From Candidatus Poribacteria bacterium (GTDB taxonomy: Bacteria; Abyssobacteria; SURF-5), in assembly GCA_016215705.1 (NCBI GenBank), contig JACRIR010000082.1, positions 1 through 46,715 of the forward strand: DNA of 46,715 nucleotides, read 5' to 3'. Positions 1-46,715 of the stretch are shown piece after piece (position 1 is the first letter of the stretch; each line of letters begins with the position of its first letter). The position numbers and the translations under genes are program-made. The notes under the pieces were generated by a model. The model saw nothing but the letters and a program-made list of their open reading frames with translations, had not been told where the DNA came from and did not search any database.

Positions 1-262
1 CGATGTGTTGACCGATCCGGATTTCACGGAAGCGACGATAGACCTGAGCGCATTGGACCTTAGTGGCGTCTGGACACTGTCGTTTGACATCATCGATGTC
101 GACTTCCAGGAGAATTCAGCCCTGGCGCTGGACAATATATCCATAACGCCTCCAGGCGCGCCGGTTCCCGAGCCTGCCACGCTTCTGCTGCTCGGAACGG
201 GGTTGACCAGCCTCGCGTTCTATCGACGGAGGATGCTGACATCTGCCGGCAAGTCGATGTAG
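1..262 (+). CDS. PEP-CTERM sorting-domain protein (3' end only)
   Basis: The reading frame is open from the left edge, so this is the last roughly 86 residues of a longer exported protein. The C-terminus shows the PEP-CTERM arrangement: a Val-Pro-Glu-Pro-Ala motif, a hydrophobic stretch (TLLLLGTGLTSLAFY) and a basic RRR cluster near the end. In this family the tail is recognised and cut by a membrane exosortase, in organisms that also make an exopolysaccharide matrix. The preceding acidic beta-rich residues look like the end of a surface jelly-roll type domain. The start and the rest of the protein are outside the window, and no exosortase gene is visible here. The Met at position 5 is internal, not a real start. 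Confidence 0.85.
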   Translation, partial: DVLTDPDFTEATIDLSALDLSGVWTLSFDIIDVDFQENSALALDNISITPPGAPVPEPATLLLLGTGLTSLAFYRRRMLTSAGKSM

Positions 263-680
263 CGCAAAGGCAATGATCGGCCACGCCTTCTTCTGTGGCT
301 CTGTGTTATTGTACAACGCATGCCAGTGCCACGTATCGGCGCATCAACGAGAAGAAACAACACCGGAGCGGCATTCCGCGGAATAAGCAGGTGAGGAGCA
401 CCGGCAAGAAGAATTGCAAGAAATCCCTGAGCGAGGAGAAATAGAGAGAACCGGTAAGAGAGTCAACACGATATAGGCAGGAACTTCAGATTCCAAGCAA
501 AAGCGGACATTGAACTCCGAAGGTATTGTTGTGTTGCGAGAGCATTGAAGGTTCAGGCAGTTCCTCGGCGCAAGGCGTTTTTGTGTTTGCTCTTGAAGAC
601 CGGCATGCGGAAAGGGAGAAAATCCCAATTCTTTGTGAAAGATTCCCCCCTTATCACCGGTCAACGAAAGGAGAATTACC
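263..680. other. Intergenic stretch, no gene recognised
   Basis: This 418-base gap between the PEP-CTERM gene and the propeller gene holds no ORF with a convincing ribosome binding site. A short palindrome (ATTCCGCGGAAT, about 374-385) is visible, but there is no T-tract terminator and no good sigma-70 promoter. The promoter for the downstream gene presumably lies here but could not be recognised. Confidence 0.5.
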
Positions 681-2339
681 ATGAGAAGCGAGAGGCGCGA
701 GAGGTTCTCCATACCGCTTTGCTTGGTTTTGTGTCTTTGCATGCTGGCGATTGCCGGTTCGGTAGAAGCCAAGTCCATGTACCTTGTGGCAAACCATCAT
801 ACCGGCCAGTTTGACGCTTATGATATTGGCGTTGGCGGTACGGTGGCTTATCAAGCCCGCTATACACTGACATATGCTACCGATCCGGCGGGGGTTGCCG
901 TCTGGCAGGACCATCCAACCCATCCAACCAGGGCGTTCCTTTTCTTGACAAGCGAGTTTAGCAGCGGAGTCGAGTTCGTGGATGCGATAACAATGACTTC
1001 GCGTGGTCGCTCGAGCGGCCCAAGTGACCTCGCCGGAATTGATGTCGATGACGCGAATAATATCGTTTACTCCATACGGAGGGCCACCAATGACCTGTAC
1101 GTTTTTGCCTTTAACCCCAATACCATGACTCTTACGCCACAGGCTGGTTCACCGATACAATTGCCGGGGTGCTCCGGCGCCATGGGTATTGCGCTTGACG
1201 AATTGCACAACAGGCTCTACCTGGCGGACACCAGCGCCAGAGTAGTGAGAGGATACAACACAACGACATGGGCTCAGGAGATGTCTTACACACCGAGCGG
1301 CGCTCCGCTTGGTATTGCTGTCGATAGGGTTCGGGGCTTTATCTATACCGTCACCCCCGATGGTTCCTGCGCAAACGACCAACCGACATCCAGTTATCTG
1401 CTCTGTAAGTATGACATCGCAACGGGCGCTCAAACAACCGTAAACAAAGGACATGGTGGCATGGGCATCGCCGTGAATGAGGACACGGGTTACGTCTACA
1501 TCACTGAGGGATGCGCCGGAGATGCTCTGAGTGTCTGGAATCCCCATACTACTCCATTTACGCAAATTCAGAGAACCGCAGACCTTGGGAATCCTGCCGG
1601 TGTAGCGATTGGAAATGTCAGCTTCAATCCCTTGAACCTTGAGAAATATGATGGCCTTAACGCCGGTGGTTGCGTGCATCCGTCAAGGGACCTGACCTAC
1701 AGTCTTTGTTTTGACAATGCGCAAGGCGCATCTGATGTGCACAACGTGCGCGTTGTCGACCAACTCCCGTCCGAGGTGAGTTGGCTGTCCGGAGGTTCCT
1801 ACGATCCTGTTAGCGGACAAGTTGTTTGGGACGCGGGAACGCTTCCGGCCGGCGCAACCGAACAGTGTGTCCAGTTGGCTGCACGGGTTAACCCGGGTAC
1901 TCCTGAGAATAGCACGATTCTCAACAGCGCAACCATTGACAGCGACGAGACGCCCGCCACGACGGACACGATTCAGACCATGGTTTGCACGGGCTGTGAA
2001 ACGATACCCAATGTTTTTGTCGAGTACAGAGGTGTCACGTTCAATCGCATCACCAAAGTCATGTCCGGTAACTGCACGATCCGAAACGACAGCCCCGATA
2101 CACTTATTCCGGAAGTGAGACTCATTGTCGAAAGTATCAGCAGCGATCCGTTGGTTACGGTGGCCAATGCGGATGGGGTGACAGACGACGGGAAGCCATA
2201 CTTTGATTTCAGCGCATCCCTCGGAGCGGATGGCAGACTCTCGCCCGGGGAGACGACAAGCGCTAAAGTCATTCAGTTCAATAACCCGAATCAGACACGC
2301 TTCCGCTGGACCTATTCCGTCTGCGCTTACGTGGAATAA
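681..2339 (+). CDS. Secreted beta-propeller protein with C-terminal DUF11-like domain
   Basis: This 552-residue protein begins with a clear signal peptide: a basic n-region, the hydrophobic core IPLCLVLCLCMLAIAG, and a likely cleavage after Val-Glu-Ala near residue 30. Residues about 35-310 form repeated units of the type seen in YVTN/NHL-like propellers (for example GIALDELHNRLYLADT, GIAVDRVRGFIYTV and GIAVNEDTGYVYITEG). Residues about 320-430 resemble the DUF11 conserved repeat domain of surface proteins, and a further beta-rich domain follows. Cysteine pairs suggest disulphides, in keeping with export. An AAAGGAG site about 8 bases before the ATG supports the start. No PEP-CTERM, LPXTG or membrane anchor is seen, so the protein is probably released or held non-covalently. 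The substrate or partner is unknown. Confidence 0.8.
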   Translation: MRSERRERFSIPLCLVLCLCMLAIAGSVEAKSMYLVANHHTGQFDAYDIGVGGTVAYQARYTLTYATDPAGVAVWQDHPTHPTRAFLFLTSEFSSGVEFVDAITMTSRGRSSGPSDLAGIDVDDANNIVYSIRRATNDLYVFAFNPNTMTLTPQAGSPIQLPGCSGAMGIALDELHNRLYLADTSARVVRGYNTTTWAQEMSYTPSGAPLGIAVDRVRGFIYTVTPDGSCANDQPTSSYLLCKYDIATGAQTTVNKGHGGMGIAVNEDTGYVYITEGCAGDALSVWNPHTTPFTQIQRTADLGNPAGVAIGNVSFNPLNLEKYDGLNAGGCVHPSRDLTYSLCFDNAQGASDVHNVRVVDQLPSEVSWLSGGSYDPVSGQVVWDAGTLPAGATEQCVQLAARVNPGTPENSTILNSATIDSDETPATTDTIQTMVCTGCETIPNVFVEYRGVTFNRITKVMSGNCTIRNDSPDTLIPEVRLIVESISSDPLVTVANADGVTDDGKPYFDFSASLGADGRLSPGETTSAKVIQFNNPNQTRFRWTYSVCAYVE

Positions 2340-2367
2340 AGAAGCGCCAAAGAGTCTGCAGATGATT

Positions 2368-2401
2368 GAGAGCCGCGCGAAGCTGCGCGGCTCTCTTTTT
2401 T
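2368..2401 (+). terminator. Rho-independent terminator of the propeller gene
   Basis: A perfect 11-bp stem (GAGAGCCGCGC pairing with GCGCGGCTCTC), a 6-base loop and a run of six T residues lie 29 bases after the stop codon. Confidence 0.92.
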
Positions 2402-2591
2402 GCTGTCTGGTAGAGCGCTTCCTAAATTTTGTTGCGCCGCTCCAATTGTTGTCCATCATCCCCCCGTAAACCGGATGCGGATGGCAGATAGCGTCCGCAT
2501 TCCTTGTCGGCTTTGGCATATCCCTTGCAGCTACATCTCGCCTTATGCAGTGAATAGATCGCAATAGCCACACAGCGTTTGCGCGCAATCA

Positions 2592-2621
2592 TTGACTTAC
2601 CACAAAAACTCTTAATATAAT
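2592..2621 (+). promoter_or_regulatory. Sigma-70-type promoter of the GNAT gene
   Basis: TTGACT (2592-2597), an 18-base spacer and a perfect TATAAT (2616-2621). Transcription would start near 2628, just before the GAGGAG ribosome site of the acetyltransferase. Confidence 0.75.
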
Positions 2622-2644
2622 CGCAGAAATCGAGGAGTATGAGA

Positions 2645-3115
2645 ATGACCGGGAAGGCAATTGCTACAATACGTGAGGCCGAGAAGCGCGATGTGCCCGC
2701 AATCGTCGAGATGATGAAGGGGCTCATAATCAAGACGAGTGAGGCGGAGGCGCGGGGCGCGTCGACGTTGGCCGAGTATGAAAAAGTGTTTGAGCGAATC
2801 CGGATAGACCCTAACCACAAGCTCTTTGTGGCCGAGATGGAAGGAAGAGTAGTCGGCGCGGCAGACCTCCTGCTCGTTCCCAACCTCTCGCACCGTGGCC
2901 TCCCTTGGGCCCTTATCGAAAACGTGGTTATTGACGAGAGCATGCGGCGGAAGGGAATCGGCCGCGAACTTGTGAAACACCTTATCGACGTCGCCAAGAA
3001 GAGCGGCTGCTACAAGATAGGCCTCAGCAGCGACCGGAAACGCACTGCCGCGCACCGGCTCTATGAATCCCTTGGCTTCGACCAGTACGGGTTATCTTTC
3101 CGTATGTATTTCTAG
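2645..3115 (+). CDS. GNAT family N-acetyltransferase
   Basis: This 156-residue protein has the GNAT fold. It opens with a strand of the ATIREAEKRDVPAIVEMM type. The acetyl-CoA binding motif A is visible as VVIDESMRRKGIGRELVKHLI (roughly residues 95-115, core R-R-K-G-I-G), and motif B follows in the AHRLYESLGFDQYG segment. The family moves an acetyl group from acetyl-CoA to an amine, but the substrate cannot be read from the sequence. An ATG six bases upstream (2639) sits only one base from the GAGGAG ribosome site. The ATG at 2645 has a 7-base spacing and is the better start. It appears to be monocistronic, with its own promoter. Confidence 0.88.
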   Translation: MTGKAIATIREAEKRDVPAIVEMMKGLIIKTSEAEARGASTLAEYEKVFERIRIDPNHKLFVAEMEGRVVGAADLLLVPNLSHRGLPWALIENVVIDESMRRKGIGRELVKHLIDVAKKSGCYKIGLSSDRKRTAAHRLYESLGFDQYGLSFRMYF

Positions 3116-3252
3116 ACCGAGAAAAAGTCATAAGTCGAAGGTCAAATGGACGCTAAGAGAGGCATAATCCTCGTTCTGAGCGACTTTGAGCGAGTATCCG
3201 AAATGGCTCGACTCAGGAATCGGGACTTGCGTTCCCCTTTCGTCTTTGCCCT

Positions 3253-3642
3253 TCATAGGTACCCGCCTGTGAGGCTGTATATGAGCAGCCCGAGCACAAA
3301 CATTGTGACAGCGATGTACGTGTAGTCTTTCTGCCGAACAAAAGCGAAGAGCGAGAATGCGACACGCGCTACCGGCGTGGCTATCAAGAGTATAAGACCC
3401 AACTGGATCAGACCCCGGCCACGCAATGATAGCGCCTCGGTTACGATTCCTGAAACCGTTCGCAGGCCCGTCGGCTCTCCGTGAAAAACCCCATAATTGG
3501 GCGCCGACGCGCCGTGGCGATACAGGTATATGAACCCTCCAACCAGGACTACTATCGCGGCGAGGACAACGCCTGTCCTCAAGAGGTTCCCCAGGATTTC
3601 CTCCACCTGCTGGTCACTCCATGATGTCGTCGCACGTCTCAT
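3253..3642 (-). CDS. DUF1634 family membrane protein
   Basis: This 129-residue protein has three predicted membrane helices (VLAAIVVLVGGFIYLY, LIQLGLILLIATPVARVAFSLFAF and YIAVTMFVLGLLIYSLTGG). Its overall pattern matches DUF1634, a family usually encoded beside TauE/SafE-type anion transporters, as here. The ATG at 3642 is chosen because a GGGGAGG site lies 8 bases upstream and only one base separates it from the stop of the transporter gene. The longer reading to 3666 would overlap that gene. It is probably an accessory subunit of the neighbouring transporter, which is an inference from co-occurrence. Confidence 0.85.
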   Translation of the reverse strand: MRRATTSWSDQQVEEILGNLLRTGVVLAAIVVLVGGFIYLYRHGASAPNYGVFHGEPTGLRTVSGIVTEALSLRGRGLIQLGLILLIATPVARVAFSLFAFVRQKDYTYIAVTMFVLGLLIYSLTGGYL

Positions 3643-3643
3643 C

Positions 3644-4480
3644 CTAAAACCTCCCCGCCAAGCCACTGTAAATCATCTCGAATCCCAAGGCCGCTATGAC
3701 GACGGCGAATATGATTCGCAGGACCCGACTCCGGGCGACCACGAGCACCCGTGCGCCCAGAAGAGAGCCAAGCAACACGCCGAGCATGACGGGCATGGCC
3801 AGTCCCGGGTCGATGTACCCCCTGTTAAAGTAAATCCCTGCGCTTGCAGCCGCCGTCACCCCTATCATGAAATTGCTCGTGGTGGTTGATACTTTGAATG
3901 GGATGCGCATAACCTGATCCATTGCCAGCACCTTGAAAGCGCCGGCGCCGATGCCGAGAAGCCCTGAAAGAGAACCGGCAACAAGCATTAGGACAAACCC
4001 GAGAGGGACGGAATGCACGTGATACGGTTGTTGGCCCTCGGGTGTGGGGTAAGCGCTGTCCATCTTCAGGCGGACTGCCAGCGGGTCCGGCTTGTCGGGC
4101 GCCAGCCGTACGCGCCTGGGTTTGCTCGAAATGTAGCCGGAATACAATAGAACGATACCGAAGATGATTCCGATCCAGTTGCCTGACACCGTTGCGGCAA
4201 GAAATGCTCCGATAAGTGCGCCCACCGTGGTGGCAATCTCGAGAAACATGCCGACTCGAATGTTTGTGTAGCCCTCTTTCACATATGCCGACGCGGCCCC
4301 CGAAGAGGTCGCAATCACCGAAACGAGAGACGCGCCGGCCGCGTAGCGGATGTCGATTCCGAAAACCAGTGTCAGGAGCGGCACGAGCACAACGCCGCCG
4401 CCGAGCCCTGTCAGCGAGCCCAGAAAACCCGCGAAAAAGGAGCCCACCCAGATGAGCGCAGTCAGTTCGAGAATGTTCAT
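3644..4480 (-). CDS. TSUP family (TauE/SafE-like) anion transporter
   Basis: This 278-residue integral membrane protein shows the two-fold repeat of the TSUP family. An N-terminal half carries the GxxGxLxGLGGGVVLVPLL signature (around residues 18-38). A second half carries a related GSLSGLLGIGAGAFKVLAM motif after a hydrophilic loop of about 50 residues. The family exports or imports sulfite, sulfonates or other organic anions, and the substrate here is unknown. The ATG at 4480 overlaps the TGA of the preceding mprF-like gene (ATGA), indicating translational coupling. The 66 residues readable upstream are out-of-frame mprF sequence and do not belong to this protein. Confidence 0.9.
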   Translation of the reverse strand: MNILELTALIWVGSFFAGFLGSLTGLGGGVVLVPLLTLVFGIDIRYAAGASLVSVIATSSGAASAYVKEGYTNIRVGMFLEIATTVGALIGAFLAATVSGNWIGIIFGIVLLYSGYISSKPRRVRLAPDKPDPLAVRLKMDSAYPTPEGQQPYHVHSVPLGFVLMLVAGSLSGLLGIGAGAFKVLAMDQVMRIPFKVSTTTSNFMIGVTAAASAGIYFNRGYIDPGLAMPVMLGVLLGSLLGARVLVVARSRVLRIIFAVVIAALGFEMIYSGLAGRF

Positions 4481-7032
4481 TTTGTGACGGCCCCTTTGAA
4501 TCCCCTCGAAATCAACGTGGCAAGATTGGCCAGAATGAGGGGCAGCGCCAGGCCGCCGGGAGACGCCAGATAGCGCGGCCTCCATTCGGGATCGAATTTC
4601 TCTTTGTATTGCCGCAGCCCCTGGAAGTTGTAGAAGTGTTCGCCGTGCTGGAAGACAAGCGTGCCCACGCGATTCCATAGGGGACCGAGCTTTCGGCCTT
4701 CGAGCCCCGAAAGCGGCGCCATTCCAAGGTTGAACCAGTGGTATCCCTGCTCCTTGCCCCAGAGCATGAGATTGATGAAGAGATACTCCATGGAGTCGTG
4801 AGTCGCCTCGGGCAGGTACCGCATGAGATCAATAGATAGCTCCTCGTTCGCGGCCCCTTGCCAAACGTTGGCGAAGGCCACGACCTTGCCTTCCTTGCGG
4901 ACGACCGCGGCCGGAAACCGCTTCAGGTAACCTTCGTCAAAGAACCCGAGTGAGAACCCTTTCTCGCGGGTGTTCTTCTCCGCCAACCATGCGCCGGATA
5001 TACTTTTGAACTCGGGCAACAGAGAGGAAACCCTGTCGGAGGAAATCACCTCGAAAGAACAACCCTCTTTCTCGAGTTTGTTCTTGATGTGACGCATTCC
5101 TTTGCGGCCGCCTCCTTCCAGAGAAAAGGTTTCCAACTGAACGCGGGCCTCTTCTCCAAGCTTGAGCAGCGTCAGGCCCAAATCGAGATAGATAGGAATA
5201 TCCTCTTGAGAAACCTCATAGAAAACCGTCCACCCGGCATGCCGGTCACACATCTCGCGAAACTTCCACGTTAGCTCGGCAGCTTCTTGCGGCGGACCGA
5301 CGGGGTCGCCAAGCGCTACCCAACTGCGTCCCTCGACGCCGTACATGATAAACGCGGTTTCCTTGTCGCTAAACAGGAACGATTTGTCTCCGAGTAGCGC
5401 AAGATTTGCCAATGTGGCGGGCGATTGCCGCGCGATTTCGGCGGCCTTCTCGAGAACCTGGGGATCCGGAGGCGCCGGCTGGGGAGCGGCAGGGCGAAGC
5501 AGCTTCGCAAACGCGAAGAACAATGCGAGCGTGAAAGCGCCCACGGTCGCGCGAAGAAATCGCGGCGCGCTGCCGGAAAATGTAAAATGCCACCACAGGT
5601 CGCTCGTGTATTCAACGTGCTTGTACGAAAAAATCCCAAGCCAGATGGACGCCAGAAGCACAATCACGATTGCAACGACCCAGCCGGGATTGAACCGCTC
5701 GGCCAGGAGCGACGCCTTTCGGTAGAAATGGCGGCGGCACGGCGCCAGCGCTATGAGCATCACCGATAGGGCAATAGCCTCCTCGTAGTCCAGACCCTTG
5801 AAAAGCGAGAAAAAAATCCCGCAGATGAGGAAAATCACTGTGACAATGTATGCGGCGTCCAGTCTTCGCTGCAATCCCTGAGCCAGGATCAACAGGCCCA
5901 TGCCCGCTACGCTCCCGAGCAGATGCGATATTTCCATCGCCGGCAGCGGGACGAAATCCTTGAGCCACATCTGCCGCCATCCGACCACGGGAGTCGCTCC
6001 CGAGAACAAGAGAATGGCGCCGCCGACAAATGTGGTGAACGCCAGAACGCTCGGCACAACACTCGAGACCTGCTCGCCGACAATGCGCGCGGCCCATTCC
6101 ACACTTTTTCGCCCGCGCAAGACTTCCTGACCGGCAAGGAGGACGGAGGCCGTGATGAGTGGGAGAAGATAGTACAAGCCTCTATACGCGAGGAGCGGGC
6201 CGAGGATATCTGAAACCTGTACGCTTCGGCTGAGGAGCGCCAGGATGGCAGTTTCGAAGACGCCCAGCCCGCCGGGCACCTGGCTCACTATTCCCGCCGC
6301 CTGCGCCAACATGTAAATGCCGGCAAGATGCGGGAACGTAAGGTGCGCTGCCGGCGGCAGAAGCGCATAGAAAACCGCACACGCCAGAAGCCAGTCCAAC
6401 AAAGAAATGGTAATCTGCGCGAGCAAAAGCGTGAGCGGAGGGGGTGAGAACTCCCAATCACGAATCCTGACCGGTTTCCGTCCCAACGCGGCCCAGACAA
6501 CCGGAATGGCAGTCAGAACCAGGAAGGCCACCCCGATGGGATGCACGGAAACAAAAGGGATATGCAAAGCTCTCGGAATCGCTAACGGCTCAACAAGAAA
6601 CACCGAGCCGGTGAGTAAAAGGAATCCGAGCCAGAAAGTAACCGTACAGAATACGACCACTTTCGTGATCTCGAACGCTGAAAGCCCCCATGCCGAATAG
6701 AAGCGATACCGCACCGAACCGCCGGCAATCATGGAAAAACCGAGATTGTTGCCGAAGGCATACGCGATAAATGAGACGAGCGCGATCTTGCCATATGAGA
6801 GCGGCCGCTGAATGTAGCGCAACGCGAGAGCGTCATATCCAGTCATTATAAGATAACTCAAGACTGTGAGCGCGGCGGCTAAGAACAATTGGCGGGCCGG
6901 AATCTGGCGGAAGCTGTTTGCCAGGTCATGGAAATGATACTCCCTCAACTCTCGATGCAGCACCCAGAGGACTAAGGCAAAAAGGATGACGCTGACCAGA
7001 GGTCCCACCATGCGCAGCAGTTTTCTCTTCAT
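4477..7032 (-). CDS. mprF: MprF-like phosphatidylglycerol aminoacyltransferase and flippase
   Basis: This 851-residue protein has the MprF layout. Residues 1 to about 510 hold many membrane helices, including the flippase-type segment with QVPGGLGVFETAIL. A soluble C-terminal domain of about 300 residues (DUF2156, GNAT-like) follows, with SFLFSDKETAFIMYGVEGRSWVALGDPVGP at its start and a FNLGMAPLSGL segment near the end. MprF moves lysine or alanine from aminoacyl-tRNA to phosphatidylglycerol and flips the product to the outer leaflet, lowering surface charge and giving resistance to cationic peptides. The ATG at 7032 opens the typical short basic N-terminus. Its ribosome site is weak. The gene is first of a three-gene operon with the TSUP and DUF1634 genes. 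The amino acid used cannot be told from sequence. Confidence 0.9.
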   Translation of the reverse strand: MKRKLLRMVGPLVSVILFALVLWVLHRELREYHFHDLANSFRQIPARQLFLAAALTVLSYLIMTGYDALALRYIQRPLSYGKIALVSFIAYAFGNNLGFSMIAGGSVRYRFYSAWGLSAFEITKVVVFCTVTFWLGFLLLTGSVFLVEPLAIPRALHIPFVSVHPIGVAFLVLTAIPVVWAALGRKPVRIRDWEFSPPPLTLLLAQITISLLDWLLACAVFYALLPPAAHLTFPHLAGIYMLAQAAGIVSQVPGGLGVFETAILALLSRSVQVSDILGPLLAYRGLYYLLPLITASVLLAGQEVLRGRKSVEWAARIVGEQVSSVVPSVLAFTTFVGGAILLFSGATPVVGWRQMWLKDFVPLPAMEISHLLGSVAGMGLLILAQGLQRRLDAAYIVTVIFLICGIFFSLFKGLDYEEAIALSVMLIALAPCRRHFYRKASLLAERFNPGWVVAIVIVLLASIWLGIFSYKHVEYTSDLWWHFTFSGSAPRFLRATVGAFTLALFFAFAKLLRPAAPQPAPPDPQVLEKAAEIARQSPATLANLALLGDKSFLFSDKETAFIMYGVEGRSWVALGDPVGPPQEAAELTWKFREMCDRHAGWTVFYEVSQEDIPIYLDLGLTLLKLGEEARVQLETFSLEGGGRKGMRHIKNKLEKEGCSFEVISSDRVSSLLPEFKSISGAWLAEKNTREKGFSLGFFDEGYLKRFPAAVVRKEGKVVAFANVWQGAANEELSIDLMRYLPEATHDSMEYLFINLMLWGKEQGYHWFNLGMAPLSGLEGRKLGPLWNRVGTLVFQHGEHFYNFQGLRQYKEKFDPEWRPRYLASPGGLALPLILANLATLISRGFKGAVTK

Positions 7033-7444
7033 TGCGATTTGGTTCCGCCTGCGCAAGCTGACACAAATAATATCATGCGGCCACCCCTCCCCCATTCTCC
7101 CGATGTTCTTATCATTCCCACCCCTCTTTGTCATTCCCACACGAACCGTCCGTGGTGTCAAGCACGTCAATCAATTCTTCTTTGTCGTTCCCCCCTCTTT
7201 GTCATTCCCGCGAAAGCGGGAATCCATGTTTTCCTAAAATCAGACATTTGGGCAACGCGCCGTGTACACCTGATCCCTGCCGGCAGACACGAAATAGAAT
7301 ATAGTACGAATCCCGGCAAGAAGCAAGCCGCATTTGCTTTCGCATGAAGCTTGGGTTAAAGTTTGAATGTCAGTTCTACTCGTGCAATTCGTTCCATTCG
7401 CGCGATTCGTGATCCAAGAATGTTTCTGTTTGGAGGTGTATCAC
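7033..7444. repeat. Intergenic region with degenerate REP-like palindromes
   Basis: This spacer between the divergent mprF and V4R genes contains several imperfect copies of a CTTTGTCATTCCC motif (near 7126, 7180 and 7198). One complete palindrome is at 7204-7223 (ATTCCCGC, GAAA loop, GCGGGAAT), the common bacterial REP type. At 7381-7412 there is a piece related to the ATTCGCGCGATTCGTG repeats found again near 36840 and 40613. Confidence 0.65.
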
Positions 7445-7891
7445 ATGGTCGTAAAACCGGAACAAATCGGGAAACCAAAGCGGGCCACACTGGGGTACGA
7501 CGTCCCCGTAACGCTTATTCGGCTCACATTGCTCTCGCTCGAGGAAATCCTTGAAGAAAACGCGCCACTTACACTTCAAATGCTTGGCCGCTCGATTGGC
7601 CGCTCCCTCGGCGCGACGACTATCGATGACATCCCACGCATCCTCGCAGAGATGAAGATAGGGCTCGGCAAGATCACCCGCAATTCCGAAGATATGTTGA
7701 CGATTCGCCTCATGGAATGCGTCGGCTGCTCCGGCATGCAGGATTACAATGAATCAATTTCTCAGTTCGAGAGAGGACTTCTCGCGGGAGCACTCGAGGC
7801 GGCGAGCGGCTCAACCGTCAGCATCAAAGAGACCAAATGCTGCACACAAGGCCACGGCTTCTGCGAATTCGAAGCGGTCCTCATGAAGTAA
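7445..7891 (+). CDS. V4R (4-vinyl reductase-like) domain protein
   Basis: This 148-residue protein is essentially one V4R domain, a small-molecule-binding alpha/beta fold. It carries the expected cysteine-rich signature: E-C-V-G-C-S-G-M in the middle and K-C-C-T-Q-G-H-G-F-C-E-F near the end. V4R domains occur in bacteriochlorophyll enzyme BchJ and in sensors of the XylR/DmpR type, and stand-alone copies have no firm function. The ATG at 7445 follows a GGAGG site by 8 bases and is preferred over an ATG 78 bases upstream. The four cysteines could bind zinc or another ligand. The gene ends by overlapping the convergent glycosyltransferase gene by 11 bases. Confidence 0.85.
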   Translation: MVVKPEQIGKPKRATLGYDVPVTLIRLTLLSLEEILEENAPLTLQMLGRSIGRSLGATTIDDIPRILAEMKIGLGKITRNSEDMLTIRLMECVGCSGMQDYNESISQFERGLLAGALEAASGSTVSIKETKCCTQGHGFCEFEAVLMK

Positions 7892-9425
7892 GCCTCGAGG
7901 CATACCGGAATACTGTTTCTGTGCCTTTCAATTGATACTCGGGCGACACGTTGTCGAATATCACCGCTTCAATCTGCGGGAAAAAAACCTTGATCCCATC
8001 ACCCCACGCAAGCGCCAGGTACAAGTTCCCGTCCGAGCCGGAAATGTAAAGAGTTGTCCCCCCCGGAGCCGAAGCCAGCACTGGTTTGAGTTCGTTGATA
8101 GCGCGTTGCGCCACGGACGAGAACCTGCCCACGTGACTCAGTCGCCGCGCGCGAATCTGCATGTTCAGCATGAGCGCCACCACGCAGACGGTTATCAACA
8201 CTCCCGCTCTTGCCCTGCGGTTTGACAAAGATGCGAAAGCCGCCGAGAAAACGATCGACATGCCGACGCACGAGAGACTCATGTAATACGGCTCGAATCG
8301 GCTCGTGAACGGCAGCGCCGGCATGGCGCCGATGATTGAAACAACCAGGCCAAACCCCATCAATCTAAGATAGCCACGAATTCTTGTGTTTCCGGCTTCT
8401 GACAACAGGTTTGTTGCCACCCCCTCATGCTTTCTACGATTGCCTGACAGCCGCGCAAACCTTCTAATCCCCAATCCGAAATCCGAAATCCGAAATCCCT
8501 TGCGTCGCTCCCGATCTTTCAAGAGCCACACAAATAGCAAAAGCGCGAGGCAGCCGGCAAGAAACTGGAAGGCATAGCCTTGAACTTTCGGGAAAAAGGT
8601 TATTGACAGGTACCAGACATTGACGCAGGCCAGAAGGTACTTCACCAAATTCGATATCCAGAATAGACCGATGCCGGTGGCGTATTCCCCTTCGGCAGGC
8701 ATTGACTCAACAAACAGAATCCGGAACACAAGAAAAGCTCCGGCCAGGAAAATGAGCGGCAGAAGCATAGCATATCTTCTTATGTTCGCCTTGTCTCGAT
8801 TCAGAATAACTTCATACGCCACGAGGATCAACGGAAACACCAGCGCGGTTTCCTTCGACAAGAGGGCAAGCAGAAAAAAACCCATCGAAAGGAGAAAGCG
8901 TAAGCCGGTCTTCTGAGAACACGCAAGATATGCAACCATGCTGAGCACTGTGAAAAGAGTCATCAGAGAATCCTGTATCCCCGAGACCCAGCTCACCGTC
9001 TCAAAATGAACACCGCGAGTCAGATAGAAAAGGGCCGTCACGAATCCTTTTGCGCGGTCCCGAAAAATCATGGCGCCCAAATAGTAGACGGCGAGCGCAT
9101 TCGCGCAAAACAGGATGAGATTGAAAATATGATACGGCAAGGGCCACAACCCGAAAAGCTTCAGCATGGCCGTAAAATACATCGATGTGCTCAAAGGCCT
9201 GTAAAAAGGGCCGAATGGCTTAAGCATTGCGGCAAAGCCCTCAACCCGGTTCTGAGACGCGCGACTGAGAAAATAGAAATCGTCCTGCGCAAAGAAATAC
9301 GACAACGAGGGGAGATACAAGAGGAGGCATAGCAAGAGCAGCAATGCCAGCAAAGCTGGGACGCCGAGACTGTCCCGCCATTTAAGATTATGTGACGAGG
9401 CTTGTAGGCGCGAATTCATTCGCAT
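7881..9425 (-). CDS. Membrane glycosyltransferase, GT-C / GT39-like
   Basis: This protein of about 514 residues has some ten membrane helices. The first extracytoplasmic loop carries an acidic motif (FFAQDDFYFLSRASQNR, about residues 43-60), where GT-C enzymes place the catalytic Asp. Such enzymes use lipid-linked sugars to glycosylate proteins or lipids outside the membrane. In the middle (around residue 310) a basic stretch with R-I-S-D-F-G-L is encoded by a 7-bp tandem repeat (8473-8499), probably an inserted sequence in a cytoplasmic loop. The start is uncertain: the proposed ATG at 9425 and the next one at 9419 both lie inside a fragment of a dispersed repeat that also occurs near 18113. 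The sugar and acceptor are unknown. Confidence 0.75.
   Translation of the reverse strand: MRMNSRLQASSHNLKWRDSLGVPALLALLLLLCLLLYLPSLSYFFAQDDFYFLSRASQNRVEGFAAMLKPFGPFYRPLSTSMYFTAMLKLFGLWPLPYHIFNLILFCANALAVYYLGAMIFRDRAKGFVTALFYLTRGVHFETVSWVSGIQDSLMTLFTVLSMVAYLACSQKTGLRFLLSMGFFLLALLSKETALVFPLILVAYEVILNRDKANIRRYAMLLPLIFLAGAFLVFRILFVESMPAEGEYATGIGLFWISNLVKYLLACVNVWYLSITFFPKVQGYAFQFLAGCLALLLFVWLLKDRERRKGFRISDFGLGIRRFARLSGNRRKHEGVATNLLSEAGNTRIRGYLRLMGFGLVVSIIGAMPALPFTSRFEPYYMSLSCVGMSIVFSAAFASLSNRRARAGVLITVCVVALMLNMQIRARRLSHVGRFSSVAQRAINELKPVLASAPGGTTLYISGSDGNLYLALAWGDGIKVFFPQIEAVIFDNVSPEYQLKGTETVFRYASRLTS
8473..8499. repeat. 7-bp tandem repeat inside the glycosyltransferase gene
   Basis: The unit AATCCGA is present almost four times in a row. 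In the gene it is read in frame as an R-I-S-D-F-G type sequence in a basic loop. It looks like a small repeat insertion or expansion tolerated by the protein. Confidence 0.8.
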
Positions 9426-9593
9426 AGAATCCTGTGCAGATATCCATGTTGCTGCATATAAGTAGGTCGCAATTGTCTGCAGATCAGGCAACTGAAGCGC
9501 CGCCAAATCACGCAGACAAGGAACCGGCTTGCGAATATCTCGTCCGCCTGCCGCGCTTCCAAGCTAACACAAGCAGAGCCATCGGGTCAAACA

Positions 9594-9679
9594 CTCACGG
9601 CGTGTTGCCCAAATGATAATAGTCGTTTGTCATTCCCTCACGGCGTGTTGCCCAAATGATAATAGTTGTTTGTCATTCT
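9594..9679. repeat. 43-bp tandem duplication
   Basis: Two adjacent copies (9594-9636 and 9637-9679) differ in about two bases. Each begins CTCACGGCGTGTTGCCCAAA. Only two units are present, with no spacer between them, so this is not a CRISPR. Confidence 0.9.
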
Positions 9680-9764
9680 GAGCGAAGCGAAGAATCTCTG
9701 TCTATAGGTCGCAAATTTGCAGGAAGACGAGAGATTCTTCGTCGCTTCGCTCCTCAGAATGACA
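9671..9764. repeat. Inverted repeat, GTCATTCTGAGCGAAGCGAAG family
   Basis: A left arm (about 9671-9699) and an imperfect right arm (about 9731-9764) pair around a loop of roughly 30 bases. Single arms of the same family recur near 40780-40806 and 42732-42757. It is a widespread type of bacterial intergenic repeat. Confidence 0.8.
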
Positions 9765-9912
9765 TTCCTCATAGCACTACGAAGCGCAATTTCACTTGGG
9801 CAACAGCCTTCTCAGTACAACCCAAAGCAGCAAACAAGAAGTGGACCGGTAGAAACCGCACATGAACGCTGATACAGGGCAACACTGCGGAACTCCGAAT
9901 ACCTTTGGCCCA

Positions 9913-9941
9913 TTGAACACGCTTTCCCTCTCTGCTATAAT
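9913..9941 (+). promoter_or_regulatory. Sigma-70-type promoter upstream of the RadC-like/methyltransferase pair
   Basis: TTGAAC (9913-9918), a 17-base spacer and a perfect TATAAT (9936-9941). The next forward gene begins at 10266, so if it serves that pair the transcript has a leader of about 320 bases that includes a long dispersed repeat. Confidence 0.55.
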
Positions 9942-10069
9942 AAGTCCACTTCTATGAACTCTAACACATCAACAAATCTGCGGAATGAAAGGCTTTCTGC
10001 CACTGTTCATTTGTAGAGGAGTGCCGCTTTGTTTTCTGAAAGTTCTGAAAGAGGAGAGACAAGAGATTC

Positions 10070-10258
10070 GCGGCGCGGCACAGCCGCAACCAAACAGCGC
10101 ATATCGGACGCGATGAATCGCGCCCCTACAGGATCCCTTGATTCATGCGTGTAGGGGCGCAATTCATTGCGCCCGTGTATTAATATGCGTTAGGTTCGTG
10201 CAAGAAATCACGACACAAATTCACGATCTTAAACGTGCGCAGTACAGGAAGGCGGCGG
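10070..10258 (+). repeat. Long dispersed repeat, copy 1
   Basis: The element starts with a GCGGCACAGCCGCAACC-type segment. It continues with a palindromic pair (CGCGATGAATCGCGCCCC around 10110 and GGGGCGCAATTCATTGCGCC around 10153-10172) and ends with a segment of the AAATCACGACACAAATTCACG type, closing at GCAGTACAG (10239-10247). The last 100 bases line up almost without gaps with 40926-41033. It ends directly in front of the RadC-like gene at 10266. Confidence 0.8.
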
Positions 10259-10265
10259 AAAAGAG

Positions 10266-10553
10266 ATGACATCGAAACTAAAGCCCGGCAGGAAATTCAT
10301 AGAAGGCGGGCCGGCGACCTGTACGGACGCGGAGATTCTGGCGATCCTGATTGGCTCCGGAGGCCCGGGGTATTCCGCGATTGATTGCGCGAATGCGATC
10401 CTGAAAAAGTTCGGGACCCTTGCAAATCTCATGGACAAACCGATCAAAGACCTCACACAAGTACAAGGCATAAACACAGTCAAGGCCATAAAGATTGCCG
10501 CTGCTTACGAACTCGTGTGTCGCATCATCGAGCATCTGGAGAAGAACGGATGA
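10266..10553 (+). CDS. RadC N-terminal (UPF0758, HhH) stand-alone protein 1
   Basis: This 95-residue protein matches only the N-terminal helical region of RadC. The LTDAEILAILIGSG-like segment (here T-D-A-E-I-L-A-I-L-I, residues about 20-31) is followed by a helix-hairpin-helix around residues 59-79 (LTQVQGINTVKAIKIAAAYEL). The C-terminal JAB/MPN metallopeptidase domain with its HxHPSGDP motif is absent. HhH motifs usually bind DNA without sequence preference. The stop overlaps the ATG of the methyltransferase gene by four bases (ATGA), so the two are translationally coupled. A homologue with the same coupling to a different methyltransferase is at 40181-40474. No upstream in-frame start exists before a stop codon. 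It is probably a DNA-binding partner of the methyltransferase, which is an inference. Confidence 0.82.
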   Translation: MTSKLKPGRKFIEGGPATCTDAEILAILIGSGGPGYSAIDCANAILKKFGTLANLMDKPIKDLTQVQGINTVKAIKIAAAYELVCRIIEHLEKNG

Positions 10554-12346
10554 ATCCTGAAGAACTGGGTGATGCCAAGATCAGTCGAGCATTCAGGCCG
10601 AAAAATCACCTCAACCGGCAAATACCTCCGGAACCGCACACCGCCATGTATGTCTGGCACAAATATTGGTCGCGCAAGACTTGGAATGTAGTGGGGGAAT
10701 TCATCAAACACTATACGAGAGAGCAGGATGTCATTCTCGATCCTTTCGCTGGTAGCGGCGTGGTGGCGATTGAAGCTGTTCGTCACGGGCGACGCGCTAT
10801 CGTCGTGGACTTGAATCCGGCAGCTAATCTGATAACTGAACTCACGTTGCGCCCGGTAAACCTTCTTAAGCTGCGTGAAGCCTACGTACAAGTTGAGAAG
10901 AAGGTCCGCAAGAAAATCGAGAAGCTCTACGAAAGTCATTGCGTGAAGTGCGACGCTCTGCTCATTCCCGCCTGCTTTGTTCGCGAGGGTGACGCGGTCA
11001 TTGAAGTGCGCTATCCAAAATGTCCTGACTGCGGATATCGGTGTGAGTCGGGAAGCAAACCCAAGAAGGCGGACATGGACGAACTGGAAACACTGGAGAG
11101 AAAGCCAATCACAGAATGGTATCCGAAGGACCCTCTCTCTTACCCCGACGGAGAGCCATTCATGAAGAGAGAACATTTCAAATCCCTTGATCAACTCTTC
11201 ACGCGCAGGAACCTGCGGGCGGTGGCAATTCTTCGTCAGGCAATCGAGGAGGAGAAGTCCCCTCTCACAAGAAAGTATCTCCTGGGCGCCTTCGCCTCAA
11301 TGGTCCATCTATGCACACGCATGATGCCGGTGGGTAACCCACAGCCCACAAATCACTATACGTACTTCAGTTCGCCGGGATGGACGCAGCATAGCTATTG
11401 GTCTGCGCCTCGTTTCATGGAGCAGAACGTTTGGGATCGCTTTGAGGGGGCTGTGCTGGGCCATCAGGGACTCCTAAATGCCAAAGCTGAATCCTCGAAG
11501 GTTCTGCCGAAAATCAAGCTCACGGAGAAATGGAGTGAGGTTCTCTCGGGGCGAGCAGATGTCGCCATAGTCACGGCGGACTGCCTCAAGGCAATGGGGG
11601 AGATGCCGGATGATTCCGTTGACTACATCTTCACTGATCCGCCTTATGACGCCTCCGTGCAGTACGGTGAGCTCTCATTTCTCTGGAACGCTTGGCTGAA
11701 GGAAAATGGTCATTACACGGAACGGCTTATCACGCATGAGATAGTCCGTAACGAGCGACAGAAGAAGCCCTTCGAGGTCTATCACTCGCTGCTGTCTAAC
11801 AGTTTCCAGCAAATGCATCGCGTCCTTCGCCCGGGAAGATACCTGACGCTCACGTTCCATAGTCCAACCTTCAAAGTAAGGAATGCCACTGTGCGGGCGG
11901 GAGTCTTTGCCGGATTCGACTTTCAGAAGATTCATCATCAACCACTTGGGCAGGTTTCGGCCAAGGCTATGCTTCAACCGTTCGGAAGCGCTCAAGGAGA
12001 TTTCTACCTTCGGTTCGAAAAAGCCACCAGCCGCAAGGCCAAACCAATGGAAGAAGTGACCGAAGAGCGGTTCAGACGCATCGTCATGGAGACATGCAAG
12101 AAAGTCATCGCGGAAAGAGCCGAACCCACCCCGTATACGATCCTTATCAATCAAGTTGATCCCGAACTCGCCAAGATGGGGTTGTTCGGAACGCTCAAAA
12201 CCGGCCTGGATGTGAAAACTGCGCTTCAAGATGAGGTCGGTCAAACATTCCGCCTGGTGAAAGCGAAGATCGGCGCCGCCGAAGGTGATCTGTGGTGGTT
12301 CAACGACCCAACCTCTTGCCCAAAGAGCGAAAAGACAACTTCCTAA
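10550..12346 (+). CDS. DNA methyltransferase with embedded zinc-ribbon-like insert
   Basis: This 598-residue protein carries both hallmarks of amino-group DNA methyltransferases: the SAM-binding D-P-F-A-G-S-G (residues 64-70) and the catalytic D-P-P-Y (363-366). About 290 residues lie between them, the alpha-like order in which the target recognition region sits in the middle. That middle part includes two CxxC pairs (C131-x-x-C134 and C158-x-x-C161) that look like a zinc ribbon. DPPY is found in both N6-adenine and N4-cytosine enzymes, so the methylated base is undecided. The ATG overlaps the stop of the RadC-like gene. No restriction endonuclease is recognised next to it, though a small ORF follows. 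It could be an orphan methylase, or part of a restriction or defence module. Confidence 0.85.
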   Translation: MNPEELGDAKISRAFRPKNHLNRQIPPEPHTAMYVWHKYWSRKTWNVVGEFIKHYTREQDVILDPFAGSGVVAIEAVRHGRRAIVVDLNPAANLITELTLRPVNLLKLREAYVQVEKKVRKKIEKLYESHCVKCDALLIPACFVREGDAVIEVRYPKCPDCGYRCESGSKPKKADMDELETLERKPITEWYPKDPLSYPDGEPFMKREHFKSLDQLFTRRNLRAVAILRQAIEEEKSPLTRKYLLGAFASMVHLCTRMMPVGNPQPTNHYTYFSSPGWTQHSYWSAPRFMEQNVWDRFEGAVLGHQGLLNAKAESSKVLPKIKLTEKWSEVLSGRADVAIVTADCLKAMGEMPDDSVDYIFTDPPYDASVQYGELSFLWNAWLKENGHYTERLITHEIVRNERQKKPFEVYHSLLSNSFQQMHRVLRPGRYLTLTFHSPTFKVRNATVRAGVFAGFDFQKIHHQPLGQVSAKAMLQPFGSAQGDFYLRFEKATSRKAKPMEEVTEERFRRIVMETCKKVIAERAEPTPYTILINQVDPELAKMGLFGTLKTGLDVKTALQDEVGQTFRLVKAKIGAAEGDLWWFNDPTSCPKSEKTTS

Positions 12347-12351
12347 CGAAG

Positions 12352-12561
12352 ATGCAATCTCCGTTGTTCAAAGAAAGATACGAAAAGGACTCCTGGAAGA
12401 TACTCTATTTCGACGAATTGATGAATAGATTCAGCAAGGCCAAAGGGAAGACTAGAATTGAAGACATTTTCGGGATGGATAGCCCGTCAAGAAAGAAGCA
12501 TGTCTCTTCCGGCAACTCGTATGCATTTGAGCAGGGAGTTCTGAACCTGGAGTATGACTAA
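12352..12561 (+). CDS. Small hypothetical protein behind the methyltransferase
   Basis: This 69-residue ORF starts five bases after the methyltransferase stop and has plausible protein composition (charged, with aromatic residues, e.g. KDSWKILYFDELMNRF). No known domain is recognised and its ribosome site is poor. The same frame stays open upstream, overlapping the end of the methyltransferase from 12292. It could therefore be a separate small subunit, or the displaced C-terminus of a methyltransferase that was longer before a frameshift around 12300-12346. A remnant of a restriction gene is a third possibility. Confidence 0.45.
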   Translation: MQSPLFKERYEKDSWKILYFDELMNRFSKAKGKTRIEDIFGMDSPSRKKHVSSGNSYAFEQGVLNLEYD

Positions 12562-12625
12562 TAACGAGCTTCCTGAATCGTGCGGCGGAATGCGGGAATC
12601 ATACTGCTAGTTCTGACGTTGAATA

Positions 12626-13384
12626 ATGCGAACCATTAAGCTTGTTCTCCAATATGACGGCGGCAAATACGCCGGATGGCAAGTGCAGGATAACGCCACC
12701 ACCATACAGGAGTTGGTGGAAAACGCGCTCGGGACCGTCCTTCAGGAGAAGATTCGTGTTTCAGCCGCCAGCCGCACCGATTCCGGCGTGCACGCGCTCG
12801 GCAATGTGGCCGCGTTCAAGACGTCGAATCCATTCCCTCTCCATCGGCTGCATCGCGCGTTGAACGGAATCCTGCCACCCGATATCCGCGCAACCGAGAT
12901 CGTCGAGACAAAAGAAGGTTTTGTCCCGCGCTACGCAAAAGAGAAGACCTATCGCTATGCGCTCGCATTTGGCGAATTCGTGAGCCCGTTCCAGCGGCGA
13001 TATGCATGGCACGTGCGCGAAGCTCTCGATTTCGGCGCGATGCAACAAGCAGCCGAGGCGTTCATCGGCGAACACGATTTCACGTCATTCACGGCGGCAG
13101 GCGGAGGCGAGAAAACACATGTCCGCGAGGTGTACAGATTCGAATTCGGCGCGGGCGGGGTCATAAGCGCATGTCTGGATGACAAAGACATTTGTCATTT
13201 CGATATAACCGCAAACGGTTTCCTCTACAAAATGGTCAGGAATATCATTGGCACGCTGGTGGAAGTTGGCCGGGGCAAAATAGCGCCAGCGGAGATTCCG
13301 AAAATCATCGAGGCGAAGAACCGCGCGCTCGCGGGGCCCACGGCGCCGCCACACGGGTTGTGCCTCTTGTCGGTCAAGTACTGA
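12626..13384 (+). CDS. truA: tRNA pseudouridine(38-40) synthase TruA
   Basis: This 252-residue protein is full length for the family. The catalytic aspartate is D52 in the S-R-T-D-S-G-V-H-A motif (usually G-R-T-D-x-G-V-H-A). The opening KLVLQYDGGKYAGWQVQ and the C-terminal FLYKMVRNIIGTLVEVGRG are typical. TruA isomerises uridines 38-40 in the anticodon stem-loop of many tRNAs in the cytoplasm. No Shine-Dalgarno sequence is evident before the ATG. A perfect hairpin of the CGGGGACAC family follows the stop by about 40 bases. Confidence 0.95.
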   Translation: MRTIKLVLQYDGGKYAGWQVQDNATTIQELVENALGTVLQEKIRVSAASRTDSGVHALGNVAAFKTSNPFPLHRLHRALNGILPPDIRATEIVETKEGFVPRYAKEKTYRYALAFGEFVSPFQRRYAWHVREALDFGAMQQAAEAFIGEHDFTSFTAAGGGEKTHVREVYRFEFGAGGVISACLDDKDICHFDITANGFLYKMVRNIIGTLVEVGRGKIAPAEIPKIIEAKNRALAGPTAPPHGLCLLSVKY

Positions 13385-13422
13385 AAAGAAAAGAAGGATA
13401 AACCACAAAGGCGGAAGCGGAA

Positions 13423-13465
13423 GCATATTCGGGGACACCATGTGGCATGGTGTCCCCGAATATGC
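13423..13465. repeat. Perfect 20-bp palindrome, CGGGGACAC hairpin family, copy 1
   Basis: The arm GCATATTCGGGGACACCATG (13423-13442), a TGG loop and the exact complement (13446-13465). There is no T-tract after it, so a simple intrinsic terminator role is not supported on this strand. Two relatives are at 20402-20444 and 42669-42707. Confidence 0.92.
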
Positions 13466-13507
13466 GCAGCTCTTCTGACAGACAAGGCTTAGAGGAAAAT
13501 TACGAGA

Positions 13508-14242
13508 ATGGCTGAGCAAACGAGAACACCTGTGATCGGCATCTCGACCTGCATCGATGTCGGTCTGCGGATAAATCCGGAACGCACTTATCAATACATC
13601 GAGGTATCATATGCTGAAGCTGTGGCCGAAGCAGGGGCAATTCCGACAATTATCCCGTATGTGCGGGACACATCTTTATACACCAAGATTCTCGACAAAA
13701 TCGACGGCCTCATCATCACCGGCGGCGAGGACTTACCCTCGAATGTGCCGGGCGAAGAGCCGGAAGTGCCGCTGCTCATGACACCGGAATGCCGCATAAC
13801 GCAGGACCGCGCGCTCCTCGAAGGCATGCTCGCGCGGAAAATGCCGTATCTCGGGATTTGTTATGGCATGCAGTTCCTCAACCTCCATTTCGGAGGCACG
13901 CTCTACTACGATATTCCGCACCAGCTCCCGGCCTCTGCTAACCATAGACCAGGCGATATGGCGCACAGACACACGGTAAAACTGCAAGACGGCACACGAC
14001 TGAAGCGAATTCTCGGCGTTAGCGAAATCAGCGCTAACACGAGCCACCATCAGGCGGTGCGCGACGTCGGCAAGGGGTTGAGACTTGCAGGCGCATGCGA
14101 GGACGGCGTCATCGAGGCAATCGAGACAACCGGTGACAACTTCATGATCGGGATGCAATGGCACCCTGAGAAAATGGAAGATGACAACCGCCGCAAGATT
14201 TTCTCGGCGTTTGTGGAGGCTTGCAGACGGCAAGTCACCTGA
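13508..14242 (+). CDS. Class I glutamine amidotransferase-like hydrolase (PuuD/peptidase C26 family)
   Basis: This 244-residue protein has the nucleophile elbow G-I-C-Y-G-M-Q with C118 and the histidine/glutamate pair in W-H-P-E (H219, E221), the full catalytic triad of the family. The I-T-G-G-E-D-L-P segment near residue 70 is also typical of gamma-glutamyl-GABA hydrolases, which release glutamate from gamma-glutamyl amides. The true substrate here is unknown, and the putrescine pathway partners are not in the window. An AGAGGA site precedes the ATG. The gene is followed after 21 bases by the alpha-toroid-like gene, so the two are probably co-transcribed. Confidence 0.88.
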   Translation: MAEQTRTPVIGISTCIDVGLRINPERTYQYIEVSYAEAVAEAGAIPTIIPYVRDTSLYTKILDKIDGLIITGGEDLPSNVPGEEPEVPLLMTPECRITQDRALLEGMLARKMPYLGICYGMQFLNLHFGGTLYYDIPHQLPASANHRPGDMAHRHTVKLQDGTRLKRILGVSEISANTSHHQAVRDVGKGLRLAGACEDGVIEAIETTGDNFMIGMQWHPEKMEDDNRRKIFSAFVEACRRQVT

Positions 14243-14263
14243 ATGGAAAGGCCTTGATTCAAG

Positions 14264-15364
14264 ATGGCTCACAATCCGGAAAAAAGAGTGTCCGAGATGC
14301 GCGAGCGCGCGCGCGGGTGGCTGGACAGTATGCGTCTCAAGGATGGCGCGTTCGGAGTGCATCGCGCGAGCAAATATCATGACATAACGGAATTCCCGTC
14401 GATGCTCTTGCCCGCGACGTATGATGCGACGCATTGCCGCAAGCTGCTGGGCAATTACGAGAACCTTCCAGGCGCAAAGCGAGATGAGCTCGCAGCCTTC
14501 ATCAACAGCTTTCAGCACGAGGCGGGCAACTACCGAATGCATCAGATGCGCAGAGAGGACATTTACTATCCCACGTGGGAGTACATTGACTTCCATACCA
14601 CAAACTACGCAATGGGAGCGGTTCTGTCCATCGGCGGAAGGCCGAAGAAGCCACTGCGATTTGTCGAGCCGTATTGCTCGATGGACGCGCTACAAAGATG
14701 GCTCTCCGCGCGAAACATGTCTGACCCGTGGAACGAAGGCAACAACATCGTCAACCTTGCCAGCTTCTACTTCGTGCTTGCCGAAGGAGGCGATGATCGG
14801 ATAAAGCCGCTGATCGAACACCTTTTCTCGTGGCATGGACAGACGCAAGACGCTCAAACCGGTTACTGGCGCGACGCCGCGGCGCAGCCGCCGGTTCATC
14901 CGATGGTCGCAATGGCGGGAGCGTCCCACAATTTCCATCTCTACTACTACCTCAATCGGCCGGTACGATACATAGAGCGGATCGTCGATCACTGCCTGAG
15001 TTTTGTCAGTGACGGCGCTATGTCCGCATGCGTTGACATCGACGTGGTAGACATTCTGGCGAATATGCGAAGATACGGCTATCGGACCGCGGATATCGAG
15101 GGAGGACTCGAAGAGAAATTGGCGGATTTGCTCGAGTTTCAAAACCCGGACGGCGGCTTCCCGGATGTTTGTGAAGGCGACCGTCGGTTCGACGGCTGGA
15201 ACCGGTACATCGAACCGCAGGGCTTAAGCAACACCTTCGCCACGTGGTTCCGCTCCGCCACCATCGGCATGATCTGTGAAATCATAATGCCTAACGCCTT
15301 CCCCTGGCATTTCCGCAACACCATTGGCATGGGTTACTTCAACCATGCCTACTCGCCGAGATAA
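14264..15364 (+). CDS. Hypothetical protein with alpha/alpha-toroid-like features
   Basis: This 366-residue soluble protein has no assigned family that I can name. It is helical, with aromatic and glycine-rich turns such as NPDGGFPDVCEGDRRFDGWNRY, and paired helices similar in style to terpene-cyclase/prenyltransferase or other alpha-toroid proteins. Residues H-T-T-N-Y-A (around 114-119) and W-R-D-A-A-A (around 206-211) could line a pocket. No signal peptide is seen. It follows the amidotransferase gene by 21 bases and may act on the same substrate. The function is unknown, and the toroid idea rests on pattern only. Confidence 0.7.
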   Translation: MAHNPEKRVSEMRERARGWLDSMRLKDGAFGVHRASKYHDITEFPSMLLPATYDATHCRKLLGNYENLPGAKRDELAAFINSFQHEAGNYRMHQMRREDIYYPTWEYIDFHTTNYAMGAVLSIGGRPKKPLRFVEPYCSMDALQRWLSARNMSDPWNEGNNIVNLASFYFVLAEGGDDRIKPLIEHLFSWHGQTQDAQTGYWRDAAAQPPVHPMVAMAGASHNFHLYYYLNRPVRYIERIVDHCLSFVSDGAMSACVDIDVVDILANMRRYGYRTADIEGGLEEKLADLLEFQNPDGGFPDVCEGDRRFDGWNRYIEPQGLSNTFATWFRSATIGMICEIIMPNAFPWHFRNTIGMGYFNHAYSPR

Positions 15365-15719
15365 GTGTGCTGTTTCAAAAAAAGCCGACCAATTCGATGC
15401 TGTTTGTCTTGTATTGCAACGGTTGCATGCCCCCGGGTGCGAACAGATGCGCGTTTCTCGCGGGAAGAAAGACCTCCTAATCTCAATCATAACAATTAGT
15501 TAACCATAAGACAGTCCGCTAAGAAGCGCTTCAGATGTCTTCCGTTGGCACGCCCAATGCTCTTGCTAATAAACAACATCAATTGTCGAAAATCCGCAAT
15601 TTCGGTAGTCTTGGGGGCACGCAGGAGAGCAAGAAGTGAATGCACCTCGATTTATAAAACGCGAAACGATCTCGCGAGCAGTTGGTTCGCGATTGTCTAG
15701 TTTGTAGGAGGCAAATACG
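15365..15719. other. Intergenic region carrying a possible sigma-54 promoter
   Basis: No gene is seen in these 355 bases. The main feature is a GG-N10-GC element at 15545-15561 (listed separately). Between it and the next gene lies a leader of about 150 bases containing short inverted pieces (for example ATCTCGCGAGC). Confidence 0.5.
15545..15561 (+). promoter_or_regulatory. Candidate sigma-54 (-24/-12) promoter
   Basis: TTGGCACG-CCCA-ATGCT matches the RpoN consensus TGGCACG-N4-TTGCW except for one base, with the required 10 bases between the GG and GC doublets. It points toward the gene at 15720, with transcription expected near 15572. No enhancer-binding regulator is seen nearby. Confidence 0.5.
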
Positions 15720-16079
15720 ATGGATGCAATAAAGCTGAACATGAAGAAGGGGAAACTTGATTTTGACAATGCAATGAAGGAAGCGCGGAAGGCAGCCGCA
15801 AAGGCCGGCGGAAATGTGACACTCGTCTCGTACTGGGATCGGGAACGGGATTGGATGGTCCCAAGGGTCTCATGTCTGGACGCTGGCGACGACGGACACC
15901 GGATTTATGCGGAAAGCCATGGGGCTGATATACGGGTGACCGTGAACGACGGGGCTTTTGACTTCTATTTCTTCAGAATTCCCGGCGATGCGGTTGAGCC
16001 GGAAAGAGATCACAGCACGATTGTCAGCGTTCTCGATAAGCCCTGGCAGGAGACGTGCGAGAATTTCATCGGCGGCTGA
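15720..16079 (+). CDS. Small conserved-looking protein, possibly DUF5619-like
   Basis: This 119-residue soluble protein has an N-terminal charged helix (FDNAMKEARKAAAKAGGNVTLVSYWDRERDWMVP) followed by strands, including VNDGAFDFYFFRIPG. The combination of a helix, an S-Y-W-D-R motif and a late V-N-D-G-x-F-x-F-Y-F strand recalls DUF5619, but I recognise it only loosely. A strong GTAGGAGG site precedes the ATG. It appears to be a single-gene unit, possibly driven by the sigma-54-type site upstream. The function is unknown. Confidence 0.7.
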   Translation: MDAIKLNMKKGKLDFDNAMKEARKAAAKAGGNVTLVSYWDRERDWMVPRVSCLDAGDDGHRIYAESHGADIRVTVNDGAFDFYFFRIPGDAVEPERDHSTIVSVLDKPWQETCENFIGG

Positions 16080-16270
16080 GCCCGGACCCAAAACCCATTA
16101 CATCTCTGCCACCGGGGGCACAATGTTTGAGGAGGGGATTCTCTTTGACTCATCTTTGTGCTCTCGGTGGTGTTTCTTATGGCCAAGTCACCGGTTTCAG
16201 GTTTCACGGTTCAGGTTGAATTTGTGGGCGCGTGATTCGTCGCATCCTATCTTCTCTTTTGGATGTAGTC

Positions 16271-17395
16271 TTATCTTTCGGGGGTCTCCGTGCCAAGAAC
16301 TTCTGGTATTCGCTTCCCGTTCTGTTCATCGAAAAAATGAAGCTTGGACTCATGAACGGCATATCCGACTTCGGCGCCAACACCTGCATCCGCGTACCCG
16401 AGAACGCGCACGACGAATCTGAAACTTTCAGTTTCAAGATAGATGAGCGTCTCGCTTCCTAACGGTTCCACAGTCAGAACCCGCGCGCGACCTGCCAGCG
16501 AATTCTCTCCCGATAAATCTCCGATGCTTACGTCTTCGGGTCTGAAACCGAGAAACGCTTTCTGTCGAGCAACCGGAAGATTTGTGCGGGTCTTTAAAGA
16601 GAACCTGGCGACACCCAGTTCGATCTCCGTGCCTTCACCCCCCTCTCCCACGGAGCACGGAACAAAGTTCATCGCAGGGTTTCCAAAGAAGTTGGCGACG
16701 AACTTGCTCTGGGGATCGCGATAGAGTTCGACGGGCGAGCCCACTTGTTCGAGCGTCCCTGTATTCATCACGGCTATACGCTCGCCGAGCGTCATCGCTT
16801 CACTCTGATCGTGTGTCACATATACCATCGTCGCGCCGAGGGCATGATGAATATCCTTTATCTCCTGTCGTAGGCGGACTCGCAACGAAGCGTCGAGGTT
16901 GCTCAGAGGCTCGTCAAACAGGAAAACCTTGGGTTTGCGGACGAGCGCGCGCCCAAGCGCAACTCGCTGACGCTGGCCCCCCGACAGCTCTTTCGGCTTG
17001 CGCTTGAGCAATTCGGATATGCCGAGCATCGCTGCGACTTCGCCGACGCGTGAGCGGATTTCATTTTTCGGGCATCCCCGCATCTTGAGGCCAAACTCCA
17101 GATTGCCCGCCACGTCGAGATGCGGATACAGCGCATAATCCTGAAACACCATTGCGATGTCGCGATCTCTGGGCGGAATGTTATTGGCGAGCATGCCCGC
17201 TATGTGAATTTCGCCCGTCGTTGGAGTTTCGAGGCCGGCTATCAGCCGGAGCGCGGTCGATTTCCCGCTGCCGGAGGGGCCGACCAAAACCATGAGTTCG
17301 CCTTCCGGAACCTCGATGTTCAGGTTGCAGACGCCGACAGCGCCATTTTTGTATGACTTCGAGAGATTCTTGAGTACGAGCGCGGCCATTTTCAT
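16271..17395 (-). CDS. Sugar-type ABC transporter ATP-binding protein (UgpC/MsmK/MalK family)
   Basis: This 374-residue protein has Walker A G-P-S-G-S-G-K-S (39-46), the Q-loop F-Q-D-Y-A-L-Y-P-H, signature L-S-G-G-Q (137-141), Walker B V-F-L-F-D-E (157-162) and the switch histidine in Y-V-T-H-D. A C-terminal TOBE/OB regulatory domain includes F-R-P-E-D-V. These are the marks of the ATPases that drive carbohydrate importers of the CUT1 type. The matching permeases and binding protein are not next to it, so it may serve transporters encoded elsewhere, as MsmK does. The ATG at 17395 overlaps the stop of the upstream small membrane-protein gene (ATGA). Confidence 0.9.
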   Translation of the reverse strand: MKMAALVLKNLSKSYKNGAVGVCNLNIEVPEGELMVLVGPSGSGKSTALRLIAGLETPTTGEIHIAGMLANNIPPRDRDIAMVFQDYALYPHLDVAGNLEFGLKMRGCPKNEIRSRVGEVAAMLGISELLKRKPKELSGGQRQRVALGRALVRKPKVFLFDEPLSNLDASLRVRLRQEIKDIHHALGATMVYVTHDQSEAMTLGERIAVMNTGTLEQVGSPVELYRDPQSKFVANFFGNPAMNFVPCSVGEGGEGTEIELGVARFSLKTRTNLPVARQKAFLGFRPEDVSIGDLSGENSLAGRARVLTVEPLGSETLIYLETESFRFVVRVLGYADAGVGAEVGYAVHESKLHFFDEQNGKRIPEVLGTETPER

Positions 17396-17910
17396 CCCAG
17401 CAACTCGGAAATCTTCCGCGTGAGTCTCAACCTCCGCCGAAACGATGAGTTCAGGGCCAGAAACCACTTCAGAACGTAATATGCCGCTATTCCATAGAGA
17501 GCGCCGTAGAGGGTGGACGCGGCAATATCGGGAGTCGCGGCAATGAGCGCCCCTGCGATTTGGAAAGCTTTGTTCGTATCCTCTATCTTCTGGCTTATAT
17601 TTTGACCAAGAAAAGCCCTGAGTGAGTCTCCATACCTCTGTTCTGCTCCGATCAGGGGGGTAAGGGCTTGCGCGGCGCGATACTCGGCCCCTATGAGCAT
17701 GCCCGCGAAAGGCGCGCCGTATTTGGCGGCGAAGTCCACCAGGCCGATGGCCATGCGACCGAGCGCCGACCGCCGCCGCAGAGGGCCGTATCTCCTTGCT
17801 ATCTCGCGAACGTCGTCGCGGCTAATGGTGGAAGACAGGAAGTCCAACTCGCGATCAAGTAATTCGTTTCTCGAGATGCTTCTTTTCAGGCGCCTTATGT
17901 CCTTTGGCAT
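17392..17910 (-). CDS. Hypothetical small membrane-associated protein
   Basis: This 172-residue protein has a basic N-terminus, a glycine/alanine-rich middle and one clear hydrophobic segment near the C-terminus (ASTLYGALYGIAAYYVLKWFLAL), followed by a basic tail. No family is recognised. It is translationally coupled to the ABC ATPase gene, which suggests a common function, but it does not look like an ABC permease because there are too few helices and no EAA loop. Confidence 0.65.
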   Translation of the reverse strand: MPKDIRRLKRSISRNELLDRELDFLSSTISRDDVREIARRYGPLRRRSALGRMAIGLVDFAAKYGAPFAGMLIGAEYRAAQALTPLIGAEQRYGDSLRAFLGQNISQKIEDTNKAFQIAGALIAATPDIAASTLYGALYGIAAYYVLKWFLALNSSFRRRLRLTRKISELLG

Positions 17911-18112
17911 TCAGATGGTCTCCGTTTCCCGGTCCTCCAAAGAGGGAAATGATGTTCCCCCCTTTAGCAGAGGGGGGCGAGGGGGGATTTCTCAATATGA
18001 GCATTATGCCCCAAATTCATTCAACCAATAGTATGTTAGTTGACCGGTTCGCTTGCTGTCAATTCATGTGCGCGTCTTTGGCCTGCAATAGCGTGTTCAC
18101 GCAGGATCGAGG

Positions 18113-18183
18113 TAGGCGCGAATTCATTCGCATGGTATTTCCAGCCCATTCTCAACAAACTCCTGCGAATAAATTCGCACCTA
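18113..18183. repeat. Dispersed inverted repeat (TAGGCGCGAATTCATTCGCA type)
   Basis: The 20-base left arm (18113-18132) and right arm (18164-18183) pair with two mismatches around a 31-base loop. A single left arm of the same sequence is at about 9401-9420, where it forms the start of a glycosyltransferase gene. Confidence 0.8.
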
Positions 18184-18214
18184 CAAAATTGGTCCCCTTA
18201 TTCGCTTGCCCCAT

Positions 18215-18243
18215 TTGACATTCGACCAAAGCGAAAATATACT
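18215..18243 (+). promoter_or_regulatory. Strong sigma-70-type promoter, possibly giving a leaderless mRNA
   Basis: A perfect TTGACA (18215-18220), a 17-base spacer and TATACT (18238-18243). The expected transcription start falls at about 18250, the first base of the proposed ATG of the next gene. Confidence 0.7.
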
Positions 18244-18249
18244 TTGGAT

Positions 18250-20328
18250 ATGTCTATCATCATGGAGACGATCCTGGGCAGGCTCGGCTCACGTTTCACT
18301 CTGGATTTCCGCCCGAGGGAAAGACAGGTGTGGGCATCGCCGCTCGGCAGGATTTTTGACCGGCCACTCCGGCTCGCGATACTGCTTCAGGCAGGCGACA
18401 GGCAGTTCGCATGGCCATTCTCCCCGGGCGAACCGCCGGGTTTGTTCGAGCAAGAAATGACCATGACGAGCCTGACGTTCAAATGCGCGTCTGAGGCCGT
18501 CGGCATCGAGCTTCTGATAAAGTTCACCGCGCCGTTCTATCCGCAAAACGAGAGAGTATCGAGCGCGCCCTTCTTTTACCTCGACATCGCCTGCAGGCCG
18601 ATTACCCCGGCGCAAAGGTCAATTGCCGGGGAAGTGAAGGTTGCACTGTTTGCGGGCGACGACGAAGCCATTACCCGCGAGGATGCCGGCATAGTGGTTC
18701 GGGGTATGTATCGCATGTCGGCGGAAGCGCCGCTGGAGGATGCCGACGAGTTTTCCCGGGGCGAGTTCGCAGGCTCGACTGCGCTTGTCCCTATTCGGGG
18801 AAAGATGGCTCTCAAGGAGAACACGTTTTCGATTCCATACTCGGTTGAAAAAGGGACGGAGACCCGCGCGACGTTCATTCTGGCGGCGCACAGCGCCGAG
18901 ACGGTTCTTAAAGTGAACGAAGCGCTCCACCGGTTCAGGTATCTGAGATGGTTTCCCAATCTTTCGGCTGTGGCGGAGTTCGCCAGGCGCGACGAGCGCG
19001 ACAATCGAGAAATGTCTCTGCTCTTTGACAACCTGTTCCTCCGCTGTTCTTTCGGGCAGTCTGAGAAGAGTCTGCTCGCCTATTCTTTCCAATCACATCT
19101 CGCCACAACATGGTGGACGGAGCCGGCATCGGGCGCTGATTCCGACTGGTTCGGCTGTTGGGACAAGCGCGGTTACCACAATACACTCGAGAGCGAGTCT
19201 GTCTACGGCCTTCTCTATCTCAATCTTTGGCCGGAACTCCTCGAAAAACAGTTGAGCCAAAGGGCTTTGTTGGAGAAAATTACCGGTGTCTTTCCACCTC
19301 ATTGCGGCAGGTTCCTTTCGGTGCGCCCGGCCCGGGAGCAAGCCGCAGGAGTGGAGCAGACGAGCGACTTCCTCCTTGCGCTGTTCTCGCATTGGCGGTG
19401 GTGGAACCGTATCGAGCTGATTCATGCGAATGCGTCTCTCATACGAAGGCTGGCAAACGTTGTGCTTCGTTCGGATGCCGCGCAGGTTGAGCACGCGCGC
19501 GCACGCACTTCCCTCGTATTGAAAACATTGTGTGCGCTTGATGCCACCGCTCTCATGGCGGAAGATTTCAATGACGGGGATTTCTCCGAGTCATGCGCTC
19601 GTACCGTAAGGACGATGAAAGCGGTTTTCCGCGAGCGCGCTTGGCTCGAGGACCACTTCAGTCTGTCGTTGACGCGGGAAACAGACCCATTGGTCGAGCA
19701 AGCGAGCGGGAAGGATCAGGTTGAATGGGCGGAATACTGTATTACCACGCCGATCGGTTTGCTTCATCATCTCATGTGTGACTATTTCCCCGATCTGGAC
19801 CCGAAGTTATTTGTGCAGGACATTCTTTCATCTGCGGCAAAGACGCTTTCGGACCACGGCTGCGTATCCGCCGCCGAGAAGCCGAACAAACTGTCCATTT
19901 CGCTCAACATCTGTCGCGATATCGCGGCTGCATACTTCGGACTGGATTTCATCCGGATGGCGCAGCGCTATTGGAGTTTGCAGACGGCTGCAAACTCGAG
20001 CGAAGCGGGCTCCGGCTATGTTGACTCGCCCGATTTTCGGAGAAACCTTCCCGACCCGCGCGGGGCCGTTGCGATAGGGTTGTGCCAGGCGCTGCTCGGC
20101 CTCAAACTCGACAGGATCGAAGGCGGCCTTTTCGTATCACCACTTTCTGTTCCGGCAGAAGGGCCGATACTCCCGCTTGCGGATTGGCAGAACCGCCGGA
20201 CGCCGTGGGTCAGCGTGAAATGCGAAGGGAGCCACATGACGGCGCAGGTGGATGCGCGGGACCTCGTCGAGAACGTGGGCGAATTCGCAATCGATCCTCA
20301 CCCGGAACTCAAGTGGGGAGGCGCATAG
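18250..20328 (+). CDS. Glycosidase-like (alpha/alpha)6-type protein, function unknown
   Basis: This 692-residue protein without a signal peptide has an N-terminal beta-rich part (about 1-260) and a helical C-terminal part. The junction contains G-C-W-D-K-R-G-Y-H-N-T-L-E-S-E-S-V-Y-G-L (around residues 298-317) followed by L-W-P-E-L-L. This two-domain style resembles glycoside hydrolases of clan GH-O (GH52/GH116), in which an acidic residue in a comparable motif is catalytic. I cannot assign a family with certainty. The ATG at 18250 is chosen because the promoter ends at 18243, which excludes the 70 residues readable upstream. No Shine-Dalgarno is seen. It is divergent from a sugar-type ABC ATPase, in agreement with a carbohydrate role. 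Confidence 0.6.
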   Translation: MSIIMETILGRLGSRFTLDFRPRERQVWASPLGRIFDRPLRLAILLQAGDRQFAWPFSPGEPPGLFEQEMTMTSLTFKCASEAVGIELLIKFTAPFYPQNERVSSAPFFYLDIACRPITPAQRSIAGEVKVALFAGDDEAITREDAGIVVRGMYRMSAEAPLEDADEFSRGEFAGSTALVPIRGKMALKENTFSIPYSVEKGTETRATFILAAHSAETVLKVNEALHRFRYLRWFPNLSAVAEFARRDERDNREMSLLFDNLFLRCSFGQSEKSLLAYSFQSHLATTWWTEPASGADSDWFGCWDKRGYHNTLESESVYGLLYLNLWPELLEKQLSQRALLEKITGVFPPHCGRFLSVRPAREQAAGVEQTSDFLLALFSHWRWWNRIELIHANASLIRRLANVVLRSDAAQVEHARARTSLVLKTLCALDATALMAEDFNDGDFSESCARTVRTMKAVFRERAWLEDHFSLSLTRETDPLVEQASGKDQVEWAEYCITTPIGLLHHLMCDYFPDLDPKLFVQDILSSAAKTLSDHGCVSAAEKPNKLSISLNICRDIAAAYFGLDFIRMAQRYWSLQTAANSSEAGSGYVDSPDFRRNLPDPRGAVAIGLCQALLGLKLDRIEGGLFVSPLSVPAEGPILPLADWQNRRTPWVSVKCEGSHMTAQVDARDLVENVGEFAIDPHPELKWGGA

Positions 20329-20401
20329 GGGAACGGTTCAGATTCTCGAGTTCAGGTTCAAAGTTCAAGGCTGAGAGCTGAGGACCGAGGGCCAAAGTCG
20401 C

Positions 20402-20444
20402 GCTTATTCGGGAACACGATTCGGCATGGTGTCCCCGATTAAGC
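20402..20444. repeat. CGGGGACAC hairpin family, copy 2 (degenerate)
   Basis: Two 20-base arms pair at 16 of 20 positions around a CGG loop. It lies between the ends of two convergent genes (stops at 20328 and 20448). Confidence 0.8.
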
Positions 20445-20447
20445 TTG

Positions 20448-21776
20448 TCAGCCGCGCGCCACTACATACCTGACAACAAAGAGGGCCGAGAATATATAGA
20501 CGAAGGCGTTGACTTCCTTCCCGCGTCCACTCAGCAGTTTAATCAGAGAATACGAAATGAAGCCGAATGCTATGCCGTCGGTGATGCTGAACGTGAGCGG
20601 CATCATAATCATGGCGAGGAACGCAGGCACGGATTCGGTGTAGTCTTCCCAGTTGATAGACTTCGCGCTGGTCATCATCATGCTGCCGACAATGATAAGG
20701 GGCGGCGCGATAACTGGGTAAAGATGCAACCCGCCATATTCGACCGCCCCCCCAACCATCTTGGCCAACGGATAGAAGAAGAGCGCGAAAATGAACAACA
20801 AAGCCGTTACCATATTGGCCATGCCGGTCCGCCCGCCTTCGGATACTCCCGCAGCGCTCTCGATGTAACTCGAGACCGTTGAAGTTCCGAATAACGTGCC
20901 GACCACGGTTCCTATGGCGTCTGCAAGCAAAGCGCGTTCTGCCCGCGGGAGTTTTCCGTTGACCATGAAGCCGGCGCGTTCGCCTATGCCCACAAGCGTG
21001 CCGACCGAATCGAACAGATCAAGGAAAAAGAACACGAATATGACCATGAGGATGTCCGCAAATCTCCCTGATCTAAAAACACCCAGGATATCAAGTTTCA
21101 TGAAGGTAGGAGCGACGGAAGGAGGCGCACTGAGGATTCCCTCAAATTTCACGAGGCCGAGCAACCACCCCGCGAAGGCCGTGACCAGGATGCCGATGAG
21201 TATAGCGCCCCGGACTCGAATGGCAAAGAGGAAGGTTATTAAGAGAACGCCAAACAACGACAGTAGTACGGGAGCGCTGTGAAGGTCGCCAAGCTTGACT
21301 AGCGTTCCCGGCTGGCCCACAACGAGGCCCGACCATTCCATCCCCACGAGCGCGATCAGGAAACCAATTCCCACGGCTATCGCGCTCTTGAGCGATTGCG
21401 GAATCGCATCCACGATCCGGGCGCGGAAACTGAAGAGTGAGAGGATTATGAAGAGCGAACCGGAAATGAAGTTTGCGCCGAGAGCCACCTGCCAACTGTA
21501 TCCCATGAGGCCGCAAATAGTGAAGACAAAAAAGAAATTGTGCCCCATAGCGGGCGCCTGGGCGATAGGATAGTTTGCCAGGATTCCGGTGGCAAACGTT
21601 GCGAGGGCGCTCGAAACGCACGTTGCCACGAGCACGGCTCCATGATCCATGCCGCACGGCGTCATGCTCAGCACCGCCGGCTGCACGAAGATGATGTAGG
21701 ACATCGTCATGAAAGTGGAGAGGCCGGCGATGATTTCTGTTCGAGGGGTGGAGCCTTTTGCCTGAGGGTCGAACAT
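20448..21776 (-). CDS. NCS2-family nucleobase permease (AzgA-like)
   Basis: This 442-residue membrane protein has about 12-14 helices. Family features include the opening TEIIAGLSTFMTMSYIIFVQPAVLS, the A-P-A-M-G-H-N-F-F-F substrate-site segment and the D-L-F-D-S-V-G-T-L-V-G block. T-S-T-V-S-S-Y-I-E-S-A-A-G-V-S-E-G-G-R-T-G follows. Such proteins import purines such as adenine, guanine or hypoxanthine with protons. The usual A-P-G-M-G-x-N is A-P-A-M-G-H-N here, so the specificity may differ. The ATG at 21776 lies 8 bases after a GGAGG site. The alternative GTG at 21785 lies inside that site. It is the last gene of the tldD-to-permease operon. Confidence 0.9.
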   Translation of the reverse strand: MFDPQAKGSTPRTEIIAGLSTFMTMSYIIFVQPAVLSMTPCGMDHGAVLVATCVSSALATFATGILANYPIAQAPAMGHNFFFVFTICGLMGYSWQVALGANFISGSLFIILSLFSFRARIVDAIPQSLKSAIAVGIGFLIALVGMEWSGLVVGQPGTLVKLGDLHSAPVLLSLFGVLLITFLFAIRVRGAILIGILVTAFAGWLLGLVKFEGILSAPPSVAPTFMKLDILGVFRSGRFADILMVIFVFFFLDLFDSVGTLVGIGERAGFMVNGKLPRAERALLADAIGTVVGTLFGTSTVSSYIESAAGVSEGGRTGMANMVTALLFIFALFFYPLAKMVGGAVEYGGLHLYPVIAPPLIIVGSMMMTSAKSINWEDYTESVPAFLAMIMMPLTFSITDGIAFGFISYSLIKLLSGRGKEVNAFVYIFSALFVVRYVVARG

Positions 21777-21821
21777 GGGAGACACCTCCTTAAGAAAGGC
21801 AAAGGACGAAGGCAGCAGCAG

Positions 21822-22316
21822 TTATTGCTCGCGGTGAACGTATAGTTTTTCTTTGAGCCGATGCTCAACGGGCTCCGGCACAAACGCGCTTATGTCACCC
21901 CCAAACTCTATCAACTCTTTGACGAGGCTGGAGCTGATAAAGGAGTAGTTTTCATGAGTCATCAGGAATATGGTCTCAAAGGAGTCGTTTAGCTTTCTAT
22001 TGGTGAGCGCCATTTGGAATTCGTACTCGAAATCCGAGAAGGCTCTGAGGCCACGAACGACACAGCAAGCGTTTCTCTTCCGAACATAGTCCACGAGCAG
22101 GCCGTCGAATGCGTCGACGGTCACATTTCCGAACTTGCCGGTCAGTTCGCTGATCATCTCGATCCTCTCGGATATCGTAAAAAGGCTGTTCTTGCGGATG
22201 TTGTGCGCGATTGCAACAACGAGTTCATCAAATAGTCCCCTTGCGCGCGCGATAATATCCATATGACCGTACGTAATGGGATCAAAACTGCCCGGATAAA
22301 TGCATATACGCTTCAT
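21822..22316 (-). CDS. coaD: Phosphopantetheine adenylyltransferase CoaD
   Basis: This 164-residue protein is full length. It has the nucleotidyltransferase motif Y-P-G-S-F-D-P-I-T-Y-G-H (H18), the V-V-R-G-L-R segment and the C-terminal I-S-S-S-L-V-K-E-L. CoaD transfers AMP from ATP to 4'-phosphopantetheine, the fourth step of coenzyme A synthesis. Its ATG overlaps the stop of larC by four bases. The gene has no functional link to its neighbours that I can see beyond sharing the operon. Confidence 0.97.
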   Translation of the reverse strand: MKRICIYPGSFDPITYGHMDIIARARGLFDELVVAIAHNIRKNSLFTISERIEMISELTGKFGNVTVDAFDGLLVDYVRKRNACCVVRGLRAFSDFEYEFQMALTNRKLNDSFETIFLMTHENYSFISSSLVKELIEFGGDISAFVPEPVEHRLKEKLYVHREQ

Positions 22317-23497
22317 ATTTGCTCTCCCAATTCTCCTATTGCTGAATTCTTGGCTGCGTCATACACACGCTTGAGCGACACCTTGTGAGCGCGCGCTATT
22401 TTCCTGCAGTCATCGAACTCCGGCGAAACCGACATCAGACGTCCTTCGCCCGCTCCGATCTTGACTTTCACGGGTCCCCACTCGGTGTGGGCGTCGATTG
22501 TCGTGCGGCTCAGCTTCAGCCGCGCTTCGCGGTGGTACCTCACGCCGAACGTGGTCGATTCCGAGAACACCAGCGAGGCCAGCGCGGGAGTATCGGCCGG
22601 CTCGCACAGAACGGTGAGTTGCGTGCCGGGCCGCGTCTTCTTCGCTTGTATCGGCGTCAGATAGACATCGAGCGCGCCTCTCTCGAAAAGCAGCTCCATC
22701 AGGTATTCGAAGAACTCGGGGTTCATGTCGTCGATGTTAGTGTTCATGACCACGATGTCGTCGCCGGCGAAGGCTTCGGTCGACTCGCCGACAATGACCC
22801 GAAGCAGGTTCGGCCACTCCGGGAACTCATGCTTGCCCGCGCCATAACCATGAAACAACACACGCTGCGGAGGAAGCGGCCCGAAGCTTTTCACAAGCGA
22901 CTTCAGAATGACCGCGCCGGTGGGGGTAACAAGCTCGGCCTGCGGACCTCGCGAGTATATTGGGATCCCCTCGAGCAGCTTGAGAGCTGCCGGAGCGGGA
23001 ACCGGCAGCACGCCGTGTTTGCACTCCGCAAAGCCGCCACCCACATTGACGGGAGACGCATACGCCTCCTCTATTCCAAGCTCCTCCAGGCCAACCAGCG
23101 CACCGACCACGTCGACGATGGAATCGATCGCACCCACTTCATGAAAGTGGATCTTATCCGGTGTCGTTGAGTGAATCGCAGCCTCGACATTCGCCAGGAG
23201 CCCAAAGATTGCCTTCGCCTTCTGGCGGATCGTTTGCGGCAGGGCGCTCAAGTCGAAGAGTTCTGAAATTTCTTTCAGCCCGCGCTCATGTTGCTGCGTC
23301 TCCTTCACTTCGACAAAGAAGCTTGTCGCGCTCAGATGTCGCCGCGACGTTCTTTCGGCCCGCAGCTCGCAGCCTTTGAGTGGAAGCAGCGACAGAGCTT
23401 TTCGCAAACAGTCTATGTCGAGTCCGGCGTCGAGGAGGGAGCCAATGACCATATCGCCGCTGATCCCCGAGAAACAGTCAAAATAGATATGTCTCAA
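22313..23497 (-). CDS. larC: Nickel-pincer cofactor biosynthesis protein LarC
   Basis: This 394-residue protein is the complete, uninterrupted form of LarC. The N-terminal YFDCFSGISGDMVIGSLLDAG is diagnostic, as are F-H-E-V-G-A-I-D-S-I-V-D-V-V-G and the middle T-P-T-G-A-V-I-L-K block. The C-terminal half carries N-I-D-D-M-N-P-E-F-F-E-Y. LarC uses CTP to insert nickel into the dithiocarboxylated nicotinate ring. In some lactobacilli the protein is made from two ORFs by frameshifting, but here it is one frame. It lies 18 bases after larB. Confidence 0.95.
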   Translation of the reverse strand: MRHIYFDCFSGISGDMVIGSLLDAGLDIDCLRKALSLLPLKGCELRAERTSRRHLSATSFFVEVKETQQHERGLKEISELFDLSALPQTIRQKAKAIFGLLANVEAAIHSTTPDKIHFHEVGAIDSIVDVVGALVGLEELGIEEAYASPVNVGGGFAECKHGVLPVPAPAALKLLEGIPIYSRGPQAELVTPTGAVILKSLVKSFGPLPPQRVLFHGYGAGKHEFPEWPNLLRVIVGESTEAFAGDDIVVMNTNIDDMNPEFFEYLMELLFERGALDVYLTPIQAKKTRPGTQLTVLCEPADTPALASLVFSESTTFGVRYHREARLKLSRTTIDAHTEWGPVKVKIGAGEGRLMSVSPEFDDCRKIARAHKVSLKRVYDAAKNSAIGELGEQI

Positions 23498-23515
23498 TGA
23501 CTTTCTCCGGAACGC

Positions 23516-24265
23516 CTATTTCCGACTGGCGATAAGGCTCGCAAAATAGCCCGCGCCGAATCCATTGTCGATGTTGACGACGGAGACGCCGGGCGAGCAC
23601 GTGTTCAGCATTCCCAGGAGCGCAGCCAGTCCGCCGAAACTGGCCCCATAGCCAATGCTGGTTGGAACGGCCACGACAGGACATTCTACCAGACCGCCGA
23701 CGACGCTTGCAAGCGCGCCCTCCATCCCGGCCGCCACGACCACAGCGTCCGACCTTGATATGTCGTGTCTGCGGTCGAACAGCCTATGGATACCGGCGAC
23801 GCCGACGTCGTACACGCGCAACACGCGGCAGCCCATCATATCAGCCGTCACCGCGGCCTCTTCCGCCACGGGAATATCAGACGTGCCCGCGGTCACGATG
23901 GTGACGTTGCCTTTGCGCCTCTTTATCGGGCGCACCGTAATGGTCATCGCACGCGCGTCGGAATTATACTCTGCGCCCTTATGGACTGCATGGACCGACT
24001 CGAAAACCTCGCGAGAAACTCTTGTGGCAAGCACGTTGCACTCGCGCTCAACCATCTTGTCGACAATGGCCATAATCTGTTCCGGGGTCTTATTCTCGCA
24101 CAGGACCACCTCGGGAAACCCCCTCCTCAAGTGCCGGTGGTGATCGAGTTTGGCGAATCCCAGGTCCTCATATGGCAACTCCTTCAGTGACACCATCGCT
24201 TCTTCAATGCTCATCTTGCCGTTTGCCACAGCGGCCATTATCGAGCGCAGTTTGTCGGGGTGCAT
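23516..24265 (-). CDS. larB: Nickel-pincer cofactor biosynthesis protein LarB (PurE-like)
   Basis: This 249-residue protein has the LarB N-terminal region, with [11 protein letters not shown] and R-R-G-F-P-E-V-V near residues 35-55. A PurE/AIR-carboxylase-like C-terminal domain follows, with [27 protein letters not shown] and V-P-T-S-I-G-Y-G. LarB carboxylates nicotinic acid adenine dinucleotide and cleaves it to begin pincer cofactor synthesis. larC is next, while larE and a LarA-type racemase are not in the window. The gene begins 19 bases after the giant AAA+ gene and shares its transcript. Confidence 0.95.
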
Positions 24266-24284
24266 TTTCTTTTCATATCTCCGT

Positions 24285-27200
24285 TCATATTCTCTTTTTG
24301 TTCGCTTTCTTGTACAGGTTTCCGAAGAGCGGCTCCTTCTTGTATCGCTTCGACATGCCTATTACAAGGAGGATGTCGCGCCCCGTGATTTCTTCCATGA
24401 TAGCGCTGAGATATCCTGACGCGGAAGCGGGCAGCTTTTGAACGTTGTCGCAGTCATCGATAAGGATCACGTGCGACTTGGCGAGTCTGTTGAGCAAACC
24501 GCTCCAGTCGAAGGATGAGGTGAGAAGCAGCATCTCCGCGAGTTTCGACACCGGAAGCAGCGATACCCGGCCGGTAAACATTCCTTGCAGCCTGTTGGCC
24601 AGAGCGTTGAAGAAATGGTTGCGTCTCCCTGCGTCATCCTCGACAATCAGCAGCGGGAATTTGTTTCGCCATTTCTTGTTCGGATTGCGGAATGCCTCCT
24701 CGAATTCTGCGAAGACCTGGTTTCCACGGAAAGTGGCCGCGGTGAGAGCCGGGTCCGGCGCCAACAATTGATCGAGAAAATCCCTGCCGCGCGTGGGCGT
24801 AGGAGGTGGTTCGACAGGCTTGGCCTCTTTGGGCGTCTTGCTTTCCTCGGGCGCAGGGAGTGGATGGGGGACCGCTTCGGCGGCGACCTGCGGCTGTTCT
24901 ACAGGTATTTCCGGATGATTCTCGAGCTTGGCAAGCAGCCCGCCTTCGAGGAACCGAAGGAGGTATTCCTGGAGACCGCCCAGCCTTATGGGAGGCGCAG
25001 CGGCCGCGATTACGACTTGTGCATTCTGTTCTACGAGCGCCTGGAGGAACTCGCATACTTTGATTTGAATTTCCGACGCGGCGTTCATCGCTTCAAAATC
25101 GTCAATCATGAAGAGCCGGATCGAGTCAAGCCAGTGATCGAGCGTCTCCGGAGCAGTCCGTATCGTGTCCACAAGCGCAGGCACGGAAGTGATCTCGCAT
25201 GTCATGTCAGGGTGTTCCGAGGTGGACAATTGCCCTATCGCATGAAGAATATGCGTCTTCCCGCACCTCTTCGGGCCGTAGATGCACAGAGGATTGTAAA
25301 GCTCGCCCGGATTTCGCGCTATTTTCTCAGCCACGCTGACCGAGAAGGCAGTTCCCTCGAACGTCTTGAATTCCTCAAATGTATGTTGCCATTGAATCCG
25401 GCATGGGGGCGCAGAAGGCGACTCGGTGACAACGACCGGCTCTCGCTCTTCCGCCTGCTCAGGAGGTTTCGTCTCTTCTATTCGGGCAGCCTCCGGGACT
25501 GGCTGTTCCTCCGTCCGGGCAATTCTCTCGGCCATCAGTCTCTCGATTTCGGCTTCCATGCGCGAAAGTTCGGCTTTCAAGGATGCCGCCTGCTCGCGTT
25601 CCCTCGAGAGTTCGTCTTCAAACGCTTTGCGCGACCTTGCCAATTCGTTCACGGCATTCCTTACGTCTTCTTTCAACAAATCCACAACCTTCTTGTGCTC
25701 CGTCCTCGACTCCGAAGCCTCTTTGTCTTTCGATGCAAGGGCCGCAGCCAGCGCCTCACGAGCGCGGGCTTCCGCCGAACCCATGTCTTTGTCCTTGTCC
25801 GCAGCGTCTCGTTCGAGTTCTGCGACGCGCGCACGCAGCTCGTCCTGTGAGCGCGTGGCCTCGGAATCGAGTTCCGCGAGGCGGGTTTCGAGAAGTCTGG
25901 CTTTTTCCTGCAAGGACCCGGCCTCTTCCTCAGCCACTGCCTTTTCGGCGGCAGAAGAAGCGGATTGCGCCCTGGCATTGTCCGCTTCCGCCTTCATCCT
26001 GTCGTGAGCCGATTGGATCTCGGAATACTCCAATCGAAGCGCTGCCAGGGCCTTTTCCCTTGCCGAAAGTTCCGCTTCGAGGGAAGAGAACCGCTCCTTT
26101 ACTTCTGTGCCCTCCGCAGTTTTCCTCAAGAAATCCGCGCGCATCGAATCGAGCGTCTTACGGAGTTCGGACTGACGGCGCTCTTTTTCCTCAATTTGCC
26201 GCGCCGAGCGAGAAAGCTCTTCCTGCGCTTGTTTAATCGATTGTTCGTGCTGCTTACACTGCTGCGCTGCGTCCGCTGCCGCTTTCTCAAGCTCGGCTAT
26301 TCTCTCGCAGGCAGTGCGGAGTCTCGATTCCACCGCAGTGTTCGTGTCGCAGAATTCCTTTCCCTTTCTTGCCCATTCGGCGCGTTCGCGGTCCGCGGTC
26401 TCCGCGAAGGATGCGCGCTCGCTCTCGATCCGGGCTGCGAGTTCGGAAATGCGGGCCTCGGACTGTTCAAACGAGGCCTGCGCCTCGGAGAGACGGTTCT
26501 CGACTGCGGCAAGCTTGCGTTCGGCCTCCGAAGCGGCGCCTGCAGCCAGTTGCTCGGTCCGCTGCTTTTGCTCCGTCAACGCCGACATTCCTGCCTCGAG
26601 TGAAGAAAGCTTCTCAGACAGCTTCTCAATGTGTTCGGCGCTCGAATCGAGGTCTCGGCTCCTGGACTGTAATTCGCGGGAGAGTTTCTGACAATCTTCC
26701 TCACGTCGCTCGAGTTCTTCCCTCAATTTCGCGATGTGTTCCGACTCGCCTTTTTCCTTGGCCACCAGCAGTTGCTCGGTTTGCCTTGCCTTGTCCTCGA
26801 GCCGCGATATCTCCGTCTTGAATGCTTGTATCTCGAGCGTCGCTTCCCGAAGCTTCCCGTCCAGAAAAGCCTTGGCGTCGGAAAGCGCTTTTTCCTGTTC
26901 GGCTCGCAAGGCTTTCTCGCGATCAAGAGCCTGAGAGGAATCCTTCTGAGCTTTTTGGAACTCCGCGGCGGCAGTGGAAGCCCGAGCCTCGGTCTCCTGT
27001 AGTTTCTCTTGAAGCTCTGCGACCTTCTTCTCCGCTGCTCCCAGTTTTCTGGTTGAGCTTTCGATTTCAGCGGAAAGTTTGGCTGTTGTCCTTTCTTTCG
27101 AGTCCTTGAGGGCCGAGAGTTCTTTGGCGCCCCGCTCGATTTCAGCGGCGAGTTTCTTTGCGTCTTTGTCCTTTGACTGAAGCTCGGATTCCCGGTTCGC

Positions 27201-29777
27201 GAGTTCCAACCCGAGCTTCTGCATCTCGACGCCATGCCGCTTGAGTTCTTCTTTGTGGCTACTGATGCGTTCCGCCGCCTCTCGCTCACGGGCGGAAAGC
27301 AATTGTTCGCGGTCTGCCAACGCGTTTTGGAGCTCTTCCAAACTCGCTCCGAGTTGCGCTATTGTTCCATCCTTCTCCGAAAGCGCCGCCTCCCTCTCAG
27401 CAGCGGATTTTGAGAGGTGAGAGACCCTCTCCGCGAGCGAGTTCGCTCTGCGCTCCAGCGCATCCCGCTCGGAACGGGCTTCGTTCATGCGCTGGGCAAG
27501 CGCGGCGTTCTGAGAACCAAGCTTTTCGATTTCGACCTTCGATGAATTCAGACCTGCTTCGAGCGAGGCCGCGCGACCCGAAAGCTCTTTCACATGCTGT
27601 TCGCTTGCGTCGGCCCGGGACCTCTCGGATTCAATGGATTTCCGGAGGTCGCCAATCTCGTTCCCAAGCTTTGCTTCGCGTTCGGAAAACGCCGCAAGCG
27701 CGCTATCCTTCTCCGAGATGACGCGACGCAGTTCCGCTCGTTCGGCGCCGCTTGACTCCCTGACCTCCTCAAGCGAGCCTGAGAGCGAGGCGAGGTCGTC
27801 TTCCAATCTTCGCCTTCTCTGGATTTCGTGTTCGAATCTGGCCGCCAATTCGGAAGCCCGCTTTTCGCTTTGCTCCCGCTCTTTGCTTACAATCTGTATG
27901 TTCTTCTGCAGCTCGGCGGACTGGGTCTCCGCCTCCGCCTTGATTCGGTGTATTAGATTCTCCCTGGCTTCGAGCTCCTGGACAAGTTTCCCGTGCTCCC
28001 TATCGATTGAGTCACGTTGTTCGATCACCTTTGCGAGTTCGGTCGATTGCGATTTCAGTTGGCCGTCCAGCTTGCCGGCGCGATCATTCAGATCATCGAG
28101 TGACTTGCTCAGTCGCTGCTTCTCGCCGTCGGTCTCTTCGAGTTGCTTGCGGAGCCGCGCCGCTTCCTTTGCCTGGCCCGAAAGGCTGGTTTCACGCTGT
28201 TTCGATTCAGCGTCCAGTTTCTGCCTCAGGGTTTCCAGTTCTTTCTCAAGTTTCTCGCGTTCCTTGCCGGCGGAATCACGTTGAGAAACAACATTTGCGA
28301 TTTCGGACGCCTTCGATTTCAGTTGGTCGTCGAGTTCACCGAGGCGTTCAGTCAAGTCTCCGATCGACTCGTTCAGGAGCAGGTTCTCGGTGTGCGCCTC
28401 TTCGAGTTGTTCGCGCAATTGAGCCGCTTCCTTGGTTTGCTCCGTAAGGCGGGCTTCGCGCTCCTCACGCAAGAGCCCCAGCTTCTGTCCCTTGTCTTCA
28501 AGTTGTATTCTCAAAGCGAGAAGCGTATCTTCGCTATCCTTCTTCAGTCGGTCGAGTTGCGCTTGCAGTTTCTTTTCCGACTCCTCGGAGTTTCTCCTTC
28601 CTTCCAGGCTTGCTGTCAACTGCTCCGATGCTTCGGCGAACTTCCGTTCCAATTCCTGCAGCCGGAAATCCTTTTCAGCGAGCGCTTTCTCGTGATCTGC
28701 CCTGAGCTTGTCCGCGAGTTTGTCACGTTCCTCGATATCTTTCTTGAGACGAGCCACTTTATCGGGAACCGTCTTCTCGAGGGATTTCAGGGCGGCTTCC
28801 TTCTTGCCGATTTCCGAGTCCCGTTTCTGAATTCGTGTGGCCAGGCCGGTGGCCGCGGTTTTTGCCGCCTGTTCGTTGAGCTTCGTGGCCTCGAGCTCAG
28901 CCTTCAGATCCTCCGCGCTGCGAACCCGTTCGGCGAGACTACTTTCGAGTTGCAGGATTCTCGCGTTGAGGTCGCGCTCGCGCACCCCTGCCTTTGACTG
29001 CACCCATGAGCTGTATATCTGCTCCGTCGTGGCGGAGCTCTTGTTTTCGCCCGCTTCTTCGCGGACAATGGAGAGAAACTCTTCGACTCTCTCTTTGTTC
29101 AACTGCTGGCGCGTGAGTGTGGAAAACGTCTTCAAGTGGGACGGCAGCTTCTTCAGATAGAGGATATCGCCACCGGCTTCCATCATCAATAGCTTGAGGA
29201 TTTCGACGTCCAGCCGCATACCTGCGCGCTCACACTCGCGCTTAAGAATCTTGAACAGTGTCTCCGGTCGAGGCCCGGAAACGAGCGCATCTATTCCGCC
29301 GCGCAGCCGGCTCAGGAAGCGTTCGTTGAAGCCGTCGAGGCTTTCGATCGGCAAGGCGGAAGCGAACACGATCTGTTTTTCGTTGTCAATGAAAGTGTCG
29401 AAAAGCGCGTAGAACCTGCTGCAGATTTTCGGGTCTTTTCTGAATCGTTCAATATCGTCGGCGATCAGGATATCCATGCGGCTGTATGTCTTGTATATGA
29501 ACTCCTGCGAGCCGCCATTCGAGCCGTCCGGCTGGTTGCCGGAGAGGAGTTTCTCGACGGGAAATTCGTCGGAGATGCAGAGGAGGGAAACTTCGGGATG
29601 CGCCGCCGCCAGTTCATTCTTGATGGCCGAGAGAAGATGTGTTTTGCCTGAGCCTCTTTGGCCATGAATGAAGAGAGGCGAATAGCCTTTTTCCCGATTG
29701 ACCACGGCCTTGCACAAGGCGACGGCAAATCTGTTGGAGTCGTCGACCTCGTACGAGTCCATCTTCAGATCAGGCAC
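24285..29777 (-). CDS. Giant coiled-coil protein with three DnaA-like AAA+ domains
   Basis: This 1,830-residue protein begins with a DnaA/Hda-like AAA+ domain (residues about 1-240). It has Walker A G-Q-R-G-S-G-K-T (39-46), Walker B I-L-I-A-D-D (103-108) and a sensor-like N-E-R-F-L-S-R-L segment (151-158). Residues about 262-1415 are continuous heptad-type coiled coil rich in Glu, Lys, Arg, Ala, Ser and Leu. A linker leads to a second DnaA-like domain (about 1459-1620) with G-P-K-R-C-G-K-T (1501-1508) and L-F-M-I-D-D. After a proline-rich linker, a third domain (about 1668-1830) keeps the Walker B V-I-L-I-D-D but has lost Walker A. No DnaA domain IV helix-turn-helix is seen. The GTG start overlaps the tldD stop by eight bases, and an in-frame ATG at 29762 is an alternative. 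The plan resembles SMC/Rad50, with AAA+ instead of ABC heads. The function is unknown; chromosome organisation or a cytoskeletal scaffold is a guess. Confidence 0.9.
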   Translation of the reverse strand: MPDLKMDSYEVDDSNRFAVALCKAVVNREKGYSPLFIHGQRGSGKTHLLSAIKNELAAAHPEVSLLCISDEFPVEKLLSGNQPDGSNGGSQEFIYKTYSRMDILIADDIERFRKDPKICSRFYALFDTFIDNEKQIVFASALPIESLDGFNERFLSRLRGGIDALVSGPRPETLFKILKRECERAGMRLDVEILKLLMMEAGGDILYLKKLPSHLKTFSTLTRQQLNKERVEEFLSIVREEAGENKSSATTEQIYSSWVQSKAGVRERDLNARILQLESSLAERVRSAEDLKAELEATKLNEQAAKTAATGLATRIQKRDSEIGKKEAALKSLEKTVPDKVARLKKDIEERDKLADKLRADHEKALAEKDFRLQELERKFAEASEQLTASLEGRRNSEESEKKLQAQLDRLKKDSEDTLLALRIQLEDKGQKLGLLREEREARLTEQTKEAAQLREQLEEAHTENLLLNESIGDLTERLGELDDQLKSKASEIANVVSQRDSAGKEREKLEKELETLRQKLDAESKQRETSLSGQAKEAARLRKQLEETDGEKQRLSKSLDDLNDRAGKLDGQLKSQSTELAKVIEQRDSIDREHGKLVQELEARENLIHRIKAEAETQSAELQKNIQIVSKEREQSEKRASELAARFEHEIQRRRRLEDDLASLSGSLEEVRESSGAERAELRRVISEKDSALAAFSEREAKLGNEIGDLRKSIESERSRADASEQHVKELSGRAASLEAGLNSSKVEIEKLGSQNAALAQRMNEARSERDALERRANSLAERVSHLSKSAAEREAALSEKDGTIAQLGASLEELQNALADREQLLSAREREAAERISSHKEELKRHGVEMQKLGLELANRESELQSKDKDAKKLAAEIERGAKELSALKDSKERTTAKLSAEIESSTRKLGAAEKKVAELQEKLQETEARASTAAAEFQKAQKDSSQALDREKALRAEQEKALSDAKAFLDGKLREATLEIQAFKTEISRLEDKARQTEQLLVAKEKGESEHIAKLREELERREEDCQKLSRELQSRSRDLDSSAEHIEKLSEKLSSLEAGMSALTEQKQRTEQLAAGAASEAERKLAAVENRLSEAQASFEQSEARISELAARIESERASFAETADRERAEWARKGKEFCDTNTAVESRLRTACERIAELEKAAADAAQQCKQHEQSIKQAQEELSRSARQIEEKERRQSELRKTLDSMRADFLRKTAEGTEVKERFSSLEAELSAREKALAALRLEYSEIQSAHDRMKAEADNARAQSASSAAEKAVAEEEAGSLQEKARLLETRLAELDSEATRSQDELRARVAELERDAADKDKDMGSAEARAREALAAALASKDKEASESRTEHKKVVDLLKEDVRNAVNELARSRKAFEDELSREREQAASLKAELSRMEAEIERLMAERIARTEEQPVPEAARIEETKPPEQAEEREPVVVTESPSAPPCRIQWQHTFEEFKTFEGTAFSVSVAEKIARNPGELYNPLCIYGPKRCGKTHILHAIGQLSTSEHPDMTCEITSVPALVDTIRTAPETLDHWLDSIRLFMIDDFEAMNAASEIQIKVCEFLQALVEQNAQVVIAAAAPPIRLGGLQEYLLRFLEGGLLAKLENHPEIPVEQPQVAAEAVPHPLPAPEESKTPKEAKPVEPPPTPTRGRDFLDQLLAPDPALTAATFRGNQVFAEFEEAFRNPNKKWRNKFPLLIVEDDAGRRNHFFNALANRLQGMFTGRVSLLPVSKLAEMLLLTSSFDWSGLLNRLAKSHVILIDDCDNVQKLPASASGYLSAIMEEITGRDILLVIGMSKRYKKEPLFGNLYKKANKKRI

Positions 29778-31122
29778 TTGTTCCCCCGACAGTTATCCCG
29801 GTGATCCGCACTGTGGGTTGAGCATCGGAAACAGGCGCACCCTGGCCGTCTTTCCCGCATGTGCCCACCGCAAAACCGAGATCGCTCGCCACCATATCTA
29901 TCTGGCCGAGCACTTTCATTGAATTCCCGATGAGAGATGCGCCGCGGACCGGCTCCTGTATCTGGCCTCCGCGGATCATGTGCGCTTCACTAACCTCGAA
30001 CATAAAGTCGCCGTTTATCGTGTTGACCTGACCGCCGCCCATCTTCCGCACGAACAAACCTTTTTCCGTGGACGCGACGACGCCCTTGGGGTCCATTATT
30101 CCCGGGACAATCAGAGTGTTGGTCATCCGCGGGACCGGACGGTGACGGTACGACTCGCGCCTGCCGTTACCAGTGGACCTGCGGCTATCTTTTCGTGCAG
30201 TGGTCAGGTCATACATATAGGTCTTCAGAACCCCGTTTTCCACGAGCGCCGTGCACTCAGCCGGGGTTCCCTCATCGTCAAACGTAAACGAACCTCGTTT
30301 GCCGGGAAGAGTCGCATCATCGTGAACCGTAACGACTTCGGCAGCCACCTTCTCGCCGATTTTTCCCGCAAAGACGGAAAGCCCTTTTTGCACAAGGTCG
30401 GCCTCAAGGCCGTGGCCGACAGCCTCATGAATCATCGTGCCGCCAGCTTCGCTACTGATTACCACGGGCATGATTCCCGTTGGCGCAGGCGTCGCCCCAA
30501 GCATCTTTAGCGCTTGCTCGCCGGCGGCGCGGGCCACCTTCGCGGGACTGGCGCTGTCAAATATCTCGAAGCCGACGCTCCCGCCAATGGGTTCGTAACC
30601 CGTTTGTACTACGCCGTCCTTACCGGCGACCACTTGTACCACGAATATGATGTGAATCCGCTCGTCAGCCACAAGCAGGCCGTCCGAGTTCGCTATGACT
30701 ACCCTCTGCTGCGAGTCGCCATATCTTACCAGCGCTTGCATGATCTCTCCGCCGAAAGACCACGCAACCTCGTTTCCTTCAAGGACTTTTGAAACCTTGT
30801 CGCTTGCCGGTACGGTCGTCGGGTACCGCAACACTTTTTGTTTGAACTCGAGTGTGTGCGTTTCGGGAAAGACGTACTTTCCGGCAGGGGCATTTACCCC
30901 CTTGCTCACCCGTTCGGCAAGTTCGCGCAAGCCGGAAGGCGTGAGATCATTGGTCGAGGCGTATGCTGTCATCTCACCGACGAGCACCCGGAGACCAGCT
31001 CCCCTGTCGGTTCCACTGATGACGCGCTCGACCTTCTTGTCCTCACAGCCAATTGTCACCGACACTCGTTCCTCCAAGAAAATCTCTGCAAAATCCCCGC
31101 CATTCTTGAGCGCGGCACGCAA
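29770..31122 (-). CDS. tldD: TldD-type zinc metalloprotease
   Basis: This protein of about 450 residues carries the metal-binding H-E-A-V-G-H-G-L-E-A-D motif (H232, E233, H237 from the TTG) and the late G-G-G-Q-V-N-T block of the TldD/PmbA family. TldD with TldE forms a heterodimer that degrades unfolded peptides and trims some natural products. No tldE/pmbA gene is in the window. The start is unusual. The only standard initiator in this frame at the N-terminus is TTG at 31122, which lacks a ribosome site. A strong AAAGGAGG lies upstream at 31162-31169, placed ideally for ATC (31155) or ATA (31152) codons, and no ATG, GTG or TTG lies between. Starting there adds 11 residues (I-I-E-I-I-K-E-F-P-R-I), giving the N-terminal helix usual in the family. 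It is first in the six-gene operon. Confidence 0.88.
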   Translation of the reverse strand: MRAALKNGGDFAEIFLEERVSVTIGCEDKKVERVISGTDRGAGLRVLVGEMTAYASTNDLTPSGLRELAERVSKGVNAPAGKYVFPETHTLEFKQKVLRYPTTVPASDKVSKVLEGNEVAWSFGGEIMQALVRYGDSQQRVVIANSDGLLVADERIHIIFVVQVVAGKDGVVQTGYEPIGGSVGFEIFDSASPAKVARAAGEQALKMLGATPAPTGIMPVVISSEAGGTMIHEAVGHGLEADLVQKGLSVFAGKIGEKVAAEVVTVHDDATLPGKRGSFTFDDEGTPAECTALVENGVLKTYMYDLTTARKDSRRSTGNGRRESYRHRPVPRMTNTLIVPGIMDPKGVVASTEKGLFVRKMGGGQVNTINGDFMFEVSEAHMIRGGQIQEPVRGASLIGNSMKVLGQIDMVASDLGFAVGTCGKDGQGAPVSDAQPTVRITGITVGGTSA

Positions 31123-31161
31123 AATTCTTGGAAATTCTTTTATTATCTCTATGATGTTGCG

Positions 31162-31169
31162 CCTCCTTT
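31162..31169 (-). promoter_or_regulatory. Strong ribosome binding site ahead of tldD with no standard start codon
   Basis: AAAGGAGG on the reverse strand, 6 bases before an in-frame ATC and 9 before ATA. The first standard initiator in frame is a TTG 39 bases from the site. It decides between a non-AUG start and a sequence error. Confidence 0.65.
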
Positions 31170-31188
31170 CTTTGTGAACAACGCCTCA

Positions 31189-31217
31189 ATTATATCGCTG
31201 TGGGGGGTCAAAGTCAA
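31189..31217 (-). promoter_or_regulatory. Sigma-70-type promoter of the tldD/giant AAA+/lar/coaD operon
   Basis: On the reverse strand TTGACT (31212-31217), a 17-base spacer and a perfect TATAAT (31189-31194). Transcription would start near 31182, about 13 bases before the tldD ribosome site. Confidence 0.78.
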
Positions 31218-31535
31218 GGGAACGCGAGGCTGTGTAAATGACGTAATATGCTGATTTATAATGACTTACATAACCGGATGCGCACGCGAATAAGTCAATG
31301 ATCATGTCAGAAACAGCCTTCCCGGACCGATGCCGTCACTCTTCATCATCGCCCTCATGAATTTGAGGGAATCCGCAAAGAACCTCCGTTCTGCCGGATT
31401 CAGGGCGGGTTTTTGCAGGCAAGTGGCGGACGGGTCGGTAAGAATTGTACGTACCCATTTGCGAAAATGTACTGTTAGGAAGACAAGTGACGATCCGGCG
31501 ACTCATGACTTTCGTCCTGTTTGCCCTGCTTGCCC
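31218..31535. other. Intergenic region between divergent promoters, no gene recognised
   Basis: This stretch separates the tldD promoter from the metallophosphoesterase promoter. Short ORFs on both strands lack ribosome sites. No repeat of the window's families is seen. Confidence 0.5.
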
Positions 31536-31565
31536 TTGACTCGCTACGAGACAATGTGCTATACA
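31536..31565 (+). promoter_or_regulatory. Sigma-70-type promoter of the metallophosphoesterase gene
   Basis: TTGACT (31536-31541), an 18-base spacer and TATACA (31560-31565), 60 bases before the TTG start. Confidence 0.65.
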
Positions 31566-31625
31566 ACGTGCCTGAACATTGATACAGTGAACCCCGATAT
31601 GGCTCAAAAATGAGGTCTGCCGGGC

Positions 31626-32513
31626 TTGCTTACTATTTTCACAGTTATTCTTGTCGCTCTGGTTGCCCTCGCGATTTATGCGCTATTCATCGAGACGCGG
31701 AGGTTCCGCGCCGTGTGCGTGGAAATGAAGGCGGGGCGCGATTTTGGGGGAAAGCTCAGAATCCTGCATATCTCCGATTTTCACTTCAGAGAGGGCGACG
31801 AGGCAAAGCTCGCGTTCCTGCGCAGCCTCCATTCGACGCCGGTGGATATGGTCGTAGCGACCGGCGACATGATTGAGGCCGACTCCGGCATTGCTTACTG
31901 TGTGGAGGCGCTGCGGGGGTTCAAAGCCAGTGTGGGCGTGTTCGCTGTTTTCGGAGCTCATGACCGATGGGATACGCGCTTCTGGAACGTCGTGCTCGAC
32001 CTTTCAATTGGAGGATACCGAAAGGGGATGCCGAATGATTTCGAGCGACTCAGAAGAGAGCTCGAGAGAATAGGCGTCGTGTGCCTTGAAAACGAGTCGC
32101 GGCGAGTGCAGTTGCCGGAATCGCTCGGCGGGGCAGAGTTGTGGATGATAGGAGTCGGCGATTTATTTGCGGGTTTGGGTGATTTCGGGAAAGCTCTTAC
32201 GGGCGTTCCAAAGGATGTTTTCAGAATCCTGATTACGCATGCAATCGAACAACCGGAAGAGATGGCGGCATACAAGTTCGACGCTGTTTTCGCAGGCCAC
32301 TCACACGGCGGGCAAGTGAGGCTCCCGTTTATTGGCGCCATCATCACGCGATCGAGCCTGCAGAGGCAATTTGCTTCCGGCGTGTTCGAGATAGAGAACA
32401 CACCGTTCCACATAAACAATGGAATCGGCACAGGCAAGTGGACAGAATTCAGATTCTTGTGCCCACCGGAAGCATCTTATGTGGAACTTATGGGCGGGCG
32501 ACCAAAGAGTTGA
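31626..32513 (+). CDS. Membrane-anchored metallophosphoesterase (YaeI-like)
   Basis: This 295-residue protein has an N-terminal membrane helix (FTVILVALVALAIYALFI) and a calcineurin-like phosphoesterase domain: H-I-S-D-F-H-F (D51, H53), T-G-D-M (D81), G-A-H-D (111-113), T-H-A-I-E and A-G-H-S-H-G-G-Q. Relatives such as YaeI hydrolyse UDP-diacylglucosamine-type or other phosphodiesters at the membrane. The third motif is G-A-H-D, where most members have G-N-H-D. The missing asparagine normally ligates a metal, so activity may be altered. The start is a TTG, with GAGGT about 9 bases upstream. The upstream frame closes at a TGA, and the ATG at 31610 is in another frame. Confidence 0.87.
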   Translation: MLTIFTVILVALVALAIYALFIETRRFRAVCVEMKAGRDFGGKLRILHISDFHFREGDEAKLAFLRSLHSTPVDMVVATGDMIEADSGIAYCVEALRGFKASVGVFAVFGAHDRWDTRFWNVVLDLSIGGYRKGMPNDFERLRRELERIGVVCLENESRRVQLPESLGGAELWMIGVGDLFAGLGDFGKALTGVPKDVFRILITHAIEQPEEMAAYKFDAVFAGHSHGGQVRLPFIGAIITRSSLQRQFASGVFEIENTPFHINNGIGTGKWTEFRFLCPPEASYVELMGGRPKS

Positions 32514-32554
32514 GCGAGCACGCTTTGTGTTCTTGCGCTTGGATTCTTCCTTTT

Positions 32555-33712
32555 TCACTTTTCCCCCGTTTCCCCCTTTTGTTCGTCCCTTTCTTCTTTC
32601 TCCTTTCGCCTTTCGTCTTTTACGCGGAAGCATTTGAGACCCTCGAAAGGCGTTTTGGCGAGGCAGCGATTGCATGAGACACAGGCCGCTGGAGAAACAT
32701 CTCCGCTGCGCCAGCGTTTGAGAAGATGCGGCTCGTGGATAAAAGGCCGGCACATTGAGATCAAATCGGCTTTGCCTTCGCGCAGTATGCTCTGTGAGGT
32801 TTCGAGTGTACGGATACCTCCGACCGCGATCACAGTCGCCTCAACTGCCTTCTTGAACTTCTCTATGTAAGGCAGGAAATATGCTTCCGGCCGTTTACGG
32901 GGCACACCCTTCTGTATGCTTCTCCCTTCGTCCGGGACAGTGTCATATACGCCTCCGCTCACTTCGATGGCGTCTATGCCCATTTTGGCGAGCTTTTCGG
33001 CCACCCACAAGGACTCCTCGAGTTGGAGGCCGTCTTCCACGAAATCAGCGCAGTTCAGCTTAATTAAGACAGGGTAATCAGCGCCGACTGTTTTGCGTAT
33101 TTGCGCATATGCCTCAAAAAGCGCGCGTGCCCTGCCTTCGAGGTCGCCACCATATTTGTCGGTCCGTCTGTTCGAGTTCCTGGCGAGGAATTGGTTCAGT
33201 AGATAGCCGTGGGCGCAGTGAATCTGAACGGCATCGAATCCCGCCGCTTTAGCGCGGGCGGCGGCTTTGCCGAAGTTTTCGATCATTTCTTCAATCTCAG
33301 AGATTGAAAGCTCGCGCGGCATAATGCCGAGCTTTGCGGTCGGCACTGCGGAAGGGGCTACCGGCGTCTCTCCGATGAGATCAGGGAATGACTGCCGCCC
33401 GCAATGGACGATTTGGGAGGCAATCTTTGCGCCATGCCTACGAGCCGCTCCCGTAATCCGGGCCAGACCGTCGACGTGGTCGTCCGACCAAATGCCCAGC
33501 ATGCCCGGCCCGCCTTTACCATTGGGCTGGATGTAGGCGTAGCCGACGACAATAAGGCCGATATCACCGCGGGCAAGCTCTTCGTACAGAGCCACGAGCG
33601 CGTCGGTCACGAAGCCTTCATCGGTTGCCAGCGCTTCATACGTGGCAGACCGAACAAAGCGGTTCGCGAGCTGCAACCCGTTTATCGTGACAGAATCGAA
33701 TACATTCAGCAT
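32555..33712 (-). CDS. NADH:flavin oxidoreductase, Old Yellow Enzyme family
   Basis: This 385-residue protein shows the TIM-barrel flavoenzyme pattern. It opens N-G-L-Q-L-A-N-R-F-V-R-S-A-T-Y-E, then has A-S-Q-I-V-H-C-G-R-Q and the family block H-C-A-H-G-Y-L-L-N-Q-F-L. N-R-R-T-D-K-Y-G-G and V-G-G-I-R-T follow near the end of the barrel. Members bind FMN and reduce activated C=C bonds with NAD(P)H. A short cysteine motif C-V-S-C-N-R-C follows the barrel, but the large C-terminal FAD/NAD domain of 2,4-dienoyl-CoA reductase is absent. The last 20 residues are almost all Lys, Arg, Glu, Asp and Gly and come from a purine-rich low-complexity tract. The ATG at 33712 is chosen from family alignment. 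The 42 residues upstream derive from a repeat. Confidence 0.9.
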   Translation of the reverse strand: MLNVFDSVTINGLQLANRFVRSATYEALATDEGFVTDALVALYEELARGDIGLIVVGYAYIQPNGKGGPGMLGIWSDDHVDGLARITGAARRHGAKIASQIVHCGRQSFPDLIGETPVAPSAVPTAKLGIMPRELSISEIEEMIENFGKAAARAKAAGFDAVQIHCAHGYLLNQFLARNSNRRTDKYGGDLEGRARALFEAYAQIRKTVGADYPVLIKLNCADFVEDGLQLEESLWVAEKLAKMGIDAIEVSGGVYDTVPDEGRSIQKGVPRKRPEAYFLPYIEKFKKAVEATVIAVGGIRTLETSQSILREGKADLISMCRPFIHEPHLLKRWRSGDVSPAACVSCNRCLAKTPFEGLKCFRVKDERRKEKEERDEQKGETGEK

Positions 33713-33765
33713 GTTCACCTCACCGAAAATAAGGGGGAAGAAGAATCTCTCCGGCAATTCTTTGT

Positions 33766-33788
33766 AGGGGCGACCCGCCGGGTCGCCC
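33766..33788. repeat. Perfect 10-bp palindrome with 3-base loop
   Basis: GGGGCGACCC, GCC loop, GGGTCGCCCC, preceded by TTTGTA. It resembles the GTAGGGGCGC repeat arms elsewhere in the window and may be a relative. Confidence 0.85.
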
Positions 33789-34100
33789 CCGCTATTATGT
33801 GCAGCGTCACAAATGATTGCGCGTGTTCCATGCCGCATTTATCATGGATTCGCGCCTTCGCGCTAATGACAAATGTAAATGACTCGGCAGCATGCGCAAG
33901 AACTGTGGCGTCATGTATAGAATACAGCTCATTATTGAGAAAAAGGGGTTGCGAGACAGTCCCAAAGCAGTCTTTCGCAAAATCAGTCCCGCTGGGCCTG
34001 CAACGGCGTCATTGTAGCAAAAGCTGAAGGAAGGGTCAAAGTTTTTTGGATTGAAGACGGGAGTTATACCACAAAAGGTTTTCCTTTTTCCTGTGGCCGC

Positions 34101-34130
34101 TTGACTCACCCTCAATTATTTCAGTAGAAT
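34101..34130 (+). promoter_or_regulatory. Sigma-70-type promoter of the Lon-type protease gene
   Basis: TTGACT (34101-34106), an 18-base spacer and TAGAAT (34125-34130). An upstream in-frame ATG at 34129 lies inside the -10 box, which supports the later start at 34270. Confidence 0.65.
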
Positions 34131-34269
34131 GAGGCTATTCGTTTCTACGAGATTGGCTCTTTTCACCTTGGCGCCTATTTGCGGTGATATGCGGCGCGTG
34201 TGTGGTATTCGTGATCGGGCACTCGAGGGGCGCTCTGGTCGGAACAAACAACGGAGGAACATTCGAGAG

Positions 34270-36708
34270 ATGACCAATAAATACGAATTGAAGCCTGAGC
34301 AGCTTCGTTGGCGGTGTGATCCCGGCTTATTCAAATTCGAGACAACCGCCGATCTGGAAGTGAAGGAGGAAATCATCGGCCAGGAGAAGGCTCTCAAGGC
34401 GATGGAGACCGGCCTTTCCATATCGAGCCCGGGCTTTAACGTGTTTGTGGCGGGTCTGAGCGGCACAGGCAAAATGACGACGGTGAATTTCATCCTCGAG
34501 AAGCTGAAGGTGTCGGACCAGGCGCCGAACGACAAGTGCTATGTGCACAACTTCAAGATGACCGATATGCCCTGCATGATCGAGCTTCCGGCAGGCAAGG
34601 GCAAGCAGTTCAAAAAGGATATGGAAGACCTCCTCGTCGCGCTCAGAACGAACGTTCCGAAACTGTTCGAGAACGAAAACTATCAGGAGAGCCGTGAAGA
34701 AATTCTCTCGAAGGCTAGGGCCGCGGAGGAGGAGATATACAAGCCGTTCCAGGAGAGACTCCAAAAAGAGGGTTTGACGCTCGTCCAGATGAAGATGGGA
34801 ACATTGACCAAGTCGGGTGTCGCCCCTCTTGTAGAAGGCAAGCCTATGCCCGTGGATGAGTATGTGGCGCTGGTGGAGGCCGGCCAGATAAAAGGCGTGG
34901 ACCTCGAGGCGTTCAAGAAGAAATTTCTTGTCTATGAGAAGGAGCTGCAGGAAAAACTGAAGGCCTCCGCCCAGGTTGAAAAAGACGTTCGCGAAAAGCT
35001 GGAGAAACTCGACCGCGACTACGTCCTCTTCATGGTGGACGGCCTGATTGAGAACCTGAAAGCAAAATATGACGGTGGCGGCAGAGTAGGCGTCTATCTG
35101 GAACAGGTGAAGGAAAGCGTCGTTGGCGACATCGAGAGATTCAAGCGCGGTCCGATAGAGTATGCGCCCGGCCCCGGGCTTCCGCCTATCCGGTTCGAGG
35201 ACCCGTTTCTGGAATACCAGGTGAACGTCATTGTTGACAATTCCGAGACGAAGCGAGTGCCGATCATCATTGAAAACTCGCCGACGTTTCATAATCTCTT
35301 CGGGACAATCGAGACTTCGTTCTCGCGGACGGGCGAGCCCGAAACCAACCACATGCGGATAAAGGCAGGCTCGATGCTGAGGGCGGACGGCGGCTACCTC
35401 GTGTTCAACGCGCTCGATGCGCTCTCGGAGCCGTATGTGTGGAAGACGCTAAAACGCTCGCTCATCTGCCGGATCGTCGAAATACCGAGCACGGGCCTGT
35501 TTCCCTTCTTCACGGTATCCGGCATGAAACCGGAACCTGTCAAGACCAACCTCAAGGTGGTAATGGTGGGCGATTACTATCTCTACCGGCTCCTGTATGG
35601 TTACGACGAGGATTTCCGCAAGATTTTCAAGATCAAATCGGATTTCGTCCATGACATGAAAAAGAACGACAAGCACATCCGCGACTACGTGAACTTCACC
35701 AACGGATTATGCAACCGCGAGAAGCTATTGCACGCCGATCCGGAGGGCATGGCGGCGATAGTCGAGTTCGGGGTTACGCGGGCCGGCCGCCAAAAGAAGT
35801 TGAGCACTCGTTTCAGCGAAATAGCTGACGTCATCCGCGAGGCGAGCTACCTGGCAACGAAGGACGGAGCGACGCATGTCACCGGCAAACATGTCGAGCA
35901 AGCGATGAAGGATCGAGTCGAGCGCGTAAGCCAGGTCGAATTCTTGATCAGCGAGTTTATTGAAGACGGTCGCATTCGCATCGAGACGACGGGAGAGAGA
36001 GTCGGGCAGGTGAACGGTCTCGCAGTCTACAATACGGGCGATCATGTTTTCGGGAAACCGACGCGCATAACTGCCGAGATTTCGATGGGACGCGCCGGCA
36101 TAGTGAGCATCGACCGGGAATCCAAATTGAGCGGCAGCACGCACGACAAGGGCGTGCTGATCATGAGTGGATATCTCCGTTCAAAATATGCGCAAGACAG
36201 GCCGCTTGCCCTGAGCGCCAGCATCTGCTTCGAGCAGTCGTACGGCGAGGTAGACGGCGACAGCGCGTCTTCGACCGAGCTTTATGCGCTCATCTCGAGC
36301 ATAGCAGACGTGCCTCTCAAACAGAATATAGCCGTGACCGGTTCCGTCGACCAGAAGGGCAACGTCCAGCCCATCGGCGGCGTCAACGAGAAGATTGACG
36401 GCTTCTTCAAAGTTTGCAAAGCGAAAGGGCTCAAAGGCGACGAAGGGGTCATGGTTCCCGAGCGTAATGTGGATGATCTCATGCTGAGCAAAGAGGTCGT
36501 CGACGCGGTCAAGAAAGGCAAGTTCCACATATACGCCGTCAGCACGATTGAGCAAGGGCTCGAGATACTAACCGGCCTGAAGTCCGGCAAACGCGCCGCG
36601 ACCGGCAAGTATCCGAAGGGCACAATCAACCGCCTCGTTGTCGACCGCCTCGAGTCGCTGGCAAAAGGCCTGAAAGAATTCGCTGGCAATGGCGAAAAGA
36701 ATAAATAA
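34270..36708 (+). CDS. Lon-type ATP-dependent protease (LonB-like, AAA_32)
   Basis: This 812-residue protein has a divergent AAA+ domain with Walker A G-L-S-G-T-G-K-M-T (62-70). A helical insertion of about 200 residues follows, then a second AAA block with G-S-M-L-R-A-D-G-G-Y-L-V-F-N-A-L-D-A-L. The C-terminal S16 protease domain has the catalytic dyad in G-D-S-A-S-S-T-E (S665) and G-V-N-E-K-I-D-G (K708). No N-terminal Lon substrate domain and no membrane segment are seen, as in the bacterial LonC/YcbZ-like branch. It should degrade or process proteins in the cytoplasm. The ATG at 34270 follows a GGAGGAA site by about 10 bases. Confidence 0.92.
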   Translation: MTNKYELKPEQLRWRCDPGLFKFETTADLEVKEEIIGQEKALKAMETGLSISSPGFNVFVAGLSGTGKMTTVNFILEKLKVSDQAPNDKCYVHNFKMTDMPCMIELPAGKGKQFKKDMEDLLVALRTNVPKLFENENYQESREEILSKARAAEEEIYKPFQERLQKEGLTLVQMKMGTLTKSGVAPLVEGKPMPVDEYVALVEAGQIKGVDLEAFKKKFLVYEKELQEKLKASAQVEKDVREKLEKLDRDYVLFMVDGLIENLKAKYDGGGRVGVYLEQVKESVVGDIERFKRGPIEYAPGPGLPPIRFEDPFLEYQVNVIVDNSETKRVPIIIENSPTFHNLFGTIETSFSRTGEPETNHMRIKAGSMLRADGGYLVFNALDALSEPYVWKTLKRSLICRIVEIPSTGLFPFFTVSGMKPEPVKTNLKVVMVGDYYLYRLLYGYDEDFRKIFKIKSDFVHDMKKNDKHIRDYVNFTNGLCNREKLLHADPEGMAAIVEFGVTRAGRQKKLSTRFSEIADVIREASYLATKDGATHVTGKHVEQAMKDRVERVSQVEFLISEFIEDGRIRIETTGERVGQVNGLAVYNTGDHVFGKPTRITAEISMGRAGIVSIDRESKLSGSTHDKGVLIMSGYLRSKYAQDRPLALSASICFEQSYGEVDGDSASSTELYALISSIADVPLKQNIAVTGSVDQKGNVQPIGGVNEKIDGFFKVCKAKGLKGDEGVMVPERNVDDLMLSKEVVDAVKKGKFHIYAVSTIEQGLEILTGLKSGKRAATGKYPKGTINRLVVDRLESLAKGLKEFAGNGEKNK

Positions 36709-36947
36709 AGGGGGAGCGCGGAAGGGCAAGACGAAAGGCAAGAAAGGAAAGGAAAGCTTTTCAACCGCAAAAGCGTGAAGATCGCAAAGAAAAGAAGAGA
36801 TAGGAACACGAACCAAAGAAGGAAAAGTTTGGATCACGAATGTCACGAATCGCGCAAGGCGCGAGACGAATTACACGAATGAACTGGGATGTCATTCTGA
36901 GCAGCCAACCGGCGGGGCGGGGCTAAACTCCAAAACTGATTATCGCC

Positions 36948-39900
36948 TTACTCGATAATCTTCTTCACAACCTCATCGATGTCTTTCAGTTCCTCTTTCA
37001 GCATTTCGCGCACGAGCCCGCGAAGTTTGCCGATGCTCTGGATTTCGCCTGCGCCGCCTGATGCCAACCAGCGGTCGACCTTCATGCTGCAATCCACCCC
37101 TAGTTCCACCAGTCGGAGATGCTCATCGTCGTTTGCATTGAACTTGGGGATCGGCAACTCGAGAACTTTCTTGCAGATATCTCGTGGCCCCCATAGCCCG
37201 CGACTCTGCATTGGCTTGACCAGATTGTCGATAGTCCGCGCATTCAAGAGAGACGCCAGGTAGTAAGCTTCTCCCTCGTCGTCAGTTTCCATATAAAACA
37301 GCTTGTAGTCCACGATAAATCCGGCTGCCTTAATCCTTTGGTCGCCAATCTTGAACGCAAGGCGGCCACGCTTCTTCACTGTCGCACACATATTTGTTGC
37401 CGACATAGGGTATAGCACTAGATACTTCTTCTGCGGGTTCTGACGTGTCAAACCATGCACCCGATCGAGTCTCTCGTAAATGTTCATCCCTTCCGCTTTT
37501 GATTTTCGTCGTTTGATCCACTCTGCTTCTGCGCTATCCAGCCATTGCTTCAGATGCATAAATCCACAACTGTGCGCCTCGTGAGCATCGATAATGCGGA
37601 AATGGTCACTCTCTGCCTTAAGGGGGAGTATGACCATTCGATGAGCCAGATGTCCAAACGGAAGAAGATCGGTTGAGAGGATCGTTCCATATAAGAAGTC
37701 GCGTTCGACATTCCCGTCGAGTTTTGCATCTTGATATGATGCTTTAGCCTTCTCCGTGGCTCTCGGGTCTGTTTCCAATGGTGGAAGGTCAGGGTCGAAG
37801 CCGAGAGGCGACGATTTCACATGAACAAACCAGAACGACCGCGGCACGATCGTTGCGCCTTCCGTGAACCATTTCCAATAGAAGCTTTGGGGGTTTGAGG
37901 TCACAGCTTTCCCCGTTCCCCAGAAGGAGCGCTTGCCACGTTGATGAAGCGATATTTCGACGTTGTCCACCTGAAGAGATATCTCAGCTTCTTCGAGAGA
38001 TGCGTTTTTTCGGTATAGCTTCCCGTTGAGGATTTGTCCCATGATCGGATACTTTGTCTCCGCGACGGCGCTCTTCTCTGCGATCAAAACGCATGATGGC
38101 ACGTTGAACAAGGGCACAATGTTCTCACAGTCCCACACTTCTCTCCATAGAAGCGACTGGCCGGCGCTCACATTCAACTTGAAGGAGCCTTTTCGAAGCC
38201 CATCATGTTGGTCAGCGCTAAACAGACTCCTCGGCAATACAAATGCAATTGTGCCACCTGCTTTCAGGTACAGGTCTGCGGCGCGGACGAGGAAAAGCGT
38301 CCCTAGTTCGAGATGAGTAATAAGCTCACCACGTCCCGCGAGGAGCTCATATGTCTCCGTGATCTGTTGCCTTAGGAACGATTGGTAGCTTGGCTCAGCA
38401 TATCGGAACGAAACCCATGGCGGATTGCCTACAACAAAGTCAAACCTCGACCTGAAGAAGAGGGGCTTGTATATATTCTTGAGAACAAATGCCCAAATCG
38501 AGTCGCGGTCGGCATCGATAAAGTGTTTGAGCGCGACCGCGATTCCGAACAGCGCACGAATAAAAGCCTCATCTTCGGTTCGGGGAAATCGTTGCGCCTT
38601 GAGCAAACTTGTGAAGCCTTCAAGCGAGATGGGTTTCCCTTTATTCTGGAGAGCGTAATCCCTGGAAAGATCGATTGCGCGATCACAAAGGGCCAAGTCC
38701 TTTAGCAATTCTTCAGGAAGATAGACTTGTCGGCCGTTTAGTCTGACTTCATAGTCGACGGTCTTATCCCCAGCCCAAGGCTCGGGCAAATTCATCGTGT
38801 CAGCAAGATAAATGGGTATGGTTATCTTGCCTTTGCGCTTCTTTAGTAAATCACCCAAGGCCAGAATATAGTTTGTCTTTGCGATTACGACAGCAAGTGG
38901 GTGAATATCTACTCCGCACACAGATTCTAAGAGGTGTCCAAGTGTCTCCGCAGAATCTTTGAGCCGCTCGCGCTTTTCACGAATCGCCAGATAAAGGAAT
39001 GTACCGGAACCACATGCGGGGTCGAGCAAACTGCCGCGCGGGTTTTCATCCAGCAATTTGCGGACAAGGCGGTGCGCCAGCCAGTCAGGTGTGTAGAACT
39101 CACCCAAGTCGTGCCGCGTCTTAGGGTCGACCAATTCCTGATACAACGATTTCAACACATCTTCGGACAGTTCCCGCAGATTGTAGTTCTGGAGTAAGCT
39201 GAACAACCAGCGAACTGCGCCAACGCTGGCTGTTACTGCTTCCGACCTGGCGAGCCAGGAGAAAAAATCTTCTTCAATGAAGTTCTCGATTCCCTGATTC
39301 TTGAATAGTCGGCCTTCAATCATTTCGATGATTTGGCTAGCGCCGGGCAGGCCGGTAGTCTTGCCAATCCGAAGCCAAGACATGAGCTTTGCTAACGTCG
39401 CCAAGTAGGTATGACGGACAAAAAGCTCGTCGCCTGCAACCTCGCTTCCATATACGATGCGCAAGTACTTTTCCCAACCGTCATAGACAACAACAAAGGC
39501 GCTTTGCGTCTTGATTTCCCGCCACAGCGTAAGCAGCGAGTTCATGGTTGTTCGAAATGCGTGGCTTCTTACGCCGAAATCCCGCACAATCATCTCGCTT
39601 GTCGGACATAGAATTGTCTTTCGGAAAAAATAGCGATCGAGCCAGTAGAAAACTTCCTCTGGTTTGAGTTGCGTCCAGTCGGGAGATTCAAGCACCTCGA
39701 GAATAACGTCATCGGGCGCGACATCTTTTGCTTTTCCATCGGAGAGCTTCGGCGAGTAGGTCACGAAGCGGACGCCGTCGGTGGCGATGCAAAGGTATGG
39801 GGTGCGGGCGTCGGGGGATTCCTGCGACCAGAGGATTGCGGTATAGCGGCGGAGTTGGCCCTCGGCTTCAGTGCGTTTTTTCGGGATGTTGCTCTCAAAC

Positions 39901-40184
39901 TCGATGATCACATTGCCGAAGAGGTTGTCGGCTTTTCCCTTGAGAATGCGATCCTTCTGTCTTACGGTCAGAAACTGCTCGATACCCTTTACGTAACCAT
40001 CAATGAAGTTGGGATTAACGTCAAAGAGTTGTTGGAGCAATGCGGCAAAACGATGCGAGCGGGCTTGTTCATTGTTCAACGGCTCGACTTCTCTCAGGTA
40101 TTGCGGAATAATTTCGCCAAGTTGCTTTTGGCGCGTGTCAGAAATTCGCGTGGGTTTCTCGCCAAGCTTCTTCGGCTTTTTCAT
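36948..40184 (-). CDS. Type IIG-like restriction/adenine methyltransferase (Eco57I-type)
   Basis: This 1,078-residue single-chain protein has an N-terminal region with a possible PD-(D/E)xK-type nuclease core (D86 and I-I-E-F-E around 93-97). A helical connector leads to the methyltransferase core, with L-G-E-F-Y-T-P (360-366), the SAM site D-P-A-C-G-S-G (388-394) and the N6-adenine motif N-P-P-W (587-590). A long C-terminal part is likely to hold target recognition, and several segments there resemble Eco57I-type specificity regions. This gamma order is typical of enzymes that cut and methylate with one polypeptide. The ATG overlaps the TGA of the RadC-like gene by four bases. Whether the nuclease is active is unproven. 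Confidence 0.87.
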   Translation of the reverse strand: MKKPKKLGEKPTRISDTRQKQLGEIIPQYLREVEPLNNEQARSHRFAALLQQLFDVNPNFIDGYVKGIEQFLTVRQKDRILKGKADNLFGNVIIEFESNIPKKRTEAEGQLRRYTAILWSQESPDARTPYLCIATDGVRFVTYSPKLSDGKAKDVAPDDVILEVLESPDWTQLKPEEVFYWLDRYFFRKTILCPTSEMIVRDFGVRSHAFRTTMNSLLTLWREIKTQSAFVVVYDGWEKYLRIVYGSEVAGDELFVRHTYLATLAKLMSWLRIGKTTGLPGASQIIEMIEGRLFKNQGIENFIEEDFFSWLARSEAVTASVGAVRWLFSLLQNYNLRELSEDVLKSLYQELVDPKTRHDLGEFYTPDWLAHRLVRKLLDENPRGSLLDPACGSGTFLYLAIREKRERLKDSAETLGHLLESVCGVDIHPLAVVIAKTNYILALGDLLKKRKGKITIPIYLADTMNLPEPWAGDKTVDYEVRLNGRQVYLPEELLKDLALCDRAIDLSRDYALQNKGKPISLEGFTSLLKAQRFPRTEDEAFIRALFGIAVALKHFIDADRDSIWAFVLKNIYKPLFFRSRFDFVVGNPPWVSFRYAEPSYQSFLRQQITETYELLAGRGELITHLELGTLFLVRAADLYLKAGGTIAFVLPRSLFSADQHDGLRKGSFKLNVSAGQSLLWREVWDCENIVPLFNVPSCVLIAEKSAVAETKYPIMGQILNGKLYRKNASLEEAEISLQVDNVEISLHQRGKRSFWGTGKAVTSNPQSFYWKWFTEGATIVPRSFWFVHVKSSPLGFDPDLPPLETDPRATEKAKASYQDAKLDGNVERDFLYGTILSTDLLPFGHLAHRMVILPLKAESDHFRIIDAHEAHSCGFMHLKQWLDSAEAEWIKRRKSKAEGMNIYERLDRVHGLTRQNPQKKYLVLYPMSATNMCATVKKRGRLAFKIGDQRIKAAGFIVDYKLFYMETDDEGEAYYLASLLNARTIDNLVKPMQSRGLWGPRDICKKVLELPIPKFNANDDEHLRLVELGVDCSMKVDRWLASGGAGEIQSIGKLRGLVREMLKEELKDIDEVVKKIIE

Positions 40185-40474
40185 TGCGCCGATTTTCCTT
40201 TTTCTCGTGTCAGGCGAACCGCCAGTTCGTAAGCTGCGGCGAGCCGGATGATTTTAGCGTCGGCAAGTCCTTTGATTTCGTAAAGTCTCTCGAGAGGCTG
40301 ATCGCAGAGGCCTTCAAGCGAGCCGAACTTCTGAAGAACATCTTCAGCTATTTTCAAAGCGGGTCTGCCTTTGCTGCCTGGCGCAATCAGGATCGAAAGG
40401 ATTTCGGCATCCGTGAGGGCGCTTGCGCCCGCTTCTCTCAGTTTTCCGCCCGGGTGCTCCCATTTGGCCGTCAT
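40181..40474 (-). CDS. RadC N-terminal (UPF0758, HhH) stand-alone protein 2
   Basis: This 97-residue protein is homologous to the one at 10266-10553. It shares L-T-D-A-E-I-L-S-I-L-I (residues about 20-30), the K-F-G-S-L-E-G-L segment and a helix-hairpin-helix (Y-E-I-K-G-L-A-D-A-K-I-I-R-L-A-A-A-Y-E-L). The JAB domain of true RadC is missing. Its TGA overlaps the ATG of the type IIG-like gene by four bases, the same arrangement as in the first pair. Two copies tied to two unrelated methyltransferase types suggest a dedicated helper of DNA modification, for example in DNA binding or target access. That role is an inference. Confidence 0.83.
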   Translation of the reverse strand: MTAKWEHPGGKLREAGASALTDAEILSILIAPGSKGRPALKIAEDVLQKFGSLEGLCDQPLERLYEIKGLADAKIIRLAAAYELAVRLTREKGKSAQ

Positions 40475-40530
40475 GTCTTTGTCCCGTCGCGACTTCGTCC
40501 TGCTTCAAATAGCGCTCATGTTTTTCTGTT

Positions 40531-40560
40531 AATGTAGCCGAAACATCGGGCAAAAATCAA
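40531..40560 (-). promoter_or_regulatory. Possible promoter of RadC-like protein 2 and type IIG-like gene
   Basis: On the reverse strand TTGATT (40555-40560), an 18-base spacer and TACATT (40531-40536). The match is moderate, about 57 bases before the ATG. Confidence 0.45.
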
Positions 40561-40699
40561 GGCGAGGCGACTCAGTCGCCATAGCCGAAACAAAAAATAA
40601 AGAAACTCTTGGAACACGAATCACGCAAAACGCGAGACGAATACACACTCCCCGAGAAAGCAGGAATCCATCGTGGGGACAATGAGTTATCCAAATATA

Positions 40700-40750
40700 T
40701 TCACAAGAATCACGACAAGAATTCACGATTTTGAACGCGAGTGGTACAGA
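40700..40750 (+). repeat. Partial copy of the long dispersed repeat (3' segment)
   Basis: A TTCACAAGAATCACGACAAG-type sequence running to a GGTACAG motif matches the final 50 bases of the long repeat copies at 10200-10247 and 40983-41033. Confidence 0.65.
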
Positions 40751-40817
40751 TTTGAGAAGAAGAAAAAATGTTAGTGGGGAGCTTCTTCGCTTCGCTCAGA
40801 ATGACAGAGATGGGCTC

Positions 40818-41045
40818 AGCGTGGCATAGCCGCAGCCAGCATGAATTGGGCGCGATGAATCGCGCCCCTACAGGACACCCCGGAAAATCGGAGACGCGAT
40901 GCCCCTCATGTTCCCGATCTTCTTCATTCATGCCTGCAGGGGCGCAATTCATTGCGCCCTTGTGGCTTACATGCGTAATTCTTACACAAGAAATAACGAC
41001 ATAAACTCACGCTTTCAAAAGAGAGCAGTACATGATGGCGGAGAA
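40818..41045 (+). repeat. Long dispersed repeat, copy 2
   Basis: It starts at GCGTGGCATAGCCGCAGCC (from 40819), continues with the palindromic arms CGCGATGAATCGCGCCCC and GGGGCGCAATTCATTGCGCC, and ends at GCAGTACAT (41025-41033) and GGCGGAGAAGG. Its middle is about 40 bases longer than in copy 1. Confidence 0.8.
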
Positions 41046-41064
41046 GGGCTCAGGATGGTGGCTG

Positions 41065-41093
41065 TTGACGGCCCAAAGCGGCTCTGATACGAT
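41065..41093 (+). promoter_or_regulatory. Sigma-70-type promoter, possibly giving a leaderless mRNA
   Basis: TTGACG (41065-41070), a 17-base spacer and TACGAT (41088-41093). Transcription is expected near 41100, which is the A of the proposed ATG. Confidence 0.5.
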
Positions 41094-41099
41094 TGGAAT

Positions 41100-42668
41100 A
41101 TGACATATAGGACCGCGGAGCGACATGGAACAGAGGCGACGGTTGTGATAAGGGAAACAGGACGGACGGAGCGCGGCAAAGCGGTAACGCTCTGCCTCTT
41201 TGTTTTCCTTGCGCTCGATGCGGGGTTGCTGATTTTTGGGCTTTCGGACTCGTTTGGCGGATACCACGGTTTTAACGAGGCATGGTACTCGATTGTCGCC
41301 GAAAACTATTCCTCCCATTCGTTCCTGACGCCTACGACATACGAAAATACGATTGACCTCAATATTCCCCCGCTTCTCTCGTACCTGCTATATGCGAGTT
41401 TTTCCTTGTTTGGGAGGTCTGAGTTTGCGGCCCGTCTCGTGCCACTGGCGTTCTCGATTTTGTCATTGGTGGGGACATATCTTCTGTGCCGGTGGATGAT
41501 GCGAAGGGAAGCCGCGCTCGAGGCCGTTGCGCTTCTCGCATCAACCCCTATCTTCCTGCTTGTGGGCGGGAATGTGCAAACCGACATGTTGTTCGTTTCG
41601 CTCTCGCTATTGTTCACCTTTTTCTATTTGAAGGCGCGACAGAGCGGCAAGAGGTCTCATGTAGCGGTAGCAGGCCTGTTTCTGGGAACGGCGTTGTTAA
41701 GCAAGCAGTTCGCAATCATCCCTCTTGCTGCAATCGTACTGTGGGAACTGCTCGGGAGCAAGCGCACCCGATTGCTGAGATCGGATTTCATTCTGCTTCT
41801 TGTTGTCGGCGGACTGGTCGTAACTCCGTTTTACGGCTACCACCTCCTGCGAGATCCGGCTTACCTCATCGGCTCACAGCTTCATGGGTCGGCAAGCAGA
41901 GCAGGTTTCGCCACCGGACCGACGCTCAGATTCTTACTCGGCGAGACGCTGAGCGGATGTTCGCCGCTGTTTCTTGCGGGATCACTGGCCGGAATGGGCC
42001 TCATGTTCTTTCATCTGAATCGCCGCAAGCTGCTCATCGGCTTATCCATCCTCGCCTACTTCACGTTCTATCTCTTTCTGCACAAACACAGCTACTACTT
42101 CCTCGGTATGATTCCTTTCCTGGCATTGTGTTTCACGGAGCTTTCTGAGAACCTGCCAAATAAGATTTATGACGGTCTCTTGATACTGACCGTGGCAACG
42201 GCCACCTTGTTTTCAGCATATCAACTGGAAGGCCGCAAATACGGCTTTGACGAATTCAAGCATGTCGGCGAGCAATTGCGCGCATATCAGCGCCCCGTTC
42301 TGCTGATAGACCATTCCGTCAGCGACAGTTATGGCCCTGTCCTCAAATACTATGCGTCGAACGCCACTCTGTTGCTTCAGGGCTCGACGCTCTCTTCATC
42401 GGACAGAGAAAAGCTGCGCACGGCTGACAAGGTCTTCTCGTTGACCGAGATTCCGGTGAGCGGAAGCGCAAACAATGTGCTGCCAATCCAGTGCACGCGG
42501 TACGGTGTGAAGATAGGGAATCGCGTCTATATACACGTGCCGCCAAACATACACTTCTTCGAGCCGTCGCTTCCAACGGAGCCCCATGATTATCAGATCA
42601 TCGGTTCATTCGGGCCGTTTGTGAAACTGGAGCTCCCGAGCTTCTATATGGTTGTCACTCCCTCGTAG
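41100..42668 (+). CDS. Membrane glycosyltransferase, GT39/PMT_2-like (ArnT-type fold)
   Basis: This 522-residue protein has a cytoplasmic start, about 11 membrane helices and a C-terminal soluble domain of roughly 150 residues. The first external loop, H-G-F-N-E-A-W-Y-S-I-V-A (about residues 55-66), has the E-A-W/Y pattern typical of this family, where acidic residues act in catalysis. A T-I-D-L-N-I-P-P-L-L-S-Y motif follows. Such enzymes move a sugar from a polyprenyl carrier to lipid A, protein or another acceptor outside the inner membrane. The donor and acceptor are unknown. It is the second such enzyme in the window and is not closely similar to the first. A GGAAT immediately before the ATG is at most a poor ribosome site. 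Confidence 0.85.
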   Translation: MTYRTAERHGTEATVVIRETGRTERGKAVTLCLFVFLALDAGLLIFGLSDSFGGYHGFNEAWYSIVAENYSSHSFLTPTTYENTIDLNIPPLLSYLLYASFSLFGRSEFAARLVPLAFSILSLVGTYLLCRWMMRREAALEAVALLASTPIFLLVGGNVQTDMLFVSLSLLFTFFYLKARQSGKRSHVAVAGLFLGTALLSKQFAIIPLAAIVLWELLGSKRTRLLRSDFILLLVVGGLVVTPFYGYHLLRDPAYLIGSQLHGSASRAGFATGPTLRFLLGETLSGCSPLFLAGSLAGMGLMFFHLNRRKLLIGLSILAYFTFYLFLHKHSYYFLGMIPFLALCFTELSENLPNKIYDGLLILTVATATLFSAYQLEGRKYGFDEFKHVGEQLRAYQRPVLLIDHSVSDSYGPVLKYYASNATLLLQGSTLSSSDREKLRTADKVFSLTEIPVSGSANNVLPIQCTRYGVKIGNRVYIHVPPNIHFFEPSLPTEPHDYQIIGSFGPFVKLELPSFYMVVTPS

Positions 42669-42707
42669 AAAATCGGGGACACGATGCGGCATCGTGTCCC
42701 CGATTTT
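42669..42707. repeat. Perfect 18-bp palindrome, CGGGGACAC hairpin family, copy 3
   Basis: The arm AAAATCGGGGACACGATG, a CGG loop and the exact complement, ending in TTTT. It begins directly after the stop codon of the glycosyltransferase and lies between convergent genes. The A-rich left and T-rich right ends would allow terminator function in both directions. Confidence 0.92.
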
Positions 42708-42821
42708 CCCAGGGCACAATCAAAAAAAGGAGATTCTTCGCTGCGCTCAGAATGACGAGAAGGATTCAGAATAACAAGCTTGGTTGGGCAAACAACAGCC
42801 AGTGTGGCGGGTCATCCTGCT

Positions 42822-45800
42822 TCAGGTAACTGCCGACGCCTCTTTTTCCCACTCGAGATACGTGTTCACATATCGCTCCAACCCGAGAGGGTCCTTGTCG
42901 GAAACCGCCTGCGGATATTCCGGTTCGACTATCTCGACGGCGCCGAGGAAAACCTCGCCCGTGTAGCCGTCGATGCTGATAGTGTCGCTCGGACCGAGCC
43001 TGAGCGAGTCAATCCGCAGAATTTCCCCTTCCCTGTCGATTTCGAGCGTCTGACACCCGGTGACACACGGTTTGGCCATCCTGCGAGAGTTGATGGCGGC
43101 GTGCGATGTCATGCCGCCTTCCTGCGTGAGCACTCCCCGTGAGGCGGCAATGCCGCCGATGTCTTTCGGCGTTGTGCGAACCGCCACGAGTATTACATCT
43201 TCGCCCGCCTGGGCCCTCGCGATAGCGTCACTTCTGTTGAATGCAAGCTTTCCGACCGCGACGCCGGGAGAGGCTGGGTTACCTTTTGCTATCAAATGCT
43301 TTAAGGCGCTCGGGCTGAAAACGGGTAGCAGCAATTGTCTCAGCCCGGCCTCCTCGAGCCGCGCCACGGCAGTCCGCTTATCGATAATGCCCTCTTCGAC
43401 AAGCTCGATGGCAATTTTCAAGGCGGCGTAGTCGGTGCGCTTGGCCGGCCTTGTCTGGAGCACGTAGAGCGTGTTATTTTCGATGGTGAACTCGATATCC
43501 TGCATGTCGCGCAAGTGGACCTCGAGCTTCCGGGCGACGGCCGTGAGTCGTTCATACGCTTGAGGGAACCGGCGCTCGAACGAGGGCGACAAGCTGGAGC
43601 CTTCTCCATCAGAGCCGCTCAAGGGCAGGGGCTTGCCCTGTCCGCACACGAGCGCTTCTCCCTGGGAGCACGGGAGGTACTCTCCAAACATTTGGCGTTC
43701 GCCGGTGACAGGATTGCGGGAGAACGCGACTCCCGAGCATGAGTTGCGGCCAAGATTGCCGAATACCATTTGCTGAACGTTCGCCGCCGTGCCGAAGTGA
43801 TGCGGAATATTGAATATCTGCCGATACGTGATGGCGCTTTCGCTGCGCCACGAAGAGAATATTGCCTTCAACGCGCCGAGAAGCTGCTCGCGAGGGTCCT
43901 GCGGAAAAACTGCGCCGGTCTCCCTGAGAACCTTTTCGAGCAGCCCCTCAACCATGCGCCGCATCTCGTCGGGCGACGTGCAAGCGAGGCGCACCGCGTC
44001 CATGCTCATGTCCTCATTTCCGGAAAAACCCATTACGGAAGAAGCGTATTTGCTCACAAGCCGGTAGAAGCATTCATACGCAAACAGAGGGTCGCCTGTT
44101 GTATTGGCCAGCCCTTCAGTCGTTTCTCGATTCAGGCCGACATTCAGGATAGTGTCCATCATTCCTGGCATGGATACACACGAGCCGGCTCGCACCGCGA
44201 GGAATAGCGGTCTCTCTGAAGAACCCAAGGCGCGCCCGGCAATTTCCTCGAGCCTCTCCACGCATTTGAACACAACGTCCTGCGTCTTCTCACTGAGCAT
44301 ATGGCCGTCGGAGAAGAACATGTTGCAGACCCTCGAGGTCAGCGTGAAGCCCGGAGGCACGTTGATGCCGAGTCTCGCCATCTCGGCGAGATACGCGCCT
44401 TTCTCGCCAAGCATGACATAATGAGCCATGCTCCCTTCGGCGACGCCCGGCTGGAAGAAATACGCAAGCTTCCCCGGGTCAACTCTCGTCGCGAGCGTCT
44501 CCATGTCACGTTTGATCCTGGCCACCTTGGCGTGCGATACCTCGCGGATCGGCGGATGACGCACGCGTTTCATCAGGTCCGCCATGCGCGCGCGGGAGAA
44601 ATTCAAAAGCTTCAGCGTGATTTCAGACAGATGCTGGAGCGTTGTAGACCGGAACAAACCATCCACGAAAGCGCTTGCGGCCTCATCAGCATTCGGGATT
44701 TGCCGCATCATGAAGACTCTTCTCGTGACATCGTAATAAGTCTCGACGGTCTTGTCCGTAATAGCCCCTATCTCGGCGTTGATGCGCTCGAAAATCGAAT
44801 AGATCGTGTAGAAATTGAGTTCGCTCGATTGTTTGATTGCGGCAAGCTCGGCGTCGCATTCCTCGAGTTGCCATGTTCCCTGCCCCTTGGCTCGCACGTT
44901 CAGTATCATCGAGCGGACAACGTCGATAGCGATTGGCAGCGTCTCCGGTGTGATGTTGGCAAGAATCACGTGGTTGACTTCTCCGAAAAGGATGTATCCG
45001 ATTCGTTCGAGCGTCAGGTCCAGCCAGACGGCCTCGAGAGTCACCGCAATTGCCTGCGATTGCAAGAGCGGGTTTTGAATCTTGCGGCGCAGAGACATTC
45101 GCAAATCGCCGAGCATCAGTATGGCGTTCAGCGCGTCGCGCGAGCGCAGATATCCGATGAACGTTTCGAGAGAGTCAAAGAGAGAGGGGAAGAAGAGCGA
45201 CACGGCATCGCGGCGCCACTCGTTGATCAGGACCCGGATCTCATCCGGGTTCATGGATGGCGCATTCGCGAGCTTGCTTTTCAGGTTGTCGAAAAGGCGC
45301 TTGAAATTGAGATTTTCCGCCGTGTTGGCGGCCTCATCGAGTTGGCTAATCAGTATCTCGACATTGGTCTGAATGAGAGATTTGTTCTTTTTCTCTATGC
45401 TGCCGAGGAGATAACGCAACTGACTGTTGATCTGCGGAGAGACAATCTGTGAAATGTTGCTGAGGAGTTGGTAGATGTCCTCGATCCTGTCGTCAATCTT
45501 GCCGGGATGCGGCTCAAAGACGTTGGCGAGTTGACGTTCCAGTTCTTTCAACAGGTCCAACAGGCCGCGGAATTTATCCGGTCGATACTGAAACACTTTC
45601 TGGTACTTATTTATTCTCCTGAGCGGTTCGGGATCGCCTTTTTCGGTATAGCTCAAGAGCGCGCGAACGAGGTCGAGATTACGAGGAGAAAGCCTGCTAT
45701 GGATTTCCCCCCGGATGTCTTCGGTAATGGGGGACGGAAAAGTGTATTCTATCTCTTCGGCAAGTCCCCGCAGGAGGCGGATTTCATCTTGCGAAGCGCC

Positions 45801-46097
45801 GAAGAAGGGCAGGCTCTTGACCAATTGGCGCACGAGGAGATACATGTCGTCCTGCGAGAGGTCCATGCTCATGAGGTCTTCGAGCTTCTCTCGCATCTGT
45901 TTTGATATGCCGATGCTATCGGCCTTTTCCGCGAAGCCGCCGCCCTGATATCCGGGCAGGCTGCCGGTCTCTACCCGCAGGTTCACATTGAGCGCCTTGA
46001 TCAACTCAGTGTTCCCACGCGGGTCGGCGACAATCTGGTCGATGCGCTCGAAGACTTCTTCCCAGCTTCTAATGGGTTCGTATTTTGATTTCTTCAT
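42822..46097 (-). CDS. PPDK-like protein: N-terminal extension, ATP-grasp and phosphohistidine domains, no PEP barrel
   Basis: This 1,091-residue protein has an N-terminal region of about 560 residues with no recognised domain (mostly helical, charged). It is followed by the PPDK/PEP-synthase ATP-binding domain, beginning M-L-G-E-K-G-A-Y-L-A-E-M near residue 562 and including M-P-G-M-M-D-T-I-L-N-V-G-L. The swivelling phosphohistidine domain then has G-G-M-T-S-H-A-A with the catalytic His at 999. The chain ends some 90 residues later, so the 350-residue PEP/pyruvate-binding barrel of PPDK is missing. The protein could phosphorylate its histidine from ATP, but the acceptor must be something else or a separate protein. 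The ATG at 46097 is used. A GTG 15 bases upstream is possible. No Shine-Dalgarno is evident. Confidence 0.88.
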   Translation of the reverse strand: MKKSKYEPIRSWEEVFERIDQIVADPRGNTELIKALNVNLRVETGSLPGYQGGGFAEKADSIGISKQMREKLEDLMSMDLSQDDMYLLVRQLVKSLPFFGASQDEIRLLRGLAEEIEYTFPSPITEDIRGEIHSRLSPRNLDLVRALLSYTEKGDPEPLRRINKYQKVFQYRPDKFRGLLDLLKELERQLANVFEPHPGKIDDRIEDIYQLLSNISQIVSPQINSQLRYLLGSIEKKNKSLIQTNVEILISQLDEAANTAENLNFKRLFDNLKSKLANAPSMNPDEIRVLINEWRRDAVSLFFPSLFDSLETFIGYLRSRDALNAILMLGDLRMSLRRKIQNPLLQSQAIAVTLEAVWLDLTLERIGYILFGEVNHVILANITPETLPIAIDVVRSMILNVRAKGQGTWQLEECDAELAAIKQSSELNFYTIYSIFERINAEIGAITDKTVETYYDVTRRVFMMRQIPNADEAASAFVDGLFRSTTLQHLSEITLKLLNFSRARMADLMKRVRHPPIREVSHAKVARIKRDMETLATRVDPGKLAYFFQPGVAEGSMAHYVMLGEKGAYLAEMARLGINVPPGFTLTSRVCNMFFSDGHMLSEKTQDVVFKCVERLEEIAGRALGSSERPLFLAVRAGSCVSMPGMMDTILNVGLNRETTEGLANTTGDPLFAYECFYRLVSKYASSVMGFSGNEDMSMDAVRLACTSPDEMRRMVEGLLEKVLRETGAVFPQDPREQLLGALKAIFSSWRSESAITYRQIFNIPHHFGTAANVQQMVFGNLGRNSCSGVAFSRNPVTGERQMFGEYLPCSQGEALVCGQGKPLPLSGSDGEGSSLSPSFERRFPQAYERLTAVARKLEVHLRDMQDIEFTIENNTLYVLQTRPAKRTDYAALKIAIELVEEGIIDKRTAVARLEEAGLRQLLLPVFSPSALKHLIAKGNPASPGVAVGKLAFNRSDAIARAQAGEDVILVAVRTTPKDIGGIAASRGVLTQEGGMTSHAAINSRRMAKPCVTGCQTLEIDREGEILRIDSLRLGPSDTISIDGYTGEVFLGAVEIVEPEYPQAVSDKDPLGLERYVNTYLEWEKEASAVT

Positions 46098-46123
46098 GGG
46101 AGTGACTCGCACTCAGTTTCACA

Positions 46124-46247
46124 ACGCGGCAGAGCTGCAACCAAAGAGCAGAACGGGCGCGATGAATCGCCCTCCTACAGAATTTCTTGATGGATACCCG
46201 CGTTTCTTTGGTGCGTGTTCGTAGGAGCGCAATTCGTCGCGCCCCTG
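46124..46247 (+). repeat. Long dispersed repeat, copy 3 (5' part)
   Basis: It starts CGCGGCAGAGCTGCAACC and carries the arms GGGCGCGATGAATCGCC and GAGCGCAATTCGTCGCGCCCC, joined by a TTCTTGATGGATACCCGCG segment. The 3' part seen in copies 1 and 2 is not clear here. Confidence 0.75.
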
Positions 46248-46478
46248 GAGGCGCGGATTCATTCGTTGCGCTTCAATTTGTGCGCGAGTCCTGCAATGGC
46301 GGTCAATCGGAAGTTGTTCTCTAGAAAGGATTAACGACGTCATGAGCGCTCTCCTCATGTAGAGAAAACAGAATTCTTCAGAAGATTGGAATTTCAAAGC
46401 GGGGTGGAAGGTTGCGATGCAGAAACGCCAACCAGTATTTATCTTACCTCAATTCCGATGTTTCGTCAACAGGGATAA

Positions 46479-46580
46479 GCGTGGCATGGCTGTAAACGAA
46501 GAGATGATCGGGCGCGATGAATCACGCCCCTATGAAATTTCTTGATGGATACCCCGGCTTCCTTTGATGTGTGTTTATAG
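46479..46580 (+). repeat. Long dispersed repeat, copy 4, interrupted by an IS
   Basis: It runs from GCGTGGCATGGCTGTAAACG through GGGCGCGATGAATCACGCCC and the TTCTTGATGGATACCCCGG segment, parallel to copy 3. It stops at about 46580, where the right palindromic arm should begin and IS sequence begins instead. Confidence 0.72.
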
Positions 46581-46715
46581 CGGACCCGATTTACTTGGAC
46601 AGGGAGAATAGTGTAGGCTGAATGTCCAAGGAGGTAAGCGGATGAGCAAGGGAGAGCAGCAAGAAGGGGGCGCGCTGGCTGGAACGGAAGGAGGCCGTAG
46701 GCCGACTGGAGTTCC
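46581..46715 (+). mobile_element. Left end of an IS3-family-like insertion sequence (partial)
   Basis: The sequence after the interrupted repeat reads CGGACCCGATTTACTTGGAC, similar to terminal inverted repeats of IS3-type elements with a TTGGACA core. It is followed by a short leader, a strong AAGGAGGT site and the start of a transposase-like ORF. The exact left boundary may be up to ten bases earlier. The element continues beyond the window. Confidence 0.65.
46642..46715 (+). CDS. IS3-type transposase OrfA, N-terminus only
   Basis: 24 codons are visible before the window ends. The ATG follows an AAGGAGGT site (46628-46635) by 6 bases. The opening M-S-K-G-E-Q-Q-E-G-G with later G-G-R-R-P-T-G-V-P resembles the low-complexity start of IS3-family OrfA proteins that continue into a helix-turn-helix. 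The diagnostic part lies outside the window, so the assignment rests on position behind the IS end and on style of sequence. Confidence 0.55.
   Translation, partial: MSKGEQQEGGALAGTEGGRRPTGV

Follow-up and report, generated by a model that had tools for sequence, protein, structure and literature searches.

DnaA is usually regarded as the initiator of replication, and its known relatives, Hda and DnaC/DnaI, are few and small. Hda acts on DnaA through an arginine finger and carries an N-terminal clamp-binding motif ahead of its AAA+ domain, and Hda and the DnaC/DnaI/IstB loaders are DnaA-clade proteins without domain IV, each made of one AAA+ module with no coil. ATPase parts at both ends of a very long coiled coil are the plan of SMC, Rad50 and MukB, in which these parts are ABC half-ATPases and a hinge is present. 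The protein described here is encoded in the 46,715-nucleotide stretch of DNA that we analysed (the window), from a genome of Candidatus Abyssobacteria, a lineage of the deep subsurface about which little is known, and has features of both groups: a DnaA-clade AAA+ head stands in front of a very long coiled coil, and a second head and a nucleotide-dead AAA+-like domain stand behind it. Its gene lies in the following setting.

24285..29777, minus strand: the giant gene, 1830 aa, GTG start
29770..31122, minus strand: tldD, upstream; its stop overlaps the start of the giant gene by 8 bp in 3/3 genomes
23516..24265, minus strand: larB-like gene with an AIR carboxylase domain, directly downstream of the giant gene
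22313..23497, minus strand: larC-like nickel-insertion gene
21822..22316, minus strand: coaD-like nucleotidyltransferase gene

The reading frame runs for 1,830 codons with zero internal stops and is followed, all on the same strand, by larB, larC, coaD and a permease gene; none of the operon genes (tldD, larB, larC, coaD, permease) names a partner or cargo. The giant gene is present in 3/3 Abyssobacteria genomes, which are all of the phylum in our sample, so that the conservation statistics rest on n=3; the proteins are 1830, 1714 and 1662 residues long, and larB-larC downstream and the tldD overlap are common to all three genomes. The overlap (window 29762-29790), kept at 8 bp in three genera, suggests that translation of a protease subunit is coupled to that of a rod protein, for a reason that is not obvious. 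Elsewhere in the window, one large gene reads like a DNA methyltransferase or restriction enzyme (36948-40184, minus strand) and another like a DNA methylase (10385-12346, plus strand). In a pattern scan of a genome collection, the named orthologue on contig QZKI01000055.1 of SURF_17 was the closest among the matches listed, and beyond SURF_17 these matches were ordinary DnaA proteins only; since the pattern was generic for DnaA and the matches listed are part of a larger set, further orthologues may exist.

The three-domain order that the earlier note had read from a single sequence recurs identically in 3/3 orthologues, from three genera. In the window copy, with all parts on the minus strand, it is made up as follows.

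29046..29777, minus strand: N-terminal DnaA-clade AAA+ head with lid, residues 1-244, from PF00308 and DnaA structures
29640..29663, minus strand: Walker A of the N head, GQRGSGKT, residues 39-46, from the orthologue alignment
29454..29474, minus strand: Walker B of the N head, DILIADD, residues 102-108
29307..29309, minus strand: arginine-finger position of the N head, R157, in the box VII SRL, from the DnaA alignment
25503..29027, minus strand: coiled-coil region, residues 251-1425, proline-free over 339-1425, from heptad periodicity against shuffles
28428..28544, minus strand: conserved coil segment around LLALxIQLEDK, residues ~412-450
25398..25502, minus strand: proline-rich linker from coil to second head, residues 1426-1460
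24906..25397, minus strand: second DnaA-clade AAA+ core, without lid or arginine finger, residues 1461-1624
25254..25277, minus strand: Walker A of the second head, GPKRCGKT, residues 1501-1508
24780..24905, minus strand: disordered Pro/Glu-rich linker, residues 1625-1666, AF2 pLDDT 40-58 over most of it
24288..24779, minus strand: third AAA+-like domain, nucleotide site dead, residues 1667-1830
24288..24359, minus strand: basic C-terminal tail, the last 24 residues, net charge +8 in 3/3 orthologues

Pfam Bac_DnaA (PF00308) matches the protein twice (E 7.9e-49 for the whole protein), the N head at E 7.1e-26 and 91.8 bits and the second head at E 2.2e-23 and 83.7 bits, against a cut-off of 23. 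The best sequence matches of the N head among structures are DnaA (E 4.7e-27), and its fold aligns with DnaA 8btg over 233 residues (VIA Z 21.8, rmsd 2.6); the second head aligns with DnaA over 163 residues (VIA Z 25.8, rmsd 1.5 A). These scores exceed those to Hda (~17 and 19.5 for the two heads) and DnaC (~17-18). Thus, both end heads lie in the DnaA/Hda AAA+ clade, as had been proposed, and share fold, sequence and both Walker motifs with DnaA domain III (PF00308; PDB 8btg, 2z4r, 2hcb, 3r8f). The Walker motifs of the N-terminal domain and the Walker A of the second head lie where the earlier note had placed them; in the N head, G42, S43, G44, K45 and T46 of Walker A are invariant in the three orthologues, as is R157, the DnaA-type arginine finger, which aligns with the SRF of DnaA. 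The AF2 model of this head (pLDDT mostly 85-93) comprises an AAA+ core and lid helices, followed by a helix from residue 251, while alignment with DnaA proteins puts A/S at the sensor-1 Asp and L/A at the sensor-2 Arg. The second head had been called intact, which is accurate for Walker A and Walker B; the sensor-1 Asp is replaced in the DnaA alignment, the sensor-2 Arg is absent, the arginine-finger position is Phe in 3/3 orthologues, and in the AF2 model the domain stops after the AAA+ core, with a disordered proline-rich linker in place of the lid. That linker (1625-1666) retains 18-33% identity between orthologues. An active DnaA-type ATPase is defined by a full catalytic set of lid, sensor-1 Asp, sensor-2 Arg and box VII arginine finger; the N head has the lid and the finger only and the second head none of the four. 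The set is not required for membership of the clade, and the giant protein belongs with DnaA-clade AAA+ proteins. It is not itself a DnaA equivalog (TIGR00362, 220.7 bits, below the cut-off of 343.9), and in a tree of 49 DnaA-type domains each of its two heads makes up a separate clade on a long branch, the two clades being joined to each other. This joining may reflect long-branch attraction, and we make no claim that one head arose from the other by duplication.

The third domain is recognised less directly. It has no Pfam match in the window copy, its matches in a PDB sequence search (best E 0.22) are to long helical stretches and no better than chance, and a direct profile-profile comparison by hhalign with three-row alignments gave a probability of ~1%, too low to be of use. 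At the same time, AF2 models it at pLDDT ~80-86 over most of its length, with strands and helices in the same succession as in the second head as far as the box VII helix, and Foldseek/VIA alignments extend across the second head and the third domain onto both AAA+ rings of p97-type proteins. With a DnaA-superset profile the domain obtains 5.5-12.9 bits, against shuffle maxima of 3.4-6.6; 1/804 shuffles scored as high as the real sequence for one orthologue and none did for the other two, and the aligned part runs from the Walker A region to the Walker B region. When a profile of the domain was run against 383 other genomes, the two best non-orthologous matches were DnaA-type AAA+ proteins, aligned in register. 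In the window copy EDDAGRRN occupies the position of DnaA's GxxGxGKT, both by eye and in the profile alignment, and the nucleotide site is therefore gone. The earlier reading of a third DnaA-like domain that has lost Walker A is thus upheld by fold, shuffles and genome search, and its claim of a DnaA-style lead-in fares poorly here, where the lead-in is weak. The related claim that each end is a complete AAA+ module is not supported, since lid and arginine finger are absent from the second head and Walker A from the third domain. Even so, the third domain is as conserved between orthologues as the N head (58-64% against 58-65% identity); the second head stands at 41-52% and the coil at 32-38%. 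No orthologue of this domain was found outside Abyssobacteria in two largely overlapping samples of ~385 genomes each, and no relative in the viral contigs or plasmids searched.

Between the heads, residues ~281-1425 have a hydrophobic period of 3.5-3.55 with a power ~6-7x the shuffle mean in 3/3 orthologues, which bears out the ~1,150 residues of coil first estimated. The longest proline-free stretches are 1,087, 1,070 and 1,013 residues, and AF2 models helices at 251-330 and, as one continuous helix, at 341-519. At 0.1485 nm per residue the rod would measure ~171 nm if fully helical and extended, in agreement with the earlier ~170 nm. The coil region is ~1,175, ~1,040 and ~990 residues long in the three orthologues and the heads are constant in length, as expected of a spacer; the differences, of up to ~185 residues, lie mostly behind the LLALxIQLEDK segment, and a heptad-phase comparison of the indels shows anchors that differ by non-multiples of 7. 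That segment, the best-conserved part of the coil and a candidate kink or binding site, is separated from the coil start by exactly 169 residues in 3/3 orthologues and coincides with a dip in heptad periodicity (~393-448) in all three. Reading through the coil sequence revealed no CxxC zinc hook.

Overall, we believe, tentatively and with slightly less than even confidence, that the giant protein is an ATP-gated, self-assembling long tether or scaffold. Consider a set of such chains in the cell. The coil would form an extended rod, most likely parallel and dimeric, of up to ~170 nm, and the N heads may pack head to tail like DnaA protomers through bound ATP and the R157 finger. With neither the sensor-1 Asp nor the sensor-2 Arg of DnaA, the N head would serve as a clamp for assembly or a slow switch rather than as a motor. 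Since the second head, predicted to bind ATP, has neither arginine finger nor lid, any finger would have to be supplied by a neighbouring element, either an N head or perhaps the basic helix that ends the C-terminal domain. That domain, with its +8 tail, would be a docking site for a fixed partner, whether protein, membrane or nucleic acid, and the rod would link an ATP-dependent cluster of N heads to a distant C-terminal anchor.

What such a tether might carry is addressed by the first alternative, in which pilus and chemosensory gene clusters have taken up the DnaA AAA+ fold as an ATP switch and the giant protein serves one such machine, for surface motility, type IV pili or chemosensing, as a long scaffold or polarity factor. 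We consider this rather unlikely; a pilus or chemosensory role concerns cargo and is compatible with the tether mechanism. Three more DnaA-type proteins, including a canonical DnaA, are encoded in the giant's own genome, and two DnaA-type genes there stand beside PilB-/PilT-type genes: a 445-aa MshEN-DnaA protein (L029:3637-4974, minus strand) is flanked by MshEN/T2SSE (PilB-type) and PilT-type genes, while a 352-aa DnaA paralogue with domain IV (L028:2686-3744, plus strand) adjoins another PilB-type gene. A 1999-aa MshEN-DnaA-spacer-DnaA protein from another phylum (L186, G150:C14) resembles the giant in having DnaA AAA+ domains near both chain ends and a long helical middle, of ~1,300 residues; it sits inside a type IV pilus cluster (G150/G288) with genes for a prepilin peptidase, PilT-type/T2SSE and PilC-type/T2SSF proteins, a PilS-type kinase and an NtrC/PilR-type sigma-54 regulator. 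Unlike the giant, it has MshEN in front and heads much closer to DnaA, and its spacer, with 20 prolines in 1,260 residues, shows no heptad peak, whereas the giant's coil is heptad-periodic; it thus parallels the plan without being an orthologue. The giant's C-terminal profile detects no third domain in the genomes that carry it. Its phylum has 9-13 DnaA-domain matches per genome. Double-DnaA-domain proteins of ~700 aa (G106, G242 and G062, at L195, L196 and L197, and G203, at L174) likewise have two DnaA AAA+ modules, but a short helical linker of ~150-180 residues, and at the G106, G242 and G062 loci they neighbour DUF4388, CheW, CheC/CheX, CheR and TPR genes. In a separate set of proteins of up to 2,132 aa (L027:4958-11356, minus strand, L189 and L190, in G014, G301 and G162), long TPR-like arrays are followed by a DnaA AAA+ domain at the end of the chain, and in 2/3 the opening segment resembles, on reading, a CHC2/DnaG zinc finger. 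A surface role also accords with the description of Ca. Abyssubacteria as motile (PMC6121073). The giant gene, however, lies in the tldD-larB-larC-coaD operon, away from pilus genes, its product has no MshEN domain, and its heads do not group with the MshEN-DnaA proteins but in their own long-branch clades. The recurrence of DnaA-type modules in pilus and chemosensory clusters nonetheless makes a role in surface machinery a serious rival to a chromosomal one.

The chromosomal reading, in which an SMC/Rad50/MukB-like organiser folds back on its coil so that the heads meet and bridge DNA, is decidedly unlikely. It has in its favour the head-coil-head outline, the hint of DNA in DnaA ancestry and the basic C-terminal tail, and SMC models do match the coil, SMC_prok_B reaching 89 bits against a cut-off of 567, probably because of composition. 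At the same time, no hinge-like, non-heptad island of 100-200 residues interrupts the coil midpoint in any of the 3 orthologues, and the AF2 helix at 341-519 is continuous, so that 'SMC-like', the earlier note's term, describes a resemblance of outline only and has no support as a fold-back. The heads are AAA+ modules with no ABC signature, and they do not keep the residues of the DnaA initiator-specific motif, at the positions taken to correspond to it. The domain IV helix-turn-helix (PF08299) has no match in the giant protein up to E 1, though it is matched by the 352-aa paralogue from the same genome; in its DNA form, the earlier suggestion that the protein could bridge two sites gains no direct support from heads that have no DnaA domain IV. 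A chromosomal role is thus without direct support. DnaA ancestry alone suggests it, where the wider family suggests a pilus or chemosensory one.

A replication regulator of the Hda/SirA kind, whose N head would form mixed oligomers with DnaA and switch it off while the coil tethers the complex elsewhere, strikes us as very improbable. Such a mechanism could use the invariant R157 finger of the N head, the absence of domain IV is shared with Hda, and the genome encodes a canonical DnaA as a target. Yet the closest folds are DnaA and not Hda, the Hda equivalog model gives 99.2 bits, below its cut-off of 194.8, and the AAA+ module begins ~5 residues from the N-terminus, too close for Hda's clamp-binding motif to fit in front of it; no clamp- or helicase-binding extension of the Hda or DnaC/DnaI/IstB type was seen in the giant protein. 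Finally, there is virtually no chance that the gene is an assembly fusion of separate genes, as the earlier note had cautioned, or a decayed frame: a single continuous frame, the domain order and the 8-bp tldD overlap are shared by three genomes whose proteins differ by 35-60%, dN is well below dS in the heads and C-terminal domain (0.24-0.50 against 1.4-2.0 or saturated, between orthologues, for the globular parts), and we found no point in support.

The giant protein seems to be undescribed. Searches of the open-licence literature on DnaA fusions, MshEN+DnaA, DUF4388+DnaA and DnaA-like domains turned up no such proteins, in keeping with the earlier view that no family with this plan is known, a view that must now be qualified by the analogous DnaA-spacer-DnaA plan in another bacterial phylum. 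Together with the DnaA modules of type IV pilus and chemosensory clusters, the giant protein indicates repeated use of the fold for tasks other than replication, a pattern that also seems undescribed. It is possible, if on balance doubtful, that the Abyssobacteria proteins are a class of their own among long-range tethers under ATP control, made with DnaA-clade AAA+ modules instead of ABC ATPases and linking two cell structures more than 100 nm apart. If so, this class is one extreme of the recruitment of the DnaA AAA+ fold outside replication, to which type IV pili and chemosensory clusters also belong. Compared with DnaA, the giant protein lacks domains I/II and IV, has the arginine finger in its N head and carries a coil of some 1,150 residues; compared with SMC, Rad50 and MukB, it replaces the ABC half-ATPases with AAA+ modules and has no hinge. 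In this context, it is a DnaA AAA+ module in three degrees of degeneracy, mounted on a rod that exceeds the SMC rods in length, and the nucleotide-dead copy is conserved as well as the live one.

Follow-up and report, generated by a model that had tools for sequence, protein, structure and literature searches.

Stand-alone RadC N-terminal domain genes ahead of restriction enzymes of several types suggest a shared accessory part of bacterial anti-virus systems

We identified genes for a small, stand-alone RadC N-terminal (RadC-N) domain directly ahead of restriction-modification (R-M) genes of several unrelated types. The pattern suggests that bacterial anti-virus systems have an accessory component in common that had gone unnoticed. 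No earlier description of this pairing was found in the literature searched. If correct, a dedicated small subunit, undescribed as such in that literature, is common to several types of R-M system; enzymes that may seem inactive on their own gain a testable partner; and the disputed role of RadC gains a lead.

Two modules in the window

The window is the whole 46,715-nucleotide stretch of Candidatus Poribacteria DNA analysed here (contig JACRIR010000082.1). An earlier note had described a 97-residue protein ahead of a 1,078-residue Eco57I-type enzyme, with an ATGA overlap and the motifs DPACGSG and NPPW, all of which we confirmed. The features of this module (module 2) are as follows.

40181..40474, minus strand: P0001, a 97-aa stand-alone UPF0758_N (RadC N-terminal, helix-hairpin-helix) protein, identified by Pfam PF20582, AlphaFold2 and clade membership
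36948..40184, minus strand: P0002, a 1,078-aa type IIG-like R-M enzyme, identified by Pfam PF02384 and PF07669, PADLOC and an alignment with four relatives
40181..40184, minus strand: 4-nt stop/start ATGA overlap of the P0001 and P0002 genes, consistent with translational coupling
36844..36871, plus strand: 28-bp direct repeat to the left of the module
40615..40642, plus strand: 28-bp direct repeat to the right of the module, 25/28 identical

The sole above-cut-off Pfam match of P0001 was UPF0758_N (59.8 bits, cut-off 27.1). P0002 scored 284 bits against PADLOC REase_MTase_IIG, and its methyltransferase motifs (DPACGSG at residues 388-394, NPPW at 587-590) are invariant across five aligned sequences, as are residues D86, E95, Q110 and Y114 of its putative nuclease motif, D86-E95xE97 with Q110xxxY114. 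The catalytic-lysine position is occupied by E97, and by E in two and K in two of the four aligned relatives. An AlphaFold2 model of P0002, from an alignment of two sequences, reached a pLDDT of 35.6.

The second small gene lies in module 1, where it likewise overlaps its methyltransferase gene by ATGA.

10266..10553, plus strand: 95-aa stand-alone UPF0758_N protein (Pfam PF20582, 61.1 bits; 43% identity to the module-2 protein)
10550..12346, plus strand: 598-aa N6_N4-type DNA methyltransferase (PF01555) without the C-terminal domain of its relatives, from an alignment with seven relatives of 757-877 aa
12313..12510, plus strand: out-of-frame remnant of the C-terminal end of the relatives (residues 768-834 of P0006; tblastn E 1.8e-10)

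The two small proteins of the window were matched by tblastn at E 2e-21. The claim that two methyltransferases share the same upstream partner was confirmed; the module-1 protein has 95 residues rather than 97. The description of the enzymes as differing in class and size needs correction: the module-1 enzyme is not simply of a smaller class, but has been shortened by deletion, as aligned with its relatives. Between the 598-aa methyltransferase and the remnant, the stretch with the putative nuclease core is absent relative to the seven relatives; by this alignment, a longer ancestral form of the module-1 enzyme lost that putative core by deletion. The 230-aa C-terminal domain of the relatives had zero Pfam or PDB matches; its conserved D...ExE pattern, the one basis for the call, suggests that it may be a nuclease. 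The small gene has been kept in module 1 despite the loss of the putative nuclease core.

Partner enzymes across genomes

Stand-alone RadC-N relatives were identified in 20 of the 1,334 genomes searched and in one viral contig, giving 22 intact copies. All 22 have an R-M enzyme beside or near them. In 20 copies it follows immediately, and for 17 of those 20 the R-M start codon falls in the range from 38 nt before to 3 nt past the end of the small gene. The arrangement reflects more than chance, being preserved in 20 genomes spread over several phyla. Three loci carry tandem RadC-N versions.

The partners fall into six architectures: two type IIG families, DrmMI-like enzymes, methyltransferases with a putative nuclease, type I systems and a stand-alone type II nuclease, with type IIG enzymes the commonest. 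Where functions are split between genes, the small gene precedes HsdR, in a type I operon (L139), or a separate type II endonuclease (98 bits), at a locus (L157) whose methyltransferase is itself joined to an HTH domain of controller type. The common denominator is therefore probably a nuclease-bearing gene, and not methyltransferases as such. The earlier note proposed that a module is defined by its small partner and not by the kind of enzyme. This gains support from the tree described below and in that one family heads six architectures, where two had been seen; it has to be qualified in that swaps are rare and some full-length RadC genes hold the same position.

As an independent converse test, 395 genomes from a single phylum were searched for the module-1-type enzyme; it occurred in four, each time (4/4) with a RadC-N gene directly upstream. 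Distances between small proteins correlate with those between enzymes over eight pairs (Mantel r 0.84, p 0.001). Purifying selection is seen where it is measurable: of eight pairs, four allowed dN/dS to be computed (0.005-0.134, the lowest of them effectively saturated), and the remaining four showed saturated synonymous change.

An R-M homologue was detected near 22 of 23 stand-alone loci, against 0 of 79 control loci with a full-length RadC (within 7 kb; Fisher 1.9e-21), a comparison that favours the positives because the enzyme queries came from the positive loci themselves; independent support for the partner identities comes from Pfam and PADLOC calls. The 23 include L142, a 68-aa shortened relic whose neighbour matches HsdR, which was dropped before the intact copies were counted and is outside the tree below.

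A profile scan of genome contigs with a two-sequence alignment returned 80 loci, 79 of them full-length RadC and only one (L009) of the new kind. In viral contigs, a RadC-N alignment recovered L146, the only hit there that belongs to the new clade, together with six full-length-sized RadC frames, and a search with P0006 gave zero matches. The plasmid and phage collections yielded RadC-like matches only; two plasmid matches annotated 'UPF0758' were set aside, as an R-M gene stood next to neither on the downstream side. Module-2-type enzymes occur on plasmids in 15 records (coverage at least 80%), none of them among the small-protein matches in these collections; the partner is therefore not required by this enzyme fold in general.

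Relationship to full-length RadC

The tree comprised 93 rows, 25 stand-alone domains and 68 N domains of full-length RadC, which lie on opposite sides of a 100/99 branch; the split was recovered in 100% of 200 bootstrap trees. Both small proteins of the window fall in the single stand-alone group, and are not independent RadC fragments, the outcome that the earlier note had named as refuting its proposal. Four loci examined for short frames or intermediate scores (L140, L141, L143 and L144) were rejected as stand-alone members, since their domains fall on the RadC side. The signature HPGGK[LF] is present in 19 of the 25 stand-alone domains and in none of the 68 RadC domains. On the small-protein tree, partner type changes six times for six types, against a mean of 12.3 when shuffled, and this strong clustering implies that partner swaps are rare.

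The source genome has one separate full-length RadC frame, of 245 aa. The RadC family models scored the small proteins at 47-70 bits, below their cut-offs of 134-180, and no Pfam match to the C-terminal JAB metalloprotein domain was found in the 97- and 95-aa proteins.

A minority of full-length RadC genes also stand ahead of R-M genes. In same-phylum controls, which separated the two kinds less sharply, an R-M gene lay within 1.5 kb at 5 of 21 full-length loci, and directly downstream at 5 of 37 in the richest phylum (reduced from 40 by dropping L174, L176 and L177, which had no tblastn hit), the two sets having one locus in common. Two of the full-length genes heading R-M operons do so with 4-nt overlaps. 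Because of these 5 of 37, the R-M association is broader than the RadC-N-only family. The same loci could favour a view of the small gene as a decayed RadC copy riding by chance with R-M genes, since mobile elements frequently carry genes of the RadC type beside anti-restriction genes; PMC12458937 describes RadC/ArdB modules in such elements. We consider this very improbable, given the single clade with its own signature, the purifying selection where measurable, the coupled frames and the co-inheritance with the enzyme. The function of RadC is itself disputed, as PMC5512222 states, and that paper suggests nucleic-acid processing.

Predicted fold, possible role and comparison with known systems

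The small protein is predicted to be a helix-hairpin-helix (HhH) domain. The AlphaFold2 model of P0001 (pLDDT 91.2) aligned by VIA-align to the HhH domain of DisA at Z 8.1 over 62-63 residues, and to XPF and Hef at Z 7.5, values near 8 being middling for helical folds. Profile searches matched the HhH of topoisomerase V (4e-8) and Hef (0.007), and Foldseek against PDB gave weak E-values (best 0.09). Some members lack the second hairpin glycine, the window copy having GLA, and the domains carry only a slight positive net charge (+3.3 on average, n = 25). The AR2 domain of NusA, a protein-binding helix-hairpin-helix domain, also scored, so the small domain could bind protein instead.

We give an even chance to the reading in which the module is an R-M operon and the small protein a DNA-binding subunit translated together with the restriction polypeptide. 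The apparent translational coupling of the two genes and their joint inheritance lead us to expect that the small protein would be made alongside the large enzyme and bind it. Its HhH domain would hold the DNA backbone, as in DisA, XPF/Hef, UvrC and topoisomerase V, and add a sequence-non-specific grip or recognise a DNA structure (an end, nick or fork), so that the nuclease half could engage incoming foreign DNA or remain bound to it. The enzyme's own target-recognition parts would still set specificity, and the tandem versions may be built-in dimers of the grip. In favour of this reading are the gene order and overlaps, the converse test, the correlated distances, the tree, the predicted fold and the position ahead of the nuclease gene where functions are split. 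Against it count the weak Foldseek values and middling Z, the variable hairpin glycine, the low net charge, the plasmid enzymes with no matching small protein, the retention of the small gene in module 1 and the NusA score. We think it rather unlikely that, more broadly, RadC N-terminal domains serve restriction enzymes at large as an adaptor, a DNA grip or structure sensor interchangeable among type I, type II and type IIG systems; on that view full-length RadC would share this biology, because full-length copies also head R-M operons.

The position of the small gene, ahead of the nuclease-bearing gene in the 20 next-gene loci and of HsdR or the endonuclease where functions are split, could also suit a protein that binds and restrains the nuclease until host DNA is methylated, as leading position and coupling would guarantee that it is made first, and the stop/start overlap would fix stoichiometry. 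However, its profile and fold look like those of a DNA binder, and type IIG enzymes, which carry their own methyltransferase and need restraint least, are yet its commonest partners; restraint of this kind seems to us a doubtful role.

R-M controller (C) proteins are typically encoded by a small leading gene that overlaps the restriction gene, and in size, position and overlap the small gene could encode a transcription regulator of this kind. This appears distinctly improbable, since Pfam and the predicted fold give helix-hairpin-helix rather than helix-turn-helix, and L157 already carries its controller-like HTH. A simple scan of limited power found no 8-mer common to at least 5 of 23 upstream regions; only two of the 23 had a palindrome that no more than 1 in 40 shuffles equalled, and none was conserved.

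The small protein can be compared with several known systems. It shares with C proteins a leading, overlapping gene, but differs in fold, and the limited upstream scan showed no conserved palindromic box. It is homologous to the N-terminal domain of the RadC / UPF0758 family (PF20582 N plus JAB domain), but is without JAB, forms a separate clade and has WxHPGGKL for the PREKL motif. It resembles the HhH domains of DisA, XPF/Hef, UvrC and topoisomerase V in predicted fold and sequence profile, but is free-standing, whereas those are parts of larger enzymes. Among the enzymes, module-1 relatives resemble PglX-XI / DUF1156-type methyltransferases by PADLOC PglXI, against which P0004 and P0006 scored 138-146 bits; the window ORFs scanned had no PglZ- or Brx-type domains, the neighbours by which BREX is called. 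Finally, P0002 combines a putative PD-(D/E)XK-like motif, an N6 adenine methyltransferase and a C-terminal part in a single chain, as do type IIG (Eco57I-like) enzymes, but unlike them has a dedicated RadC-N gene ahead of it and E for the catalytic lysine.

The two modules of the window

We examined two modules in which a small RadC-N protein, bearing the N-terminal UPF0758_N domain of RadC and no JAB domain, precedes a restriction-modification (R-M) gene. The earlier note had placed a RadC-N protein and a type IIG-like enzyme, joined by an ATGA overlap, at 36948-40474 (module 2), and both proteins and the overlap are indeed present.

Features of the two modules
40181-40474, minus strand: P0001, 97 aa, whose sole domain match above the cut-off is UPF0758_N of RadC
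36948-40184, minus strand: P0002, 1,078-aa Eco57I-type enzyme
10266-12346, plus strand: module 1, a 95-aa UPF0758_N protein, then a 598-aa N6_N4-type methyltransferase
12313-12510: surviving tail of the module-1 C-terminus, in another frame than the methyltransferase (whole stretch 10550-12510)
36844-36871 and 40615-40642: 28-bp direct repeats either side of module 2, 25/28 identical

The top PADLOC match of P0002 was a type IIG profile (284 bits). Alignment with four relatives showed that its PD-(D/E)XK-like residues D86, E95, Q110 and Y114 are kept, with E97 where lysine is usual (E in two of the relatives, K in the other two), and that all the methyltransferase motifs are invariant; given this retention, P0002 may be a working R-M enzyme. 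The flanking repeats possibly mark the transfer of module 2 in one piece, or belong to a family of intergenic repeats.

A second ATGA overlap joins the 95-aa protein of module 1, which is 43% identical to P0001, to its methyltransferase. Relatives of this enzyme have a C-terminal region of 230 aa in which the pattern D...FEVES is conserved (equivalents of D728, E742 and E744 in P0006, a longer relative). In the window this region is broken, with about 150 codons gone, including the putative nuclease core, and the tail in another frame, so that module 1 looks like a methyltransferase minus its putative nuclease, or an assembly error.

We additionally noted a 1,830-aa protein at 24285-29777 (minus strand), with two N-terminal stretches that match the DnaA ATPase domain, another ATPase match around residue 1500, and coiled-coil-type matches between.

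A stand-alone RadC-N family

Stand-alone RadC-N proteins form a family of their own, associated with R-M genes. A first profile, built from the two window proteins and two domains of locus L009, was run on 198 genomes of one phylum (reference locus titled Deltaproteobacteria/SeepSRB2); the best 13 domains were stand-alone (100-150 bits), and full-length RadC scored about 90 bits or less. A 14-sequence profile (A3) identified positives in 15/395 genomes of the phylum of the Deltaproteobacteria/SeepSRB2 locus, and in 1/194, 2/296 and 1/40 genomes of the phyla of a Verrucomicrobiota, a Sphingobacteriales and a Calditrichaeota locus, with none in the phyla of a Methylovulum (0/398) or a Nitrospirae locus (0/8). 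Counting the window's own phylum (1/3), 20 of 1,334 genomes were positive. A viral contig (L146) carried one extra copy. Of the 23 copies in all, L142 is a truncated relic and the other 22 are intact. Tandem forms, with two RadC-N domains per protein, occur at L009:4949-5512, L137:6179-6739 and L157:6766-7404.

The weaker members (94-103 bits) barely exceed the best RadC (about 92), and family membership thus rests on the tree as well. A single branch (support 100/99) parts 25 stand-alone domains from 68 RadC N domains, a split recovered in 100% of 200 bootstraps, and the motif HPGGK[LF] was found in 19 of the former and none of the latter. Both window small proteins fall on the stand-alone side, and are one family rather than the independent RadC fragments that the earlier note had set as the alternative. 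Four of eight close pairs gave dN/dS values of 0.058, 0.005, 0.085 and 0.134, synonymous change being effectively saturated in the 0.005 pair and saturated in the other four pairs. Full-length RadC is encoded by one frame in the window's genome, outside both modules, and a two-sequence profile matched solely full-length-sized frames in the two other genomes searched in this phylum.

Restriction-modification partners

In 17 of the 23 copies, the R-M frame begins at a position from 38 nt before to 3 nt past the stop of the small gene. Two of these loci (L131, L135) are interrupted by a contig end or a break in the frame, and their partners were assigned from N-termini only. The R-M gene is next at 38 nt (L139), 135 nt (L157) and 175 nt (L134) in three further copies; two frames intervene in L132, one of 62 aa and one for a ParE-type toxin, and an R-M piece lies 1.9 kb downstream, close to the contig end, in L156. 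Partners were typed by Pfam and PADLOC on representatives, and by phmmer for remaining members.

Partner types
Module-2 enzyme type: window, L146, L135, L156
Second type IIG family (PADLOC PDLC03606, N-terminal PD...ExK motif): L130, L131, L132, L133, L136, L138
DrmMI/type IIG-like chains, 1,351-1,363 aa: L134, L153
Module-1 type: window, L009, L129, L137, L154, L155, L158, L159
Type I operon HsdR-HsdS-TIR-HsdM: L139
Stand-alone type II endonuclease, the HTH-fused methyltransferase being a separate gene on the opposite strand: L157

At loci that encode nuclease and methyltransferase separately, it is the nuclease gene that the small gene precedes. A CAP12-like TIR gene sits between HsdS and HsdM in the RadC-N-headed type I operon (L139:6404-12657), and a TIR-STAND ATPase gene lies just upstream of another RadC-N R-M operon (L129:1060-3690).

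Partner type changes six times on the small-protein tree for six types, against 12.3 in shuffles, indicating that the partners are mostly inherited together; small-protein and enzyme distances also correlate (Mantel r 0.84, p 0.001, eight pairs). The type I partner was probably acquired by a swap, as it nests inside the branch linked to DrmMI (99/94). Searching from the enzyme, we found the module-1 type in 4/395 genomes, with a RadC-N gene directly upstream in all four.

Of 79 loci with full-length RadC in other taxa, none had an R-M homologue within about 7 kb. In the phylum giving most stand-alone copies, an R-M gene lies within 300 nt downstream of 5/37 full-length RadC genes (two with a 4-nt overlap), and an R-M-like frame within 1.5 kb of 5/21 full-length RadC loci. 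At these loci (L167, L179, L181, L187, L190; L117, L124, L125, L126, L128), full-length RadC stands immediately or shortly upstream of an HsdM, HsdR or type IIG-like gene, which speaks against a strict boundary between RadC and the RadC-N family. On 15 plasmid records, relatives of P0002 (about 24-33% identity; three loci inspected individually) had no small-protein match, which counts against the partner being generally required.

Fold and proposed role of the small protein

The AlphaFold2 model of P0001 is all-helical and confident (pLDDT 91.2). VIA-align put helix-hairpin-helix domains at the top of its ranking, with DisA at Z 8.1, XPF and Hef at 7.5, and ERCC1, UvrC and DNA ligase also among the highest; Foldseek E-values were weak, and an independent profile search returned topoisomerase V (4e-8) and Hef (0.007). 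On the most economical reading, the small protein would be made together with the restriction polypeptide and serve as its DNA-binding subunit. The main rivals are that it is an inhibitor or a controller of the system, and against a controller, the upstream regions show no conserved box.

The literature searched, which spans few subscription journals, yielded no account of R-M systems with a RadC-N subunit. Earlier work treats RadC as a mobile-element protein with a JAB domain and as a component of RadC/ArdB modules (PMC5512222, PMC12458937).
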